From Duganella sp. SG902 (GTDB lineage: Bacteria; Pseudomonadota; Gammaproteobacteria; Burkholderiales; Burkholderiaceae_D): a stretch of DNA of 64,000 nucleotides. The notes beneath the pieces are model-generated. The model searched no databases and had not been told where the DNA came from. It was given only the letters and a program-made list of their open reading frames with translations. The DNA lies in the NCBI RefSeq assembly GCF_013376005.1, contig NZ_JABMJK010000004.1, positions 310,001 to 374,000 of the forward strand, in the 5' to 3' direction. The stretch's first letter is position 1. Each line of letters begins with the position of its first letter. The translations under genes were made by a program, and so were the position numbers. Shown piece by piece: positions 1 to 64,000 of the stretch.

Positions 1-755
1 TCGATCATGCGCGGCAGTTCCGCCGTAAACTTCAAGCTGCGAATGACAGTGCCTTGGTCTTGGTCGGACTTTGGTGCAGCGCGGATAATAACGTCCTCAT
101 GCCCGATGAATTGTCTTGCGCGTGCCAGAAGCTCGGCGTATTCCTCGGCGGTGAACCAGCCGCGAGGTTCGTCCTGTTTGGGGATATTGGGGAACTAGGG
201 GATCGACTTGAGCAGGTCGCGATTTTGTGCATGATCGAGGATCTTGCGGATCGGGCCGAGATAGCGCTGGATCGATGAGCCGGACAGGCTTACACCGACC
301 TTATCAACAAACTTTTGCAGGCGCTCATAGTTGATATCCGCGATGTTTAGTTCGCGAAACTCCGGCAGCACTTTACCGTCAAGGAAGTGCTGATCGTTCT
401 GATGCGCTTCGGCCGAGATTTCTTTGCGCGTTACGCGAGCGGCCTGTGCCTGCATAACGCTTCTGACGCAAGCATCAAAACGGGTGTTTTTGATGACTGC
501 AACGCCGTTGTGCTTGTTGATCATCAACTGCTCGTAAAACGAAATCGCAGCCTTGATGGCTTCGCGCTTCTCCGTTTGTCCGGTGCTGCGTTTGATGGTG
601 GACTTGCCATCGAAGAAGCGGACTTGCCAGAACGAGCTAGCTGCCATCAGATAGATCTTCAGTTTGTCGGGGTAGCCCTTGATGGATTCGAGCGTGTCAG
701 GGATTGGTGCGGTACGTGATGGATGTGGAGTAGGGGATTGCTTTGCAGACGTCAT
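1..755 (-). pseudogene. Tyrosine recombinase (phage/island integrase), interrupted by an amber stop and cut by the window edge
   Basis: Site-specific recombinase of an integrated element. From the ATG at 755 (a TTG at 806 is also open) the frame runs 186 codons to an amber codon at 195-197. The same frame then stays open to the window edge, with plausible integrase sequence that includes GWFTAEEYAELLARAR, typical of the start of the catalytic domain. The N-terminal part looks like an arm-binding plus SAM-like core-binding domain (RYLGPIRKILDHAQNRDLL). A single CAG-to-TAG change would explain the break. The catalytic R-H-R-Y residues lie outside the window. The gene sits about 150 bp from the 3' end of tRNA-Pro and reads away from it, the usual layout of an island integrase. 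I infer it is inactive unless the stop is read through. Confidence 0.75.
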
Positions 756-902
756 TCTTGTTCTTATTGGTCTTGTGCTAGGCCTTGCCGCGCCGGAATA
801 TAACAATACCCAAGCCAGTCATCTAACTGTTGTACTGCAGAGGATAATGTAGTACTCGACCGCCTGCAATATTTCTTTAAGGCCCGTACTTACGGGCTTA
901 AA
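756..902. other. Gap between integrase and tRNA-Pro, probable island attachment side
   Basis: No gene is seen here. The stretch separates the integrase start from the CCA end of tRNA-Pro and is AT-richer than the chromosome to the right. Islands of this type usually recreate the tRNA 3' end as their att site, so one att copy is expected to overlap the tRNA at about 903-950. The second copy would lie left of the window, so it cannot be confirmed here. Confidence 0.4.
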
Positions 903-979
903 TGGTCGGGGCGAGAGGATTCGAACCTCCGATCTCTACGTCCCGAACGTAGCGCTTTACCGGACTAAGCTACGCCCCG
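903..979 (-). tRNA. tRNA-Pro (anticodon CGG)
   Basis: On the minus strand the acceptor arms CGGGGCG (979-973) and CGCCCCG (913-907) pair fully. They are followed by discriminator A and an encoded CCA at 905-903. The anticodon arm is CTACG-TTCGGGA-CGTAG, which places CGG at the anticodon. The T arm carries GGTTCGAATCC. The total is 77 nt including CCA. It is the likely integration target of the neighbouring element. Confidence 0.95.
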
Positions 980-1033
980 ACAATGATGCTAATTACATCA
1001 GATTTTCCCGCGTTTTTCAACTGTGGGCAAAAT

Positions 1034-2020
1034 TTACTCGTCGGCCGGGTAGCGCACGCCGATCTGGGCGCGGATGGTGTCGAGCAGTTGCATCAGATCC
1101 AGCGACTCGTCCAGCGTCATGCCCGGGCTCTCCAGCAGGCCCTCGCGCAGGCAGCGGCCGGCTTCGATGGCTTCGTGCACGTAGCCGTTGCCGAGGTAGG
1201 GCGTGGCCACGGTGCGGGTGACGCCGCTGGTCAGCTTCACCGTCAGCGTTTGCGACAGGTGGAACATGCCCTCCATGCGCACGCTGCCCAGCGAGCCGGA
1301 CACGGTCAGCTCGGACGGCGTGCGCGCGCGCAGCGAGCAGCTGTTGATCGACATGGCGCCGCCCCGGTGCTTCATGGTGAAGCCGGTGGTCATGTCGACA
1401 CCGGCCTCGCTGAGGATGGCTTGCGCCTGCACCGATTCCACCGGCCCCAGCAGCGCGCACGCGATCGACAGCGGATAGATGCCCAGGTCGAGCAGCGCGC
1501 CGCCGCCCAGCTCGCGCTTGTTGACGCGGTTTTCCGGATCGGTGGTGGCCACGAAGCTGAGGTCGGCGTGCACGGAGTTGACCACGCCGATCTCGCCGGA
1601 CGCGATGATGCGCTTCACTTCGGCCAGTGCCGGCATGTAGCGCGTCCACATGGCTTCCATCAGGAACAGCTTGCGCCGCCGCGCCTCCGCCACCACCTGC
1701 TGCGCTTCGCGCAGGTTGATGGTGAACGGTTTCTCGCACAGCACGGCCTTGCCGGCCCGTAGTGCCAGCAGCGTGTTCTCGGCGTGCATCGGGTGCGGCG
1801 TGCCGATGTAGATGATGTCCACGCCCGGCGCGGCGGCCAGTGCCTCGTACGAGCCGTAGACGGCCGGCTGGCCGAAGTCGCCGGCGAAGGCAGCCGCGCT
1901 GTCGACGTTGCGCGAGCCGACGGCCGCCAGCACGGCGTCCGGCGTGTCCTTCAGCGCGTTGGCGAAGTCGCGCGCGATGCGGCCGGTGCCGAGGATGCCC
2001 CAGCGGATGGTGTCGCTCAT
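1034..2020 (-). CDS. Gfo/Idh/MocA family NAD(P)-dependent oxidoreductase
   Basis: This 328-residue cytosolic sugar or polyol dehydrogenase has an N-terminal Rossmann fold beginning WGILGTGRIARDFANAL (about residues 7-23). The family EKP motif follows (CEKPF, about residue 97), where the lysine serves catalysis, and then a C-terminal alpha/beta substrate domain. The closest known types are trans-1,2-dihydrobenzenediol or xylose dehydrogenase-like members, but the substrate cannot be read from sequence. It lies 15 bp downstream of the GH9-UPF0303 gene on the same strand and is probably cotranscribed, which suggests a role in processing the sugar released by that enzyme. Confidence 0.9.
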   Translation of the reverse strand: MSDTIRWGILGTGRIARDFANALKDTPDAVLAAVGSRNVDSAAAFAGDFGQPAVYGSYEALAAAPGVDIIYIGTPHPMHAENTLLALRAGKAVLCEKPFTINLREAQQVVAEARRRKLFLMEAMWTRYMPALAEVKRIIASGEIGVVNSVHADLSFVATTDPENRVNKRELGGGALLDLGIYPLSIACALLGPVESVQAQAILSEAGVDMTTGFTMKHRGGAMSINSCSLRARTPSELTVSGSLGSVRMEGMFHLSQTLTVKLTSGVTRTVATPYLGNGYVHEAIEAGRCLREGLLESPGMTLDESLDLMQLLDTIRAQIGVRYPADE

Positions 2021-2035
2021 GTGGTGTCCGTGTCG

Positions 2036-4249
2036 TTAGAGGTTGATGTTGAGGTAGGCTTGCAGCGCGGCCACCGCCATCGCGTGGTCTTCCGCGCCCG
2101 GCAGGCCGCTGACGGTGAGCGTGCCGATGCGGCCTTTGCCTTTCACCACCAGCGGGAAGGAGCCGCCGTGCGCGGCGAACTCTTTCATGTCCAGGCCGGG
2201 CAGCTTGTCGTAGTCGCCGCCGGCGTTCTTGACTTCGGTGTGGGTGTAGAACGAGCTGTGGCCGGTGCGGTTGACCAGGTTGCTCTTGCGGCGGATCCAG
2301 TTGGCGTTGTCGGCGTTGGTGCCCGGCATGCCGTGGTAGAACAGCATGGTGCCGTCCTGCGTGACGTTGACGGCGACCGATTTGCCGGCCGCGCGCGCCA
2401 GTTCGATCACCTTCAGGCCCAGCGCCAGCGCGGTGTCGTTGTTGAAGCTGTCAAATTGCAGCAGTTGCTCCTGGCGTTCCAGCGTCGACAGTTCCACTTT
2501 TTGTTCCATTGATGCTCCTGCGGTGAGTTGGTCCAGCGCGGCCGAGACGTACACCAGCGGCGCGTTCCAGTTGATGGCGATTTCGTTGCTGGCGTAGCTG
2601 CACACGTGGTCGAGGTAGGACGTGGCGGGCAGGTTGGCCGGGTAGGGCGCCGGGCAGTCTTTCTTGTCCTGCTGGCCGGCCTGCGGGCCGCCGACCAGGA
2701 AGCCCGGCACCGGCGCCGTGACTTTGTCGGCCTCCGATGGGCGGTGGTGCGGGTGCATGGCTGGCCGCGTGCCGATGCCGGTCACGAAGGAGTAGCCGGT
2801 GGCGTTGCGGCCCAGGACGTAGTCCAGGCCCGATTGCGCGGCGTTCAGGTACTCGGGCTTGCCGTTCAGGCGGTAGCCCTGCAGCAGCATCATGGCCTGG
2901 TTCAGCGCCACGGCGTTGCTGCCCCAGACGAAGTCCTGCTCCTGCATGGCCACGCGGTAGGCGGAGCTTTTCCAGTTCGCGGCCAGGCGCGCGGCCAGGC
3001 CGTCGATGCGGCTTTCGATCAGCTTGCGGTCGGCCGCCGGCGTCAGGTGCGCGCGGTGCTGCGCCAGCGAGATCCAGGCGAGGGAGCCGACGTCGCCCCA
3101 GGTCGGCGTGGTCGCCGGCAGCTGGTCGGCCTTGATGGCGCGGTAGTAGCTGTCCTTGCCGGTGCCGATGTACAGTTCCGCGGCGGCCCAGGCGAATTCG
3201 TCGTCGAGGTGGGTGTCGCCGTATTCGCCGGTCTGGATGTCGGCCGGATTGCGGAACACCACGGCCGGATTGGCCTGCGCCCAATTCCACGCCGCTTCCG
3301 CCGCCGCCATCATGCGCGCGGACAGGCCGGGGCGCTGCTGTTCGTAGGCCTTGAGGATGCGGCTGGCGGTGGCCATGGTGGCCGCGAAGTCGAGCGCGGC
3401 GGCGGTGCTCTTTTGTACCACGTAGCGCGGCGCCGGCCTGACCTGGTCCGGCATCTCCATGCCGTCGAAGGTTTTATTGGTCAGCTTGTGATAGACCCCG
3501 CCGTCATTGGGGTCCTGCATGGTCAGCATCCAGTCGAGGTTCCACAGCGCTTCGTTAAGGATGTCCGGCAGGCCGTTGCCGGTTTCGGGGATGTTGAGGT
3601 TCTGCTTGGCGAAGTATTGCGGGAAGTGCTCGAACGCGGCCAGCAGGGTGTAGGTCGAGATGCCGGAGTTGACGATGTATTTGTTGTAGTCGCCGGCGTC
3701 GTACCAGCCTTTGGGGCTGGACAGCACGCTGCCTTCGGCGCGCTGTTTGGAGGCGGCGGAAGCATGCACCAGCACCTTGACGTCCGGGTGGCCTGCGGGC
3801 CGCGCGTACACGCCGGCATATTGCGGCGTCAGCGCGATGCCGGCGCGGTTCAGGTAGTAGGCCTTGATGGCGGCCGCGTTCAGCGCGCGATAGGCGTCGG
3901 CGCGGATGACGAAGCGGTCGGATTGCGTTTGGCCGTCAATTTTGATGCGGTATTCGCCCGGCGTTTTCAGCGCGGAGAAGTCGGCCAGGCGCACCGTTTC
4001 GGCCGATGGCTTCCACAACGCCGGTGCGCCGAGCTTGCCGGCGAACACGGTCTTGCCCGTGTCGGCGGCCACCACTTCGAAGTTGCTGGCCGCGCCGTCC
4101 GTCACCACGGCCAGCTTCTCGGATTGCGGCTCAAAGCCAAGCTGGTTGACGCGGATGGCGGCGCCGGCGTCCGCGCCGAAGGCCAGCAGCAGGGTGGCAC
4201 CCAAATATTTGATAGCGCTAACACGAGTAGTAGATTCACGAACGTTCAA
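2036..4249 (-). CDS. Exported glycoside hydrolase family 9 enzyme fused in frame to a UPF0303 (haem-degrading-fold) domain
   Basis: This is a 737-residue reading frame from a TTG start preceded by GGAG. Residues 1-30 look like a signal peptide (cleavage near DAGA-A). About 31-115 is a CelD-type Ig-like domain, and about 120-575 is a GH9 barrel. The barrel carries the catalytic Asp pair in GWYDAGDYNKY, the GRNATGYSFVTG loop and the acid Glu in NEIAINWN. GH9 enzymes are endoglucanases or cellobiohydrolases. The frame does not stop but continues through Met581 into a complete 157-residue UPF0303 domain normally encoded alone. An AGGAG motif lies 5 nt before that internal ATG, and the codon before it is TCA, one base from TGA. 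Two genes joined by loss of a stop is the simplest reading. The internal start may still yield free UPF0303 protein. Confidence 0.85.
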   Translation of the reverse strand: MNVRESTTRVSAIKYLGATLLLAFGADAGAAIRVNQLGFEPQSEKLAVVTDGAASNFEVVAADTGKTVFAGKLGAPALWKPSAETVRLADFSALKTPGEYRIKIDGQTQSDRFVIRADAYRALNAAAIKAYYLNRAGIALTPQYAGVYARPAGHPDVKVLVHASAASKQRAEGSVLSSPKGWYDAGDYNKYIVNSGISTYTLLAAFEHFPQYFAKQNLNIPETGNGLPDILNEALWNLDWMLTMQDPNDGGVYHKLTNKTFDGMEMPDQVRPAPRYVVQKSTAAALDFAATMATASRILKAYEQQRPGLSARMMAAAEAAWNWAQANPAVVFRNPADIQTGEYGDTHLDDEFAWAAAELYIGTGKDSYYRAIKADQLPATTPTWGDVGSLAWISLAQHRAHLTPAADRKLIESRIDGLAARLAANWKSSAYRVAMQEQDFVWGSNAVALNQAMMLLQGYRLNGKPEYLNAAQSGLDYVLGRNATGYSFVTGIGTRPAMHPHHRPSEADKVTAPVPGFLVGGPQAGQQDKKDCPAPYPANLPATSYLDHVCSYASNEIAINWNAPLVYVSAALDQLTAGASMEQKVELSTLERQEQLLQFDSFNNDTALALGLKVIELARAAGKSVAVNVTQDGTMLFYHGMPGTNADNANWIRRKSNLVNRTGHSSFYTHTEVKNAGGDYDKLPGLDMKEFAAHGGSFPLVVKGKGRIGTLTVSGLPGAEDHAMAVAALQAYLNINL
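2515..2519 (-). promoter_or_regulatory. Internal Shine-Dalgarno of the UPF0303 domain
   Basis: AGGAG on the minus strand, 5 nt before the ATG at 2509-2507, lies inside the reading frame of the GH9 fusion. It has the spacing of a working ribosome binding site, which supports an originally independent UPF0303 gene. Confidence 0.6.
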
Positions 4250-4273
4250 TTAAGTCTCCGGCGGTTTTGTTAT

Positions 4274-4289
4274 ATGAAAGCGTTTTCAT
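4274..4289. promoter_or_regulatory. LacI-family-type operator between the GH9 and amidohydrolase genes
   Basis: ATGAAAGCGTTTTCAT is a near-perfect dyad around a central CG, the form recognised by LacI/GalR-family repressors. It lies in the 100-bp divergent promoter region, about 25 bp upstream of the GH9 start and 60 bp upstream of the amidohydrolase start. Sugar-dependent repression is inferred. No LacI gene is in the window. Confidence 0.45.
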
Positions 4290-4349
4290 CATACATCAAT
4301 CCTTGTTGAGATAATATCAGCGCTTACCTTTTTTCAGGGAGTTGTTCCG

Positions 4350-5708
4350 ATGCGTATTCACACTGGCTTGTCCATCGCCGCCGCCTGCTTCGCCACCTGC
4401 GCCAGCGCCGCGCCGTCTCTCGTTGCCGTGCAGTGCGGCCAGCTGCTGGATACGCAAGCAGGCAAGCTGCTGGGCGCCACCACCGTGGTCATCGATGGCA
4501 AGCGTATCACGCAGGTGACGGCCGGCCGCGCGGCGCCCGCCGGCGCCACCGTGATCGACCTGGCCGGCCAGACCTGCCTGCCGGGCCTGATCGACAGCCA
4601 CACCCACCTCACCAGCCAGACCAGCCCCACCGGTTATTCCGACCAGTTCCGCTGGAATATCGCCGACTACGCGATCCGCTCCACCAACTACGCGCGCGTG
4701 ACGCTGCTGGCCGGCTTCACCACGGTGCGCAACCTGGGCGACAGCGCCAACGCCTCGATCTCGCTGCGCAACGCCATCAACGCCGGCGTGGTGCCCGGCC
4801 CGCGCATCTTCACCGCCGGCAAGGCGGTCGGCTCGACCGGCGGCCACGCCGACGACTCGGACGGCTACCGCGCCGACCTGATGGCCGATTACGGTGCCAA
4901 GGACGGCATCATCAACGGCGCCGCCGATGCGTGGAAGGCTGTGCGCCAGCATTACAAGGATGGTGCGGACCTGATCAAGATCATGCCGTCCGGCGGCGTG
5001 CTCGATGAGAGCAAGAGCGCCGACAACGCGCAGATGACGATCGAGGAAATCAAGGCCGTGGTGGCGGCCGCCAAGGATTACGAAATGACGGTGGCGGCGC
5101 ACGCGCATGGAGCGGAAGCGATCCGCCGCGCCGTGATCGGCGGCGTCGATTCGATCGAGCATGGCACCTACATGAACGACGAGGACATGAAGCTGATGAA
5201 GGAGCACGGCACCTTCTACGTGCCGACCATCATCGCCGGCAAATACGTCGAGGGCAAGGCCAAGGTGCCGGGTTACTTCCCGCCGCAGGTGGCGGCGAAG
5301 GCGGCCGCCGTTGGCCCGCTGATCCAGGGCACGGCGGGCCGCGCCTACAAGGCCGGCGTGAAGATCGCCTTCGGCACCGACGCCGCCGTTTATCCGCACG
5401 GCGACAACGCCAAGGAATTCGGCTACATGGTGGAAGCAGGCATGCCGCCGCTGGCCGCGATCCAGGCCGCCACCACGCAGGCCGCCGCGCTGCTCAAGCA
5501 GGAGAAGGACCTGGGCAGCATCAGCGCCGGCAAGTTCGCCGACATCGTGGCGGTGCCGGGCAATCCACTGTCCGACATCAGCCTGATGACCAAGGTCAGC
5601 TTCGTGATGAAGGAGGGCGTGGTCTACAAGCAGGATAGCAAGCCGCAGCCCTTCGTCGCCAGCGCGGATGAAGGTTACGCGCCGAAGGACGTGGATTACG
5701 GCCTCTGA
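4350..5708 (+). CDS. Exported metal-dependent amidohydrolase (imidazolonepropionase / Xaa-Pro dipeptidase-like)
   Basis: This 452-residue protein has a signal peptide (about 1-21, ending ASAA), so it is predicted periplasmic. The amidohydrolase fold shows the metal site HxH in IDSHTHL and a likely carboxylated lysine in LIKIMPSGG. Further metal histidines are in AAHAHG and IEHGT, and the catalytic Asp is in FGTDAAVYPHG. The C-terminal part rebuilds the beta-sandwich (GKFADIVAVPGNPL). Relatives hydrolyse cyclic amides or dipeptides ending in proline or arginine. The substrate is not readable here. Start chosen at the ATG with GGGAG upstream. The 3' end overlaps the convergent pyruvate kinase gene by 13 nt. 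Confidence 0.88.
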   Translation: MRIHTGLSIAAACFATCASAAPSLVAVQCGQLLDTQAGKLLGATTVVIDGKRITQVTAGRAAPAGATVIDLAGQTCLPGLIDSHTHLTSQTSPTGYSDQFRWNIADYAIRSTNYARVTLLAGFTTVRNLGDSANASISLRNAINAGVVPGPRIFTAGKAVGSTGGHADDSDGYRADLMADYGAKDGIINGAADAWKAVRQHYKDGADLIKIMPSGGVLDESKSADNAQMTIEEIKAVVAAAKDYEMTVAAHAHGAEAIRRAVIGGVDSIEHGTYMNDEDMKLMKEHGTFYVPTIIAGKYVEGKAKVPGYFPPQVAAKAAAVGPLIQGTAGRAYKAGVKIAFGTDAAVYPHGDNAKEFGYMVEAGMPPLAAIQAATTQAAALLKQEKDLGSISAGKFADIVAVPGNPLSDISLMTKVSFVMKEGVVYKQDSKPQPFVASADEGYAPKDVDYGL

Positions 5709-7126
5709 TCGAGCTGCATAATCCGCAGCAGGTTGGTGGTGCCCGGTGTCCCGAAGGGGATGCCGGCCGAGATGACGATGGTGTCGCCCGCGCGCGCCAG
5801 GCCTTCGCGCTGGACGGTGCGGCCGGCCCAGGCGCTCATCTCCATCACATCCGCCACCTCGTGGCATAGCACCGGGTGGACGCCCCAGGCCAGCGCCAGG
5901 CGGCGGGCGATGGCGGCGCGCGGCGTCATGCCGACGATGGGCGCGTGCGGACGCTCGCGCGCCATGCGCAGCGCCGAGTAGCCGGAGCTGGTGTAGGCCA
6001 CCACGGCCGCCACCGGCAAGGCTTGCACCACGCCGCGCACGGCCACGCCGACGCCGTCCGAGGCCAGCGTGCCGTCGCTTTGGCTGACGCCTGCGGCCAC
6101 GGTTTCGCGATACAGCGGGTCGGCTTCGGTGCGGACGATGATGGAGTCCATGATGCGCACCGCGTCGCGCGGATAGAGGCCGGAGGCCGATTCGGCCGAC
6201 AGCATCACGGCATCCGCGCCGTCGTAGATGGCGGTGGCGACGTCGGAGGCCTCCGCGCGTGTGGGCACCGGCGCGCTCACCATCGATTCCAGCATTTGCG
6301 TGGCCACGATCACCGGCTTGCCGCCCTTGCGGCATGCGCGCACGATGCGTTTCTGGATGGCCGGCACCTGCTCCGGCGGCATCTCCACACCAAGATCGCC
6401 GCGCGCCACCATGATGGCGTCGCTGGCGGCGACGATGGCTTCCAGGCTCTGGATCGCGGCGGGTTTTTCCAGCTTGGCGACGATGCCGGCGCGTTCGCCC
6501 ACGATGGCTTTGATTTCCTCGATATCCTCGGCGCGCTGCACGAAGGAGAGCGCCACCCAATCCACGCCCAGGTTCAAGCCGTAATCCAGGTCGGCGCGGT
6601 CCTTGCCGGTCATGGCGGAGAGGGGCAGCACCACGCCGGGGACGTTGACGCCCTTGCGGTCCGATATGCGGCCACCGATGACGACACGCGTTTCGGCGTG
6701 TTCGGGGCCGAACGACTCCACTTGCAGGCGTACGCGCCCATCGTCGATCAGCAGTTCGGCGCCGACTTCCAGCGCGGTGTAGATTTCGGCGTGCGGCAGT
6801 GGCGCGCGGTGCTGGTCGCCCAGCAGTTCGTGATCCATGTCTAGGCGGAAGGTGTCGCCGGCTCGCAGCGTGACCGGACCGTCCGCAAACGCGCCCAGTC
6901 GCAGCTTGGGTCCTTGCAGGTCGAGCAGCACGCCGATGGGGCGGCCGCTATCGCGCTCGATGGCGCGGATGATGTCGAGCCGCTGTTTGTGGTCGGCGTG
7001 GCTGCCGTGGCTGAAGTTCAGGCGGAACACGTCGGTGCCGGCGTTGAACAGGGCTTCGATGGTGTCGCGGTCGCTGCTGGCCGGGCCGAGCGTGGCGATG
7101 ATTTTGGCGTTGCGGTTGCGGTGCAT
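5696..7126 (-). CDS. ttuE: Pyruvate kinase of the tartrate operon
   Basis: This 476-residue enzyme converts PEP and ADP to pyruvate and ATP in the cytosol. The TIM-barrel start KIIATLGPASSD, the FRLNFSHG segment, the LDLQGPKLR strand and the signature MVARGDLGVEMPPEQVP are all present, with a lid domain between them. The ATG at 7126 is one base after the glycerate kinase stop, so the genes are translationally linked. The reading frame extends further upstream but lacks pyruvate-kinase sequence there. In the Agrobacterium vitis TAR operon the last gene, ttuE, is also a pyruvate kinase. This copy is therefore probably pathway-dedicated rather than the only glycolytic one. Confidence 0.92.
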   Translation of the reverse strand: MHRNRNAKIIATLGPASSDRDTIEALFNAGTDVFRLNFSHGSHADHKQRLDIIRAIERDSGRPIGVLLDLQGPKLRLGAFADGPVTLRAGDTFRLDMDHELLGDQHRAPLPHAEIYTALEVGAELLIDDGRVRLQVESFGPEHAETRVVIGGRISDRKGVNVPGVVLPLSAMTGKDRADLDYGLNLGVDWVALSFVQRAEDIEEIKAIVGERAGIVAKLEKPAAIQSLEAIVAASDAIMVARGDLGVEMPPEQVPAIQKRIVRACRKGGKPVIVATQMLESMVSAPVPTRAEASDVATAIYDGADAVMLSAESASGLYPRDAVRIMDSIIVRTEADPLYRETVAAGVSQSDGTLASDGVGVAVRGVVQALPVAAVVAYTSSGYSALRMARERPHAPIVGMTPRAAIARRLALAWGVHPVLCHEVADVMEMSAWAGRTVQREGLARAGDTIVISAGIPFGTPGTTNLLRIMQLDQRP

Positions 7127-7127
7127 G

Positions 7128-8405
7128 TCAATTCCCTGTGATGAATAGCGCGCGGAAGTCGTTGACGTTGGTGAGCGTGGGGCCGGTGATGACGCTGTCG
7201 CCCAGCGCCTGGAAGAAACCGTGGCCGTCGTTGTTATCGAGGCTGTCGGCCGGGCGCAGGCCGGCCCGCCAGGCGCGCGTGAGCGTGTCCGGCGTGATGC
7301 AGGCGCCGGCGATTTCCTCCTGTCCGTCCACGCCGTCGGTATCGCCGGCCAGGCCGTACACGCCTGGCTGTCCTTGCAACGTGATCGCGCAGGACAGCAG
7401 GAATTCGACGTTGCGGCCGCCCCGTCCCGTACCGCGCACGGTGACGGTGGTTTCGCCGCCGGACAACAGCACGCACGGCGCGCGGAATGGCTGTCCACGC
7501 CTTGCCGCCTGCAGGGCGATGCCGGCCATGACTTTGCCAACGTCGCGCGCTTCGCCTTCGATGCTGTCGCCAAGGACGTGGACGGCCACGCCGTGTTCCG
7601 CCGCCACGCGGGAGGCGGCTTCCAGCGCCATTTGCGGCGTGGCGATCATGTGGACCTCGTGGCCGGCCAGGCGTGGGTCGCCGGGTTTGACCGACTCGCC
7701 ACGGCCGCTGCGCAGCACCTCCATCACGCGCGGCGGCAGCGGGATGCAGTAGCGCTGGATAATGGCCAGCGCATCGGCGCAGGTGCTGGCGTCGGCCACC
7801 GTGGGCCCGGAGGCGATGTCGCGTGGATCATCGCCCGGCACATCGGAGATCAGCAGCGTTACCACCTTGGCCGGATGGCAGGCGGCGGCCAGCCGTCCAC
7901 CCTTGATGGAGGACAGGTGGCGGCGCACGCAGTTCATCTCGCTGATGCTGGCGCCCGATTGCAACAGGGCCTGGTTGAGCTGCTGTTTGTCCGCCAACGT
8001 GATGCCTTCCAGCGGCAGCGGCAGCAGCGCCGAGCCGCCACCGGAGATCAGACACAGCACGGTGTCGTCGGCACTGAGACCTTGCACGCGGTCGAGGATG
8101 CGGCGCGCTGCTTGCAGGCCTGCCGCGTCGGGAACCGGGTGGGCCGCTTCCAGAATCTCGATGCGCTCGCAGGGCACGGCGTAGCCGTAGCGCGTGACCA
8201 CCAGTCCGGTGAGCGGGCCGGCCCAGTTGCGTTCCACCGCGCGCGCCATCTCGGCCGATGCCTTGCCGGCGCCGATGACGATCAGGCGTCCCTTTGGCGC
8301 GGCCGGCAGGGCAGGCGGCACGCACAGCGCCGGCTGCGCGGCGGCGATGGCGGCGTCAAACATCCGGCGCAGCAGCAAGCGCGCCTCGTTGTCGACGGTG
8401 CTCAT
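7128..8405 (-). CDS. ttuD: Glycerate 2-kinase (TtuD/GckA, MOFRL family; often annotated hydroxypyruvate reductase)
   Basis: This 425-residue cytosolic enzyme is expected to phosphorylate D-glycerate to 2-phosphoglycerate. The N-terminal DUF4147 domain carries the nucleotide-binding stretches [16 protein letters not shown] and [10 protein letters not shown] (about residues 44-58 and 119-128). The C-terminal MOFRL domain has [19 protein letters not shown] and the AGDTDGVDG acidic site. Its ATG overlaps the dctA stop as ATGA, so translation is coupled. Glycerate arises from tartrate via TtuC upstream and feeds the pyruvate kinase downstream through enolase. The old name hydroxypyruvate reductase is a legacy of TtuD and is not favoured by the fold. 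Confidence 0.92.
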
Positions 8406-9769
8406 GCCGTGGCCTTGTGGAGGGAGGTGACTTCGACGGCTGCGGGAGCGGGAGCTGTCGCCGGCTCGGGGACGTCTTCGACTTCGTACAGCGCGCGCAG
8501 TTCGGCCGCCGACGACTCGCCGTTGAGCACCCGGTGCATGCGTTGCTCGTCAATCGCGCCGACCCACTTGGCGATCGCCATGGTGGCGACGGCGTTGCCG
8601 ATGGTGTTGGTGATCGCGCGCGCTTCGGACATGAAGCGGTCCACGCCCAGCAACAGCACCATGCCCGCCACCGGTATCTTGCCCATCGATGCCAGCGTCG
8701 CCGCCAGCGTGATGAAGCCGGAACCGGTTACGCCCGCCGAGCCTTTCGACGTCACCATCAACACGCCCAGCACCACCAGCTGATCCATCATGGTCAACGG
8801 CGTGTTGGTCGCCTGCGCGATGAAGATGGCGGCCATGGTGTAGTAGATGCACTGCCCGTCCGGATTGAAGGTCACGCCGGCCGGAATCACCAACCCGACC
8901 ACCGGCTTGGACACGCCCACATGTTCCAGCTTGCGCATCATCTGCGGCACCACGGACTCCGAGGAGCTGGTGCCCAGCACGGTGAAGATCTCGTCCTTGA
9001 TGTAGCGCAGGAACTTCCACAGACTGAAGCCCGACACCTTCGCCACCAGCCCCAGCACGCCGAACACGAAGGCGATGCAGGTCAGGTACATGCTGCCCAT
9101 CAGCTGACCAAGCGACAGCAGGGAACCGAGGCCGTACTTACCGACGGTGAAGGCGATCGCGCCAAACGCGGCGATCGGCGCCACCCGCATGATCATGCCG
9201 ACCACCATGAACATGCCGTTGCTGAACGCCTCGAGGAAATCCACCACCGGCTTGGCGCGCCGGCCCATGTGCGACAAGGCCACGCCGAACAGCGTCGCGA
9301 ACACCAGGATTTGCAGGATGTCGTTCTTGGCCAATGCATCCACCACACTGGATGGAATCATATTCAGCAAGAACTCGATGAAGCCGCCGGACTTGGATGC
9401 GGCGGCGGTGTAGTTGGCGATGCTGTGCGTATCGAGCGTATGCACGTCCACGTTCATGCCGGCGCCGGGCTGCACGACGTTCACCACCACCAGGCCAAGC
9501 GCCAGCGCGAAGGTGGACATCACTTCAAAATAGATCAGGGCGCGCACACCGACGCGCCCCAGTTCCTTCATGCTCTCCATCTTGGCGATGCCCAGCACCA
9601 CCATGGCGAAGATCACCGGTGCGAACACCATCTTGATCAGCCGGATGAAGGCGTCGCCCAGCGGCTTGAGGTCCGCGCCCAACTTGGGATAAAAATAGCC
9701 GAGCAGGCCGCCGGCGATCACGCCGATCAGCACCTGCACGTATAGCTTGCCGAAAAATCGCTTAAACAT
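8402..9769 (-). CDS. dctA: C4-dicarboxylate:cation symporter DctA
   Basis: This 455-residue inner-membrane protein of the DAACS family starts [21 protein letters not shown], matching known DctA proteins. It has about eight hydrophobic segments plus the two re-entrant serine- and glycine-rich hairpins ([34 protein letters not shown]). The ATG at 9769 is preceded by AGGAG. DctA imports succinate, fumarate, malate and related acids. Here it sits between the tartrate/D-malate dehydrogenase and glycerate kinase genes, so tartrate or D-malate is the likely substrate. It takes the place held by the MFS carrier TtuB in the Agrobacterium operon. Confidence 0.95.
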
Positions 9770-9846
9770 GATGTCTCCTTTTCTCTGTGGTCCAGCCAAG
9801 GCTTGCCTCCCCGCGCTCTTCGCGGCGCGGTGGAGGCGGACGTGTA

Positions 9847-10935
9847 TCAGGCGGCCTTGCGTTCGCCGCCGGCGGCGAGATGGGCGCAGACGGCGTTGGT
9901 CACTTCCACCGTGGTGGCTTTGCCGCCCAGGTCACCGGTGTGCAGCGATGGCGTGGCGGTGACGGATTCGATCGCCTGCATCACGCGCCGCGCCGCCTCG
10001 TGCTCACCCAGGTGTTCGAGCAGCATGACGACGGACCAGAAGGTGCCGACGGGATTGGCCAGGCCCTTGCCCATGATGTCGAAGGCGGAGCCGTGGATAG
10101 GCTCAAACATCGACGGATAGCGGCGCTCCGGATCGATGTTACCGGTCGGGGCGATGCCCAGGCTGCCCGCCAGCGCGGCGGCCAGGTCGCTCAGGATGTC
10201 GGCGTGCAGATTGGTGGCCACGATGGTGTCCAGCGTGGCGGGCTTGTTGACCATGCGGGCGGTGGCGGCGTCCACCAGTTCCTTGTCCCACTTCACGTCC
10301 GGGAAATCGCGCGACACCTCCAGCGCGATCTCGTCCCACATCACCATGGCGTGGCGCTGGGCGTTGGACTTGGTGATCACGGTCAGCAGCTTGCGTGGAC
10401 GCGATTGCGCCAGCTTGAAGGCGAAGCGCAGGATGCGCTCAACGCCGACACGGGTCATCATGGACACGTCGGTGGCGGCTTCGATCGGGTGGCCCTGATG
10501 CACGCGGCCGCCGACGCCCGAGTATTCGCCTTCCGAGTTCTCGCGCACGATCACCCAGTTCAGGTCTTCCGGCTTGCAGCGCTTGAGCGGTGCGTCAATG
10601 CCGGGCAGGATGCGGGTGGGGCGCACGTTAGCGTACTGGTCGAAGCCCTGGCAGATCTTCAGGCGCAGGCCCCACAGCGTGATGTGGTCCGCGATGTCCG
10701 GATCGCCGGCGGAGCCGAACAGGATTGCGTCCTTGCCGCGCAGGGCGTCCAGGCCGTTCTTCGGCATCATCTCGCCGTGTTGGCGGTAGTAGTCGCCGCC
10801 CCAGTCGAAGTCCTCGAAGGTGAACTGGAAGCTGCTGCTGGCGGCGGCCAGCGCTTCCAGCACCTGACGGCCCGCGGGCACGACTTCCTTGCCGATGCCG
10901 TCGCCGGGAATGGTTGCGATGTGGTAGGTCTTCAT
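9847..10935 (-). CDS. ttuC: Tartrate dehydrogenase/decarboxylase or D-malate dehydrogenase
   Basis: This 362-residue member of the isopropylmalate/isocitrate dehydrogenase family is NAD- and divalent-cation-dependent. Visible marks are [14 protein letters not shown] at the N-terminus, the substrate loop [12 protein letters not shown], the catalytic [16 protein letters not shown] region and [18 protein letters not shown]. The TtuC/DmlA group oxidises tartrate isomers and D-malate, giving oxaloglycolate, D-glycerate or pyruvate. The start [13 protein letters not shown] has GAGGAG upstream. It is the first gene of the four-gene unit and is divergent from a LysR regulator, the same layout as dmlR-dmlA and ttuA-ttuC. 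Confidence 0.93.
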
Positions 10936-11035
10936 GGGTGTCTCCTCAAAAGTTGATGGAGGCACTTTACGGAATGGACGGCCGCGCGTAAGACCGCTAA
11001 ACTCAATCTATTATTAACCTTGGACTCCACAATCG

Positions 11036-11950
11036 ATGAGCACCGGTTTCCAGCCCGCCGAGTTGAGTTTTATCGTGGCGCTGTCCAACGCGGGCAGCTT
11101 GAGCGGCGCGGCGCGCGAGTTGGGCATCACCACGTCCGCCGTCAGCAAGCGGCTGGCGTTCATTGAATCGCGCGTCGGCGTGCCGCTGGTGAACCGCACC
11201 ACGCGCCGCATGAGCCTCACGCCGGAAGGCGAGGTGCTGCTGGAACACGCGCGCCGCATCCTGGGCGAGATCGCCGATCTCGATCAACTGCTGACCAGTT
11301 CCAAGGCCGTGCCGAAAGGGCAGTTGCGCGTCAACGCCACGCTGGGCTTTGGCCGCCTGCATATCGCGCCGGCCATTTCGCAATATGTGTTGAAGTATCC
11401 GCAGGTAGACGTGCAGCTGCAACTGTCGGTCGATCCACCGGCACTGTCGGACGACCAGTTCGACGTCTGCATCCGCTTTGGCGCGCCGGCCGACACCCGC
11501 GTGATCGCCAAACGGCTCGCGGCCAACCGGCGCCTGCTGTGCGCATCGCCCAAATATCTTGAGCAGCACGGCGAGCCGAAATCGCCGGCGGATCTGGCGC
11601 GGCACAACTGCATCTGCATCCGCCAGGGCGACGAGGCTTACGGCGTATGGCGTTTGTTCACGGGACGCGAGGCGGGACGCGGCGCCGACGCGGTGCGGGT
11701 ACGTGGCAACCTGACCACCAACGATGGCGAGATCGCCGTCAACTGGGCGCTCGACGGCCACGGCATCCTGATGCGCGCGGAGTGGGACATCGAGCGTTAT
11801 CTGCAAAGCGGGCGGCTGGCGCAGGTGCTGCCTTCATATAAAACGCCGGACGCCGACATCTATGCGGTGTATCCGCAGCGGCACCAGCTTTCGGCGCGCA
11901 TCCGCACCTTTGTGGAGTTTTTATCCCACAGTTTCAAGCGATTTAAGTAG
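11036..11950 (+). CDS. LysR-family regulator of the tartrate/D-malate operon (DmlR/TtuA-like)
   Basis: This 304-residue protein has an N-terminal winged helix-turn-helix (about residues 6-65, LSGAARELGITTSAVSKRLAFIE) and a two-lobed effector domain (about 92-295). It is divergent from ttuC across a 100-bp gap that must hold both promoters. By analogy with DmlR and TtuA it would activate ttuC-dctA-ttuD-ttuE when tartrate or D-malate is present. I do not see one clear T-N11-A box that stands out from background. Confidence 0.9.
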   Translation: MSTGFQPAELSFIVALSNAGSLSGAARELGITTSAVSKRLAFIESRVGVPLVNRTTRRMSLTPEGEVLLEHARRILGEIADLDQLLTSSKAVPKGQLRVNATLGFGRLHIAPAISQYVLKYPQVDVQLQLSVDPPALSDDQFDVCIRFGAPADTRVIAKRLAANRRLLCASPKYLEQHGEPKSPADLARHNCICIRQGDEAYGVWRLFTGREAGRGADAVRVRGNLTTNDGEIAVNWALDGHGILMRAEWDIERYLQSGRLAQVLPSYKTPDADIYAVYPQRHQLSARIRTFVEFLSHSFKRFK

Positions 11951-12058
11951 CCGTGGCAAAGTTTTTGCTTTATTAAAACATTAATATGGTTAATATAAGC
12001 AACTAACCCAACATGAGCAAAAACGCATCATTTTGGGGCGCCAAGGAGAAGATCGCAC

Positions 12059-14386
12059 ATGGATATTCGACGCAAACTCATCGCCACCGCCGTCCTGACG
12101 GCCTTCAGTGCCCCATCCTGGGGCCAGCAGGTGCAGCCCTCGGAAGAAATCGAAGTCGTCAAAGTGACCGCGCAAAAGCGCAAGGAAGATCCGGCCAAGG
12201 TGGCGATGAGCATCAGCGCCGTCACCGGGTCGCAGCTGCAGGCGGAGCACGTGCGCGACATCACCGACCTGACGCGCGTGGTGCCGAATATCTCCTTCAC
12301 CGCCGCCAGCGGCAACGGCGGCGCCGGGCCGGGCACGTCCAACGTCGAGATCCGCGGCATCAGCTCGACGGCCGGCGCGGCGACGGTGGGCATCTACCTG
12401 GGCGATACGCCGGTCACGGTCGGCAACGTCTACACCATGGGGAATATCGAGCCGCGCTTCTTCGACATCGACCGCGTGGAAGTGCTGCGCGGCCCGCAGG
12501 CCACCCTGTACGGCGCCAGCTCGATGGGCGGCACCATCAAGTTCATTCCGAACGAGCCGGATCTGAAGGAGCGCGAGTTCACCACCTACACCGAGGGCTC
12601 CAACACCAAGGGCGGCAGCGCGAACTTCGCGGCCAACGTGGTGGCCAACTTCCCGCTGATCCCCGACGAGCTGGCGCTGCGCATCGGCGTGCAGGCGCAG
12701 CACACGGGCGGCTACATCAACCAGGTGGACGGCGACGGCAAGGTCATCGCCAACAACATCAACAAGATCAGCGACCAGGAATTCCGCGCCGCGCTGAAAT
12801 GGCGGCCGACGCGCACGCTGACGATCACGCCTTCCGTGTACTACCAGCGCGTGGATGCCAAGGATATCTCGGCCTTCAACCTGGAGCTGCCGCTGTACCA
12901 GGCGCAGAAGCAGGTGCGCGAGCCTTCCATCGACAAGCTGCTGTCGCCCAGCGTGACCGTCAACTGGGATCTCGGTGAGGTCGACCTGACGTCCGCCACC
13001 AGCTACTTCCAGCGCAAGTTCGACCGCACGCAGAACGGCTCGGCCTACAACAGCTATTCGCTGTCGACCTTCCTGACCTCGACCGAGGATGGCGGCAAGG
13101 CGCCGCCGGAACTGATCGCGGCGATCGCCGGCCTGCCGTCGGCGGTCTACCTGAACAACCAGGTGCGCCAGGTGTCGCAGGAATTCCGCCTGGCCTCGCG
13201 TCCCTACGATGAAAAGGTCTCGCCGTGGACCTGGCTGGCCGGCACCTACTTCTCGCGCCAGCACACCAACATCATCGAGAACGATCCGATCTTCGGCGTG
13301 ACCGACACCTTCAAGCAGTTCGGCTTCGACATCGCGGACCCGGACCTGCTGCCGGACGCGCGTCCCGGCCAGTTCCCGAACGATAACTCGTTCGCCGGCG
13401 CCTTCCATTACCGCGAGAAGCAGGCCTCGATCTTCGGCGAATTGAATTACTACTTCTCGCCGACCGTGCACGCCACCGTCGGCGCGCGCTATCTCAAGGC
13501 CAACACCACGCTGGAGCAGCGCAACGGCAATTACCTGGCCGGCGCCGGCAACAACAGCAGCGCCGAGACCTCGTCCAGCGCCTTCACGCCGAAGTACGCG
13601 CTGACGTGGGAAGTCAATCCGACCAACACCGTGTACACCAGCGTGGCCAAGGGCTTCCGCCTGGGCGGCGCCAACATCTACGTGCCGCCCACCACCTGTG
13701 GCCCGGACCTGGAAGCGAACGGCATCGAGAAAGGACCGCCGTCGTATTCGCCGGACAGCCTGTGGAGCTACGAGGTAGGCAGCAAATCGCGCTTCCTCAA
13801 CAACCGCCTGACCATCAACGCGGACGTGTTCTACGTGAAGTGGAAGAACATCCAGCAGGGCGTGTACCTGCCGACGTGCGCCTACACCTACAACGCCAAC
13901 GCCGGCGACGCCACCACCAAGGGCTTCGAGTTCGACATCAAGGCCAAGCCGCTGCCCGGCCTGACGCTGAGCGCATCGGGCGGTTATGTGAAGGCCGAGC
14001 TGTCCAACGACGTCGGCATCGAGAACGGCGTGGTGGGCGCGGTGGCCGGCGCGCAGATCCAGGGCGTGCCGAAATATAACGCCGCCGTCAACGCGACCTA
14101 CAACTTCTCCGCGTGGGAACGGCCGGCGTTTGTGATGGCGGGCATGCAGTGGGTGGGTTCCAGCAAAGGCTCGCTGGACCCGGAGCAGACCGACCACGAT
14201 CGTCCGGCGTATCACACCACCGACTTCAGCGCCGGCATGACCTTTGGCAGCTATGCGTTCACGGTGTTTGTGAAGAACGCGTTCGACACGGACACCATCA
14301 TCCAGCATCCGCAGGTGGCGTCCATCGTGCAGGGCTACCGGCTGGCTCCACGCAGCATCGGCGTGAGCCTCGCGACCAAGTTTTAA
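12059..14386 (+). CDS. TonB-dependent outer-membrane receptor
   Basis: This 775-residue protein has a signal peptide (about 1-22, WGQQ), a TonB-box/plug region with the VTAQKR motif at about residues 37-42, the plug DRVEVLRGPQATLYGASSMGGTI and a 22-strand barrel ending in VSLATKF. Proteins with the VTAQKR start are common for plant sugars, aromatics and nutrient complexes; the ligand cannot be inferred. It follows the ttu regulator with its own AT-rich upstream region, where TTAATAT is repeated at 11981 and 11990. Cotranscription with the LysR gene is unlikely. A strong hairpin follows the stop. Confidence 0.93.
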   Translation: MDIRRKLIATAVLTAFSAPSWGQQVQPSEEIEVVKVTAQKRKEDPAKVAMSISAVTGSQLQAEHVRDITDLTRVVPNISFTAASGNGGAGPGTSNVEIRGISSTAGAATVGIYLGDTPVTVGNVYTMGNIEPRFFDIDRVEVLRGPQATLYGASSMGGTIKFIPNEPDLKEREFTTYTEGSNTKGGSANFAANVVANFPLIPDELALRIGVQAQHTGGYINQVDGDGKVIANNINKISDQEFRAALKWRPTRTLTITPSVYYQRVDAKDISAFNLELPLYQAQKQVREPSIDKLLSPSVTVNWDLGEVDLTSATSYFQRKFDRTQNGSAYNSYSLSTFLTSTEDGGKAPPELIAAIAGLPSAVYLNNQVRQVSQEFRLASRPYDEKVSPWTWLAGTYFSRQHTNIIENDPIFGVTDTFKQFGFDIADPDLLPDARPGQFPNDNSFAGAFHYREKQASIFGELNYYFSPTVHATVGARYLKANTTLEQRNGNYLAGAGNNSSAETSSSAFTPKYALTWEVNPTNTVYTSVAKGFRLGGANIYVPPTTCGPDLEANGIEKGPPSYSPDSLWSYEVGSKSRFLNNRLTINADVFYVKWKNIQQGVYLPTCAYTYNANAGDATTKGFEFDIKAKPLPGLTLSASGGYVKAELSNDVGIENGVVGAVAGAQIQGVPKYNAAVNATYNFSAWERPAFVMAGMQWVGSSKGSLDPEQTDHDRPAYHTTDFSAGMTFGSYAFTVFVKNAFDTDTIIQHPQVASIVQGYRLAPRSIGVSLATKF

Positions 14387-14392
14387 GCCATA

Positions 14393-14426
14393 ATGCTGCC
14401 TTTGTTATTGAGCACAAAGGCAGCAT
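14393..14426 (+). promoter_or_regulatory. 13-bp perfect hairpin covering the arsC ribosome binding site
   Basis: Arms at 14393-14405 and 14414-14426 are fully complementary around an 8-nt loop. The structure starts 6 nt after the TonB receptor stop and ends 1 nt before the arsC ATG, so AAAGG of the ribosome binding site lies in the 3' arm. No T-run follows, so it is a poor intrinsic terminator. It would mask arsC translation when formed. Confidence 0.6.
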
Positions 14427-14427
14427 C

Positions 14428-14775
14428 ATGAGCGTCATCATCTATCACAACCCCGTCTGCGGCACCTCGCGTAAAACGCTCGAGGCGATCCGCGCCACCG
14501 GCGTGGAGCCGGTGGTCATCGAATACCTCAAGACCCCGCCCACGCGCGCCAAGCTGCAGGAGCTGATCGCCAAGGCCGGCCTGACGGTGCGCCAGGCCAT
14601 GCGCAACAAGGGCGACCTGTACGTGGAGCTGAACCTGGCCGACGAGTCGCTGTCGGACGACGCGCTGCTCGACGCGATGATGGCGCATCCGGCGCTGATC
14701 GAGCGTCCGCTGGTGGTGACGCCCAAGGGCGTGCGCCTGTGCCGGCCGTCGGAGCTGGTGCGGGAAATCCTCTGA
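14428..14775 (+). CDS. arsC: Glutaredoxin-type arsenate reductase (ArsC/Spx family)
   Basis: This 115-residue cytosolic reductase has the start MSVIIYHNPVCGTSRKTLEAI, with the catalytic cysteine in the HNPxCGTSR signature, and the arginines expected for arsenate binding (IERPLVV near residue 92 and VRLCRPSE near 104). It reduces arsenate to arsenite with glutathione and glutaredoxin. No arsB/acr3 efflux gene or arsR is nearby, so it may serve another thiol-redox role. It is tucked between the TonB receptor and a DUF6445-like gene. Confidence 0.93.
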   Translation: MSVIIYHNPVCGTSRKTLEAIRATGVEPVVIEYLKTPPTRAKLQELIAKAGLTVRQAMRNKGDLYVELNLADESLSDDALLDAMMAHPALIERPLVVTPKGVRLCRPSELVREIL

Positions 14776-14777
14776 CC

Positions 14778-15476
14778 ATGTTGAATCCGCGTCCGGCGAT
14801 ACAGGCGGCGGTCATCGAGGACGGCCGCTACTGCCTGGTGGTGGATGACTTCCTGACCGAGCCGCGCAAGATGGTGGAGCGGGCGGTGGCGCGGCGCGCG
14901 GCCTTCATGGCGGCGCCGGTCAACTGCTATCCCGGTATCGAGCAGCCCATGGACGCGGAGTTCGATCTGGCGATGGCGGCATTCTTCGACGCGCACATCG
15001 CGCCGGCGTTTGGCGCCGTGCGCGCGCTGGGCCTCGCCACCCGCATGTCCATCGTCACCTTGAAGCCGGAAGAACTGATGCCGCAGCAGCGCATCTGCCA
15101 CCGCGACGCGCGCGAATGTGCGCCGGGCGAGGGCGCGGTGGCGTCGGTGCTGTACCTGTTCGGGGATGAGCGCATGGGCGGCACCAGCTTCTATCGTCCG
15201 CGCCTTCATCCGCTGGAAATCGACCACCTGCTGCACCAGGCGCGCCACATGGACAACGACGCCTTCAGCCAGGTGATCGGCGCGCCGCCACGGTACTACA
15301 ACGGCGACGCGCGCTACTTTGAAAAACTGGGCACCGTGCCGGCGCGCTGGAACCGCGCCATCTTCTACGACGCCACCATCTTCCACAGCGGCCAGGTCGA
15401 CGCGCCGGAGCTGCTGAGCGCCGATCCGGCGACGGGCCGCCTCACCATCAACGCCTTCATCCGCTGCCGCCGCTGA
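14778..15476 (+). CDS. DUF6445-like protein with 2-oxoglutarate/Fe(II)-oxygenase features
   Basis: This is a 232-residue protein starting 2 nt after the arsC stop, so it is translated with arsC. It shows H108-x-D110 (CHRDARE) and a distal histidine in FYDATIFHSGQ (about residue 202), spaced like the iron ligands of 2OG-dependent dioxygenases, then a basic tail (INAFIRCRR). Such proteins are often found beside TonB receptors and flavin tryptophan halogenases. No halogenase is present here. Catalytic activity is inferred. An upstream start inside arsC is possible but less likely. Confidence 0.65.
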   Translation: MLNPRPAIQAAVIEDGRYCLVVDDFLTEPRKMVERAVARRAAFMAAPVNCYPGIEQPMDAEFDLAMAAFFDAHIAPAFGAVRALGLATRMSIVTLKPEELMPQQRICHRDARECAPGEGAVASVLYLFGDERMGGTSFYRPRLHPLEIDHLLHQARHMDNDAFSQVIGAPPRYYNGDARYFEKLGTVPARWNRAIFYDATIFHSGQVDAPELLSADPATGRLTINAFIRCRR

Positions 15477-15534
15477 CGTTGTGAAAACGTCACAATAAGT
15501 TGACATTCGGACATGTCGCAGCCATCATCGATTG

Positions 15535-16592
15535 ATGATACTGGAGCGACTAATCGACGATATTTATAGCGCGGCCACGCAAGTCGGCGGCATGCGGGCG
15601 GCCATGCGCGCCGTCGGCAAGGCGGTCGGGGCGGATTCGTCGTTCTTGTTCTCGTCGCATTCGCCGGACTCGCCGGACGCCATCCTGCTGGGCGTGGACA
15701 TGGCGCAAGAACAGGTCGACCGGTTTTCCGGCCACTGGTGCCGGGAGGACATCTGGGCCATCGAAGCGGGGCGGCGACAGCTGATGCGGCGCGGCACCGT
15801 GATCATCGGCACCGAGTTGGTGTCCGAGCGCGAGCAATTCTCCAGCCGCTTCCACAACGAGTTTGGCATCGGGGCCGGCATGCACCGCATGCTGGGCAGC
15901 GTGATTGCCGACGGCGCCGGCCACGGCGGCCTGCCGTTCACCAACCTGTGCTGGTATCGGGGCGCGGGCGAGGCCGACTTCAATCCGGACGAGAAGCGGC
16001 TGTTGTGCCAAGTGCTGCCGCACCTGGAGCGGCTGCTGTCGATCCAGTTCGCGCTGCAGGCGCGCCGTTGCGGCGGTGCGGCGCTGATGCTGAAGCGTGA
16101 TGGCACCGTGCTGCATCACGACCCGCAAGCGGGGCCGATGCGCATCGTCGGGGGCAAGCTGGTGCAGTTGGGCGAGGACAGCAGCCCATCGGTTGCCGAC
16201 GCGCTGCGGATGGCCGCCAGTGGCGGGCGGTCGACATCCTGTTCCGCGAGCGCGGCGGCCACCGCCTGCGGCGGGCCGTGCTGTCGCCGTGCACGCCGGA
16301 TCAGCCGGGCTACTTTGGCGCCGGCGCCACGCCGGCCTTCGCGCTGACGTTGTACAGCCCGCCGGAGTCCGGTCCGGAGAGCGAACGGGCGCTGACGCGG
16401 CTCTACCATCTCACCGAGGCCGAGGCCCGCGTCGCGGTGGCGCTGGTCAACGGCGCCGCGCCGGCGGACATCGCGCGGCGGCACCAGGTGGCGATCAGCA
16501 CCGTGCGCAGCCAGATCCGCGCCGTGTTCGACAAATGCGGCGTCAGCAAACACGTCGACCTGGTGCAAACGCTGGCCGCGCTGCGCTATTAA
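15535..16592 (+). pseudogene. LuxR-type helix-turn-helix regulator with a frameshift
   Basis: The frame from ATG 15535 codes for a LuxR-family N-terminal region (about 230 residues, no autoinducer domain recognisable). It loses sense near 16221-16230 within a GC-rich run. The -1 frame then continues the protein (VDILFRERGGHRLRR, then YFGAGATPAFALTLYSPP). It ends with a clear LuxR HTH (LTEAEARVAVALVNGAAPADIARRHQVAIS, read as two parts about residues 295-330) and stop at 16592. One missing base in ggcgg(N)gcg restores a 353-residue protein. It is either a real recent mutation or a sequencing error. ACGTTgtgaaAACGT at 15476-15490 lies in the promoter region. Confidence 0.8.
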
Positions 16593-16594
16593 AA

Positions 16595-16686
16595 ATCCGG
16601 GGTCAGGTCCTCCATTTCTACACGAGCCCTGCAGTAGGCGCGCCTACTGCAGGGCTCGTGTAGAAATGGAGGACCTGACCCCGGAT
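16595..16686. repeat. 92-bp perfect palindrome between convergent genes
   Basis: Arms at 16595-16640 and 16641-16686 are exact reverse complements with no spacer. The outer segment reads GGGGTCAGGTCCTCC and the centre GGCGCGCC. It starts 2 nt after the LuxR-type stop and ends 5 nt before the ispB stop, so it could end transcription in both directions. Its form suggests a full REP/BIME-like unit, but no second copy occurs in this window. Confidence 0.9.
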
Positions 16687-16691
16687 GGGGG

Positions 16692-17669
16692 TTAGTGGTT
16701 GCGGTGGACCGAGAAGTGGGCCAGCTGCAGCAGCGACTCTTTGTAGACGCTGTCCGGCAGGTCGGCGATCGCGTCCGAGGCGCGCTTGGCGGCGATCACG
16801 GCCTGCTCGCGCGTGTAGTCCAGCGCGCCGCTGCTGGTGATGGCGGCCAGGATGGTGTCGAAGTGCTGCTCGTCGCCATTCTCGATGCACGAACGCACCA
16901 GCTCGCGCTGCGCGGCGCTGCCATTCTCCATCAGGTAGATCAGCGGCAGGGTCGGCTTGCCCTCGCGCAGGTCGTCGCCGACGTTCTTGCCGATCTCGCT
17001 GGCGTCGCCGGCGTAGTCGAGCACGTCGTCGATCAGCTGGAACGCGGTGCCCAGCGAGCGGCCGTACTCGCCGGCCGAGGCGATCTGCGCGTCGGTGGCG
17101 CCGGCCACCAGCGCGCCCAGCTCGGCCGCCGCCTCGAACAGCTTGGCGGTCTTGGAACGGATCACTTGCAGGTAGCGCTCCTGCGTCACGTCCGGATCGT
17201 GCATGTTCAGCAGCTGCAGCACCTCGCCCTCGGCGATCACGTTGGTGGCGTCGGACAGGATCTGCATCACGCGCATGTTGTCCAGGCCGACCATCATCTG
17301 GAACGCCCGCGAATACAGGAAGTCACCCACCAGCACCGACGCGGCGTTACCAAACAGCGCGTTGGCGGTGGCGCGCCCGCGGCGCAGCGACGATTCGTCC
17401 ACCACGTCGTCGTGCAGCAGGGTGGCGGTGTGGATGAATTCCACCACGGCGGCCAGCTCGTGGTGCGCCACGCCCCGGTAGGAATAGGCGTTGGCCACCA
17501 GCAGCACCAGCACCGGGCGGATGCGCTTGCCGCCCGCGCTGATGATGTATTCGGCAATCTGGTTGACGAGGGGGACCTCGGAATGCAGGCGTTGGCGGAT
17601 CACCGAATTGACCGCGTCCATATCGGCGGCAATGGTTTGGATGATGTTGTTTTGGGTGGCGGCAGACAA
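16692..17669 (-). CDS. ispB: Octaprenyl (polyprenyl) diphosphate synthase
   Basis: This 325-residue trans-prenyltransferase makes the long side chain of ubiquinone from IPP and FPP. Both aspartate motifs are clear: LLHDDVVDESSLRRGR (about residues 84-99) and FQLIDDVLDYAGD (about 211-223). GGKRIRP is near the N-terminus. It is divergent from rplU, the conserved arrangement in proteobacteria (ispB / rplU-rpmA-obgE). Confidence 0.96.
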   Translation of the reverse strand: MSAATQNNIIQTIAADMDAVNSVIRQRLHSEVPLVNQIAEYIISAGGKRIRPVLVLLVANAYSYRGVAHHELAAVVEFIHTATLLHDDVVDESSLRRGRATANALFGNAASVLVGDFLYSRAFQMMVGLDNMRVMQILSDATNVIAEGEVLQLLNMHDPDVTQERYLQVIRSKTAKLFEAAAELGALVAGATDAQIASAGEYGRSLGTAFQLIDDVLDYAGDASEIGKNVGDDLREGKPTLPLIYLMENGSAAQRELVRSCIENGDEQHFDTILAAITSSGALDYTREQAVIAAKRASDAIADLPDSVYKESLLQLAHFSVHRNH

Positions 17670-17801
17670 GACGAACCTGTGCAGTTAGACTATTGGTGGC
17701 AGGATTATACGCCATGCCCCCGGCCGCCGGGGCGGGCCCCCCGATTGCGACCGGGCAAAATTGTTTGACATACCACGCCGTCCGCCATTTGTGAATAGTT
17801 T

Positions 17802-17830
17802 TTGACGCAAATTCCTATCCTGTGTATAAT
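17802..17830 (+). promoter_or_regulatory. Sigma-70 promoter of rplU
   Basis: TTGACG at 17802-17807 and TATAAT at 17825-17830 are separated by exactly 17 bp. This places transcription start near 17837, about 50 nt before the rplU ATG. It is the strongest sigma-70 promoter I see in the window, as expected for a ribosomal operon. Confidence 0.85.
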
Positions 17831-17836
17831 CTGCGG

Positions 17837-17885
17837 TTCTCCGGTTTCCCGGGGAATTTTCTTAACATTTGAAGAGGTTTCAAAT
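17837..17885 (+). promoter_or_regulatory. Structured leader of rplU: attenuator-like hairpin plus SD-in-loop hairpin
   Basis: The first hairpin has arms TTCTCCGG (17837-17844) and CCGGGGAA (17849-17856), one G-U pair, then TTTT, like a short intrinsic terminator. The second has arms ATTTGAA (17867-17873) and TTCAAAT (17879-17885) and holds the Shine-Dalgarno GAGG in its loop, just before the ATG. Autoregulation by L21 is an inference. Confidence 0.5.
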
Positions 17886-17886
17886 C

Positions 17887-18198
17887 ATGTACGCGGTCAT
17901 AAAAACCGGCGGCAAACAATACAAAGTTGCCGCAGGCGAAAAACTCAAAGTAGAACAGATACCGGCAGACATTGGTTCCGAAATCACCATTGACCAAGTC
18001 CTCGCCGTTGGCGCGGGCGACAGCATCAAGTTCGGTGCTCCGCTGGTTGAAGGTGCCAAGGTTCTGGTCACCGTTGTGTCCCACGGCCGTCACGAAAAAG
18101 TGACGATCTTCAAGATGCGTCGTCGTAAGCACTATCAGAAGCGTCAGGGTCACCGTCAGAACTACACCGAAATCCAAGTGGTATCGATCAACGCTTAA
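17887..18198 (+). CDS. rplU: 50S ribosomal protein L21
   Basis: This 103-residue ribosomal protein binds 23S rRNA near L20. It begins [18 protein letters not shown] and has the conserved tail [17 protein letters not shown] with the FTEIQV-type end. The length is standard. It is the first gene of the rplU-rpmA-obgE unit, 37 bp before rpmA. Confidence 0.98.
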
Positions 18199-18235
18199 TC
18201 GCGTATCGACACTTTTTTAGTCAAGGAGCTTTAGC

Positions 18236-19707
<1,472 letters not shown>

Positions 19708-19872
19708 TACACCGCATCACCGGCATAATCTGTTATCAGCTGATTATGCCTTTCCCATTCGGCGCCGCTCCCGTATCACGGGGCCGGCGACTGTCCGCGG
19801 CAAAGCAGGGCAATCCGCCCGCCAAAATACAGCACCTTTTTCCTCGCTTGTTTTGAGAATGTCGTCGCACCC

Positions 19873-20991
19873 ATGAATTCCGTCATACAAAAAGCTACAC
19901 GCATCATCATCAAGGTCGGCTCGTCGCTGGTCACCAATGATGGACGCGGTCTCGATCACGCCGCCATCGCGCGCTGGGCCGCGCAGATCGCCGGCCTGCG
20001 CGCCTTGGGCAAGCAGGTTGTGCTGGTGTCCTCCGGCGCGATCGCCGAGGGCATGCTGCGCCTCGGCTTTGAGCGGCGCCCCACCGACATCCACGAATTG
20101 CAGGCCTGCGCCGCCGTCGGCCAGATGGGCCTCGCGCAGATTTACGAAACCAGCTTCCGCGCGCACCAACTGGGCACGGCGCAGGTGCTGCTCACGCACG
20201 CCGACCTGGCGGACCGCGAACGCTATCTGAACGCGCGCTCCACGCTGACCACCTTGCTGCGCCTGGGCGTGGTCCCGATCATCAACGAGAACGACACCGT
20301 GGTCACCGACGAGATCAAGTTCGGCGACAACGACACGCTGGGCGCTCTGGTCGCCAACCTGATCGAAGCCGACGCGCTGATCATCCTCACCGACCAGCAA
20401 GGCCTGTACAGCGCCGATCCGCGCAAGGATCCGTCGGCGGTGCTGATCCAGCATGGCCGCGCCGGCGATCCGGCGCTGGAGGCGATGGCCGGCGGCGCCG
20501 GCAGCAGCCTGGGTCGCGGCGGCATGCTGACCAAGATCCTGGCCGCCAAGCGCGCGGCCAAGTCGGGCGCGCACACGGTGATCGCGTATGGCCGCGAGAA
20601 CGAGGTGCTGGCGCGGCTGGCCGGCGGTGAAGCCATCGGCACCGAGCTGGCCGCGCAAACCGGCCACCTGACGGCGCGCAAGCAGTGGATGGCCGATCAC
20701 CTGCACACGGCAGGTCAAGTGGTGCTGGACGCGGGCGCGGTGCAGAAGCTGACCGGCGAAGGCAAGTCGCTGCTGCCGATCGGCGTGGTGGAAGTGAAGG
20801 GCGAGTTCGGACGCGGCGCGGTCATCACCTGCGTCAACGCGGACGGCGTGGTGGTGGCGCGCGGCCTGTCCAACTACACCAGCGCCGAAACGCGCCGCAT
20901 CATGCGCAAGCCGTCCAGCGAAATCGAATCCATCCTCGGCTTCGTCGAAGGCAAGGAACTGATTCACCGCGATAATCTGGTGCTGGTTTAA
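19873..20991 (+). CDS. proB: Glutamate 5-kinase
   Basis: This 372-residue enzyme catalyses the first step of proline synthesis, ATP-dependent phosphorylation of glutamate. The kinase domain (about 1-260) has [25 protein letters not shown] and the [12 protein letters not shown] site. The C-terminal PUA domain (about 280-365) has [16 protein letters not shown]. proA is not in the window. The end overlaps the convergent nth gene by 4 nt. Confidence 0.97.
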
Positions 20992-21635
20992 ACGCTGGTT
21001 GGCGCCGGGGTTTTGGCGCGGTAGTCGCACAGGTCGATTTGCATGCAGTTCCAGCATTCCGGCTTGCGCGCCTTGCAGGTGTAGCGGCCGTGCAGGATCA
21101 GCCAGTGGTGGGCGTCGTGCAGGAATTCCTTCGGCACGAATTTCAGCAGCTTCTGCTCGACGATGTCGACGTTCTTCCCCGGCGCCAGGCCGGTGCGGTT
21201 GGAGACGCGGAAGATGTGGGTGTCCACCGCCATCGTCGGCTGGCCGAACGCGGTGTTCAGCACCACGTTGGCGGTCTTGCGGCCCACGCCAGGCAGTTCT
21301 TCCAGCGATTCGCGGTCTTCCGGCACGATGCCGCCGTGCTTCTCCACCAGGATCCTGCAGGTGGCGATGACGTTCTTGGCCTTGGTCTTGTACAGGCCAA
21401 TGGTCTGGATGTAGGTCTTCAATTCCTCCTCACCCATGTCCAGTATCGCCTGCGGCGTGTTCGCCACCGGGTACAGCTTGCGCGTGGCCTTGTTCACGCC
21501 GACGTCGGTCGCTTGGGCCGACAGCAGCACGGCGATCAGCAGTTCAAACGGCGTGGTGTACTCAAGTTCGGTGACGGGTTTTGGATTGGCGGCGCGGAAG
21601 CGCACAAACATTTCGTAGCGTTTGGCTGCGTTCAT
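20988..21635 (-). CDS. nth: Endonuclease III (DNA glycosylase/AP lyase)
   Basis: This 215-residue base-excision repair enzyme acts on oxidised pyrimidines. The helix-hairpin-helix [12 protein letters not shown] with the catalytic lysine is near residue 120, and the catalytic Asp is in [11 protein letters not shown]. The 4Fe-4S cysteines lie at the C-terminus ([17 protein letters not shown], spacing C-x6-C-x2-C-x5-C). The ATG overlaps the rsxB stop as ATGA. The frame is open further upstream but codes only for out-of-frame rsxB there. Confidence 0.97.
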
Positions 21636-22306
21636 TGACTCTCTTGTTCCTTTTTGATCCGCGCGCGTTCCATGGCGGCGGCGATGATGGCGCGTTTGCG
21701 TTCCTTCTCGGCCGCCGCGGCGTCGTCGGCCGGATCGAGCGCCTGCACGGCGGCCATCTTGGCCTCGGCCTTGGCGGCCAGGCGGGCGTCGTTCTCCTGC
21801 TTGTCGCGCTTGAGGCGCATGGCGCGGAAGTCGTGGCGCTCGCGCGCGGCGTCGGCGTCGGTCTGCGACCACGCGGCCCAGCCGGTGGTCTCGGTGACCG
21901 GGTACATGACGATGCAATCGACCGGGCAGGGCGCCACGCACAGGTCGCAGCCGGTGCACAGCGACGGCACCACGGTGTGCATCAACTTGGCGGCGCCGGC
22001 GATGGCGTCCACCGGGCACGCCTGGATGCACAGGGTGCAGCCGATGCACAGCGTTTCGTCGATGTAGGCCACGGCGCGCGGGCGTTCCAGCCCGTTCACG
22101 GGATTCAGCGGAATGACCTTGTGGCCGGTGACTGCCGACAGCCGCGCGATGCCCTCGGCGCCGCCTGGCGGGCACTGGTTGATCTCGGCCGCGCCGGCCG
22201 CTATCGCTTCCGCGTAGGGACGGCAGCCGTCATAGCCGCACTTGGTGCATTGCGTCTGCGGCAGCGCGTCTTCGATGCGGTCGGCGAGGGTAGGGTGGTC
22301 GGGCAC
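21632..22306 (-). CDS. rsxB: RnfB/RsxB-type ferredoxin, stand-alone
   Basis: This 224-residue iron-sulfur protein has an N-terminal 4Fe-4S domain ([16 protein letters not shown]) and two ferredoxin clusters ([16 protein letters not shown] and [16 protein letters not shown]), then an alanine- and lysine-rich helical tail. It lacks the membrane-anchoring N-terminal helix of full RnfB, and no other rnf/rsx genes are adjacent, so it is probably soluble. The start is GTG; no in-frame ATG is available. It is translationally coupled to nth, another Fe-S protein, and may serve its redox or cluster state. Confidence 0.88.
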
Positions 22307-22334
22307 GGCGAACGGATATCAGGCAAAAACGCCA

Positions 22335-24098
22335 TTATCCAATATCTGCGCGCGCCTTACGTAAAAACCTCACCCGGCGCACGGTTTGCCGTTCCAGCTC
22401 TTCCGCGTGCAGCCCCAGCGCGGGCTTCATCAAGTCGCGGTGGCTGACGATGCCGACCAGCCGGCGCGACCGCATGTCCGCCACCACCGGCAGCCGTCCG
22501 ACGTTGTGCACGGCCAGCCGCGTGGCCAGCGTGCGGCAGGTTTCATCGGCCAGCGCGACGATCGGCACGTTCACGCCAAACAGCTCGCCCACGCGCACCG
22601 CGTCCGGCTTGCTGGCGATGCCGTGGCGGTCCAGCATGCCGACCAGCGCGCCGTCGCGCACCACCGGATAGGCGCGGTGGCGCGGATGAGCGTGGAAGTG
22701 AGTGTGCACTACGTCGGCGATCAGCGCGTCGGCGTCAATGCTCTCGACGGCGCTGGTCATCACCTCGGCCACGCTGTGGCGCTCCATCGGGTCGATGCCG
22801 TACTCGCGGTAGATGTGGTGGCCGCGGCGCGCGATCTTCTCGGTCAGGATGGAGCGGTGCATGGTGATGACGGTGAAGGCGTAGGCCACGGTGGCGGTGG
22901 CCAGCACCGGCAGCAGGGCGTTGACGTCGTGCGTGAGTTCGAACGCGAACACCACCGCCATCACCGGCGCGCGCATCATGCCGCCCAGCGTGGCCGCCAT
23001 GAACACCAGCGGCCACACCGCCGGCTCGCCGCCCGGCAGATAGGGGCCGAGCAGCGCGCCCAGGCCCGCGCCCAGCATCAGCAAGGGCGCCAGCACGCCG
23101 CCCGAGGTGCCCGAGCCCAGCGCCAGCAGCCAGATCACGGCCTTGGCCACCAGCAGGCTGACGATGGCCGCCGCCGTCATGTGGTTGTTGAGCAGGTCGG
23201 CGATGACGTCGTAGCCCACGCCCAGCGCGCGCGGCTGGAAGTAGCCGCCGACGCCGACCGCCAGGCCGCCGATGGCGGGCCACCACATCCAGTGCAGCGG
23301 CAGCTTGTGGAACGCGTCCTCCACCCGGTACAGGGAGGTCGACAGCAGCCACGCCAGCGCGCCGCACAGCAGGCCGGCGATCAGGCAGGATAGCAGCGCC
23401 GACGGCGGCAGCACGGCGGTGTGCAGCGGGAACAGCGGCCCGCTTTCGATCAGCAGCGGACGCAGGAAGCCGGCCACCGCGCACGCCACCGCCACCGGCG
23501 CCAGGCTGCGCGGCCGCAGCTCGAACAGCAGCAGCTCGACCGCCAACAGCACGGCCGCGATCGGCGTGCCGAACACGGCGGTCATGCCGGCCACCGCGCC
23601 GGCCACCAGCAGCGCCTTGCGCTCGGCCGCGCTCAGGTGGAAGTGCTGGGCGATCAGCGAGCCGACCGCGCCGCCGGTCATGATGATCGGGCCCTCGGCG
23701 CCAAACGGCCCGCCGCTGCCGATGGCGATGCCGGACGCCAGCGGCTTGAGCACCGCCACCTTGGGCGACATGGTGGATTTCTTGAACAGGATGGCCTCGA
23801 TCGCTTCCGGGATGCCGTGGCCGCGGATCGCCTCCGAGCCGTAGCGGGCGATCAGGCCGATGATCAGGCCGCCGATCACCGGCACCGCGATCACCCACGC
23901 GCCCAGCGTGTGGGTGGCCGGCGAGGTGAACGCGGTGGAGAATTTCTGGAAGAAGAACAGGTTGGTGAAGAAGCGGATCGCGTGCAGCAGCAGGTCGGCG
24001 GTGACGTTGCTGAGCGCGCCCACCACGGCGGCGATGCTGGCGATCAGCAGGAGCCTGGCTTGGCCGTCGAAATCGCGGCGGCTATCGTATTTATTCAT
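22335..24098 (-). CDS. CLC-type chloride channel/antiporter with C-terminal CBS pair
   Basis: This 587-residue inner-membrane protein has about ten hydrophobic segments. The anion path motifs are GSGGPFGAEGPIIM, which keeps the gating glutamate, and GSGTSGGVLAPLLM. Residues about 440-575 form two CBS domains (SVAEVMTSAVESIDADA and RRLVGIVSHRDLMKP) that normally bind adenine nucleotides. It either exchanges chloride for protons or conducts chloride; sequence alone does not decide. It overlaps the upstream MarR gene by 8 nt and is probably under its control. Confidence 0.92.
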   Translation of the reverse strand: MNKYDSRRDFDGQARLLLIASIAAVVGALSNVTADLLLHAIRFFTNLFFFQKFSTAFTSPATHTLGAWVIAVPVIGGLIIGLIARYGSEAIRGHGIPEAIEAILFKKSTMSPKVAVLKPLASGIAIGSGGPFGAEGPIIMTGGAVGSLIAQHFHLSAAERKALLVAGAVAGMTAVFGTPIAAVLLAVELLLFELRPRSLAPVAVACAVAGFLRPLLIESGPLFPLHTAVLPPSALLSCLIAGLLCGALAWLLSTSLYRVEDAFHKLPLHWMWWPAIGGLAVGVGGYFQPRALGVGYDVIADLLNNHMTAAAIVSLLVAKAVIWLLALGSGTSGGVLAPLLMLGAGLGALLGPYLPGGEPAVWPLVFMAATLGGMMRAPVMAVVFAFELTHDVNALLPVLATATVAYAFTVITMHRSILTEKIARRGHHIYREYGIDPMERHSVAEVMTSAVESIDADALIADVVHTHFHAHPRHRAYPVVRDGALVGMLDRHGIASKPDAVRVGELFGVNVPIVALADETCRTLATRLAVHNVGRLPVVADMRSRRLVGIVSHRDLMKPALGLHAEELERQTVRRVRFLRKARADIG

Positions 24099-24501
24099 GA
24101 CGGATGCGGGGAATGGTAAAGATGCCTTCCAGCGACAGCAGCTCGACGCGGTGCTGTTCCGCCAGTTGGGCCAGGATGGTCTCGCCTTTGCGCAGCAGGT
24201 GCACCTCCACGCGGCGGCGGTCGATGGCGCTGTTGCGGCGCTCGACCAATCCCATCGCCTCGCAGCGCGTGATCAGCGCCACCGTGCCATGGTGCTTGGC
24301 TTGCAGGCGCTCGGCCAGCTCGCTCACCGTGGCCCAGTCGCGCTCCGGATAGCCCTTGATGTGCAGCAGCAGCAGGTATTGCAGCGGGGTGATGCCTTGC
24401 GCTTGCACCACGTCTTCGGAAAAGCGTTCGAAGCGGCGCATCTGGTAGCGGAACTCGGACAGCGCGGCGAAATCCGATTTGCTGAGGGTGGAAGAGGTCA
24501 T
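24091..24501 (-). CDS. MarR-family transcriptional regulator
   Basis: This 136-residue winged-helix regulator has a recognition region WATVSELAERLQAKHHGTVALITRCEAMGLVERR and a beta-wing DRRRVEVHLLRKGE. The start at ATG 24501 is preferred over an upstream codon that adds MIYFG. It is the first gene of a two-gene unit with the CLC gene. Autorepression and control of the channel are inferred from position. Confidence 0.88.
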   Translation of the reverse strand: MTSSTLSKSDFAALSEFRYQMRRFERFSEDVVQAQGITPLQYLLLLHIKGYPERDWATVSELAERLQAKHHGTVALITRCEAMGLVERRNSAIDRRRVEVHLLRKGETILAQLAEQHRVELLSLEGIFTIPRIRHE

Positions 24502-24606
24502 GCCGAAATATATCACAACATGATGTATCCGCGCACGATTGAAACTTCGGTTGATTATTGCTGAGCATTATTTATGCTGAGCTTTCACCGTTAAAAAGGA
24601 GGCATC

Positions 24607-25294
24607 ATGAAGGTTTTGACATCTTTAGTCCTGGTGTGCGGCATGGGGGCGGCGCAGGCGGCCAATTACGTGACGCTGAGCGGCGCCAACGTCGATTTCT
24701 TTGTCGATGCGGATTATTTCGACGTGTCCGGGGCCACCGTCACCGGCAACGCCATCAGCTTCGCCTTCACGGCGCCGGAGTACACGCTGAACGTGGCCGG
24801 CAACCTGCCGGGCGGGCGCAGCGAGGGCACCCTGTTCAGCGACCGCGGCAAGTTGTTGTACGTGGTGGCGCACGACGGCTACAGCGTGCTGCCGCGCTTC
24901 AGGGCCAACGCCGACGCCTGGTACGACTCGACCGCCGAGACCGGGCGCGCCACCGCCAGCATCAACACCTATGCCTTCCGCAGCACCTACAGCAACGGCG
25001 AATTCAGCAGTTCGCCGGATTCCAATGGCTTCCAGTTCTTGCAGCTGAACCGGACCGGAATCGCCGACGGCGAGGCGCAGGCGTTCAGCGGCTACGGCGA
25101 TGGTTATCGCGTGCCGGTGGGGGCGTTGGGGCTGGATTTGAACCTGTCGGCGCAGGTGGTGCAGGAGGGGGTGTCCAGCACCACGCTGTCGATCCGCCAG
25201 CTGGGCTACAGCTTCACGGTGGCGGCGGTGCCGGAACCCGAGGCGTGGCTGATGGTGCTGGCCGGCCTCGGGGTGATGGGCTGGGCCTTGCGGC

Positions 25295-25311
<17 letters not shown>
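24607..25311 (+). CDS. PEP-CTERM sorted exported protein of unknown function
   Basis: This 234-residue protein has a signal peptide (about 1-19, AAQAA). The body is beta-rich and unrecognised (about 20-205). The C-terminal sorting tail is VPEPEAWLMVLAGLGVMGWA followed by basic residues RLNR, the exosortase target form. AAAAGGAGG precedes the start. The tail predicts cleavage and anchoring by an exosortase that is not in the window. The 3' end overlaps phaZ by 17 nt. Confidence 0.85.
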
Positions 25312-26530
<1,219 letters not shown>

Positions 26531-26700
26531 AAGGCAGTCCCGAGTGGTGAGCGTGGTGCGATGCACCAATAGCTGACATCATAAGCCAATTTAAAAGCGC
26601 TGTGTTCGTAACGTAAAGCATTTGCTCGTTCTTGTCAGCAAGGCTACGTGGAATCCACAGGCAATCTTGCAAGAAAGGATAATACCGCTTCGGGAATAAA

Positions 26701-26724
26701 AAAAGCAGCCGGACGGCTGCTTTT
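26701..26724 (-). terminator. Intrinsic terminator of fnr
   Basis: Eleven-bp arms AAAAGCAGCCG and CGGCTGCTTTT surround a 2-nt gap, followed by T-rich sequence on the minus strand. It lies 26 nt after the fnr stop. A run of A on the other side could also serve a plus-strand transcript. Confidence 0.85.
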
Positions 26725-26750
26725 GTGTAGGACAGTTGCCCGTCGTGTAC

Positions 26751-27818
26751 TCAATCGAACACAGGGGTCTCCACGCCCAGCACCTTGTGCAGCTTCGGCG
26801 AGGTGGTGGTGTACTGCATGTGGATCTTCTTGTCCGGGAAGATGTACGGCGCGGCGCCGAAGGCGGCCAGCGCGGCCTCGTGGAAGCCCGACAGGATCAG
26901 CTTTTTCTTGCCCGGGTAGGTGTTGATGTCGCCCACGGCGAAGATGCCCGGCACGTTGGTCTCGAACTTTTCGGTGTTCTGCACCTTCAGCTGGCGGCGC
27001 TCGATGTCCAGGCCCCACTCGGCGATCGGGCCCAGCTTCGGCGACAGGCCGTAGAACACCAGCAGCATGTCCAGCGGCACGCGGCGGGTCACGCCGTCGG
27101 CGGCGGTCACCTTCAGGTGCTCCAGCTTGCCGTCGGCCGAGGTCTCGAAGCCGGTGGCGGTGCCGATCAGCAGCTGCATCTCGTAGTCGTCGCACAGCGC
27201 CTTCATCTTGGCCACCGAGGCCGGCGCGGCGCGGAAGTCCTCGCGACGGTGCAGCAGCACCACCGACTCGGCCTTGCCGACGAAGTTCAGCGCCCAGTCC
27301 AGCGCGGAGTCGCCGCCGCCGCAGATGACCAGGTTCTTGCCTTCGAAGATGGCGGGGTCCTTGACCTTGTAGTGCAGCTGGGTGCCCTCGAACACCTCGA
27401 TGCCGTCCACCTTCAGGGTGCGGGCCTGGAACGAGCCGACGCCGGCGGCGATGAAGATGGTCTTGGTCAGGAACTTGGTGCCCAGCGTGGTCTCGACGTC
27501 GAAGCGGCCGTCGTCGCGGCGCTCGACCTTGGTCACTTCCTGGCCCAGGTGGAAGGTCGGCTCGAACGGCTCGATCTGCTTGAGCAGGTTGTCGGTCAGT
27601 TCCTGGCCGGTGCACGACGGCACGGCCGGGATGTCGTAGATCGGCTTGTCGGGATACAGTTCCACGCACTGTCCACCCACCGCGTTCAGCGAATCGATCA
27701 CGTGGGCTTTGATTTCCAGCAGGCCGAGTTCGAAGACCTGGAACAGGCCGACCGGGCCGGCGCCGATGATGACGGCATCCGCTTCGATGACGCCGGTAGG
27801 GGTGACAGTGGTATTCAT
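26751..27818 (-). CDS. Ferredoxin/flavodoxin--NADP reductase (thioredoxin-reductase-like type)
   Basis: This 355-residue flavoprotein has FAD-binding [17 protein letters not shown] (residues about 17-33) and NADPH-binding [13 protein letters not shown] (about 160-172). The second FAD motif is [20 protein letters not shown]. It lacks the CxxC of thioredoxin reductase, which points to the TrxR-like FNR group. It moves electrons between NADPH and ferredoxin. The fdxA gene 94 bp upstream on the same strand is the natural partner. Confidence 0.93.
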
Positions 27819-27912
27819 GCTTAGTTTCCTGTGTATTCAATAATGGTGAGGCCGCGCGATGCCAGCGCGCGCGGGGCGGCGCGGCGGCTGCGGCCTGGCC
27901 AGACGTGGCGTC

Positions 27913-28236
27913 TTAGCGGACCAGCAGGTGCAGCTTTTCCTTGACGTCCTTGAACTGTTCCGCTTCACCCAGCGCAGGGATAGTCTTGGTGATCGAAGGC
28001 CATTTGCGGGCCAGCTCGACGTTGAGCTTGATGAATTGTTGTTGATCGCCTGGGACATCCTCTTCGGCGTAGATCGCGTTGACCGGGCACTCGGCCACGC
28101 ACACGGCGCAGTCGATGCACTCGTCCGGATCGATGGCGAGGAAGTTCGGGCCTTGGCGGAAACAATCTACCGGGCAAACATCGACGCAGTCCGTGTAACG
28201 GCAGGCGATGCAAGATTCGGTGACAACGTGGGTCAT
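27913..28236 (-). CDS. fdxA: 7Fe-8S ferredoxin FdxA
   Basis: This 107-residue ferredoxin has one 3Fe-4S and one 4Fe-4S centre. The cysteine pattern [18 protein letters not shown] and [17 protein letters not shown] is that of the Azotobacter FdI/FdxA group, including the longer C-terminal helix. It probably exchanges electrons with the reductase gene immediately downstream. Confidence 0.96.
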
Positions 28237-28345
28237 AACAGTCCTATCAATGTTGGTGTGCAGCGGCGTCGGCGGCGGGGAAGTGCCTGGCTAACCTCGG
28301 CAAAGCACTGTATTTTAAGGTAATTCGCTCTTTCTCACAAATTGC

Positions 28346-28368
28346 GCTTATATACAATACATATAAGC
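28346..28368. promoter_or_regulatory. 8-bp AT-rich dyad upstream of fdxA and the PHA-type gene
   Basis: GCTTATAT and ATATAAGC surround a 7-nt centre in the 220-bp divergent region. This is a typical regulator operator, though the protein is unknown. It is about 110 bp upstream of fdxA and 90 bp upstream of the small gene. Confidence 0.4.
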
Positions 28369-28456
28369 AAATTCATTCGAGCCCCGCACAGACTGGCGTC
28401 GCGGGGGCGCAACTGGCATCATTGCGCCTTTGTTTATTCAGAGCAGGGGGATCCGC

Positions 28457-28735
28457 ATGGCGGACATCAACATCGTCCAGGCCCACGGCCTGGCGCCGGA
28501 GCAGGCCCGCGCGGCCGCCCAACAAGTGGCCGACAAGCTGGCCGAACAATTCGAACTGGCCTGCCGCTGGGATGGCGACGTGCTGCGCTTCGAGCGCAGC
28601 GGCGTCAACGGCGCGCTGACCCTGCTGCCCAACCAGGCGCAGCTGCGGATCGCGCTGGGCTTCCCGATGAGCATGATGGCGGCCATGGTGGAGGCCAAGG
28701 TCAGCGAGAAGATGCGCAAGGTGTTTGTTGCTTAA
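28457..28735 (+). CDS. Polyhydroxyalkanoic acid system family protein (PHA granule/regulatory type)
   Basis: This 92-residue protein matches in length and pattern the family of small proteins often found beside PHA genes: HGLAPEQARAAAQQVADKLAE, CRWDGDVLRFERSGVNGAL and a hydrophobic methionine-rich helix FPMSMMAAMVEAKVSEKM. The molecular role is not established. AGGGGG precedes the ATG. phaZ lies 2 kb away on the other strand and no phaC is in the window. Confidence 0.75.
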   Translation: MADINIVQAHGLAPEQARAAAQQVADKLAEQFELACRWDGDVLRFERSGVNGALTLLPNQAQLRIALGFPMSMMAAMVEAKVSEKMRKVFVA

Positions 28736-28850
28736 AATTAATAATAGTTGTTATTAGAAAAATTCAATTGCAATAAGGAATGGCCTCGGTATAATGGCCG
28801 GCTATCGATGCATTTTTTCTAATCACGTTTTGACTATTAAGGACACGCCC

Positions 28851-29630
28851 ATGCGCGCCATGCTTGCCATCTCCGCCGTTGCCGCCGCCGCCATCGCCGC
28901 CCCGGCCTCCGCCGCGGTGATCGACCTGACCACGCTGAACCGTGCCGGCAGCGCGCAGATCGTCGATGGCCAGCTGCAGCTGACGCAGGCGACCGACGTG
29001 TCGCATCCCTCGGGCGTGGCCGGCGCCGGTTGGCTGACGCAGGCGATCTCGACCAGCCAGTCGTTCAGCACCACCTTCTCGTTCTCGCTCAAGGGCAATG
29101 ACAGCGGCAAGATGGCGGACGGCATCGCGCTGGCGTTCCAGAACATCGGCAGCGCGGCCCTGGGCGTGGGCGGCGGCGATGTCGGCTACTGGAATCTGGG
29201 CGGCAAGGGAGCCACGGCGGTCGGTTCGGTGATCCTGTCGTGGAACCGGAATGACTATGGCCTCAGCACCAACGGCGTGGTGCAGGGTTTGAAGGACGCG
29301 CCGTTCAGCCTGGGCGCCTCGAACGATGTGAGCGGCACCCAGACCGTCAGCTACAACGCCACGACCCATGAGCTGACCATGACCGGCACCTTCCTCGACA
29401 ACAGCACCCACACCTCGTACGCGGTCAGCGATGCCAAGGTTGTCAACCTGAGCGACAAGTTCGGCGGCACCATGTACGTCGGCTTCACCGGCGGCACCGG
29501 CGGCACCGACGCCGACCAGCGCATCACATCGTTCAGCCTGATCAGCGCGGTCCCGGAACCGGAGACCTACGCCATGCTGCTTGCGGGCCTGGGTCTGGTT
29601 GGTTTCGCCTCCCGCCGCAAGGCAAAATGA
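28851..29630 (+). CDS. PEP-CTERM exported protein with L-type lectin-like domain
   Basis: This 259-residue protein has a signal peptide (about 1-22, PASAA). A beta-sandwich resembling legume/L-type lectin modules follows (about 23-225: FSTTFSFSLKG, DGIALAFQNIG, TMYVGFTGGTGG). It ends in the sorting tail VPEPETYAMLLAGLGLVGFASRRK. It would be exported, cleaved by an exosortase and displayed or released, perhaps binding polysaccharide. Sugar binding is inferred from fold only. A terminator follows directly. Confidence 0.83.
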   Translation: MRAMLAISAVAAAAIAAPASAAVIDLTTLNRAGSAQIVDGQLQLTQATDVSHPSGVAGAGWLTQAISTSQSFSTTFSFSLKGNDSGKMADGIALAFQNIGSAALGVGGGDVGYWNLGGKGATAVGSVILSWNRNDYGLSTNGVVQGLKDAPFSLGASNDVSGTQTVSYNATTHELTMTGTFLDNSTHTSYAVSDAKVVNLSDKFGGTMYVGFTGGTGGTDADQRITSFSLISAVPEPETYAMLLAGLGLVGFASRRKAK

Positions 29631-29632
29631 AC

Positions 29633-29657
29633 AAAGGCCCGCGAGGGCCTTTTTTTA
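29633..29657 (+). terminator. Intrinsic terminator after the lectin-like gene
   Basis: Arms AAAGGCCC (29633-29640) and GGGCCTTT (29645-29652) enclose GCGA, followed by a run of T. It ends the plus-strand gene and abuts the stop of the convergent acyl-CoA-binding protein gene. Confidence 0.85.
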
Positions 29658-29909
29658 TCACTTCAATTCTTCGATCAGGTCGATGTACAGCTGCTTGGCC
29701 TCGTCCTGGCTCTTGCCTTTCAGCTCGGCCCACGCGTCGTACTTGGCGCGGCCGACGAAGTCGGTCATGCCCGGACGCTCGCCGCTGACGTCGCCGCTGG
29801 AGGCCTGCTTGAACAGCGCGTAGATCTTCAGCAGGGTCATGTTGTCCGGACGTTCCGGCAGGTTCTTCGAGTCCGCCTGCGCCTGGTCAAACTGTTCTTG
29901 CAAACTCAT
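29658..29909 (-). CDS. Acyl-CoA-binding protein (ACBP)
   Basis: This 83-residue cytosolic four-helix protein binds long-chain acyl-CoA thioesters. The conserved stretch LLKIYALFKQASSGDVSGERPGM is followed by KYDAWAELKGKSQDEAKQLYIDLIEEL, which holds the usual Tyr, Lys and Trp contacts. The length is that of the family. ACBP is patchy in bacteria but common in this group. GGAGAG precedes the start. Confidence 0.93.
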   Translation of the reverse strand: MSLQEQFDQAQADSKNLPERPDNMTLLKIYALFKQASSGDVSGERPGMTDFVGRAKYDAWAELKGKSQDEAKQLYIDLIEELK

Positions 29910-29982
29910 ACCGCTCTCCTTGTTCTGTGATGGGGACGCGCCATCATAACCGTAGCGCGCTAGAGGGCGGGCTCCAAAACAA

Positions 29983-30024
29983 AACGGCGGCCATGCCGGG
30001 TGTGAACCCGCATGTGCCGCCGTC
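29983..30024 (-). terminator. Probable terminator of the HU gene
   Basis: An imperfect long hairpin (ACGGCGGCCATGCCGGGT against ACCCGCATGTGCCGCCGT) has T-rich sequence (GTTTTGTTTT) on its minus-strand 3' side. A second small stem GTGCCC-TCGC-GGGCAC lies at about 30030-30045. Both lie between HU and the ACBP gene. Confidence 0.6.
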
Positions 30025-30066
30025 TCCCGGTGCCCTCGCGGGCACGCGGTTAAAACACCGGAAGAA

Positions 30067-30354
30067 TTACTTCTTCTTCGTCGGGTTGACAGCCGATTTC
30101 AGGGTGGCGCCAGCCGAGAATTTCGGGGTTTTCGACGCTGCGATCTTGATCGCTTCGCCGGTTGCGGGATTGCGGCCTTTGCGTGCAGCGCGCTTGGCTA
30201 CGGAGAAGGTGCCGAAGCCGGTGATGCCTACCGAGTCGCCCTTTTTCAGACGCTCGGTGATGATGGCGATCAGGGTGTTCACTGCGCCGTTGGCGGCAGC
30301 AGCGGACAGCTCGGTGCGTTTCGCAAATTCTGCAATCAGTTCGCCTTTTTTCAT
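30067..30354 (-). CDS. hupB: HU-type nucleoid DNA-binding protein
   Basis: This 95-residue histone-like protein has MKKGELIAEFAKRTELS, the dimer core GFGTFSVAKRAARKGRNP and the arm with the conserved proline (RNPATGE). It ends in a short lysine tail (PTKKK). It bends and compacts DNA. HU versus IHF is decided by the RNP arm and the absence of IHF-specific residues. AGGAGG precedes the start. Confidence 0.93.
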   Translation of the reverse strand: MKKGELIAEFAKRTELSAAAANGAVNTLIAIITERLKKGDSVGITGFGTFSVAKRAARKGRNPATGEAIKIAASKTPKFSAGATLKSAVNPTKKK

Positions 30355-30559
30355 TACTACCTCCTTGGTTATTGGAGCGCGCAGATTAGCATAAATATTG
30401 TCAAATGTAATGGTTTCTCTACGAAGCGCGCCTTATATTTACTGTCTCGCTGCGCTGCAGCGCAAATAAGGCCTTGTATTTAAAGGGCTTACGCGTTTTC
30501 AGTAAATCCGCGGCGGGCGAAAAAAAGGTTTATGATGGATTGCGTAGAGGACGGGAACC

Positions 30560-31324
30560 ATGAGCTTTTCAGACGAAACACTGATGGCATATGCCGATGG
30601 CGAACTCGACGAGGCGACGCGTCTCGAGGTCGAGGCCGCCATGCGTCTGGACCGCGGCCTGGCGCACCGGGTGGCGCGCTTGCGCGCGGCGCGCGATGAG
30701 GATGTTTATCTGAACCGGCAAAATCGCGCCGGCCATGGCGCCAATGTGGTGCAGCTGGCGGCCGTGCGGGCGCAGCGCTTGGCCACGCAGCAGGCCGCGC
30801 GCAAGGCGGCGCGCCGGCACTGGGGCTGGCTGGAGTGGAGCGCGCTGGCGCTGGTGATGGTGTTGGGGCTGGCGGCCGGCAAGTTCGGGCTGGCGCGCTG
30901 GCAGCCCAACTGGCTGGGCGAGCCGGCGTCGGCGCCGACCGAGGTGGCCAACCGCAATGGCCTGCTGCTGGCGCAGGGACGGCTGGCGGCGGCGCTCAGC
31001 CAGCAGCTGGGCGGCGCCGCGCCGTCCGAGGGCGACGTGCGGGTCGGCCTGAGCTTTTTATCCAACGAGGGCACGTACTGCCGCAGCTTCACGCTGGTGG
31101 GCGGGACGCAGGATCTGTTGGGGATCGCCTGCCGCGCCAACGAGGAGTGGCGCATACCGGTGCTGGTGCAGAACGCGCGGCCGTTGCCCGCGATGGGCAA
31201 TTACCGGATGGCGGGGACCGAGATGCCGACGGCGCTGCTGGAGGCGATCGACCAGCGCATCGTCGGCGGCATGCTCGACACGCGAGCGGAATTGGAGGCG
31301 CTGCGCAGGAACTGGCAGCGCTAG
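30560..31324 (+). CDS. Anti-sigma-factor-like single-pass membrane protein
   Basis: This 254-residue protein starts with the segment MSFSDETLMAYADGELDEAT, typical of anti-sigma N-termini, but without the zinc HxxxCxxC motif. One transmembrane segment (about residues 91-112, WSALALVMVLGLAAGKFG) and a periplasmic domain (about 115-254) with two cysteines (CRSF, ACRANE) follow. It resembles ChrR/FecR-free transmembrane regulators annotated as anti-sigma. No ECF sigma gene adjoins it, which is unusual. Its promoter region is the 205-bp gap shared with HU. Confidence 0.7.
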   Translation: MSFSDETLMAYADGELDEATRLEVEAAMRLDRGLAHRVARLRAARDEDVYLNRQNRAGHGANVVQLAAVRAQRLATQQAARKAARRHWGWLEWSALALVMVLGLAAGKFGLARWQPNWLGEPASAPTEVANRNGLLLAQGRLAAALSQQLGGAAPSEGDVRVGLSFLSNEGTYCRSFTLVGGTQDLLGIACRANEEWRIPVLVQNARPLPAMGNYRMAGTEMPTALLEAIDQRIVGGMLDTRAELEALRRNWQR

Positions 31325-31397
31325 CCTGCTGCGCCGGCGCCGGCGGATGGTTCGCCGCCGCGGCCCATTCTGAGCGCGCTGCGCCGCCGGCGTTCTA

Positions 31398-31421
31398 TGG
31401 ATTCCGGCTTTCGCCGGAATG
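31398..31421. repeat. REP-like hairpin
   Basis: ATTCCGGC-TTT-CGCCGGAAT forms a short perfect hairpin in the gap between the anti-sigma-like gene and the convergent FKBP gene. It is of the same general form as the units at 39.7, 41.2 and 46.8 kb. Confidence 0.6.
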
Positions 31422-31425
31422 ATGG

Positions 31426-31782
31426 TTAGACCGCCAGCAGTTCGACGTCGAAGATCAGGGTGGCGTTGGGCGGAATCACGCCGCCGGCGCCGCGCGAGCC
31501 GTAGCCCAGGTCGGACGGGATGATCAGCTGGCGGGTGCCGCCCACTTTCATGCCTTGCACGCCTTCGTCCCAGCCACGGATCACCATGCCGGCGCCCAGC
31601 GCGAATTCAAACGGATCGTTGCGGTCCTTGCTCGAATCGAATTTCGGGCCCTTGCTGCCGTCGTCGTTTTGCAGCCAGCCGGTGTAGTGCACGGTGACGT
31701 TCTGGCCGGCCTTGGCTTCGGCGCCTTCGCCCACGGCCAGTTCGATATACTGCAGGCCCGATGGGGTGGTGATGGTGGACAT
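31426..31782 (-). CDS. FKBP-type peptidyl-prolyl cis-trans isomerase
   Basis: This 118-residue single-domain FKBP has no signal peptide, so it is cytosolic. Conserved parts are VTVHYTGWL, FDSSKDRNDPFEFALGAGMVIRGWDEG (split here as FDSSKDRNDPFEF and GAGMVIRGWDEG) and GYGSRGAGGVIPPNATLIFDVEL. The aromatic pocket residues are kept. It accelerates proline isomerisation in folding proteins. It is convergent to the anti-sigma-like gene and divergent from the beta-propeller gene. Confidence 0.95.
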   Translation of the reverse strand: MSTITTPSGLQYIELAVGEGAEAKAGQNVTVHYTGWLQNDDGSKGPKFDSSKDRNDPFEFALGAGMVIRGWDEGVQGMKVGGTRQLIIPSDLGYGSRGAGGVIPPNATLIFDVELLAV

Positions 31783-31869
31783 GATGATTCCTTCTATTCG
31801 TTAAACACAGGCCCGAATTGTAGCAGGGGCACAGGTTTGCACGTAGAATAAGGTTTTACCCCTTAAGCG

Positions 31870-32841
31870 ATGTTCTTCATGCTCCGTAGTTTCCGTCGTA
31901 TCGTCCTTTCCTGCGTTGTGCTGGCTGTGCCGGTCGCGCAGGCGAATGTGGTGGTGGTCCTGAATTCGCGCGACGCCACCGTGCAGCTGCTGGACCAGGC
32001 GACGTACAAGGACTTGTCCACCCTCCCGGTCGGCAAGGAGCCGCACCACCTGATGGCCACGCCGGACAACAAGTCGCTGATCGTCGCCAGCTCGGTGGGC
32101 AATGAGCTGATCTTCCTCGACCCGAAAACCGGCCAGCCGCAGCGCACCGTCAAGAACATCCTCGACCCTTACCAGATCGGCTTTTCGCCGGACCAGAAGT
32201 GGTTTGTCTCGAACTCGCTGCGGCTCGACCGCGTCGATCTGTACAAATACGACGGCGCCAACATGACGCTGGCCAAGCGCATCCCGCTGCCCAAGCTGCC
32301 CAGCCACATGGCCTTCAACGCCGCCAGCAACATGGTGTTCATCACCCAGCAGGGCAGCGACGAGGTCAGCGCCATCGACCTGAACACGCAAACCCTGAAG
32401 TGGACCATCCCGGTCGGCAAGCTGCCGGCGGGGATCGCCATGACGCCGGACGACAAGTATCTGTTGGTCGGCATCATGGGCAGCGATTACGTCGAGGTGA
32501 TCGACTGGAAGGCGCAGAAGACCGTCAAGCGCATCAAGACCGGCATGGGCGCGCACAACTTCCGCTCGGCCGGCGACGGGCGCTACACCTATGTGTCCAA
32601 CCGGGTTTCCAATTCGATTAACATCATCGACCAGAAAACATTGGAAAACGTCGGCCAGATCAACGTGCCAGGCGGCCCCGACTGCATGGAGGTGACGGAC
32701 GATGGCAAGACCATGTGGGTCACGCTGCGCTGGATCAAGAAGGTGGCGGTGATCGACCTCAAGGCGCGCAAGGTGGTCAAGACCATCCCGGTGGGACGCT
32801 CGCCGCACGGCGTGTTCCTCTTTAACTCCGCCCAGCGCTGA
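31870..32841 (+). CDS. YVTN-type beta-propeller protein, exported
   Basis: This 323-residue protein has a signal peptide (about 1-28, PVAQA). Repeats of the YncE/cytochrome-d1 propeller kind occupy the rest: IPVGKLPAGIAMTPDDKYLLVG, VSNRVSNSINIIDQKTLENVG, TIPVGRSPHGVFL. No haem CxxCH is present. Such proteins are periplasmic scaffolds or sensors; the function is unknown. The stop overlaps the next ATG (TGATG), making it the first gene of a five-gene unit. Confidence 0.82.
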   Translation: MFFMLRSFRRIVLSCVVLAVPVAQANVVVVLNSRDATVQLLDQATYKDLSTLPVGKEPHHLMATPDNKSLIVASSVGNELIFLDPKTGQPQRTVKNILDPYQIGFSPDQKWFVSNSLRLDRVDLYKYDGANMTLAKRIPLPKLPSHMAFNAASNMVFITQQGSDEVSAIDLNTQTLKWTIPVGKLPAGIAMTPDDKYLLVGIMGSDYVEVIDWKAQKTVKRIKTGMGAHNFRSAGDGRYTYVSNRVSNSINIIDQKTLENVGQINVPGGPDCMEVTDDGKTMWVTLRWIKKVAVIDLKARKVVKTIPVGRSPHGVFLFNSAQR

Positions 32842-33605
32842 TGAAAGCCGCCGCCGCCCTGACCTTGTTGGCGCTGGCGGCCGGCGCCGTGTCCGCCGCC
32901 GGGCCGTCGTCGTGCAAGGGCACCATCTACCTGACCTTCGACACCGGCAGCCAGTCGCAGGCCGAGCTCATCGCCGATACGCTGAAGCGCCACCAGATCA
33001 AGGCCACCTTCTTCCTGGCCAACGAGAAGACCGTGCGCGGCGACTACTCGCTCGACCCCTCGTGGGCGGCCTACTGGAAGGTGCGCGTGGCGGAGGGCCA
33101 CGCCATCGGCGCGCACACCTTCGACCACGTGGTGTACGCCAGGGATGGCGCCGACGGCACGGTGGTGGTCAAGCCCGGTTTTGGCGACCACGCCGGCAGG
33201 CAGATCAGCCTGACATCGAAACAATACTGCGAACAAATCCGGCGGGTCGACCAGCGCTTCGTCGAACTGACCGGCAAGCACCTCGACCCGCTGTGGCGCG
33301 CGCCGGCCGGGCGCACCTCGCCGCGCCTGCTGGAGATGGGCAAGGCCTGCGGCTACGCGCACGCGGGCTGGTCGCCGGCCGGCTTCTCCGGCGACGAGCT
33401 GTCCAGCGCCGCCTATCCCAACGAGGTGCTGCTGAAGAAGATGCTGCGCGACCTGCGCGGCGGCGACATCGTGCTGATCCACATGGGCATCTGGTCGCGC
33501 AAGGACGCGTGGGCGCCGGCCAACCTGGAGCCGCTGATCAGCGGGCTTGAACAGAAAAACATGTGCTTCGCCACCTTGCGCGAGCACCCGGACTACAAAA
33601 AATGA
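32841..33605 (+). CDS. Polysaccharide deacetylase (NodB/CE4 fold), exported
   Basis: This 254-residue protein has a short signal peptide (AGAVSAA). Motif 1 reads LTFDTGSQSQ, where most CE4 enzymes have TFDDG, so the second metal-binding Asp is Thr. Motif 2 is GAHTFDH with both histidines; motif 3 is APAGRTSPR. It could remove N-acetyl groups from a glycan if the metal site is still complete. It overlaps the upstream and downstream genes by 1 and 4 nt. Confidence 0.82.
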   Translation: MKAAAALTLLALAAGAVSAAGPSSCKGTIYLTFDTGSQSQAELIADTLKRHQIKATFFLANEKTVRGDYSLDPSWAAYWKVRVAEGHAIGAHTFDHVVYARDGADGTVVVKPGFGDHAGRQISLTSKQYCEQIRRVDQRFVELTGKHLDPLWRAPAGRTSPRLLEMGKACGYAHAGWSPAGFSGDELSSAAYPNEVLLKKMLRDLRGGDIVLIHMGIWSRKDAWAPANLEPLISGLEQKNMCFATLREHPDYKK

Positions 33606-34582
33606 TCGACACCCTTTCCGACTGGCTGGGCCTGGCCCAGGGCTGGCTGTTTGAAACCGTGGTCCAGCCGCTGGTGTTCCAGCTCGGCTTTGGCGAATTC
33701 GTGGAAGATGCGTTTGAAGGCACGGAATGGCTGCTGATCGGCGTGCTGGAGCTGGCGCTGCTGTTCCTGGTGCTGCGTCCGCTGGAGGCCCTGATCCCTG
33801 CGCAGCGCATCACCGACCCGCGCGCGCGCTGGAACGACTTCCTGTACACCGTGCTGCACCGCGTGGGCATTTTCCCGGTGCTGATCTTCTTCACCCTCGA
33901 TCCGCTGCTGGACAGCGTGGCCGCCGCATTGCGCTTTGACGGCTTCCATCCGTTCAATCTCGAATCGCTGTGGCCAGGCATCGGCCCGCTGGCGGCGTTC
34001 TTCGTCTACTTCGTGGTGCTGGATTTCTTCGATTACTGGTATCACCGCGCCTCGCACCAGTTCAACTGGTGGTGGGCGCTGCACGGCCTGCACCACAGCC
34101 AGCAGAACATGAACCTGTGGAGCGACAACCGCAACCACCTGCTGGATGACCTGCTGCGCGACATCTACATGGGCGTGATCGCGCTGGGCATCGGCGTCGA
34201 GCCGGCGCAGTACGTGCTGCTGGTGTCGGTGTCGCGCATCCTGCAAAGCCTGCAGCACGCCAACGTGCGGGTGCACTTCGGCTGGCTGGGCGAGCGCCTG
34301 CTGGTGTCGCCGCGCTACCATCGCATGCACCACGCCATCGGCGCTGGCCACGAAAACCGCGATGGCAAGCTGGGCGGCTGCAATTTCGCCGTGCTGCTGC
34401 CGGTGTGGGATATCCTGTTCCGCACGGCGAACTTCACGCCGGAATTCGCCGCCACGGGTATCCGCGACCAGTTGCCGGGCGCGGACGGCGCGCCCGGCCG
34501 CCAGTACGGGCGCGGCTTCTGGGCGCAGCAATGGCTGGGCTTGAAACGCTTGGTGGAATATGCACGCAAGGAGGTGGTCTGA
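33602..34582 (+). CDS. Sterol desaturase/fatty acid hydroxylase family membrane protein
   Basis: This 326-residue di-iron membrane oxygenase has histidine boxes HRASH, HGLHH, HVRVH-type spacing and HRMHHAIGAGH, with four hydrophobic segments (for example about residues 45-62 and 135-150). The family hydroxylates or desaturates lipids such as carotenoids or hopanoid/sphingolipid chains. The start at 33602 overlaps the deacetylase stop. Substrate unknown; the setting suggests envelope lipid modification. Confidence 0.85.
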   Translation: MIDTLSDWLGLAQGWLFETVVQPLVFQLGFGEFVEDAFEGTEWLLIGVLELALLFLVLRPLEALIPAQRITDPRARWNDFLYTVLHRVGIFPVLIFFTLDPLLDSVAAALRFDGFHPFNLESLWPGIGPLAAFFVYFVVLDFFDYWYHRASHQFNWWWALHGLHHSQQNMNLWSDNRNHLLDDLLRDIYMGVIALGIGVEPAQYVLLVSVSRILQSLQHANVRVHFGWLGERLLVSPRYHRMHHAIGAGHENRDGKLGGCNFAVLLPVWDILFRTANFTPEFAATGIRDQLPGADGAPGRQYGRGFWAQQWLGLKRLVEYARKEVV

Positions 34583-35394
34583 TGGTGGGTGTATTGCGCG
34601 CGTGGAGTCGCGCTTTCCTGTCGCAATGGCACGGCAAGATGCTGTTGATGAGTATCGCGCCGTTCCTGCTGGCGCTGGGCGTCTGGGCGGTGCTGCTGTA
34701 TTTCTACCTGCAGCCGCTGGTCGACGGGCTGCACGCGCTGTTCTCCGAACACAATCTGTTCGCCACCAGCACCAGCTGGCTGCGCAGCGTCGGCCTCGGC
34801 ACGCTGACGGCGGTGGTGGTGCCGCTGATCGCCATGCTGGGCCTGCTGCCGCTGATGATACTGACCGCGCTGATCTTCATCGGCGTGGTGGCGATGCCGG
34901 TGATCGGCCGCCACGTCGGCCTGCGTCATTTTCCGCAACTGGAGCAGCGCAAGGGCGGCTCCATCCTCGGCAGCGTCGGCGTGGCGCTGGGCGGCATGCT
35001 GATCTTCATGGGCCTGTGGATCCTGACGCTGCCGCTGTACGTCTTCCCGCCGCTGGCGGTGCTGGTGCAGGCGCTGCTGTGGGGCTGGCTGACCACGCGC
35101 GTGATGGTGTACGACACGCTGGCCGACTACGCCAGCGGCGAGGAGCGGCGCCAGATCCTGCGCGAGCACCGCTGGCGCCTGCTGATCATCGGCGTGGTCT
35201 CGGGCGCTGCCGGCGCGCTGCCGGGCGCGATCTGGCTGGGCGGGGTGACGGCGGTGGTGCTGTTCCCGTTCCTGGCGGCGGTGTCGATCTGGCTGTACGT
35301 GCTGGTATTTATCTTCACCGGCCTGTGGTTCGCGTACTATTGCATGGAGGCGCTGGCGCAGTTGCGCGCGCAAGAAGTCATTTCCAAGGAGTAG
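34582..35394 (+). CDS. EI24/CysZ-like integral membrane protein
   Basis: This 270-residue protein has about five to six membrane helices (about 20-45, 70-95, 130-165, 190-220, 230-260) and no soluble domain. The topology and the ADYASGEERRQIL motif fit the EI24 domain family that includes CysZ. AAGGAGG lies 8 nt before the ATG, which overlaps the previous stop by one base. Sulfate transport is not supported by context; an envelope role is more likely. Confidence 0.75.
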   Translation: MVGVLRAWSRAFLSQWHGKMLLMSIAPFLLALGVWAVLLYFYLQPLVDGLHALFSEHNLFATSTSWLRSVGLGTLTAVVVPLIAMLGLLPLMILTALIFIGVVAMPVIGRHVGLRHFPQLEQRKGGSILGSVGVALGGMLIFMGLWILTLPLYVFPPLAVLVQALLWGWLTTRVMVYDTLADYASGEERRQILREHRWRLLIIGVVSGAAGALPGAIWLGGVTAVVLFPFLAAVSIWLYVLVFIFTGLWFAYYCMEALAQLRAQEVISKE

Positions 35395-35396
35395 GC

Positions 35397-36182
35397 ATGG
35401 CAATCGGACTCATCATTATTGGCGACGAAATCCTCTCCGGCCGCCGCGTCGACCAGCACTTCCCCAAGGTGGTGCAAATGCTGGCCGCGCGCGGCCTGCA
35501 GCTGGGCTGGGCCGAGATCCTGCCGGACGACCCGCAGCGCATCACCGCCACCCTCAGGCGCACTTTCGCCAGCGACGACATCGTGTTCTGCTGCGGCGGC
35601 ATCGGCGCCACGCCGGACGACCACACGCGCCAGGCCGCGGCCGACGCGCTGGGCCTGCCGCTGGTGCTGCACGAGCAGGGCAAGCGCAACATCCAGCAGC
35701 GCATCGTGCAAATGGCGCAGGAGGCGGGCCAGACCGCCGACCTGAATTCGGCCGAGAACCTGCACCGCCTGAAGATGGCCGAGTTCGCGGAGGGCGCGGC
35801 GCTGATCCCCAACCCGTACAACAACATCGCCGGCTTCGCGCTGCACAAGCACTACTTCGTGCCCGGCTTCCCGGTGATGGCGTGGCCGATGCTGGAATGG
35901 GTGCTGGACCATCACTACGCCGACCTGTTCAACCGCGAGCCGCGCATGGAGCAGTCGGTGCTGGTGTACGAGGCCGCCGAGTCGGCGCTGACGCCGCTGA
36001 TGGTGGCGATCGAACAGCAGTACCCGCGCGTCAAAGTGTTCAGCCTGCCCAGCGTGGGTGATGCCAACACGCGCCGCCACATCGAGCTGGGCGTGAAGGG
36101 CGAGCCGGTGCAGACCGCCACCGCCTTCATCCAATTGTGCGACGAGCTGCGCAAGCTAAATGTAGAGTTCAGCAACATATAG
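35397..36182 (+). CDS. Molybdopterin-binding-fold protein (MoaB/CinA N-terminal type)
   Basis: This 261-residue protein starts MAIGLIIIGDEILSGRRVDQ, the CinA-type entry motif, with CCGGIGATPDDHTRQAAADALG as the central signature. It lacks the C-terminal NMN deamidase domain of full CinA, resembling E. coli YfaY-like or MoCF-biosynthesis proteins. The function of the stand-alone form is unsettled. AAGGAGT precedes the start. It is the last gene of the unit and is followed by a terminator. Confidence 0.85.
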   Translation: MAIGLIIIGDEILSGRRVDQHFPKVVQMLAARGLQLGWAEILPDDPQRITATLRRTFASDDIVFCCGGIGATPDDHTRQAAADALGLPLVLHEQGKRNIQQRIVQMAQEAGQTADLNSAENLHRLKMAEFAEGAALIPNPYNNIAGFALHKHYFVPGFPVMAWPMLEWVLDHHYADLFNREPRMEQSVLVYEAAESALTPLMVAIEQQYPRVKVFSLPSVGDANTRRHIELGVKGEPVQTATAFIQLCDELRKLNVEFSNI

Positions 36183-36208
36183 TGCGCGCGGTAATCCCCC
36201 AAGTCCGG

Positions 36209-36247
36209 CGGCGTTCCACCTTACGGTAGAACGCCGTTGTTTTTTTG
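36209..36247 (+). terminator. Intrinsic terminator after the five-gene unit
   Basis: Arms GGCGTTCCACC and GGTAGAACGCC (one mismatch) enclose TTAC and are followed by TTG and a run of T to 36247. Confidence 0.85.
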
Positions 36248-36361
36248 CGAAAAAAGAACGGCGCGATAAAATTATTGTGCGTTCGCTCCGGTTGGCGGCG
36301 CTGTGATGTGGTGCAATGGAAGCTAGTAAGTTCTACTGAAACATCGACCGGTCTGAATCAT

Positions 36362-39300
36362 ATGTTAAGCAATCGTCGTTTCCGCCGGCCCCGTCTCGTT
36401 GTCCGCGCAGTGCGCAAATTGCGTGCAGGCGCGGCGGCATTTGGTTCCCGCCGCAAGCGCCATCTCAGCGTGGTGCCGCCTCCTACCCCCGAACAAAACG
36501 AAGCCCATCTGGCGCAGGCGCAGATGGACCCGCCGTTGCCGCCGGACGACGGCGGCACGCCGAGAAAAAGCAAGCGCTCGCGCAACGCCTTCCTGCTGGT
36601 GCTGCTGATCGGCGTGTCGTTCGCCGCCTACTGGGGCTATCGTGAAACGCTGACCTCGTCCATGCAGGCGCGCGTGTTCAGCGACCTGGCCAGCAAGATG
36701 ACCTACAAGGTGGAGCCGGGGCCGAGCAAGTCGATCCGCTTCCCGCATGACAGCCCGTATGACGAGCGGCTCGGCTACGCCAGCCTGCCGGATTATCTGG
36801 GCAAGCTGCGCGCGCGCGATTATCAGGTGGCGGCGCAGGCGCGCATCTCGCCCAAGATGGCCGAGCTGGCCGACATGGGGGTGTTCGCCACCTACCGCGA
36901 GAAGACCAAGACCGGCCTGACGATCCTCGATTGCCGCGCGCAGGAATTGTTCGCCGCCAGCTACCCGGAGCGCGTCTACGCCAGGTTCGAGCAGGCGCCG
37001 ATGGCGCTGGTCAACAGCCTGCTGTTCATCGAGAACCGCGAGCTGCTCGATAACACCTATCCGAAGCGCAATCCGGCCGTGGAGTGGGACCGGCTGGGCA
37101 AGGCGGTGCTGGAGAAAAGCGTGAGCGCCGTGGCCGGCGGCCACCGCGCGGCCGGCGGCAGCACGCTGGCCACGCAGATCGAGAAGTATCGCCATTCGCC
37201 GGAAGGCCGCACCGGCTCGATGACCGACAAGCTGCAGCAAATGGTGTCGGCCAGCCTGCGTTCCTATCAGGATGGCCCGGACACCACCAAGGCGCGCCGC
37301 CGCATCGTGCTGGAATACCTGAACACGGTGCCGCTGTCGGCCAAGCCCGGCTACGGCGAGGTGAACGGCATCGGCGACGGCATGTGGGTGTGGTACGGCC
37401 GCCAGTTCGATGACGTCAACAAGCGCCTCACTGGCAAGCTGGACAACCCGGATGCCGAGACCGCGCTGATCTTCAAGGAAGCGCTGAGCCTGATGATCGC
37501 GCAGCGCCGTCCCAGCTACTACCTGGGCGACGGCGCGGCCGATCTGGAAGTGCTGGCCAACAGCCATCTGCGCATCCTGGCCAACGACGGCGCCATCACG
37601 CCGGCCATGCGCGACATGGCCCTGAAGCAGGTGCTGCATCCGGCCACCGGCAACGGCCTGCAGTCGGCGCCGCCGCAGACCTTCGTCAGCCGCAAGGCCA
37701 CCAACGCCATCCGCAACCACCTGGCCAACCTGCTGGGCGACAACCGCATGTACAACCTGGACCGCCTGGACCTGAGCGTGGTCAGCACGCTGGATGCGCA
37801 GGCGCAGTTCGCCGTCACGCAGGTGCTGCAAGACCTGCACGATCCGGAAAAGGCCGCCGCGGCGGGCCTGACCGGCAAGGGCATGCTGGGCAATGGCGAT
37901 CCGTCCAAGGTGGTGTACAGCTTCACCTTGCTGGAGAAGGGCGAGCAGAACAACCTGCTGCGCCTGCAGACCGACAACTACGACCAGCCGCTCGACATCA
38001 ACGAGGGCGCCAAGCTCGACCTCGGCTCGACCGCCAAGCTGCGCACGCTGATCACCTATCTCGACATCATCGACCAGCTGCACAAGAAATACAGCGGCAT
38101 GGACGCGGCGGCGCTGGCGCAGGTCAAGGTCGATCCGCAGGACCGGCTGTCGCAGTGGGCGATCGAGTATTTCAAGGCGCTGCCGGTCGATCCGGACAAG
38201 CGGGCGCTGACGCCGATGCTGAACGCCGCCATGGAGCGCAAGTATTCCGGCAATCCGGGCGAGGGCTTCTTCACCGGCGGCGGCCTGCATTACTTCGGCA
38301 ACTTCTCCAAGGAAGACAACGGCAAGATCCTGACCGTGACCGAAGCGCTGCGCCGCTCCACCAACCTGGTGTTCGTGCGCCTGATGCGCGACGTGGCCAA
38401 GTTCTACATGTTCCAATCGCCGGGCTCGTCCGCCTCGCTGCTGGCCGACGCCGACGATCCGCGCCGCGCCGGCTACCTGGCGCGCTTTGCCGACAAGGAA
38501 GGCAAGGAGTTCATGGTGCGCTTCTATGCCAAGTACAAGGGTAAGCCGAAGGAGGAGTTCGACAAGATCCTGCTGGCGAACATCCGCAGCACGCCGGTGC
38601 GGCTGGCGGTGATCCACCGCACGCTGTATCCGAAGGCCACGCTGGAGCAGTTCTCGGCCTTCCTGAAGGACAATCTGCCGTCGCAGAACGAGGTGTCGGA
38701 CGAGCGCGCGGCCAAGCTGTACGAGCAGTACGCGATGGAGAACTGGTCGCTGGCCGACCGCGGCTACCTGGCCAGCGTGCACCCGCTGGAGCTGTGGATG
38801 GCGGCCTACCAGCGCGTGCATCCGGGCGCGACGCTGTCGGAAATGATCAGCGCCAGCGAGAAGGAGCGCCAGGAGGTGTATCAGTGGCTGTTCAAGACCC
38901 ACCGCAAGCACGCGCAGGACAAGCGCATCGCCGGCCTGCTGGAGATGGAAGGCTTCATGGAGATCCACAAGCAGTGGAAGAAGATGGGCTATCCGTTCGA
39001 CTCGCTGGTGCCGTCGTACGCGACCACGCTGGGCGCCTCGGCCGACCGGCCGGCGGCGCTGGCGGAGATGATGGGCATCATCGTCAACGGCGGCGTGCGC
39101 AAGGGTTCGCAGCGCGTGACCTCGCTGCACTTCGCCAAGGGCACGCCGTATGAAACGCTGGTGACCAAGGCGCCGCCGACCACCAACGAGCAGGTGCTGT
39201 CGCCGGAAGTGGCGCGCGTGGTGGCCGACGCGATCCGCGGCGTGGTGTCGGACGGCACGGCCAAGCGGGTCAAGGCGGCGTTCGTGGCGGCCGACGGCTC

Positions 39301-39655
39301 CATCATCCCGGTGGGCGGCAAGACCGGCACCGGCGACCAGCGCTTCGATGTGTATGGCGGTGGCGGCCGGCTGATCGAGTCGCGCTATGTGAACCGCTCG
39401 GCCACGTTCGTATTCAACATCGGCGAGCGCTTCTTTGGCTCGATGACGGCCTATGTGCACGGGCCGGAATCCAAGCACTACGACTTCACCAGCGCGCTGC
39501 CGGTGCAGCTGCTGGTGGTGCTGGCGCCTAGCCTGATGCCGCTGATCGAGCCGCACGCGGCGCCCAAGCCGGGCGCCACGCCGCCAGTGGTGATGCGCAC
39601 CGGTGGCGCCGTCCCGGAGGTGGCGAAGCCGCCGCTGAGGGCCTGCGGCGGATAA
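36362..39655 (+). CDS. Large bifunctional penicillin-binding protein (GT51 transglycosylase plus transpeptidase)
   Basis: This 1097-residue inner-membrane protein has a basic N-terminal cytosolic tail and one membrane helix (about 79-98). The GT51 region has the catalytic Glu at 224 (FIENRELLDN), the GGSTLATQIEKY block near 265 and RRRIVLEYLN. The transpeptidase has Ser556 (LGSTAKLR), STN at 666 and KTG at 987. Spacing from SxxK to SxN (110) and SxN to KTG (320) is much wider than in usual class A proteins. There is therefore an insert of charged helical sequence between about 690 and 900. It builds and crosslinks peptidoglycan. The start at 36362 fits better than an upstream GTG/TTG-type start in the terminator. 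Confidence 0.88.
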   Translation: MLSNRRFRRPRLVVRAVRKLRAGAAAFGSRRKRHLSVVPPPTPEQNEAHLAQAQMDPPLPPDDGGTPRKSKRSRNAFLLVLLIGVSFAAYWGYRETLTSSMQARVFSDLASKMTYKVEPGPSKSIRFPHDSPYDERLGYASLPDYLGKLRARDYQVAAQARISPKMAELADMGVFATYREKTKTGLTILDCRAQELFAASYPERVYARFEQAPMALVNSLLFIENRELLDNTYPKRNPAVEWDRLGKAVLEKSVSAVAGGHRAAGGSTLATQIEKYRHSPEGRTGSMTDKLQQMVSASLRSYQDGPDTTKARRRIVLEYLNTVPLSAKPGYGEVNGIGDGMWVWYGRQFDDVNKRLTGKLDNPDAETALIFKEALSLMIAQRRPSYYLGDGAADLEVLANSHLRILANDGAITPAMRDMALKQVLHPATGNGLQSAPPQTFVSRKATNAIRNHLANLLGDNRMYNLDRLDLSVVSTLDAQAQFAVTQVLQDLHDPEKAAAAGLTGKGMLGNGDPSKVVYSFTLLEKGEQNNLLRLQTDNYDQPLDINEGAKLDLGSTAKLRTLITYLDIIDQLHKKYSGMDAAALAQVKVDPQDRLSQWAIEYFKALPVDPDKRALTPMLNAAMERKYSGNPGEGFFTGGGLHYFGNFSKEDNGKILTVTEALRRSTNLVFVRLMRDVAKFYMFQSPGSSASLLADADDPRRAGYLARFADKEGKEFMVRFYAKYKGKPKEEFDKILLANIRSTPVRLAVIHRTLYPKATLEQFSAFLKDNLPSQNEVSDERAAKLYEQYAMENWSLADRGYLASVHPLELWMAAYQRVHPGATLSEMISASEKERQEVYQWLFKTHRKHAQDKRIAGLLEMEGFMEIHKQWKKMGYPFDSLVPSYATTLGASADRPAALAEMMGIIVNGGVRKGSQRVTSLHFAKGTPYETLVTKAPPTTNEQVLSPEVARVVADAIRGVVSDGTAKRVKAAFVAADGSIIPVGGKTGTGDQRFDVYGGGGRLIESRYVNRSATFVFNIGERFFGSMTAYVHGPESKHYDFTSALPVQLLVVLAPSLMPLIEPHAAPKPGATPPVVMRTGGAVPEVAKPPLRACGG

Positions 39656-39660
39656 TCGTC

Positions 39661-39729
39661 GCACCCGCGCAGGCGGGTGCCCATGGGACGCGGGCAACGC
39701 GTGGACTCCCGCCTGCGCGGGAGTGACGG
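39661..39729. repeat. Two REP-like hairpins downstream of the penicillin-binding protein gene
   Basis: GCACCCGCGCAGGCGGGTGC (39661-39680) is a palindrome and GGACTCCCGCCTGCGCGGGAGTGACGG-type sequence (39703-39729) is a second stem of the same family. Both probably end transcription or shield the message end. Confidence 0.7.
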
Positions 39730-39772
39730 TTCCTCTTGCATAGTTGCTGTTTTGTTGGCAATGTGTGAGCCC

Positions 39773-41152
39773 ATGAAACCTATGCGCCACCACATGTCCA
39801 AGATACTCAAGTTCACGCAATTCTCGATTCGTGACCTGATCGTTGCCTCCGCGCCCACTTTGCTGACCATCGTCGGCGTCTGCCTGCTGGCCTACTGGCT
39901 GGTGGACCCGGCGCCGCCGCGCACGGTGCGTCTCGGCACCGGCCAGGAAAACTCGGCCTACGAAGATTTCGGCAAGAAGTACGCGGCCGCGCTGGCCAAG
40001 CACGGCGTCAAGGTGACCATGGTGCCGTCGGCCGGCTCCAGCGAAAACCTGCGCAACCTGAAGGAGGGCAAGGTCGATATCGCCTTCGTGCAGAGCGGTT
40101 CCACCAACGAGGAGGCGGCCGAGCGCGAAGGCCTGTCCTCGCTGGGCAGCCTGTTCGTCGAGCCGCTGTGGCTGTTTCTGCGCGAAGAGAAGGGCAAGCC
40201 GCCGATCACGCAATTGACACAACTGCGCGGCAAGAAGATCAACTACGGCCCCAAGGGCGCCGGCTCGCCGCGCCTGTTCCGCCAGATCCTGGAATTGAAC
40301 GGCGTGGAGAAGGGCGAAGTTGAGCGCTTTTCGCTGGCCAATACGCCCGCCACGGTGGAGTTGCTGGAAGGCCGCATCGACGGTCTGGTGTTCACCTCGG
40401 CGCCGGAAGCGCCGCTGATCCAGATGCTGCTGCAAACGCCGGGCATCAAGCTGTTCGACTTCAATCAGGCTGAAGCGTATTCGCGCAAGCTGCCGTTCCT
40501 GACCCACGTGGTGCTGCCGCAGGGGATCGTCGACCTGGGCCGCAACCTGCCGGCCGAGGATTACAACCTGATCGCGCCGACCGCCACCCTGGTGGGGCGC
40601 GAGGATTTGCATCCGGCGCTGGTGGACTTGTTCGTGCAGGCGGCGGCCGGCATCCACAGCGGCGCCGGCTGGTTCCAACAGCAGGGCCAGTTCCCGTCCG
40701 CCAAGTACACCGAGATTCCGGTGGATCCGGAGGCGGCCAAGTTCTACAAGAGCGGCCCGCCGTTCCTGCAGCGCTACATGACCTTCTGGCTGGCCAATTT
40801 CTTCGACCGCATGTGGGTGGTGGTGGTGGCGCTGGGAGCGCTGATCCTGCCGCTGTCCAAGGTGATCCCGCCGCTGTACGTGTGGCGCATCCGCTCGCGC
40901 GTGTACCGCTGGTATGGCCAGCTGCGGGCGGTGGAGCAAAAGGTGGAGGAGGCGCCGGAAGCGACGCGCATGCAGGTGTACGAGGAGCAGCTCAAGCGCC
41001 TCAACGAGATCGAGGAGCTGGTGAACCAGGTGTCGATCCCGCTATCGTTCGCGGATGGCCTGTACGGCTTGCGCAGCCACATCCAGTTCGTGCGCAAGCG
41101 CATCCAGTTTCTGATGGGCGAGGCGACAACGACCGAAGCCGCGCCCATCTAA
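39773..41152 (+). CDS. TAXI-family TRAP solute-binding protein with membrane anchors and cytosolic tail
   Basis: This is a 459-residue protein with an N-terminal membrane helix (about 24-41). A TAXI periplasmic domain follows (about 50-345: RLGTGQENSAYEDFGKKYA, IAFVQSGSTNEEA, GKKINYGPKGAGSPR). A second hydrophobic segment (about 348-370) and a roughly 90-residue charged coiled-coil tail end it. Typical TAXI proteins are soluble and sit beside TRAP permeases. Here no permease is near, so it may be a sensor or chemoreceptor-like part rather than a transporter subunit. ATGs at 39773, 39782 and 39794 are all possible starts. Confidence 0.82.
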   Translation: MKPMRHHMSKILKFTQFSIRDLIVASAPTLLTIVGVCLLAYWLVDPAPPRTVRLGTGQENSAYEDFGKKYAAALAKHGVKVTMVPSAGSSENLRNLKEGKVDIAFVQSGSTNEEAAEREGLSSLGSLFVEPLWLFLREEKGKPPITQLTQLRGKKINYGPKGAGSPRLFRQILELNGVEKGEVERFSLANTPATVELLEGRIDGLVFTSAPEAPLIQMLLQTPGIKLFDFNQAEAYSRKLPFLTHVVLPQGIVDLGRNLPAEDYNLIAPTATLVGREDLHPALVDLFVQAAAGIHSGAGWFQQQGQFPSAKYTEIPVDPEAAKFYKSGPPFLQRYMTFWLANFFDRMWVVVVALGALILPLSKVIPPLYVWRIRSRVYRWYGQLRAVEQKVEEAPEATRMQVYEEQLKRLNEIEELVNQVSIPLSFADGLYGLRSHIQFVRKRIQFLMGEATTTEAAPI

Positions 41153-41173
41153 ACTTCTGGGTCACTATAAGAT

Positions 41174-41255
41174 CCGTCATTCCCGCGTAGGCGGGAATCC
41201 ATGCTGAACTGATGACCACGCGCCCTATGGATTCCCGCCTGCGCGGGAATGACGG
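41174..41255. repeat. Inverted pair of REP units (BIME-like)
   Basis: Arms at 41174-41202 and 41227-41255 are inverted copies (CCGTCATTCCCGC... and ...GCGGGAATGACGG), each itself a hairpin around CGCC/GGCG. They lie in the intergenic gap between the convergent TAXI and rhodanese genes. Confidence 0.85.
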
Positions 41256-41308
41256 CGCATCGGTTTGCGGTCAAAAAGGCTTAACTCAGCGGCACTGACC
41301 CCGAAGTC

Positions 41309-41767
41309 TCAAGCGCCGATCCACGGCAGGCCGGCATGGCACCAGCCGTTGACGTTCTTGCGGTGCCCGTGCTCGTCCTTGTCGCCCTCGAAACCTTCCA
41401 GGATGTCATAGCAGTGCTGATAACCATGCTCGCTGGCCAGCGTGGCCGCACCACGCGAGCGCACGCCGGAGCGGCACAGGAACAAAATCACCTGGTCCTT
41501 GCGCGCCACCGAGTTCAATTGCTCGATAAATTCGTGGTTAGCGACGCCGCCGGGATACACGTTCCATTGCACCGCACCATGTTGGGCCTCCGGAATGGCC
41601 ACCCGGCCCACCCAGTCACGCTCGGCATTGGTGCGCACGTCGACCAGCTTGACCGCGTTTTCCAGGCTCAGCAACTCGTACGCCTCGGCCGGCGTCACCG
41701 CGCCCTGGTACGCCCAGTCCTTGCTGCGGCTGCGGGCGCGCGCCAGAATTTCATCTATTTTGCTCAT
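41309..41767 (-). CDS. Rhodanese-domain sulfurtransferase-like protein
   Basis: This 152-residue cytosolic protein has one rhodanese domain with the active loop FLCRSGVRSRGAA, so the catalytic cysteine is kept. A N-terminal helix MSKIDEILARARSRSKDW precedes it. It could transfer sulfane sulfur or act in redox signalling. The start at 41767 is favoured; further upstream the frame runs into the glnA control region. Confidence 0.9.
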   Translation of the reverse strand: MSKIDEILARARSRSKDWAYQGAVTPAEAYELLSLENAVKLVDVRTNAERDWVGRVAIPEAQHGAVQWNVYPGGVANHEFIEQLNSVARKDQVILFLCRSGVRSRGAATLASEHGYQHCYDILEGFEGDKDEHGHRKNVNGWCHAGLPWIGA

Positions 41768-41868
41768 AAGGTGTTCCCGGAATAAGTTTGAGTTTATTAT
41801 ATGGCGTCCGCGCGAGTCCGCGACACCGATGCACCAAAACCATGCGCTTTTCAGAAAAAATCCTAGAA

Positions 41869-41885
41869 TGCACTCATAAGGTGCA
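41869..41885. promoter_or_regulatory. NtrC box 1 of glnA
   Basis: TGCACT-CATAA-GGTGCA differs at one base from the consensus TGCACC-N5-GGTGCA. Confidence 0.8.
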
Positions 41886-41897
41886 AAATGCGGGATA

Positions 41898-41914
41898 TGC
41901 ACCAAACGGGTGCG
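41898..41914. promoter_or_regulatory. NtrC box 2 of glnA
   Basis: TGCACC-AAACG-GGTGCG differs at one base from the NtrC consensus. Its centre is 29 bp from that of box 1, about three helical turns, as expected for cooperative NtrC binding. Confidence 0.8.
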
Positions 41915-42023
41915 ACATTGATCTGCTGTAAATTTGGGCACTTGATACACACTGGTGAATTTTAAAAACAATTTACCTGCGGATTCAAAGACGCTACCCA
42001 CATATTGATATGAGTTTTCGGGC

Positions 42024-42039
42024 TGGCACGGATACTGCT
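42024..42039 (+). promoter_or_regulatory. Sigma-54 promoter of glnA
   Basis: TGGCACGGATACTGCT carries the -24 GG and -12 GC exactly 10 bp apart and matches TGGCAC-N5-TTGCW at all but one base. It lies 46 bp before the glnA ATG and about 110-140 bp after the NtrC boxes. Confidence 0.85.
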
Positions 42040-42084
42040 TAGATAGGCATCACGAGTTCCACATATTCCCTTTAGGAGATACGC

Positions 42085-43500
42085 ATGGCAATTACGGCCG
42101 CAGAAGTTTTGAAAATGGTCCAGGAAAACGAAGTCAAATTCGTTGATTTCCGTTTCGCTGACACCCGTGGCAAAGAACAGCACGTGACCGTGCCTGTGTC
42201 GGCCTTCGACATCGACAAGTTCGAATCGGGTCACGCTTTTGACGGTTCCTCGATCGCCGGCTGGAAAGGTATTGAAGCATCGGACATGATTCTGCTGCCG
42301 GATCCAAACACCGCGCGCATCGACCCGTTCATGGAAGAGACCACCCTGTTCATGCAGTGCGACGTGATCGAGCCTGCTGACGGCAAAGGCTACGACCGCG
42401 ACCCACGCTCCATCGCCAAGCGCGCTGAAGCCTACCTGAAATCGTCGGGCATCGGCGACACCGCCTACTTCGGCCCGGAACCAGAATTCTTCATCTTCGA
42501 CAGCGTGCGCTGGAAGATCGACATGTCCGGCTGCTTCGTCAAAGTGGACTCCGACGAAGCCTCGTGGTCGACCGACAAGGAAATCGAAGGCGGCAACAGC
42601 GGCCACCGTCCAACCGTCAAGGGCGGCTACTTCCCAGTGCCTCCAGTGGACAGCTTCCAGGACATGCGTTCGGAAATGTGCCTGATCCTCGAATCGCTGG
42701 GCATCCCGGTTGAAGTGCACCACCACGAAGTGGCTGGCGCCGGCCAGAACGAAATCGGCACCAAGTTCTCGACCCTGGTCGAGCGCGCCGACTGGACCCA
42801 GAACCTGAAATACGTGGTGCACAACGTGGCCCATAGCTACGGCAAGACCGCCACCTTCATGCCGAAACCTATCGTTGGCGACAACGGTTCGGGCATGCAC
42901 GTGCACCAGTCGATCTGGAAAGATGGCCAGAACCTGTTCGCCGGCGACGGCTATGCCGGCCTGTCGGAAACCGCGCTGTACTACATCGGCGGTATCATCA
43001 AGCACGCCAAGGCGCTGAACGCGATCACCAACCCGGGCACCAACTCGTACAAACGTCTGGTGCCAGGCTTCGAGGCCCCAGTGAAACTGGCGTACTCGGC
43101 GAAAAACCGTTCGGCTTCGATCCGTATTCCACACGTGGCCAATCCAAAAGGCCGCCGTATCGAAACCCGCTTCCCAGACCCACTGGCCAACGTGTACCTG
43201 TGCTTCGCCGCGCTGCTGATGGCCGGCCTGGACGGTATCCAGAACAAGATCCACCCGGGCGAAGCGGCGTCGAAAGACCTGTACCACCTGCCGCCGGAAG
43301 AAGATGCACTGATCCCGACCGTGTGCGCTTCGCTGGAAGAGGCTCTGGACAACCTGAACAAGGACCGCGAGTTCCTGACCCGTGGCGGTGTGTTCACCGA
43401 CTCCATGATCGATGCCTACATCGAACTGAAGATGCAAGACGTACAACGTATGCGCATGACCACTCACCCTGCTGAGTTCGACATGTACTACTCGCTGTAA
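42085..43500 (+). CDS. glnA: Glutamine synthetase type I
   Basis: This 471-residue dodecameric enzyme makes glutamine from glutamate, ammonia and ATP. The signature [12 protein letters not shown], the active-site [14 protein letters not shown] and [18 protein letters not shown] are intact. The adenylylation tyrosine is in [10 protein letters not shown]. Codons are distinctly optimised compared with its neighbours (more C/T-ending), as for a highly expressed gene. Control by NtrC and sigma-54 is visible upstream, and a strong terminator follows. Confidence 0.98.
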
Positions 43501-43523
43501 TCACCTTCCGGTGATGTAGCAAG

Positions 43524-43558
43524 AAACGCGGGGCAGGCTGTGCTTTCCCCGCGTTTTT
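43524..43558 (+). terminator. Intrinsic terminator of glnA
   Basis: Arms AAACGCGGGG (43524-43533) and CCCCGCGTTT (43547-43556) are followed by TTTAT. A small stem TCACC-TTCC-GGTGA precedes it at 43501-43514. Confidence 0.9.
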
Positions 43559-43606
43559 ATTTGGATGGTATATTCGGGATGGATGCTTTCCACCCACGGA
43601 TTACGA

Positions 43607-44098
43607 ATGACAACGAGTTGCAAACTGAGCATGTTGCTGGCGCTGCTGGCCTCGGCCGGCGCCGCGCACGGGCAGATTTACAAGTGCCAGCCGCCCGGCG
43701 GCAGCGTGGAGTTCACCGACATCAACCGCGGCAGCTATTGCAAGCCGATGGACCTGCCGGGGATGACGGTGCCGGCGCCGCCGCGCCGCGTGGCGCCATC
43801 GCCGCGCAACGCGCAGCCGGCGCCGGTGGCGACGCCGGGCGGTTTCCCGCGCGTCGACAGCGCCGAGCAGCGCGCGCGCGACGATGACCGCCGCGGCATC
43901 CTCGAAGAGGAACTGAAGAACGAGTTGCAGAAGCTGGCCACCTTGCGCCGCGAGTTCAACAACGGCGAGCCGGAACGGCGCGGCGACGAACGCAACTACG
44001 CCAAGTATCAGGAACGGGTGGCCGCCATGCGCGACAGCATCAGCCGCTCGGAGAAAAATGTCGACGCCTTGAAACGTGAGATCGCGAATATCCGATGA
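43607..44098 (+). CDS. DUF4124-domain exported protein
   Basis: This 163-residue protein has a signal peptide (about 1-22, GAAHGQ). A DUF4124 module (IYKCQPPGGSVEFTDINRGSYCKP, cysteines at both ends) follows. A proline-rich linker leads to a coiled coil (about 95-163). The function is unknown. Its stop overlaps the ntrB start as ATGA, so it is cotranslated with the nitrogen sensor, a setting worth noting. Confidence 0.82.
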   Translation: MTTSCKLSMLLALLASAGAAHGQIYKCQPPGGSVEFTDINRGSYCKPMDLPGMTVPAPPRRVAPSPRNAQPAPVATPGGFPRVDSAEQRARDDDRRGILEEELKNELQKLATLRREFNNGEPERRGDERNYAKYQERVAAMRDSISRSEKNVDALKREIANIR

Positions 44099-45207
44099 GC
44101 ATAGTCAGTAACATCGCCGCCCGCGCGGCGGCCGCCATCCACCGCCCGCCCGCGCTGGCCGGGCTGGAGCTGCTGGCCTCCGCCGTGGTGCTGCTGGACG
44201 GCGAGGGCCGCATCGCCTACGCCAACGCCGCCGCCGAGAACCTGCTGGAAAGCTCGCTCAAGGCGCTGTCGCGCCAGACCCTGAGCGCGCAATTCCTCTA
44301 TTCCGACGAACTGGAGAACATCTGCGCGCAGGCGCGCGAGCACAAGTTTTCCGACCTGCGCCAGGACCTGACGCTGGAACGCGCCGGCCGCGAGCCGCTG
44401 CACGTGCACAGCATCGTGTCGGCGGTGGAGGAGCCCGCCGGCGGGGTGCTGATCGAGCTGCGCGAGAACCAGCAGCACCTCAAGCTGGACCGCGAGGAGC
44501 GCATCCTCGACCAGAGCCAGGTCAACAAGGAACTGATCCGCAACCTCGCGCACGAGATCAAGAACCCGCTGGGCGGCATCCGCGGCGCCGCGCAGTTGCT
44601 GGAGATGGAGCTGCCGGGCGCGCACGCGGTGCAGCTGCGCGAATACACCCAGGTCATCATCAAGGAGGCGGACCGCCTGCAAACGCTGGTGGACCGGCTG
44701 CTGGCGCCGCACCGCCGGCCGCACATCGTCGGCGACGTCAACATCCACGAGGTGCTGGAGCGCGTGCGCAGCCTGATGCTGGCCGAGTTCCCGTCCGGCC
44801 TGACCATCCTGCGCGACTACGACGCCTCGATACCGGAGTTCCGCGGCGACAAGGAGCAATTGATTCAGACCGTGCTCAACATCGCGCACAACGCCGCGCA
44901 GGCGCTGTCGGCGCAGATCGAGGCCGGCGCCGCGCAGATTGTTTTCAAGACGCGGGTGGCGCGCCAGGTCACGCTGGCCAAGGTCCGCTACGGGCTGGCA
45001 TTAGACTTGCATATCATTGACAATGGACCGGGTATCGCACCGCAGATCCGCGACCGCATCTTCTACCCGCTGGTATCGGGCAGGGAGGGGGGCAGTGGCC
45101 TGGGCTTGACCCTGGCGCAGACCTTCGTGCAACAGCATATGGGTGTGATCGAGTGCGAGAGCCGGCCTGGATTTACGGATTTCCGTATCCTGTTGCCGTT
45201 GCCATAG
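44095..45207 (+). CDS. ntrB: Nitrogen regulation sensor kinase NtrB (GlnL)
   Basis: This 370-residue cytosolic histidine kinase has a PAS-like domain at about 20-115. The H-box is NLAHEIKNPLGGIRGAAQLLE near 150, and the HATPase domain has QTVLNIAHNAAQAL, DNGPGIAP and GREGGSGLGL. With PII (GlnB) it sets NtrC phosphorylation according to glutamine. There is no signal peptide or membrane segment. ntrC follows 15 bp later. Confidence 0.95.
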   Translation: MSIVSNIAARAAAAIHRPPALAGLELLASAVVLLDGEGRIAYANAAAENLLESSLKALSRQTLSAQFLYSDELENICAQAREHKFSDLRQDLTLERAGREPLHVHSIVSAVEEPAGGVLIELRENQQHLKLDREERILDQSQVNKELIRNLAHEIKNPLGGIRGAAQLLEMELPGAHAVQLREYTQVIIKEADRLQTLVDRLLAPHRRPHIVGDVNIHEVLERVRSLMLAEFPSGLTILRDYDASIPEFRGDKEQLIQTVLNIAHNAAQALSAQIEAGAAQIVFKTRVARQVTLAKVRYGLALDLHIIDNGPGIAPQIRDRIFYPLVSGREGGSGLGLTLAQTFVQQHMGVIECESRPGFTDFRILLPLP

Positions 45208-45222
45208 GAATGCACATAAATA

Positions 45223-46743
45223 ATGAAGCCAATCTGGATAGTAGACGACGACGAATCGATCCGCTGGGTACTGGAAAAAGCATTGGCCAGGGAAAACCTG
45301 GCGACCAAGAGTTTTGCCAACGCGCGCGACGCCATCGCCGCGCTGGAGTACGAGACGCCGCAGGTGCTGGTGTCCGACATCCGCATGCCGGGCGACTCCG
45401 GCCTCGACCTGCTGCAGCTGGTGAAGTCGCGCCTGCCCGGCCTGCCGGTCATCATCATCACCGCCTTCTCCGACCTCGATTCGGCCGTGGCGGCGTTCCA
45501 GGGCGGCGCCTTTGAATACCTGGCCAAGCCGTTCGACATCGACAAGGCCGTCGAGCTGATCCGGCGCGCGCTCGATGAAAGCCTGCGCGAGACCAGCGTC
45601 GAATCGGGGCCGACCGAGACGCCGGAAATCCTCGGCCAGGCGCCGGCCATGCAGGAGGTGTTCCGCGCCATCGGCCGCCTGTCGCAATCGAACGTGACGG
45701 TGCTGATCACCGGCGAGTCCGGTTCGGGCAAGGAACTGGTGGCGCGCGCGCTGCACAAGCACTCGCCGCGCGCGGCGCAGCCCTTCATCGCGCTGAACAC
45801 GGCGGCCATCCCGAAAGACTTGCTGGAATCCGAACTGTTCGGCCACGAGCGCGGCGCCTTCACCGGCGCCCAGACCACGCGCCGCGGCCGCTTCGAGCAG
45901 GCCGAGAACGGCACGCTGTTCCTCGACGAGATCGGCGACATGCCCTTCGATTTGCAGACGCGCCTGCTGCGCGTGCTGTCGGACGGCCACTTCTACCGCG
46001 TCGGCGGCCATCAGCCGCTGAAGGCCAACGTGCGCGTGATCACGGCCACGCACCAAAATCTGGAGCAGCGCGTGCGCGACGGCCTGTTCCGCGAGGACTT
46101 GTTCCACCGCCTGAACGTGATACGCCTGCGTTTGCCCAGTTTGAGGGAGCGGCGCGAGGACATCCCTATTTTGGTGCGCCACTTCCTGGTGCAAAGCGCC
46201 AAGCAGCTGGGCGTGGAGGCCAAGCGCATGAGCGACGCCGCGCTGCAATTCCTGTGCGGCCTGGAGTTGCCCGGCAATGTGCGCCAGCTGGAAAACCTGT
46301 GCAACTGGATCACCGTGATGGCGCCGGGCCAGACGGTGGAGATCAAGGATCTGCCGCTGGAACTGTCGCAGGAGCAGGGCGCCGGCGCGGCCGCTGGTTC
46401 GTCGTCGGCGCCGGCGGCGTCGATCGCGCCGGCGGAGAGCTACAGCGTGCAGCATCACGGCACGGTCACCGCGGTGGCCGTGCCTGAGCCCGGCATGCAT
46501 GGCTCAGGCGGGCCGGACGCGTGGCTGGCGTTGCTGGAAACCCAGGCCGCCAGCATGCTCAGCGGTGGTCAGCAGGAAGTGATGGCGGTGCTGGGGCGGC
46601 AGTTCGAATCGGCCCTGATCCGCACCGCGCTCAAGCACACGCATGGCCGCAAGAACGACGCGGCGGTGCGCCTCGGCATCGGCCGCAACACCATCACCCG
46701 CAAGATCGCCGAACTCGGCATCGACGGCGCCAAGGACGACTAG
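45223..46743 (+). CDS. ntrC: Nitrogen regulation response regulator NtrC (GlnG)
   Basis: This 506-residue sigma-54 activator has a receiver domain (about 1-120) with the phosphorylated Asp in VSDIRMPGDSGLD. An AAA+ domain (about 145-385) follows with GESGSGKELVARALH, the sigma-54 loop GAFTGAQ and FLDEIGDMP. A variable linker rich in alanine and serine leads to a Fis-type HTH (about 460-500, HTHGRKNDAAVRLGIGRNTI). It should act on the glnA promoter described above. Confidence 0.97.
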   Translation: MKPIWIVDDDESIRWVLEKALARENLATKSFANARDAIAALEYETPQVLVSDIRMPGDSGLDLLQLVKSRLPGLPVIIITAFSDLDSAVAAFQGGAFEYLAKPFDIDKAVELIRRALDESLRETSVESGPTETPEILGQAPAMQEVFRAIGRLSQSNVTVLITGESGSGKELVARALHKHSPRAAQPFIALNTAAIPKDLLESELFGHERGAFTGAQTTRRGRFEQAENGTLFLDEIGDMPFDLQTRLLRVLSDGHFYRVGGHQPLKANVRVITATHQNLEQRVRDGLFREDLFHRLNVIRLRLPSLRERREDIPILVRHFLVQSAKQLGVEAKRMSDAALQFLCGLELPGNVRQLENLCNWITVMAPGQTVEIKDLPLELSQEQGAGAAAGSSSAPAASIAPAESYSVQHHGTVTAVAVPEPGMHGSGGPDAWLALLETQAASMLSGGQQEVMAVLGRQFESALIRTALKHTHGRKNDAAVRLGIGRNTITRKIAELGIDGAKDD

Positions 46744-46749
46744 GCCAGG

Positions 46750-46777
46750 CGTCGTTCCCGCCCGCGCCGGAACGACG
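46750..46777. terminator. Bidirectional hairpin between convergent ntrC and SDR genes
   Basis: Arms CGTCGTTCC (46750-46758) and GGAACGACG (46769-46777) flank a GC-rich loop. It is REP-like in form and spans the gap between the two stops. Confidence 0.65.
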
Positions 46778-47509
46778 TCAGGCCAGCGCCACGGCGTCGG
46801 CGCCGGCGGCGATGCGCTGTGGCGCGTTGCTGTCCGTCGCCGCTTGCCACACCGCTTGCGCCACGTCCAGCGCCGTCGTCACTTCCGCCGTCGACCGCGC
46901 CCATCCCGCGAACACGCTTTCGGTCAACGCGCGGTAAGCCTCCGACAAATGCATGCGCTGCTGCGCGTTGGCGCCAAAGCTGGTGGCCGGCGCGCGGCCT
47001 GGCAGCACCAGATGCGCGCGGATGTTGAAATGCTTCAGTTCCAGCGCCAGCGACTCCGTGAACGCGTTCACCGCCGCCTTGCTGGCGGTGTACACCGACA
47101 GCAGCGGCAGCGGCTTCAAGGTCACGCTGGATGTCACGTTGATCACCACGCCCGCGCGGCGCTCGCGGAATTGCGGCAGCACCGCCTGCGTCATCGCGAT
47201 GGTGCCCAGCGTATTGGTTTCAAACACTTCGCGCACGGTCGTCATGCTGGCGTCTTCCAGCGCACCCAGCATGCCGATGCCGGCGTTGTTGACCAACACA
47301 TCGATCGGCCCGGCCGCCTCGATCAGGCGGCGGATGCTGTCAGCGTCGTTCACATCCAGCGGCAGCACGCGCAATCGTTCGGAGCGCGGCAGCGCGTCCT
47401 CGCGCGGCGTGCGCATGGTGGCGATGACGTTCCAGTCCCGTTCCAGAAAATAACGCGCGGTTTCCAGGCCAAAGCCAGACGAGCAGCCAGTGATCAGAAT
47501 GGTTTTCAT
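46778..47509 (-). CDS. Short-chain dehydrogenase/reductase (SDR)
   Basis: This 243-residue classical SDR has the cofactor motif ITGCSSGFGLETARYF (TGxxxGxG), NNAG (VNNAGIGML) and the catalytic site SVYTASKAAVNAF with Tyr and Lys. NAD(P) choice and substrate are unknown. It is divergent from a cupin-AraC regulator across a 96-bp gap, so it is the probable target. Confidence 0.9.
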   Translation of the reverse strand: MKTILITGCSSGFGLETARYFLERDWNVIATMRTPREDALPRSERLRVLPLDVNDADSIRRLIEAAGPIDVLVNNAGIGMLGALEDASMTTVREVFETNTLGTIAMTQAVLPQFRERRAGVVINVTSSVTLKPLPLLSVYTASKAAVNAFTESLALELKHFNIRAHLVLPGRAPATSFGANAQQRMHLSEAYRALTESVFAGWARSTAEVTTALDVAQAVWQAATDSNAPQRIAAGADAVALA

Positions 47510-47605
47510 GCGAACTCCAGTAAAGTGAAAGTGTCACCACTGTAGCTGCCCGACGCAAGACTGAATATAATCAGAAGTCCACGTTTCGTTAGCAAGAGTC
47601 CAGGC

Positions 47606-48523
47606 ATGATTGATCCGCTCGCAGAAGTCGTCACGCTGTTGCAGCCGCGTGCGCAGTTCTCCAAAGTCGTCAGCGCGGCCGGCATGTGGCGGGTGCGCCG
47701 CTCGCATGCCGGCCAGCCGTTTTACTGCGTGCTGCTGGAGGGCGAGTGCATCCTGACGCTCGACGGCCAGGCGCCGCTGCCTCTGCGGCAAGGTGACTTC
47801 GTGCTGATTCCCGAGTCGCACGACTTTTCGATGACCAGCGTGCGGCCACCGCCGCCGCACGCGCTGGACGCCGATCCCGTGCGCTTGCCGCATGGCGAAT
47901 TCCGCCTTGGCGATACCGAAGGCCCGGCGCAGACCATGCTGCTGGTCGGCCATTGCGCGTTTGATTCGCCCGATGCCGCGCTGCTGGTGTCGCTGCTGCC
48001 GCGACTGATCCACATACGCGGCGAGCAACGCCTGTCCACCATTGTGCAACTGGTGGGCGGCGAATCGCGCGCGCAACGGCCAGGTCGTGATGTGGTGCTC
48101 GCGCATCTGCTGGAAGTGCTGCTGATCGAGGCGCTGCGCTCCAGCGCCGTCACGGCGGCTTCGCCGGGCCTGTTGCGCGGGCTGGCCGACGAACGGTTGG
48201 CACAGGCGCTGCGCCGCATGCATGAAGCGGTCGCCGCGCCATGGACCGTGGCGCAACTGGCGAAAGAGGCGGCGCTGTCGCGCTCGGCATTCTTTGAACG
48301 TTTCAGGCGCGCGGTGGGGGTGGCGCCGATGGAGTATTTGCTGTGCTGGCGCATGGCGCAGGCCAAGCGTCTGCTGCGTCTTCAAAACAGCGTCGCGGAA
48401 GTGGCTGAGCGGGTCGGTTACGGCTCGGCCAGCGCTTTCAGCGTGGCGTTCACGCGGCACGTCGGCTTGCCGCCCGCGCGCTATGCGCTCACGCCGCCGC
48501 CGCCGAGCGCGCCGCCCGCTTGA
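47606..48523 (+). CDS. AraC-family regulator with cupin N-terminal domain
   Basis: This 305-residue protein has a cupin_6 type sensor domain (about 10-180: GQPFYCVLLEGECILTLDG). Two AraC helix-turn-helix motifs follow (about 205-295: WTVAQLAKEAALSRSAFFERF and VAEVAERVGYGSASAFSVAF). It is divergent from the SDR gene, which it may control; the 96-bp gap contains AGTGAAAGTGTCACCACT. The tail is proline-rich (TPPPPSAPPA) and overlaps the convergent GlxA-type gene. Confidence 0.88.
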   Translation: MIDPLAEVVTLLQPRAQFSKVVSAAGMWRVRRSHAGQPFYCVLLEGECILTLDGQAPLPLRQGDFVLIPESHDFSMTSVRPPPPHALDADPVRLPHGEFRLGDTEGPAQTMLLVGHCAFDSPDAALLVSLLPRLIHIRGEQRLSTIVQLVGGESRAQRPGRDVVLAHLLEVLLIEALRSSAVTAASPGLLRGLADERLAQALRRMHEAVAAPWTVAQLAKEAALSRSAFFERFRRAVGVAPMEYLLCWRMAQAKRLLRLQNSVAEVAERVGYGSASAFSVAFTRHVGLPPARYALTPPPPSAPPA

Positions 48524-49436
48524 CCGCTTGCGGCGGCACGCCGTAAGCACGAATGAACGCGCGGCGCATGCGCTCCGGATCATCAAAGCCCACTTCGCGG
48601 GCCACCACGTCGATGGCGTGGTTGCCATCCTCGATCATCACCCGAGCCGCTTCCACGCGCAGGGTTTCCACCGCTTTCGCCGGCGATTGCCCGGTCTCGA
48701 GCCGGAATGAACGCGTGAACTGGCGCCGGCTCAGGTTGGCGGCGTCCGCCAACTCGTCCACCGACAGCGCCTTGCGCAGGTTGCGCTTGGCGTAGGTGAG
48801 GGCGTTCTGGATGCGGTCCGATTTCGGCTCCAGTTCCAGCAAGGCCGAGAACTGCGACTGGCCGCCCGTGCGGCGGTGATACACCACCATCTTGCGCGCC
48901 ACCGCGCGCGCCAGCTCCATGCCATGGTCGGCCTCCACCAGGGCCAGCGCCAGGTCGATGCAGGCGGTCATGCCGGCTGAACTCCAGACACGGCCATCCT
49001 CGATGAAAATGCGGTCCTCCTCCACCCGCGCCTTGGGGTGGCGGCGTTGCAGCTCGCGCGCCAGCGCCCAGTGGGTGGTCACGCGGCGGCCATCGAGCAA
49101 GCCGGCCTCGGCCAGCTGGAAGGCGCCGGTGCAGATGCTGGCGGTACGGCGCGACGCGCCGCTGGCGTCGCGCAGGAAGTCCACGAACGCCGGCGTGGAC
49201 GGCAGCACGTCCATGGCGCCGGCCACCATGATGGTGTCGAACGCCGGCGCGCCGAACGGTTGCGTCATCACCGCCACGCCGGCGGAGCTGGCCACCGGGC
49301 CGCCGTGCTCGGACAGCATGGTCATCTCGTAGTACGGGCCGCCCGGGATGGCGTTGGCGACCTCGAACACGGTCACCGCCGCCAGGTCGACGATCTGGAA
49401 GCCGGGGAAGAGCATTAAACCGATGGTTTTTTTCAT
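48489..49436 (-). CDS. GlxA-family AraC regulator (DJ-1/PfpI N-terminal domain)
   Basis: This 315-residue regulator has a class I amidotransferase-like DJ-1/PfpI domain at about 5-175 (IGLMLFPGFQIVDLAAVTVFE, ASICTGAFQLAEAGLLDGRR) and an AraC HTH at about 225-310 (FDDPERMRRAFIRAYG). Like GlxA and CdhR it probably senses a small ligand. It is divergent from the second SDR, its likely target, over a 90-bp gap. Its stop overlaps the AraC gene by 35 bp. Confidence 0.88.
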   Translation of the reverse strand: MKKTIGLMLFPGFQIVDLAAVTVFEVANAIPGGPYYEMTMLSEHGGPVASSAGVAVMTQPFGAPAFDTIMVAGAMDVLPSTPAFVDFLRDASGASRRTASICTGAFQLAEAGLLDGRRVTTHWALARELQRRHPKARVEEDRIFIEDGRVWSSAGMTACIDLALALVEADHGMELARAVARKMVVYHRRTGGQSQFSALLELEPKSDRIQNALTYAKRNLRKALSVDELADAANLSRRQFTRSFRLETGQSPAKAVETLRVEAARVMIEDGNHAIDVVAREVGFDDPERMRRAFIRAYGVPPQAVKRAARSAAAA

Positions 49437-49526
49437 GATGGCCTGAAATGAGGTATCTACGTCACATGGGCCTTAGTTTGCGCCGCTACACTGGCCCCTG
49501 TCAACTTACTTCAAGGAGCAAACAGC

Positions 49527-50312
49527 ATGAAAACCGCATTGATCACCGGCGCATCCTCGGGCATTGGCGCTATTTACGCCGAGCGGCTGGCCCGCCGCGG
49601 CTACGACCTGATCCTGGTGGCGCGCGACGCCGCCAAACTGTCCGCGCTGGCGGCCCGATTGGAGGCCTCGAGCGGCCGCAAGGTCGACACCATCGCGGCC
49701 GACCTCGGCGTGCAGGCCGACCTGCGCCGCGTCGAGCAGCGCCTGGCCAGCGACAGCGGCATCGCCATGCTGGTGAATAACGCCGGCCTGGGCGCCGTCA
49801 AGTCGCTGGTCGACTCGACGCCGGAGGAACTCGACACGCTGATCAATGTGAACGTCACCGCGCTGACCCGTCTGACCCGCGCCGCCGCGCCGGGCATGGT
49901 GGCGCGCGGCGCCGGCGCCATCATCAATATCTCGTCCATCGTCGCACTCAAGCCGGAGTTGCTGAACGGCGTGTATGGCGGCAGCAAGGCCTATGTGCTG
50001 GCGCTGAGCCAGTCGCTGCACCACGAGCTGGGCGACAAGGGCGTGCAGGTGCAGGCGGTGCTGCCCGGTGCGATCGCGACGCCGTTCTGGGACCGCGCCG
50101 GCCACGCGGTCGACAACCTGCCGGCGGAGTGGGTGATGACGCCGGAAGACCTGGTCGACGCGGCGCTGGCCGGCTTCGACCAGGGCGAGTTGGTGACCGT
50201 GCCGTCGCTGCCGGACCTCGATGACTACAATCGCATGGAACAGGCGCGCCACGCCATGGCCGGCAACCTGTCGCGCAACAAGCCGGCCGCGCGCTATGTG
50301 ACGGCGGCGTAA
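49527..50312 (+). CDS. Short-chain dehydrogenase/reductase (SDR)
   Basis: This 261-residue SDR has ITGASSGIGAIYAERLARRG at the N-terminus, VNNAGLGA, and the catalytic site NGVYGGSKAYVLAL. The C-terminal half is close to NAD(P)-dependent oxidoreductases of the DltE/YqjQ kind. Substrate unknown. AAGGAGC precedes the start. A terminator follows. Confidence 0.9.
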   Translation: MKTALITGASSGIGAIYAERLARRGYDLILVARDAAKLSALAARLEASSGRKVDTIAADLGVQADLRRVEQRLASDSGIAMLVNNAGLGAVKSLVDSTPEELDTLINVNVTALTRLTRAAAPGMVARGAGAIINISSIVALKPELLNGVYGGSKAYVLALSQSLHHELGDKGVQVQAVLPGAIATPFWDRAGHAVDNLPAEWVMTPEDLVDAALAGFDQGELVTVPSLPDLDDYNRMEQARHAMAGNLSRNKPAARYVTAA

Positions 50313-50341
50313 TCCGGCGCAACATCGGTTTGAGGTAAGCT

Positions 50342-50375
50342 CTTGGCTGACGAAGCCAAGGGCTTTGCTTTTTTA
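50342..50375 (+). terminator. Intrinsic terminator after the SDR gene
   Basis: Arms CTTGGCT (50342-50348) and AGCCAAG (50354-50360) surround GACGA, followed by GGCTTTGC and a run of T. The corA start is only 11 bp later. Confidence 0.75.
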
Positions 50376-50385
50376 TGGAAACCGT

Positions 50386-51354
50386 ATGCTGATTAATTGT
50401 GTGGCCTATCAGGATGGCAAGAAACTGGCCGACATTCCGGTCGAAGACATCAGCGAGTATGTCGAGAAGCCGGAGACTTTTGTATGGGTGGCGCTGCGCG
50501 ACGCCCAGCCGCAGGAACTGGTCGAGATGCAGCATGAATTCGGCCTGCACGAACTGGCGGTGGAGGACGCCAGCCGCGGCCACCAGCGTCCCAAGATCGA
50601 GGAATATGGCGATTCGCTGTTCGTGGTGGTGAAGACCATCGAGTGCCGCGACGGCGAGGTGGCGGTGGGGGAGGTCGATATTTTCGTCGGCCAGAATTAT
50701 GTGCTGTCCTCGCGCGACGGCGGCAGCCAGCAGGGCTTCCTCGGCGTGCGCGCGCGTGCCGAGAAGGAGCCGCACATGCTGCGGCTCGGCCCGGCGTTCG
50801 TGCTGTACGCGCTGATGGACGCCGTGGTGGACCGCTACTTCCCGGTGCTCGACATGCTGGAGTCCGAGCTGGAGCGGATCGAGGAGCTGATCTTCACCCA
50901 GGGCCGGCAGCGCGACAACATCCAGCGCCTGTATGAGCTCAAGGGCAAGGTGACGGTGGTGCGCCACGTGGTGGGGCCGCTGATGGAGGCGGTGGGCCGG
51001 CTGCATGGCGGCCGCGTGCCGTCGATGTGCCAGGAAACCCAGGAATACTTCCGCGACGTGCACGATCACCTGCACCGCATCAGCAGTTCGCTCGACGGCA
51101 TCCGCGACACCATCGCGACCGCGATCCAGGTCAACCTGTCGATGGTGGCGATCGAGGAGAGCGAGGTGAATAAGCGGTTGGCGGCGTGGGCGGCGATCTT
51201 CGCCATCGTGACCGCGTTCGCCGGCTTGTGGGGCATGAATTTCAAATACATGCCGGAGCTCGATTGGAAGTACGGTTATCCGATGGCGATCGCCGTGATG
51301 GTGGGCGTGTGCCTCTATCTGCACCGGCGCTTCAAGAAGGCCGGTTGGTTGTAG
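50386..51354 (+). CDS. corA: CorA-family magnesium/cobalt transporter
   Basis: This 322-residue protein has a large cytosolic N-terminal domain and two C-terminal membrane helices (about residues 264-283 and 296-312). The family motif is GMN (AGLWGMNFKYMPEL), which forms the pore filter. It imports Mg2+ as a pentamer. The chosen ATG at 50386 begins MLINCVAY; an earlier in-frame start lies within the terminator. Confidence 0.95.
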   Translation: MLINCVAYQDGKKLADIPVEDISEYVEKPETFVWVALRDAQPQELVEMQHEFGLHELAVEDASRGHQRPKIEEYGDSLFVVVKTIECRDGEVAVGEVDIFVGQNYVLSSRDGGSQQGFLGVRARAEKEPHMLRLGPAFVLYALMDAVVDRYFPVLDMLESELERIEELIFTQGRQRDNIQRLYELKGKVTVVRHVVGPLMEAVGRLHGGRVPSMCQETQEYFRDVHDHLHRISSSLDGIRDTIATAIQVNLSMVAIEESEVNKRLAAWAAIFAIVTAFAGLWGMNFKYMPELDWKYGYPMAIAVMVGVCLYLHRRFKKAGWL

Positions 51355-51360
51355 CGAAAA

Positions 51361-51386
51361 AAAATCCCGGCCGAAGCCGGGATTTT
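51361..51386. terminator. Bidirectional terminator between corA and a TonB receptor
   Basis: Perfect 11-bp arms AAAATCCCGGC and GCCGGGATTTT with loop CGAA have A or T runs on both sides. It serves both convergent genes. Confidence 0.9.
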
Positions 51387-51406
51387 CATATCAACTTCTG
51401 GATTGC

Positions 51407-54085
51407 TTAGAAGTTGTAGGTGCCACGCACGTACAGGGTACGGCCGACCGGGTCGGTGTAGCGTGGATCGTAGCCAGCCTGGAAGTTGCCGGTCTGGTAC
51501 GACAGCGGTGGCTGGCGGTCGAAGATGTTACGCACGCCGGCGGTCAGGGTCAGGCCTTCCGAAGCCTTCCACGAACCGTAGCCGTCCCAGGTGGTGTACG
51601 ACGGCACGCGGTTGGTTGGATCCTGGTCGATATAACCCGACTTGTAGTGCGCCACCAGGCCCGCGCCGACCTTGCCCTGGGTCCAGTTCACGTTGACGTT
51701 GTTCTGCCAGCGGAAGATAGGACCGTCGCCCGAGTACACGCCGACCTTCTGGTGCATCGTGTCGCCGACGAAGTTCTGGTACTCGTACTTGTGCACCCAG
51801 GTGCCACTGTAGTTGAAGGTGAACGCGCCGTAGTTCTTGGTGCGCAGCTTGTAGGCCGCCGACAGGTCGACACCGTTGGTGTTCACATCGCCCAGGTTCT
51901 GGGTGCGCAGGTCGACGTAGCCGCAGGTGATCGGGTTAGGGCATTGCGAACCATCGATCGCCAGGTCGCCCGACGGGTTGCGGTGGTAGTACGAGGCGAA
52001 GGTCACCGGATCGGCCAGCACGTCGTAGTCCTGCAGGCTGCCGATCTGCTGCGTCAGGCGGATCGACCAGTAGTCGGCGCTCAGCGACAGGTTGTTGACC
52101 GGTTCCCACATCACGCCCACGGTGCCGTTCTTCGAACGTTCAGGCGCCAGCGCGGTGTTGCCGCCGTTCAGCACCTGGAACTGCTGCGAGCAGTTGGCCG
52201 AGGCCGACTTGCCGGGGATCGGGTTGCCGCCCGGGCAGTTGATCGGGTCGTCCAGGGTGTTGGCCGAGTTGGTGTACGAGTTGGCCGAGTGCAGCTCGTA
52301 CAGCGACGGCGCGCGGAAGCCCTTCGAGTACGAACCGCGGAACAGCAGCTCTTTCACCGGACGGAAGGTGAAGGCGAACTTCGGATTGGTGGTGTGGCCG
52401 AAGTCGCTGTACTTGTCGTAGCGGAAGGCGGCGGTGATGTCCAGGTTCTTCAGCACCGGCACGTTCAGCTCCGAATAGAAGGCCGACACGTTGCGGCTGC
52501 CTTCCTGCAGCAGGCCGGGATCGATACCGGTCGAGGCCACCACTTTCTGGGCGAACTCGGCGTTGGCGGCGTCGTGGAATTCCTGGTGCTCGTACTGCGC
52601 GCCGACGGCCAGCGCGGCCTGGTGGCCGGTGTTCAGCCAGTCGCCGACTTCACGGCTCAGCTTCAGGTCGGCCGACTTGTTGGTGCCTTTCGAGTTGCGC
52701 TCGTTGCCGCTCAGGGCGGCGCTGTTCAGCAGCGCGGTGCCGGCGGCGCTCTGCTCGCCGAAGGTGTTGATCACGCCTTCCAGCACGCCCTTGGTGATGA
52801 TGTTGCCATCGCTGTAGCCGTACAGGTTCTGGGTGACTTTGTTTTCGTTGTACGAGACGGCGGTCTCGTAATCCCAGCCTGCCACCACGCCCTTGAGCGA
52901 CACCACCAGGCGTTGCTGCTTGTTGATGTTCTCGTCGGCGCGCGCGCCGTTCGGCATGTCGCGCCAGCGGGCGGTCACGAAGCCGGGCTGCACGCCAGGG
53001 GTGATCGAACCGGCCAGGTCCATGTAGGTCGGGTCGAGGCCGGCGGCGCTCGGGTAGTACGGGTTCGGCGTGCCGTCCGGACGCAGGCGGTTGATGTACA
53101 GGCCGCCGTATGGCACCGGCGCGATCTGGGTTTCGACCTTGCTCTCGGTCGACAGCAGTTCGATGCCCAGCTCGTGGTTTTCATTGATCTTGAAGGTGCC
53201 CTTGACCAGGCCGGTGGTGCGCTCGCTCTTCGGCACGTAGTCCACGAAGGACGAGGTGGTCATCTGGCACAGGCCGTTCTTGCCCTTGACCAGGAACACG
53301 CCGTTGGTGCAGTCCGGACCGGCCGGGTTGCCCGACAGGTTGCCCTGCGCCCAGTTGGCCGGATAGGTCGACGACGACAGGCCGCCGGCGTAGCGGGTGT
53401 TGTAGTCGCGCTGGGTGCCGCCGACGCGGCCCTGTTCCTGGTGGTCGACCATGGCGAAGATGTTGAAGCCGTTCTTGTCCAGGTCGCCCCAGCCGTAGCC
53501 GGCGTTGAAGTTGCTGGCCGCGCCGCCTTCCTTCTCCGGGCTGTCGGCGCCGAGGGTGACGGTGCCGCCCTGGAAGTCCTTCTTGGTGATGAAGTTGATC
53601 ACGCCGCCGACGGCGTCCGAGCCGTACAGCGAGGAGGCGCCGTCACGCAGCACTTCCACGCGCTCCAGCGCGGCGAAAGGAATCATGTTCAGGTCGGGGG
53701 CCGAGCTGTCGATGGCGTTGTTGGCCAGGCGGCGGCCGTTCAGCAGCACCAGGGTCTTGTTCTGGCCGATGCCGCGCAGGTCGGCGAACGACGAGCCGCC
53801 GGTGCCGGAACCGACGGTCTGGCTGGTGCCCTGCTGCGATTGCGACACGCTCAGGCTGGCCATCACTTGCTCGATGGTGGTGATGCCTTCCTTCTTCAGG
53901 TCTTCGACCTTGACCACGGTGACCGGCACGGCGGTTTCAGCGTCGATACGCTTGATTGCCGAACCGGTAATTTCCACGCGCTGGATCGGCGCGTCTTGGG
54001 CGAATGCCGGTTGTGCCAGCATCATTGCGGCGCTGCCCGCGAACATCACGCGCAGCGAACGCGACAAAACAGTTTCCATCATCAT
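51407..54085 (-). CDS. TonB-dependent outer-membrane receptor
   Basis: This 892-residue receptor has a signal peptide (about 1-29, AFAQDA), a plug domain with VEITGSAIKRIDAETAVPV and ERVEVLRDGASSLYGSDAVGG, and a long barrel ending TLYVRGTYNF. Relatives in this family import oligosaccharides or peptides; the ligand is not readable. The first of three ATGs (54085) has AAGGAG 8 nt upstream. Gene expression is separate from corA because a terminator lies between them. Confidence 0.93.
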   Translation of the reverse strand: MMMETVLSRSLRVMFAGSAAMMLAQPAFAQDAPIQRVEITGSAIKRIDAETAVPVTVVKVEDLKKEGITTIEQVMASLSVSQSQQGTSQTVGSGTGGSSFADLRGIGQNKTLVLLNGRRLANNAIDSSAPDLNMIPFAALERVEVLRDGASSLYGSDAVGGVINFITKKDFQGGTVTLGADSPEKEGGAASNFNAGYGWGDLDKNGFNIFAMVDHQEQGRVGGTQRDYNTRYAGGLSSSTYPANWAQGNLSGNPAGPDCTNGVFLVKGKNGLCQMTTSSFVDYVPKSERTTGLVKGTFKINENHELGIELLSTESKVETQIAPVPYGGLYINRLRPDGTPNPYYPSAAGLDPTYMDLAGSITPGVQPGFVTARWRDMPNGARADENINKQQRLVVSLKGVVAGWDYETAVSYNENKVTQNLYGYSDGNIITKGVLEGVINTFGEQSAAGTALLNSAALSGNERNSKGTNKSADLKLSREVGDWLNTGHQAALAVGAQYEHQEFHDAANAEFAQKVVASTGIDPGLLQEGSRNVSAFYSELNVPVLKNLDITAAFRYDKYSDFGHTTNPKFAFTFRPVKELLFRGSYSKGFRAPSLYELHSANSYTNSANTLDDPINCPGGNPIPGKSASANCSQQFQVLNGGNTALAPERSKNGTVGVMWEPVNNLSLSADYWSIRLTQQIGSLQDYDVLADPVTFASYYHRNPSGDLAIDGSQCPNPITCGYVDLRTQNLGDVNTNGVDLSAAYKLRTKNYGAFTFNYSGTWVHKYEYQNFVGDTMHQKVGVYSGDGPIFRWQNNVNVNWTQGKVGAGLVAHYKSGYIDQDPTNRVPSYTTWDGYGSWKASEGLTLTAGVRNIFDRQPPLSYQTGNFQAGYDPRYTDPVGRTLYVRGTYNF

Positions 54086-54401
54086 TGATCAACTCCTTGG
54101 GGGTGTCACTTGTTACTTTATTATCGAAACTTACACTATGAATAATCTATAAGTGAAATTATTCAGGGCGAGTCATCAGACCACTTGGGGCCGCGCGAGG
54201 TCAATTCCCGGTCTGTAACAACATTGAAATAAACAACACTTCCTGCGGTTTTTGCCGAAAAAACGGCGTTTCTTACACAAAAATACAAATATTTAGACTT
54301 TTTATGGCTAAAACATGCTAGGTCATATGCGAACATTCAACCATGTTCACACCGAAAAATAACGATACAATGGGCAAGTCTTAGCGACCCTGGAGCCAGG
54401 T
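54086..54401. other. Divergent promoter region of TonB receptor and histidine kinase
   Basis: A 316-bp AT-rich gap with no gene. It contains GCCG-AAAAAA-CGGC at 54254-54267 and no NtrC or sigma-54 motif that I can defend. Confidence 0.5.
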
Positions 54402-55769
54402 ATGAGCGAGCAGAAACAGGCGGCGCCGCTGTTCGATGCGGCCGATGGACGAACGTTGGCCGAGGCCGCGCTGCGTTCGATTACGGCCTCGACCTCGCGC
54501 GCGCGCGGCGCGGACTTCCTGCGCATCCTGGTGCGCGACCTGGCGCAGGCGCTGGACGTGACCTACGTGATCATCGGCCGCGTCATCACCATGGTCGACG
54601 GCGACGAGGGCATCCGCACACTGGCGGTGTGGGCCGGCCAGGATTACCTGCCCAACATGGAATACAGCCTGCGCCACACGCCCTGCCAGAACGTGGCCGA
54701 GCAGTGCATGTGCTTCCACCCCAGCGGCATCCAGGCCGACTACCCTCAGGACACGCTGCTGGTCGAGATGCGGGCCGAGAGCTACGTCGGCATGCCGATG
54801 ACCGACACCGAGGGGCAGACGCTGGGCATCCTGTCGGCCATCGACACCAAGCCGATGGCGGAGGACAAGCGCCTGCTGGCGCTGTCGCTGCTGTCGATCT
54901 TCGCCGCGCGCTGCGCGGCCGAGCTGCAGCACCAGGAGCGCGAGCAGCAGCTGGAGGCCAAGATCCAGCGTCGCACCGAGGCGCTGCTGACGGCGCAGGC
55001 GACGCTGGTGGAGCAGGAGAAGATGGTGGCGCTGGGCGCGCTGGTGGCGGGCGTGGCGCACGAGGTCAACACGCCGATCGGGGTGGCGGTGACGGCCGCC
55101 TCCACCATGGTCAGCTATGCCGAGGACTTGCTCAAATGCGTCAACGGCGAGCGCGTCAGCCGCTCCGAGCTGCAGGCGCTGGGGCAGCGCCTGAGCGAGG
55201 GCGCGCTGCTGATCGAGCGCAACCTCGCGCGCGCGGCCGACCTGATCGGCAACTTCAAGCAGCTGGCGGTGGACCAGGGCAGCGAGCACGTCACCGAGAT
55301 CAGCCTGCGCGAGCACGCGCTGGGCGTGGTGAGCGCGCACGGCCCGGAGTTGCGCAAGGTGGGCCTGAGCGTCGACGTCGAGATCGCGCCCGAGCTGCGC
55401 ACCCGGCTCGACGCCGGGCGCTGGTCGCAGGTGCTGTCCAACCTGCTGATGAACGCGGCCAAGCACGGCTATCCGAACGGCGGCCCGGGGCGCATCACGT
55501 TGGCCGCGCGCATGGCGCTGGAGAACGGCGCGCGCTGGCTGTTGCTGGAGTTCGCCGACGACGGCGTGGGCTTGACGGCGGAGGCGCGCGAGCGCGTGTT
55601 TGAACCGTTCTTCACCACCAAGCGCGGGCAGGGCGGTTCGGGACTGGGCATGCACATCGTCTACACGATCGTGCACCAGATGGGTGGGCAGGTCGCGGTG
55701 GCGGCCACCGCGCCCGGCGCCGGCTGCCGCATCAAGCTGCGGCTGCCGGTGCGGGATGGCAAGGCTTAA
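54402..55769 (+). CDS. GAF-domain sensor histidine kinase, orphan
   Basis: This 455-residue cytosolic kinase has a GAF domain at about 35-180 (GQDYLPNMEYSLRHTPCQNVAEQ) and a coiled coil at about 180-215. The H-box is VAGVAHEVNTPIGVAVTA, and HATPase motifs follow: LLMNAAKHG, FADDGVGL and RGQGGSGLGMHIVY. No response-regulator gene is next to it and there is no membrane segment. The GAF cysteines (PCQNVAEQCMC) could bind a cofactor or sense redox. Confidence 0.9.
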   Translation: MSEQKQAAPLFDAADGRTLAEAALRSITASTSRARGADFLRILVRDLAQALDVTYVIIGRVITMVDGDEGIRTLAVWAGQDYLPNMEYSLRHTPCQNVAEQCMCFHPSGIQADYPQDTLLVEMRAESYVGMPMTDTEGQTLGILSAIDTKPMAEDKRLLALSLLSIFAARCAAELQHQEREQQLEAKIQRRTEALLTAQATLVEQEKMVALGALVAGVAHEVNTPIGVAVTAASTMVSYAEDLLKCVNGERVSRSELQALGQRLSEGALLIERNLARAADLIGNFKQLAVDQGSEHVTEISLREHALGVVSAHGPELRKVGLSVDVEIAPELRTRLDAGRWSQVLSNLLMNAAKHGYPNGGPGRITLAARMALENGARWLLLEFADDGVGLTAEARERVFEPFFTTKRGQGGSGLGMHIVYTIVHQMGGQVAVAATAPGAGCRIKLRLPVRDGKA

Positions 55770-57409
55770 GCCCGCTGTTGTTGCTCGGCCAGCGACAGCG
55801 CCACCGCCTCCGCCACCTTGATGCCGTCCACGCCGGCCGACAGGATGCCGCCCGCGTAGCCGGCCCCTTCGCCGGCCGGGAACAGGCCCTTGGTGTTGAG
55901 GCTTTGCAGCGTATCGTCGCGGCGCTTGATGCGGATCGGCGACGAGGTGCGCGTCTCCAGCCCGGTCAGCACGGCGTCGTGCTTGAAGTAGCCCTTGATC
56001 TGCTTGTCGAAGGCGGGGAAGGCTTCGCGCAGCGCGGTCACGGCGAACTCCGGCAGGATCCGCGCCAGGTCGGTCAGGGTGATGCCCGGCTTGTAGGACG
56101 GGATCACCGCGCCAAACTCGGTCGAGGCCTTGCCGGCCACGAAGTCGCCCATCAGCTGGCCCGGGGCGTTGTAGGTGCCGCCGCCGAGCTTGAAGGCCTT
56201 CTCTTCGAGGTCGCGCTGGAACGCCACCCCGGCCAGCGGATGCCCGGGGTAGTCGACTTCCGGCGAGATGCTGACCACGATAGCGCTGTTGGCGTTGCGC
56301 TCGTTGCGCGAGTACTGGCTCATGCCGTTGGTGACCACGCGACCCGGCTCGGACGCGGCAGCCACCACCGTGCCGCCCGGGCACATGCAGAAGCTGTACA
56401 CCGCGCGGCCGTTGGAGGCGTGGTGCACCAGCTTGTAGTCGGCCGCGCCCAGGAGCGGGTGGCCGGCGTTGGGGCCGAAGCGGCAGGCGTCGATCAGCGA
56501 TTGCGGGTGCTCGACGCGGAAGCCGATCGAGAACGGCTTGGCCTCGATGTAGACGCCGCGCTCGTACAGCATCTCGAAGGTGTCGCGCGCGCTGTGGCCG
56601 ATGGCCAGGATCACGTGGTTGGTGACGATTTTCTCGCCGCTTTCCAGCATGATGCCGCGCACCTGGCGGCCGTCGGCGGATTCCTCGATATCGATGTCGG
56701 TCACCTTGCTCTCGAAGCGGTACTCGCCGCCCAGCGCCTCGATGGTTTCGCGCATCGACTCCACCATCTTCACCAGGCGGAAGGTGCCGATGTGCGGCTT
56801 GCTGACGTAGATGATTTCCTCCGGCGCGCCGGCCTTGACGAACTCGGTCAGCACCTTGCGGCCGTAGTGTTTGGGATCCTTGATCTGGCTGTACAGCTTG
56901 CCGTCCGAGAAGGTGCCGGCGCCGCCCTCGCCGAACTGCACGTTCGATTCCGGATTGAGCTTGCGCTGGCGCCAGAAGCCGAAGGTGTCGACCGTGCGTT
57001 CGCGCACGATCTTGCCGCGTTCGACGATGATGGGGCGCAGGCCCATCTGCGCCAGGATCAGCGCGGCCAGCAGGCCGCACGGGCCGATGCCGATCACCAC
57101 CGGACGCTGGAAGTCCGGATGGGCGGCCAGGGCCTGGCCGTCGGCCACGAATTTATACGTGGTGTCCGGCGACGGCATGATGTGCACGTCGTGGTGGTGT
57201 TTTTGCAGCACGGCCGCTTCGTTATTGAGCGCGATATCGAGCGAATAGATCAGGACGATAGCGCTTTTCTTGCGGGCGTCGTAGCTGCGTTTATAAACGG
57301 TAAAGCCGAGCAGGTCGGCGGCCGGGATGCCGAGGCGCGCGATGATGGCGGCCGGCAGTTCGTCTTCCGTGTGGTTCAGCGGAAGCTTGAGTTCATTCAG
57401 TCTCAACAT
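55766..57409 (-). CDS. NAD(P)/FAD-dependent dehydrogenase of the COG2509 type
   Basis: This 547-residue cytosolic flavoprotein has a small N-terminal domain (about 1-90), then a FAD motif beginning VIGIGPCGLLAALILAQMG. A GDG-type second motif and the end motif GLFPAGEGAGYAGGILSAGVDGIK follow. Members are annotated as uncharacterised FAD-dependent dehydrogenases; the substrate is unknown. The start MLRLNELKLPLNHTEDEL is typical. The 3' end overlaps the kinase gene by 4 nt. Confidence 0.9.
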   Translation of the reverse strand: MLRLNELKLPLNHTEDELPAAIIARLGIPAADLLGFTVYKRSYDARKKSAIVLIYSLDIALNNEAAVLQKHHHDVHIMPSPDTTYKFVADGQALAAHPDFQRPVVIGIGPCGLLAALILAQMGLRPIIVERGKIVRERTVDTFGFWRQRKLNPESNVQFGEGGAGTFSDGKLYSQIKDPKHYGRKVLTEFVKAGAPEEIIYVSKPHIGTFRLVKMVESMRETIEALGGEYRFESKVTDIDIEESADGRQVRGIMLESGEKIVTNHVILAIGHSARDTFEMLYERGVYIEAKPFSIGFRVEHPQSLIDACRFGPNAGHPLLGAADYKLVHHASNGRAVYSFCMCPGGTVVAAASEPGRVVTNGMSQYSRNERNANSAIVVSISPEVDYPGHPLAGVAFQRDLEEKAFKLGGGTYNAPGQLMGDFVAGKASTEFGAVIPSYKPGITLTDLARILPEFAVTALREAFPAFDKQIKGYFKHDAVLTGLETRTSSPIRIKRRDDTLQSLNTKGLFPAGEGAGYAGGILSAGVDGIKVAEAVALSLAEQQQRA

Positions 57410-57615
57410 GGTGGATTTCCAGCAGGTGACAGGGCTCCGTAGCTAGCGGAGAGCGATGCGGCGAGCAGCCGCAGGCGTTATTTTACCTCCACTGCGGGTC
57501 TCCAGTCTAACCGGCCAGGGGTATTAAGAATGACCATGCGCCGATTAATTCACATTCAAATAGTCATTCAATAAAAATATAAAATAATTTATAAAATGAA
57601 AACCACCCAGGCATA

Positions 57616-57652
57616 TGCACCAAATAGTTCAGTGATGCACTAAATTTGTGCG
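57616..57652. promoter_or_regulatory. Pair of NtrC-like boxes
   Basis: TGCACC-AAATA-GTTCAG (57616-57632) is a half match and TGCACT-AAATT-TGTGCG (57636-57652) matches ten of twelve consensus positions. The centres are 20 bp apart, two helical turns. They resemble the glnA boxes in this window. Confidence 0.45.
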
Positions 57653-57937
57653 TTGCAGAAATACAACGTTGGTGCTTGCGGGCAACTTTTCACGCGTTCC
57701 CGTTTTCGGGCTCGACAGGTGCGGCAAGTGTGCTTTTATGCTCAAAATGACACACTCGTAATGATGCGCCGCACAAATATTGAGCTTCAGTCAATTTTTT
57801 ACTGGAAATATAAATACAGGAATTTGCGCGTTTTGCCGATATTTTATTTGCTTTAAAACGATTTAACTCAGATAAAAGTATTGTTACATCTTGAATTAAT
57901 TGATGGGTGATGAAATTTGCTGCATGGCAGCATAAAT

Positions 57938-57953
57938 TGGTTCATAAACTGCT
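57938..57953 (+). promoter_or_regulatory. Candidate sigma-54 promoter
   Basis: TGGTTCATAAACTGCT has GG and GC exactly 10 bp apart and the same CTGCT -12 element as glnA, but the -24 element is TGGTTC rather than TGGCAC. It would give a leader of about 310 nt for the TonB receptor gene. Confidence 0.35.
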
Positions 57954-58174
57954 TGCATTGTTGCGGAGGATGGTCTTCGTTGTTTTCGTGAAACATTGCT
58001 TCACTTTGGTTGACAGTTTCGGCAGGCCAATGGTTTCATGCAGTGCGCCTGCAAATCACGATTTTGCCAGGTGTTAATAAGCGAGATTCAGCACCCTGAT
58101 AATCCCAGAGGCCACCCGGCCCCAAGGCAATATCAATCTCAGGTTAAAAGAATCCTTCAGGCTAACCACATTTA

Positions 58175-58209
58175 ATAAGCCCGGTTTTTTAAATAAAAAC
58201 CGGGCTTAT
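58175..58209 (+). promoter_or_regulatory. 15-bp perfect hairpin in the TonB receptor leader
   Basis: ATAAGCCCGGTTTTT and AAAAACCGGGCTTAT flank TAAAT, ending 51 bp before the ATG. No T-run follows on either strand outside the stem, so a simple terminator is less likely than an attenuator or RNA-stability element. Confidence 0.6.
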
Positions 58210-58260
58210 GGTTGGTTGGGTTTCTCCCCGCCACGGGAGTTCAATAATGGGAGTTTTACA

Positions 58261-61191
58261 ATGATTCAAGAGAAAATCCTTTCGCAGACCCTGCGTTCGG
58301 TATTCGCGGGCTCCATGCTGGTCGGTATGACCGCCATGATGCACAACGCGATGGCACAAGACGCCGCGCCGCAAAAGATCGAGTCGGTGCAGATCACCGG
58401 TACCCGCATCACCACCCCGGGCACCACCTCGACCAGCCCGATTTCGTCGGTCAGCGCCGAGGAAATCAAAGCCTCGCAGCCTGCCGCTGTGGAAGAATTC
58501 ATCAAGACCCTGCCAGTGGCCATGCCGAGCATCGGTTCCGGCACCAACAACGGCACCTCCGGCGCCGCCACCATCGACCTGCGCGGCCTGGGCCCGAACC
58601 GTACCCTGGTGCTGATCAACGGCCGCCGCATGGTACCGTTCAACCTGGACGGCACGGTCGACACCAACACCATTCCAATCGCTCTGCTGAGCCGCGTTGA
58701 CCTGCTGACCGGTGGCGCATCCGTGGCCTACGGTGCCGACGCGGTGGCCGGTGTGGTCAACTTCAACCTGAAGAAAAACTTCAGCGGTTTCGACGCCACC
58801 ACTTCCTACGGCGGCACCACCAACGATCACGACGCCAAGAAAAAGCGCACCGACATCACCATGGGCGCCAACCTGGACGACGGCCGCGGCAACGTGGTGC
58901 TGAGCATTGGCAAGACCAATGTCGACCCGCTGCGCCAGGGCGCCCGCCCGTACGGCGTCACCTCGCTGAGCTCGACCACCGGCAAGCCAAGCGGCTCGAA
59001 CACCACCATCCCGACCGGCATCGCTGTGACCAAAGGCGCGGGCGGTACCGACACTCTGTCGGGCAACTGGCAGATGGACCCGGCCAGTGGCAAGCTGGTG
59101 TCGCCGCTGGTGCCTTACAACACCAACCCGCTGAACTACTACCAGACCGGTCTGGATCGTACCCAGGCGACCTCGCTGGCAAGCTACAAGATCAACGACA
59201 AAGTTGAAGCGTATGCCGAGGTGTTCTACACCAACAGCAAAGTCTCGTCGACCCTGGCTGAATCGGGCACCTTCGGCAATGTGTTCCAAGTGCCTATCGG
59301 TAACCCGTTTATTCCGGATCCGGCCCGTCAGCAGATCTGCGCGCGCGCCGGCATCACCGCCGCCAACTGCGTTGCCGGCAATACCACCCTGGTGCCGATG
59401 ACCATCAATCGCCGCTTTGTGGAAATGGGCCCGCGTCTGAACGACTTCAGCAACAGCACCCTGCAGTACACGCTGGGCGCGCGCGGCGATCTGGCGTTCG
59501 ACTGGACCTACGACGTGAACTGGACCCGCGGCAAGGCCGACCAGACCCAGGTGCGCGGCAACTGGGGTTCGCTGTCGAAAGTGGGCCAGGCGCTGAACTA
59601 TGTGGGCGGCACCAAGTGCGTATCCGACACCAACGGCTGCGTGCCGCTGAATGTGTTCGGCGCCGCCGGCAGCATCACGCCGGCCATGATCGGCTTCATC
59701 AACGAAGGCGCGATCCTGCTGCAAAACGTACAGCAGGACGTGGGTTCGGTCTCCTTCGCTGGCGATCTGGGCAACAAGTTCGTTTCCCCATGGGCCGGCC
59801 AGCCGATCACCATGGCGATCACCGCCGAGGAACGCAAGGTTGTCGCCGGCACCCAGTCGGACGCCGCCTCGCAGATCCAGGGCGAAGTGTTGGGCACCGG
59901 CGCGCCGACCCCGGACCGCTCGGGCCACTTCCGCCTGCGCGAGCTGGCGATCGAATCGCAGGTTCCGCTGATCAAGGACAAGCCGTTCGTGCGCGCCCTG
60001 AATGCTGACCTGGGCTACCGCGAGACCGAGTTCAAGTCGGGCGACGCCGCTTCGATCAATTACAGCAGCTGGAAAATCGGCGCCGAGTGGGAACCGGTCA
60101 AGACCATCCGCTTCCGCGGCATGGTGCAAAAGGCTACCCGCGCGCCGAACGTGAACGAACTGTTCGCACCGCTGGTGACCGGCCTGTCGAACCAGGCGGT
60201 GGATCCTTGCCAGAAGGGCGGCAGCGCGGTGCCTTCGCAAGCCAATACGCCGGGCACCCTGGCTAACCTGTGCCGTCTGACCGGTGTGCCGGCTGGCGAA
60301 ATCGGTTCGCTGGCACAACCATCGTCGGGCCAGATCAACCGTCTGTCGGGCGGCAATCCGGACCTGGGGCCTGAAACCGCCAAGACCAAGACCCTGGGCT
60401 TCGTCTGGGAGCCGCTGCCGAAGCTGGCGATCTCGCTGGACTACTACAAGATCACCATCGCCAATGCGATCTCGCGTCCAAGCACGACCGATATTACGGA
60501 TGACTGCTACAACAACAATCCGACCTACGCCTTCAACGCCTCGTGCGCGCAGATCGGCCGTAACCCTGCCAACGGTACCTTCAACGGTGTGGATTCGAAG
60601 GGTGTATTCACCCCACTCACCAACTCGGGCCACCAGGAAACCAGCGGTTTCGACCTGAACGTGAACTACAAGCTGCAGGCCAAGCAGATCAACCTGGATC
60701 CGAAGTACGGTAACTTCGACCTGGGCTTCGCCTTCAACCAGGTGCAGAGCTTCGAGTTCCAGCCTTCGCCGATCTCGATCAACCGTAATTGCCTGGGTTA
60801 CTACTCGGTGGCTTGCGGTGACGTCGCCAACTCGCCGGTATATAAGCGCAAGTTCAGCCAGCGCACCACCTGGAACGTCGGTGATTTCTCGGTCGGCTAC
60901 AACTGGCGTTACGTGAGCGCGGTGGATATCGAACCGCTGGCACTGAAGAACACCGCCTTCCTGCCGCAGTTCTCGCACATTGCAGCGTACAACTACGTGG
61001 ATCTGTCGGGTGTGTATAACTACTCGAAGAACCTGCGCTTCAACGTCAGCGTGAACAACCTGGCTAACAAGAAACCTCCGATCGTGGGCGGCACCATCGC
61101 CACCACTGCTATGGACAGCGGCAACACCTTCCCGCAATCCTACGACGCGGTCGGTCGTTACATCACCTTCGGCGCCAGCCTGAAGTTCTGA
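58261..61191 (+). CDS. TonB-dependent outer-membrane receptor
   Basis: This 976-residue receptor has a signal peptide (about 1-34, NAMAQDA). A plug with VQITGTRITTPGTTSTSP and RGLGPNRTLVLINGRR follows, then a barrel with many aromatic strands ending ITFGASLKF. It belongs to the same broad group as the receptor at 51-54 kb but is longer. Codons end more often in C or T than in its neighbours, suggesting high expression. The ligand is unknown. A long leader and a downstream terminator bracket it as a single-gene unit. Confidence 0.94.
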   Translation: MIQEKILSQTLRSVFAGSMLVGMTAMMHNAMAQDAAPQKIESVQITGTRITTPGTTSTSPISSVSAEEIKASQPAAVEEFIKTLPVAMPSIGSGTNNGTSGAATIDLRGLGPNRTLVLINGRRMVPFNLDGTVDTNTIPIALLSRVDLLTGGASVAYGADAVAGVVNFNLKKNFSGFDATTSYGGTTNDHDAKKKRTDITMGANLDDGRGNVVLSIGKTNVDPLRQGARPYGVTSLSSTTGKPSGSNTTIPTGIAVTKGAGGTDTLSGNWQMDPASGKLVSPLVPYNTNPLNYYQTGLDRTQATSLASYKINDKVEAYAEVFYTNSKVSSTLAESGTFGNVFQVPIGNPFIPDPARQQICARAGITAANCVAGNTTLVPMTINRRFVEMGPRLNDFSNSTLQYTLGARGDLAFDWTYDVNWTRGKADQTQVRGNWGSLSKVGQALNYVGGTKCVSDTNGCVPLNVFGAAGSITPAMIGFINEGAILLQNVQQDVGSVSFAGDLGNKFVSPWAGQPITMAITAEERKVVAGTQSDAASQIQGEVLGTGAPTPDRSGHFRLRELAIESQVPLIKDKPFVRALNADLGYRETEFKSGDAASINYSSWKIGAEWEPVKTIRFRGMVQKATRAPNVNELFAPLVTGLSNQAVDPCQKGGSAVPSQANTPGTLANLCRLTGVPAGEIGSLAQPSSGQINRLSGGNPDLGPETAKTKTLGFVWEPLPKLAISLDYYKITIANAISRPSTTDITDDCYNNNPTYAFNASCAQIGRNPANGTFNGVDSKGVFTPLTNSGHQETSGFDLNVNYKLQAKQINLDPKYGNFDLGFAFNQVQSFEFQPSPISINRNCLGYYSVACGDVANSPVYKRKFSQRTTWNVGDFSVGYNWRYVSAVDIEPLALKNTAFLPQFSHIAAYNYVDLSGVYNYSKNLRFNVSVNNLANKKPPIVGGTIATTAMDSGNTFPQSYDAVGRYITFGASLKF

Positions 61192-61211
61192 TCGGCTTAG
61201 GCTGATATCAC

Positions 61212-61241
61212 AATGGCGGACTACGGTCCGCCATTTTTTTT
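61212..61241 (+). terminator. Intrinsic terminator of the TonB receptor
   Basis: Arms AATGGCGGA (61212-61220) and TCCGCCATT (61227-61235) with loop CTACGG, followed by a run of T. It overlaps the rsmE stop codon. Confidence 0.85.
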
Positions 61242-61965
61242 ACATGCCGTTCCAGGCCGCGCTCAGCATGGCCACGGCGGCCAGGGCGGCGGTTTCGGTG
61301 CGCAGGATGCGCGGACCCATGGCCAGCGGCAGGGCGCCGTGGCGGATCGCCAGCTCTTCTTCCTGATCGCTGAGGCCGCCCTCGGGGCCGACCACCAGCG
61401 TCACCGCCTGCGGCGGCTGGTGGCGCGCCCATTCGGCCAGCGACTGCCCGGCGCGCGGCGTCAGGATGACGCGGCGGTGCAGGTCTTGCTGGGTGATCCA
61501 ATTTTTATAGTCTTGCGGCGGCGCCAGCTGGGCCAGCCGGTTGCGCCCGCTCTGCTCGGACGCCGAGACGATGATGCCGCGCCAGTGCTCCAGCTTTTTT
61601 TCGGCCCGCTCGGCGGATAACTTCACCACGCAGCGCTGCGTCGCCAGCGGCTGGAAGCCCGACACGCCCAGTTCGATGGCCTTTTCGATGATCCAGTCCA
61701 TCTTGGTGCCCTCGGGCAGGGCCTGCGCCAGCGTCACGGCGAACGGCAGCTCGACCTCGCGCGGCGTGTGCGCCTTGACCTCGGCGCTGGCGCTGCGGCG
61801 GCCGATCTCGCTCAGGCTGGCGGTGTATTCGCCGCCCTCGCCGTTGAACAGGGTGATCAGCTCGCCCGGCGCCAGGCGCAGCACCTGCACATGGTGGGCG
61901 ACCGCGTCGGGCAGGGCGACAATGGCGCCGATGGCCAGCGGCTGGGGGCAAAAGAAGCGGGGCAT
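61240..61965 (-). CDS. rsmE: 16S rRNA (uracil-1498-N3)-methyltransferase
   Basis: This 241-residue SPOUT-class methyltransferase uses S-adenosylmethionine. The N-terminal PUA-like part begins MPRFFCPQPLAIGAIVALP. The knot motifs are VVGPEGGLSDQEEELA and LGPRILRTETAALAAVAML (here MGPRILRTETAA). It methylates U1498 in the decoding region. The frame is open upstream, but RsmE sequence starts at 61965. It is divergent from tkt. Confidence 0.95.
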   Translation of the reverse strand: MPRFFCPQPLAIGAIVALPDAVAHHVQVLRLAPGELITLFNGEGGEYTASLSEIGRRSASAEVKAHTPREVELPFAVTLAQALPEGTKMDWIIEKAIELGVSGFQPLATQRCVVKLSAERAEKKLEHWRGIIVSASEQSGRNRLAQLAPPQDYKNWITQQDLHRRVILTPRAGQSLAEWARHQPPQAVTLVVGPEGGLSDQEEELAIRHGALPLAMGPRILRTETAALAAVAMLSAAWNGM

Positions 61966-62086
61966 AACGTGGTGTCCGGATAAGTAGAGCTGCAATTTTA
62001 AATGGTGGCTGCCATCGTCTGGTAAAATAATGGGCTCTGCAAGCTCCGCCCTTGCGCCCAGTTTCCATACTTCCGTGATATCAACG

Positions 62087-64000
62087 ATGACTTCTACGCT
62101 CCCCACCACCCAAATGGCTAACGCGATCCGCGCGCTGGCAATGGACGCCGTCCAGAAGGCCAACTCCGGCCACCCAGGCATGCCGATGGGCATGGCCGAA
62201 ATCGCCGTGGCGCTGTGGTCCGGCCATTACAGCCACAACCCGGCCAATCCGAAATGGGTGAACCGCGACCGCTTCCTGCTGTCGAACGGCCACGGCTCGA
62301 TGCTGCACTACGCGCTGCTGCACCTGGCCGGCTATGCGGTGAGCATGGACGACATCAAGGCCTTCCGCCAGATGCACTCGAAGACCCCGGGCCACCCGGA
62401 AGTCGGCTACACCCCGGGCGTGGAAACCACCACCGGCCCGCTGGGCCAGGGCATCGCCAACGCGGTCGGCATGGCGCTGGCCGAATGGCTGCTGGCGAGC
62501 GAATTCAACAAGCCGGGCCTGGACGTGGTCGACCACTACACCTACGCCTTCGTCGGCGACGGCTGCCTGATGGAAGGCATCTCGCACGAGGCGTGCGCGC
62601 TGGCCGGCACCCTGGGCCTGAAAAAACTGATCGCCCTGTACGACGACAACGGCATCTCGATCGACGGCAAGGTCGAGGGCTGGTTCACCGACGACACCCC
62701 GGCCCGCTTTGAGGCCTACGGCTGGAACGTGATCCGCGCGGTGGACGGCCACGACGTGGCCGCCGTCTCGGCCGCCATCGCCGCCGCCAAGAAGGCGGAC
62801 AAGCCGACCCTGATCTGCTGCAAGACCATCATCGGCAAGGGCTCGCCGAACCTGCAAGGCGGCGACAAGGTGCACGGCGCCGCGCTGGGCGAGAAGGAAG
62901 TGGCCGCCGTGCGCGAGTACATCGGCTGGAGCGCCGCCCCGTTCGAGATCCCGGCCGACATCTACGCCGCCTGGGATGCCAAGGCCGCCGGTGCCAAGCA
63001 GGAAGCCGAGTGGGCCGCCAAGTTCGCCGAATACACGGCCAAATACCCGGCCGAAGCCGCGGAGCTGACCCGCCGCATGGCCGGCGAGCTGCCGGGCGCG
63101 TTTGAAGCGGCGCTGGCCGCCGGCATCGCCTCGACCGTCGAGAAGAAGGAAAACATCGCCACCCGCAAGGCCAGCCAGAACGCCATCCAGGCGCTGGCGC
63201 CGGTGCTGCCGGAATTCCTGGGCGGCTCGGCCGACCTGACCGGCTCCAACCTGACCAACTGGAAGGAAATCGTGCCGGTGCGCTCGGGCCAGCCGGGCAA
63301 CCACATCAACTACGGCGTGCGCGAGTTCGGCATGTCGGCGATCATGAACGGCGTCGCCCTGCACGGCGGCTACATCCCGTTCGGCGCCACCTTCCTGACC
63401 TTCGCCGACTACAGCCGCAACGCGCTGCGCATGGCCGCGCTGATGAAGCAGCGTTCGATCTTCGTGTTCACCCACGACTCGATCGGCCTGGGCGAGGACG
63501 GCCCGACCCACCAGTCGGTCGAGCACGTGTCGTCGCTGCGCCTGATCCCCAACCTGGACAACTGGCGTCCGTGCGACACCACCGAGTCGATGGTGGCGTG
63601 GGGCGCGGCGGTCCAGCGCAAGGATGGCCCGTCGACCCTGATCTTCTCGCGCCAGAACCTGCCGTTCCAGGAACGCAGCGAGGCGCAGATCGCCGACATC
63701 AAGCGCGGCGGCTATGTGCTGCGCGAGGCGGCCGACGCCAAGGTCACCCTGATCGCCACCGGTTCCGAGATCGAGCTGGCGCAGGCCGCCGCCTCGGCGC
63801 TGGCCGCCGAGGGCATCGTGGCGCGCGTGGTGTCGATGCCGTCGACCGATGTATTTGACCGTCAGGACGCCGCCTACAAGGCCAGCGTGCTGACCAAGGG
63901 CGTGCCCCGTGTGGCAATCGAAGCCGGCGTGACCGATTTCTGGTACAAATACGTCGGTCTGGAAGGCGCTGTTGTCGGCATCGATACCTTCGGTGAGTCG
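62087..64000 (+). CDS. tkt: Transketolase, 3' end beyond the window
   Basis: The first 638 residues of a thiamine-diphosphate enzyme that moves two-carbon units between sugar phosphates in the pentose phosphate and Calvin pathways. The N-terminus [35 protein letters not shown], the cofactor motif [18 protein letters not shown], and the pyrimidine-domain [13 protein letters not shown] are intact. About 25-30 residues remain outside, judged by the usual length of 660-670. The start is the ATG following ATATCAACG. Confidence 0.96.

Follow-up and report, generated by a model that had tools for sequence, protein, structure and literature searches.

Two convergent genes of Duganella sp. SG902 are separated by a 92-bp palindrome, and the locus raises the question of what kind of sequence this is and by what means its arms are kept alike. 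The genome (G000 below) comprises 6.81 Mb in 47 contigs, and the window, by which we mean the whole stretch of 64,000 nucleotides analysed, lies at C4:310001-374000. An earlier note, made from the sequence of the window, had described the palindrome as perfect, spacer-free and seated between two convergent stops. A repeat search bears this out, delimiting arms of 46 nt each at 16595-16640 and 16641-16686 that are 100% complementary with a spacer of 0 nt; stop codons at 16590-16592 (forward strand) and 16692-16694 (reverse strand) bracket the palindrome, which starts 2 nt past the stop of a LuxR/GerE-type fragment and ends 5 nt ahead of the stop of a polyprenyl synthetase gene. The features of the junction are given below, where the TIRYT gene is a transposase gene elsewhere in the genome and the TIRs are its inverted ends.

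16278-16592, forward strand: LuxR/GerE-type C-terminal fragment (21.3 bits, Pfam cut-off 23.5), stop at 16590-16592
16595-16686, no strand: focal palindrome, 92 bp, perfect and spacer-free, from the repeat search; putative TIR dimer
16599-16624, forward strand: left end GGGGTCAGGTCCTCCATTTCTACACG, identical in type to the TIRs of the TIRYT gene
16611-16613, forward strand: 3-nt head code TCC; TCC and GCC are the two codes in the TIRYT gene's own TIRs
16625-16656, no strand: interior core, variable among copies, both halves together
16657-16682, reverse strand: right end, the left end inverted, with its code at 16668-16670
16692-17669, reverse strand: polyprenyl synthetase (281 bits), stop at 16692-16694

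As a DNA strand the palindrome is predicted to fold at -59.8 kcal/mol (shuffle mean -13.2), and with its flanks as RNA at -103.2 kcal/mol (shuffle mean -39.3), and in either case none of 200 shuffles folded as low. A scan of 16200-17000 for intrinsic terminators (a G+C-rich stem of at most 20 pairs with a loop of 3-8, then a T run) found none, Rfam families at gathering score gave 0 matches in 16300-17000, and a search of plasmids with the 92 bp at megablast sensitivity gave no match. The LuxR/GerE-type gene to the left is apparently split between two frames, ORF 15532-16347, which matches no Pfam family at 0.001, and ORF 16278-16592; this looks like a frameshift, in either a pseudogene or a sequencing error.

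The focal palindrome has many relatives in its own genome. Its end, the exact 12-mer GGGGTCAGGTCC, has 56 forward and 60 reverse occurrences, while the reversed pattern has 1 and 2. The earlier note had suggested counting copies of the arm, and inverted pairs of this end 32-62 nt apart are dispersed over at least 50 places, compared to 0 for the control. Among 50 paired copies, which were chosen by intact 12-nt ends and are accordingly biased toward well-kept examples, 37 are free of arm mismatches outside the central 6 nt, 10 are free of them altogether, and 13 show 1-9 outside the centre. Such perfect arms, which the note called rare, would be so in random DNA, yet in this genome they are not. 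One copy (C14:30663-30746) is identical to the focal palindrome over 84 nt; contigs sharing the focal 26-mer bear Duganella titles, with the addition of one record titled Rugamonas aquatica. Wider inverted pairs did not reveal a larger element: the ends at C4:60998 and C4:63976 enclose what appear from their translations to be ordinary genes rather than cargo, and the pairs at C1:461001 and C12:37310 are copies broken up by another repeat. Two copies, at L050 150-450 and L051 280-540, are interrupted by another dispersed repeat (..GCCGTCATTCCCGCGCAGGCGGGAAT.. or alike). No target-site consensus emerged beyond AAMTCC, because position -4 agrees neither between the two ends of a copy nor consistently across orthologous slots (counts below).

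These copies also bear on whether the palindrome is a fold-back artefact of assembly. A contig of D. sp. 1224 does end at such a palindrome (L153); indeed, two loci of that genome (L153 3994-4091 and L106 4584-4672) break off at palindromes, as if they were short-read contig ends. Against an artefact, the 50 copies lie at different places and have differing centres, and equivalent palindromes are found in other assemblies, including single-contig genomes, which makes this explanation very unlikely indeed.

The earlier note had also proposed a search for a RAYT gene, and a transposase of the RAYT superfamily, bearing the palindrome's ends, is indeed present in the genome. Three genes match PF01797, one of which (G000:C7:218695-219549, 285 aa, outside the window) is a Y1 transposase gene lying between inverted ends like those of the palindrome. 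Its protein, the TIRYT protein, scores 49 bits to PF01797 (Y1_Tnp) and 80.1 bits to NCBIfam REP_Tyr_transpos (NF047646), for which the cut-off is 80. Residues H67, H69 and Y126 are invariant in all 26 aligned homologues (30 were fetched); from their positions we take the two histidines to be the HuH motif and Y126 the catalytic tyrosine. At the C-terminus, HTH_28 (18.6 bits, cut-off 25) and HTH_23 (15.1 bits) both score under the Pfam cut-off, and phmmer at 0.001 returned no relative in the PDB. The TIRs of locus L250 (GGGGTCAGGTCC..) stand at -77 and +30 and are alike in 23 of 24 nt. TIR pairs of the GGGGWSAS type flank 24 of the 30 fetched TIRYT genes, while four of the other six (L266, L270, L275 and L277) are loci at which the script could not set a gene frame; the Duganella tip, GGGGTCAG, matches the same motif. 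The two further Y1 transposase genes of the genome are at C5:383296-383619 and C3:543127-543453, the latter having a stop inside the region matched by the TIRYT protein.

To which class, then, does the palindrome belong? The earlier note saw a mobile REP-type unit in head-to-head form; the dispersal and the head-to-head arrangement are upheld by the 50 pairs, but the REP-type assignment is not. A REP is a short palindrome after a tetranucleotide, mostly GTAG (PMC8266576), and a single focal arm has no stable fold (-0.3 kcal/mol, with 161 of 200 shuffles folding as well), nor does its ATC variant fold. The defining REP hairpin is therefore absent, and membership of the REPs was rejected. Di Nocera et al. 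2013 (PMC3733652) gave the name TIRYTs to RAYT-like genes with flanking TIRs, some of which have GGGGWSAS in common and many of whose TIR repeats are dimeric. Quentin et al. 2018 (PMC6006769) assigned 20 of the 26 TIRYTs of Di Nocera et al. to TnpAY1 subclass 2.1, and reported no REP-like sequences near genes of this subclass. Since the ends fit the GGGGWSAS of TIRtrons and the single arm lacks a REP hairpin, the palindrome is best read, from its sequence, as a non-autonomous TIR dimer of a TIRYT and not as a classical REPIN. The Duganella system shares with described TIRtrons (PMC3733652; subclass 2.1, PMC6006769) a RAYT-type Y1/HuH transposase, GGGGWSAS TIRs flanking the gene, and TIR repeats elsewhere in the genome, many of them dimeric (here 50 paired copies). 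Judged by the text of those papers, it differs in that its dimer arms are fused into near-perfect palindromes, spacer-free in the focal copy, that its interiors covary, and that a correspondence of code between TIR and palindrome can be traced in individual species. For the C-terminal HTH expected of subclass 2.1, the Duganella protein shows weak similarity that scores under the cut-off.

A classical REPIN, meaning a pair of REPs together with their RAYT, is an alternative. REPIN/BIME systems with a RAYT (Bertels and Rainey 2011, PMC3116915) likewise combine a Y1 transposase with a dispersed, non-autonomous inverted doublet that forms one hairpin, and the Duganella copies are doublets of this kind: inverted, folding as one hairpin, dispersed and extragenic (48 of 50 outside called genes). 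The transposase is of the same superfamily, compensatory changes are reported for REPINs too, and the string GTAG occurs within the focal arm. Yet the Duganella arms are not REPs, having no hairpin of their own, and long TIRs bearing GGGGWSAS lie on either side of the transposase gene, such that we consider a REPIN improbable. As far as these sources show, the kind of element is already known, and what is new is its fused, covarying form and the species-wise code; among the matches listed from the titles and passages of open-licence literature there was no description of this Duganella palindrome family or of rewriting in place.

The association between transposase and palindrome was examined in 60 genomes drawn from a larger group, G000 included. 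Strict pairs number at least one in 17 of the 60 genomes and at least eight in 11, the other 49 having three or fewer, and the 11 genomes with at least eight coincide with the 11 that score best for TIRYT (at least 365 bits); other TIRYT-like genes are present in all 60. In a tree of the best gene of 30 genomes (26 genes entered, four being left out because the script could not frame them), TIRYTs with the focal TIR type form one group of 12 with support of 98/98, the twelfth member being that of G051, which has two pairs. Within one genus, this link between TIRYT and copy number is confounded by the shared ancestry of the genomes.

A finer correspondence is found in the head of the TIR, where nt 13-15 vary among the TIRs of TIRYT genes and likewise among palindromes. 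Palindromes carry the 3-nt TIR code of their own genome in most genomes checked, with clear exceptions. The code of the genome's own TIR is found in 99/100 arms in G000, 39/42 in G001 (21 of its 31 copies) and 40/42 in flavida (G059); from listings read by hand, it is found in 28/28 arms in G043, which from identical copies appears to be radicis and whose copies were listed by an open pattern with no fixed head code, and in 38/46 in G028 (23 of 31 copies listed), while all 60 arms in G039 start with that genome's GGC. The fit is poor in G036 (17/36) and, again read by hand, in G012 (6/16); the single copy read in G042, at ispB, has ACC whereas the G042 TIR has ACT. The codes ATC, CTC and CCC (of G001, G036 and G012) occur in 0/100 G000 arms; TCC, found in 90/100, belongs to the codes of radicis and flavida as well. 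In D. sp. 1224, radicis and rivi the copies were retrieved by their TCC heads, so that TCC there is no evidence, and G014, G022 and the remaining G042 copies stand outside the comparison. A second family, GGGGTCAGNNCCGACAWTCGGACA, behaves similarly, its two free letters being those of the genome's own TIR in 46/46 lines in G030, 26/26 in G033, 9/9 in G020, 5/5 in G017, 4/4 in G011 and 16/18 in G007; G028 has 26 lines of this family, and none was found in G000, G001 or G038, the TIR of the last being outside the pattern anyway.

With gene calls from a home-made caller, 48 copies had both neighbours called, of which 21 are convergent, 22 tandem and 5 divergent, and a further 2 copies lie inside a called gene; by comparison, convergent junctions account for 11 of the 68 remaining gaps at those loci and for 11 of 51 gaps in the window. 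A stop codon lies within 15 nt of 36 of the 48 copies, 12 of the 21 convergent copies have both stops within 15 nt, and the upstream stop is no more than 15 nt away in 16 of the 22 tandem copies, where 3.1 are expected and 0 of 10000 random placements gave as many. Some copies lie far from any stop. REPs are likewise found just past stop codons (PMC3733652), and those no more than 15 nt from a stop have been reported to act as a translation brake (Liang 2015, cited in PMC12306157). At one slot, L235, in six genomes (loci L235, L154, L208, L118, L353 and L345), the right end of the palindrome, CCCCGGAGT, stands a few nt 5' of the ATG of the next gene and, judged by its sequence, could serve as the Shine-Dalgarno sequence of that gene; where relatives lack the palindrome, most of them have a different short inverted repeat at this site.

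Palindrome arms are unlike between copies and matching within each copy. Across 26 copies with a length of 84 nt, of which 24 are distinct, pairing holds in 99.1% of 960 cells; ten pairs show double changes, amounting to 65 cells, compared to 1 single-sided and 9 unpaired cells, although cells count copies and not events. None of 500 shuffles reached the covariation score, while one of five covariation measures, further pair types, was not above shuffles (147/500). In 21 copies with decayed interiors, selected as such by those interiors, arm mismatches number 26/294 in the head (nt 13-26) and 108/264 in the interior. Outside the ends, position -4 is matched on the two sides in 24 of 50 copies, compared to 23.4 expected; the concerted change therefore stops at the border of the element. 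In orthologous slots, that position is the same at only 67 of 102 ends.

Rather than a copying mechanism, selection on the hairpin itself, whether of RNA or of DNA, might preserve perfect arms; the hairpin would then act as a 3' mRNA stabilizer, as a brake on translation no more than 15 nt from the stop, or as a terminator. The concentration of copies, and of both stops of convergent copies, within 15 nt agrees with this, as do the very stable fold and the presence of other palindrome families at the same junctions in other species. Selection of this kind is nevertheless a rather doubtful explanation, given the scarcity of intermediates beside 65 double changes, the copies remote from any stop, and the focal junction without a U-run terminator. 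For REPINs, Bertels and Rainey 2011 (PMC3116915) described compensatory changes, and template switching can yield double changes (Monttinen and Loytynoja 2022, PMC8794818). Maintenance of hairpins by template switching predicts perfect stems and multi-base compensatory changes; it is described for RNA genes, and for a mobile palindrome in Duganella it is a proposal.

Taken together, the dispersed copies, the TIRYT gene with the same ends, the match between TIRs and palindromes in most genomes checked, the covarying arms and the placement at stop codons lead us to conclude that the palindrome is very probably a non-autonomous miniature element, formed of two inverted copies of a TIRYT TIR fused head to head. 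The TIRYT would recognise the 26-nt heads in single-stranded DNA, in which the whole element would form one hairpin, and would copy or move that element. From the pattern of change, complementarity of the arms may be maintained by template switching, with one arm serving as template for the other in the course of synthesis in a hairpin or at a fork. Copies would survive at the 3' ends of genes since they are harmless there, and may act as 3' hairpins of mRNAs or as bidirectional terminators of a non-intrinsic type.

Related species share palindrome-bearing junctions, or slots. Among 156 copies from 8 genomes, 53 pairs have both flanks orthologous; these pairs occupy 32 slots and are not independent, and their flanks have a mean identity of 86.9%. 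Ten of 21 G001 copies sit in a slot that is also filled in G000, as judged by both flanks for 8 and by one flank for 2. At the same slot, a related species usually has a palindrome with another interior; the focal slot in D. sp. 1224, for example, has another perfect palindrome. In 25 slot pairs both copies lack arm mismatches outside the central 6 nt, and the interiors of 16 of these are less than 0.8 identical. Overall, shared-slot interiors have a mean identity of 0.684, compared to 0.625 for 2100 unrelated pairs (Mann-Whitney p 0.0014); 46 of 53 fall inside the 95% range of the control, and 6 of 53 are at 0.9 or above. Because shared-slot interiors are more alike than random pairs, some slots are inherited.

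Much of this sharing can be accounted for by insertions that recur at favoured junctions. At the ispB 3' end (the best 30 loci), the focal family is found in G000, G036, G028 and G042, another family in G007, and neither in most others; at two convergent junctions (30 and 14 loci), species differ in having other families, terminators or nothing. These differences, and the nearness of shared-slot interiors to random pairs, favour independent insertions at preferred tail-to-tail stop junctions without any rewriting in place, while the slots common to G001 and G000, and interiors that still exceed random similarity, speak against them. We give this explanation an even chance.

Two slots bear on the alternative, rewriting in place. 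Of the 14 close genomes and D. sp. 1224 in which slot L235 was surveyed, 8 have no palindrome there; one is present in G001, G043, G000 (where another repeat interrupts it), G055, G059, G028 and D. sp. 1224. Every occupant carries the same rare, asymmetric mark (one arm reads AATTG); a mismatch at this position occurs in 7 of 150 copies of at least 70 nt, 4 of the 7 in slot L235. The heads read ATC/ATC in G001, TCC/TCC in G043, CCC/CCC in G059 and GTC/GCC in G028, fully or partly in step with the TIR of each genome; in G055, where the best TIRYT match is only 41% identical, the heads disagree (CAC/CCC). A mark common to all occupied genomes read, with a head code following the genome, is a further point against independent insertion. 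In slot L064 the heads are TCC/GCC in G000, ATC/GTC in G001 and GTC/GCC in G028 (C30:296744, assigned to the slot by coordinates beside the matched flank); agreement with the TIR holds for the left head in each of these genomes, and for the right head in G000 only. The sequences of slots L235 and L064 suggest copy-to-copy conversion proceeding one arm at a time, and selection for TIRYT binding would look alike. That the TIRYT, or recombination triggered by it, rewrites existing palindromes in place is a tentative idea which we think unlikely on present evidence. In G001, a further palindrome family, GGGGTCAATCCTCCCAAAGCTACACG (L298 and L322), has an interior resembling that of the focal family and other heads, which suggests exchangeable modules.

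The palindromes of Duganella link the poorly studied TIRYT class to a large set of dispersed repeats, through a readable 3-nt code that is common to transposase ends and palindromes in most genomes checked. If rewriting in place were true, single-stranded copies would overwrite the heads and interiors of copies at fixed gene junctions, and the whole palindrome set of a genome would keep pace with the ends of its transposase as those ends change. Duganella, with its many species, its shared slots and empty sites, and its genomes without a close transposase, is a testing ground, in which the spread of palindromes, the perfection of their arms, and whether a transposase keeps its copies uniform would become testable.
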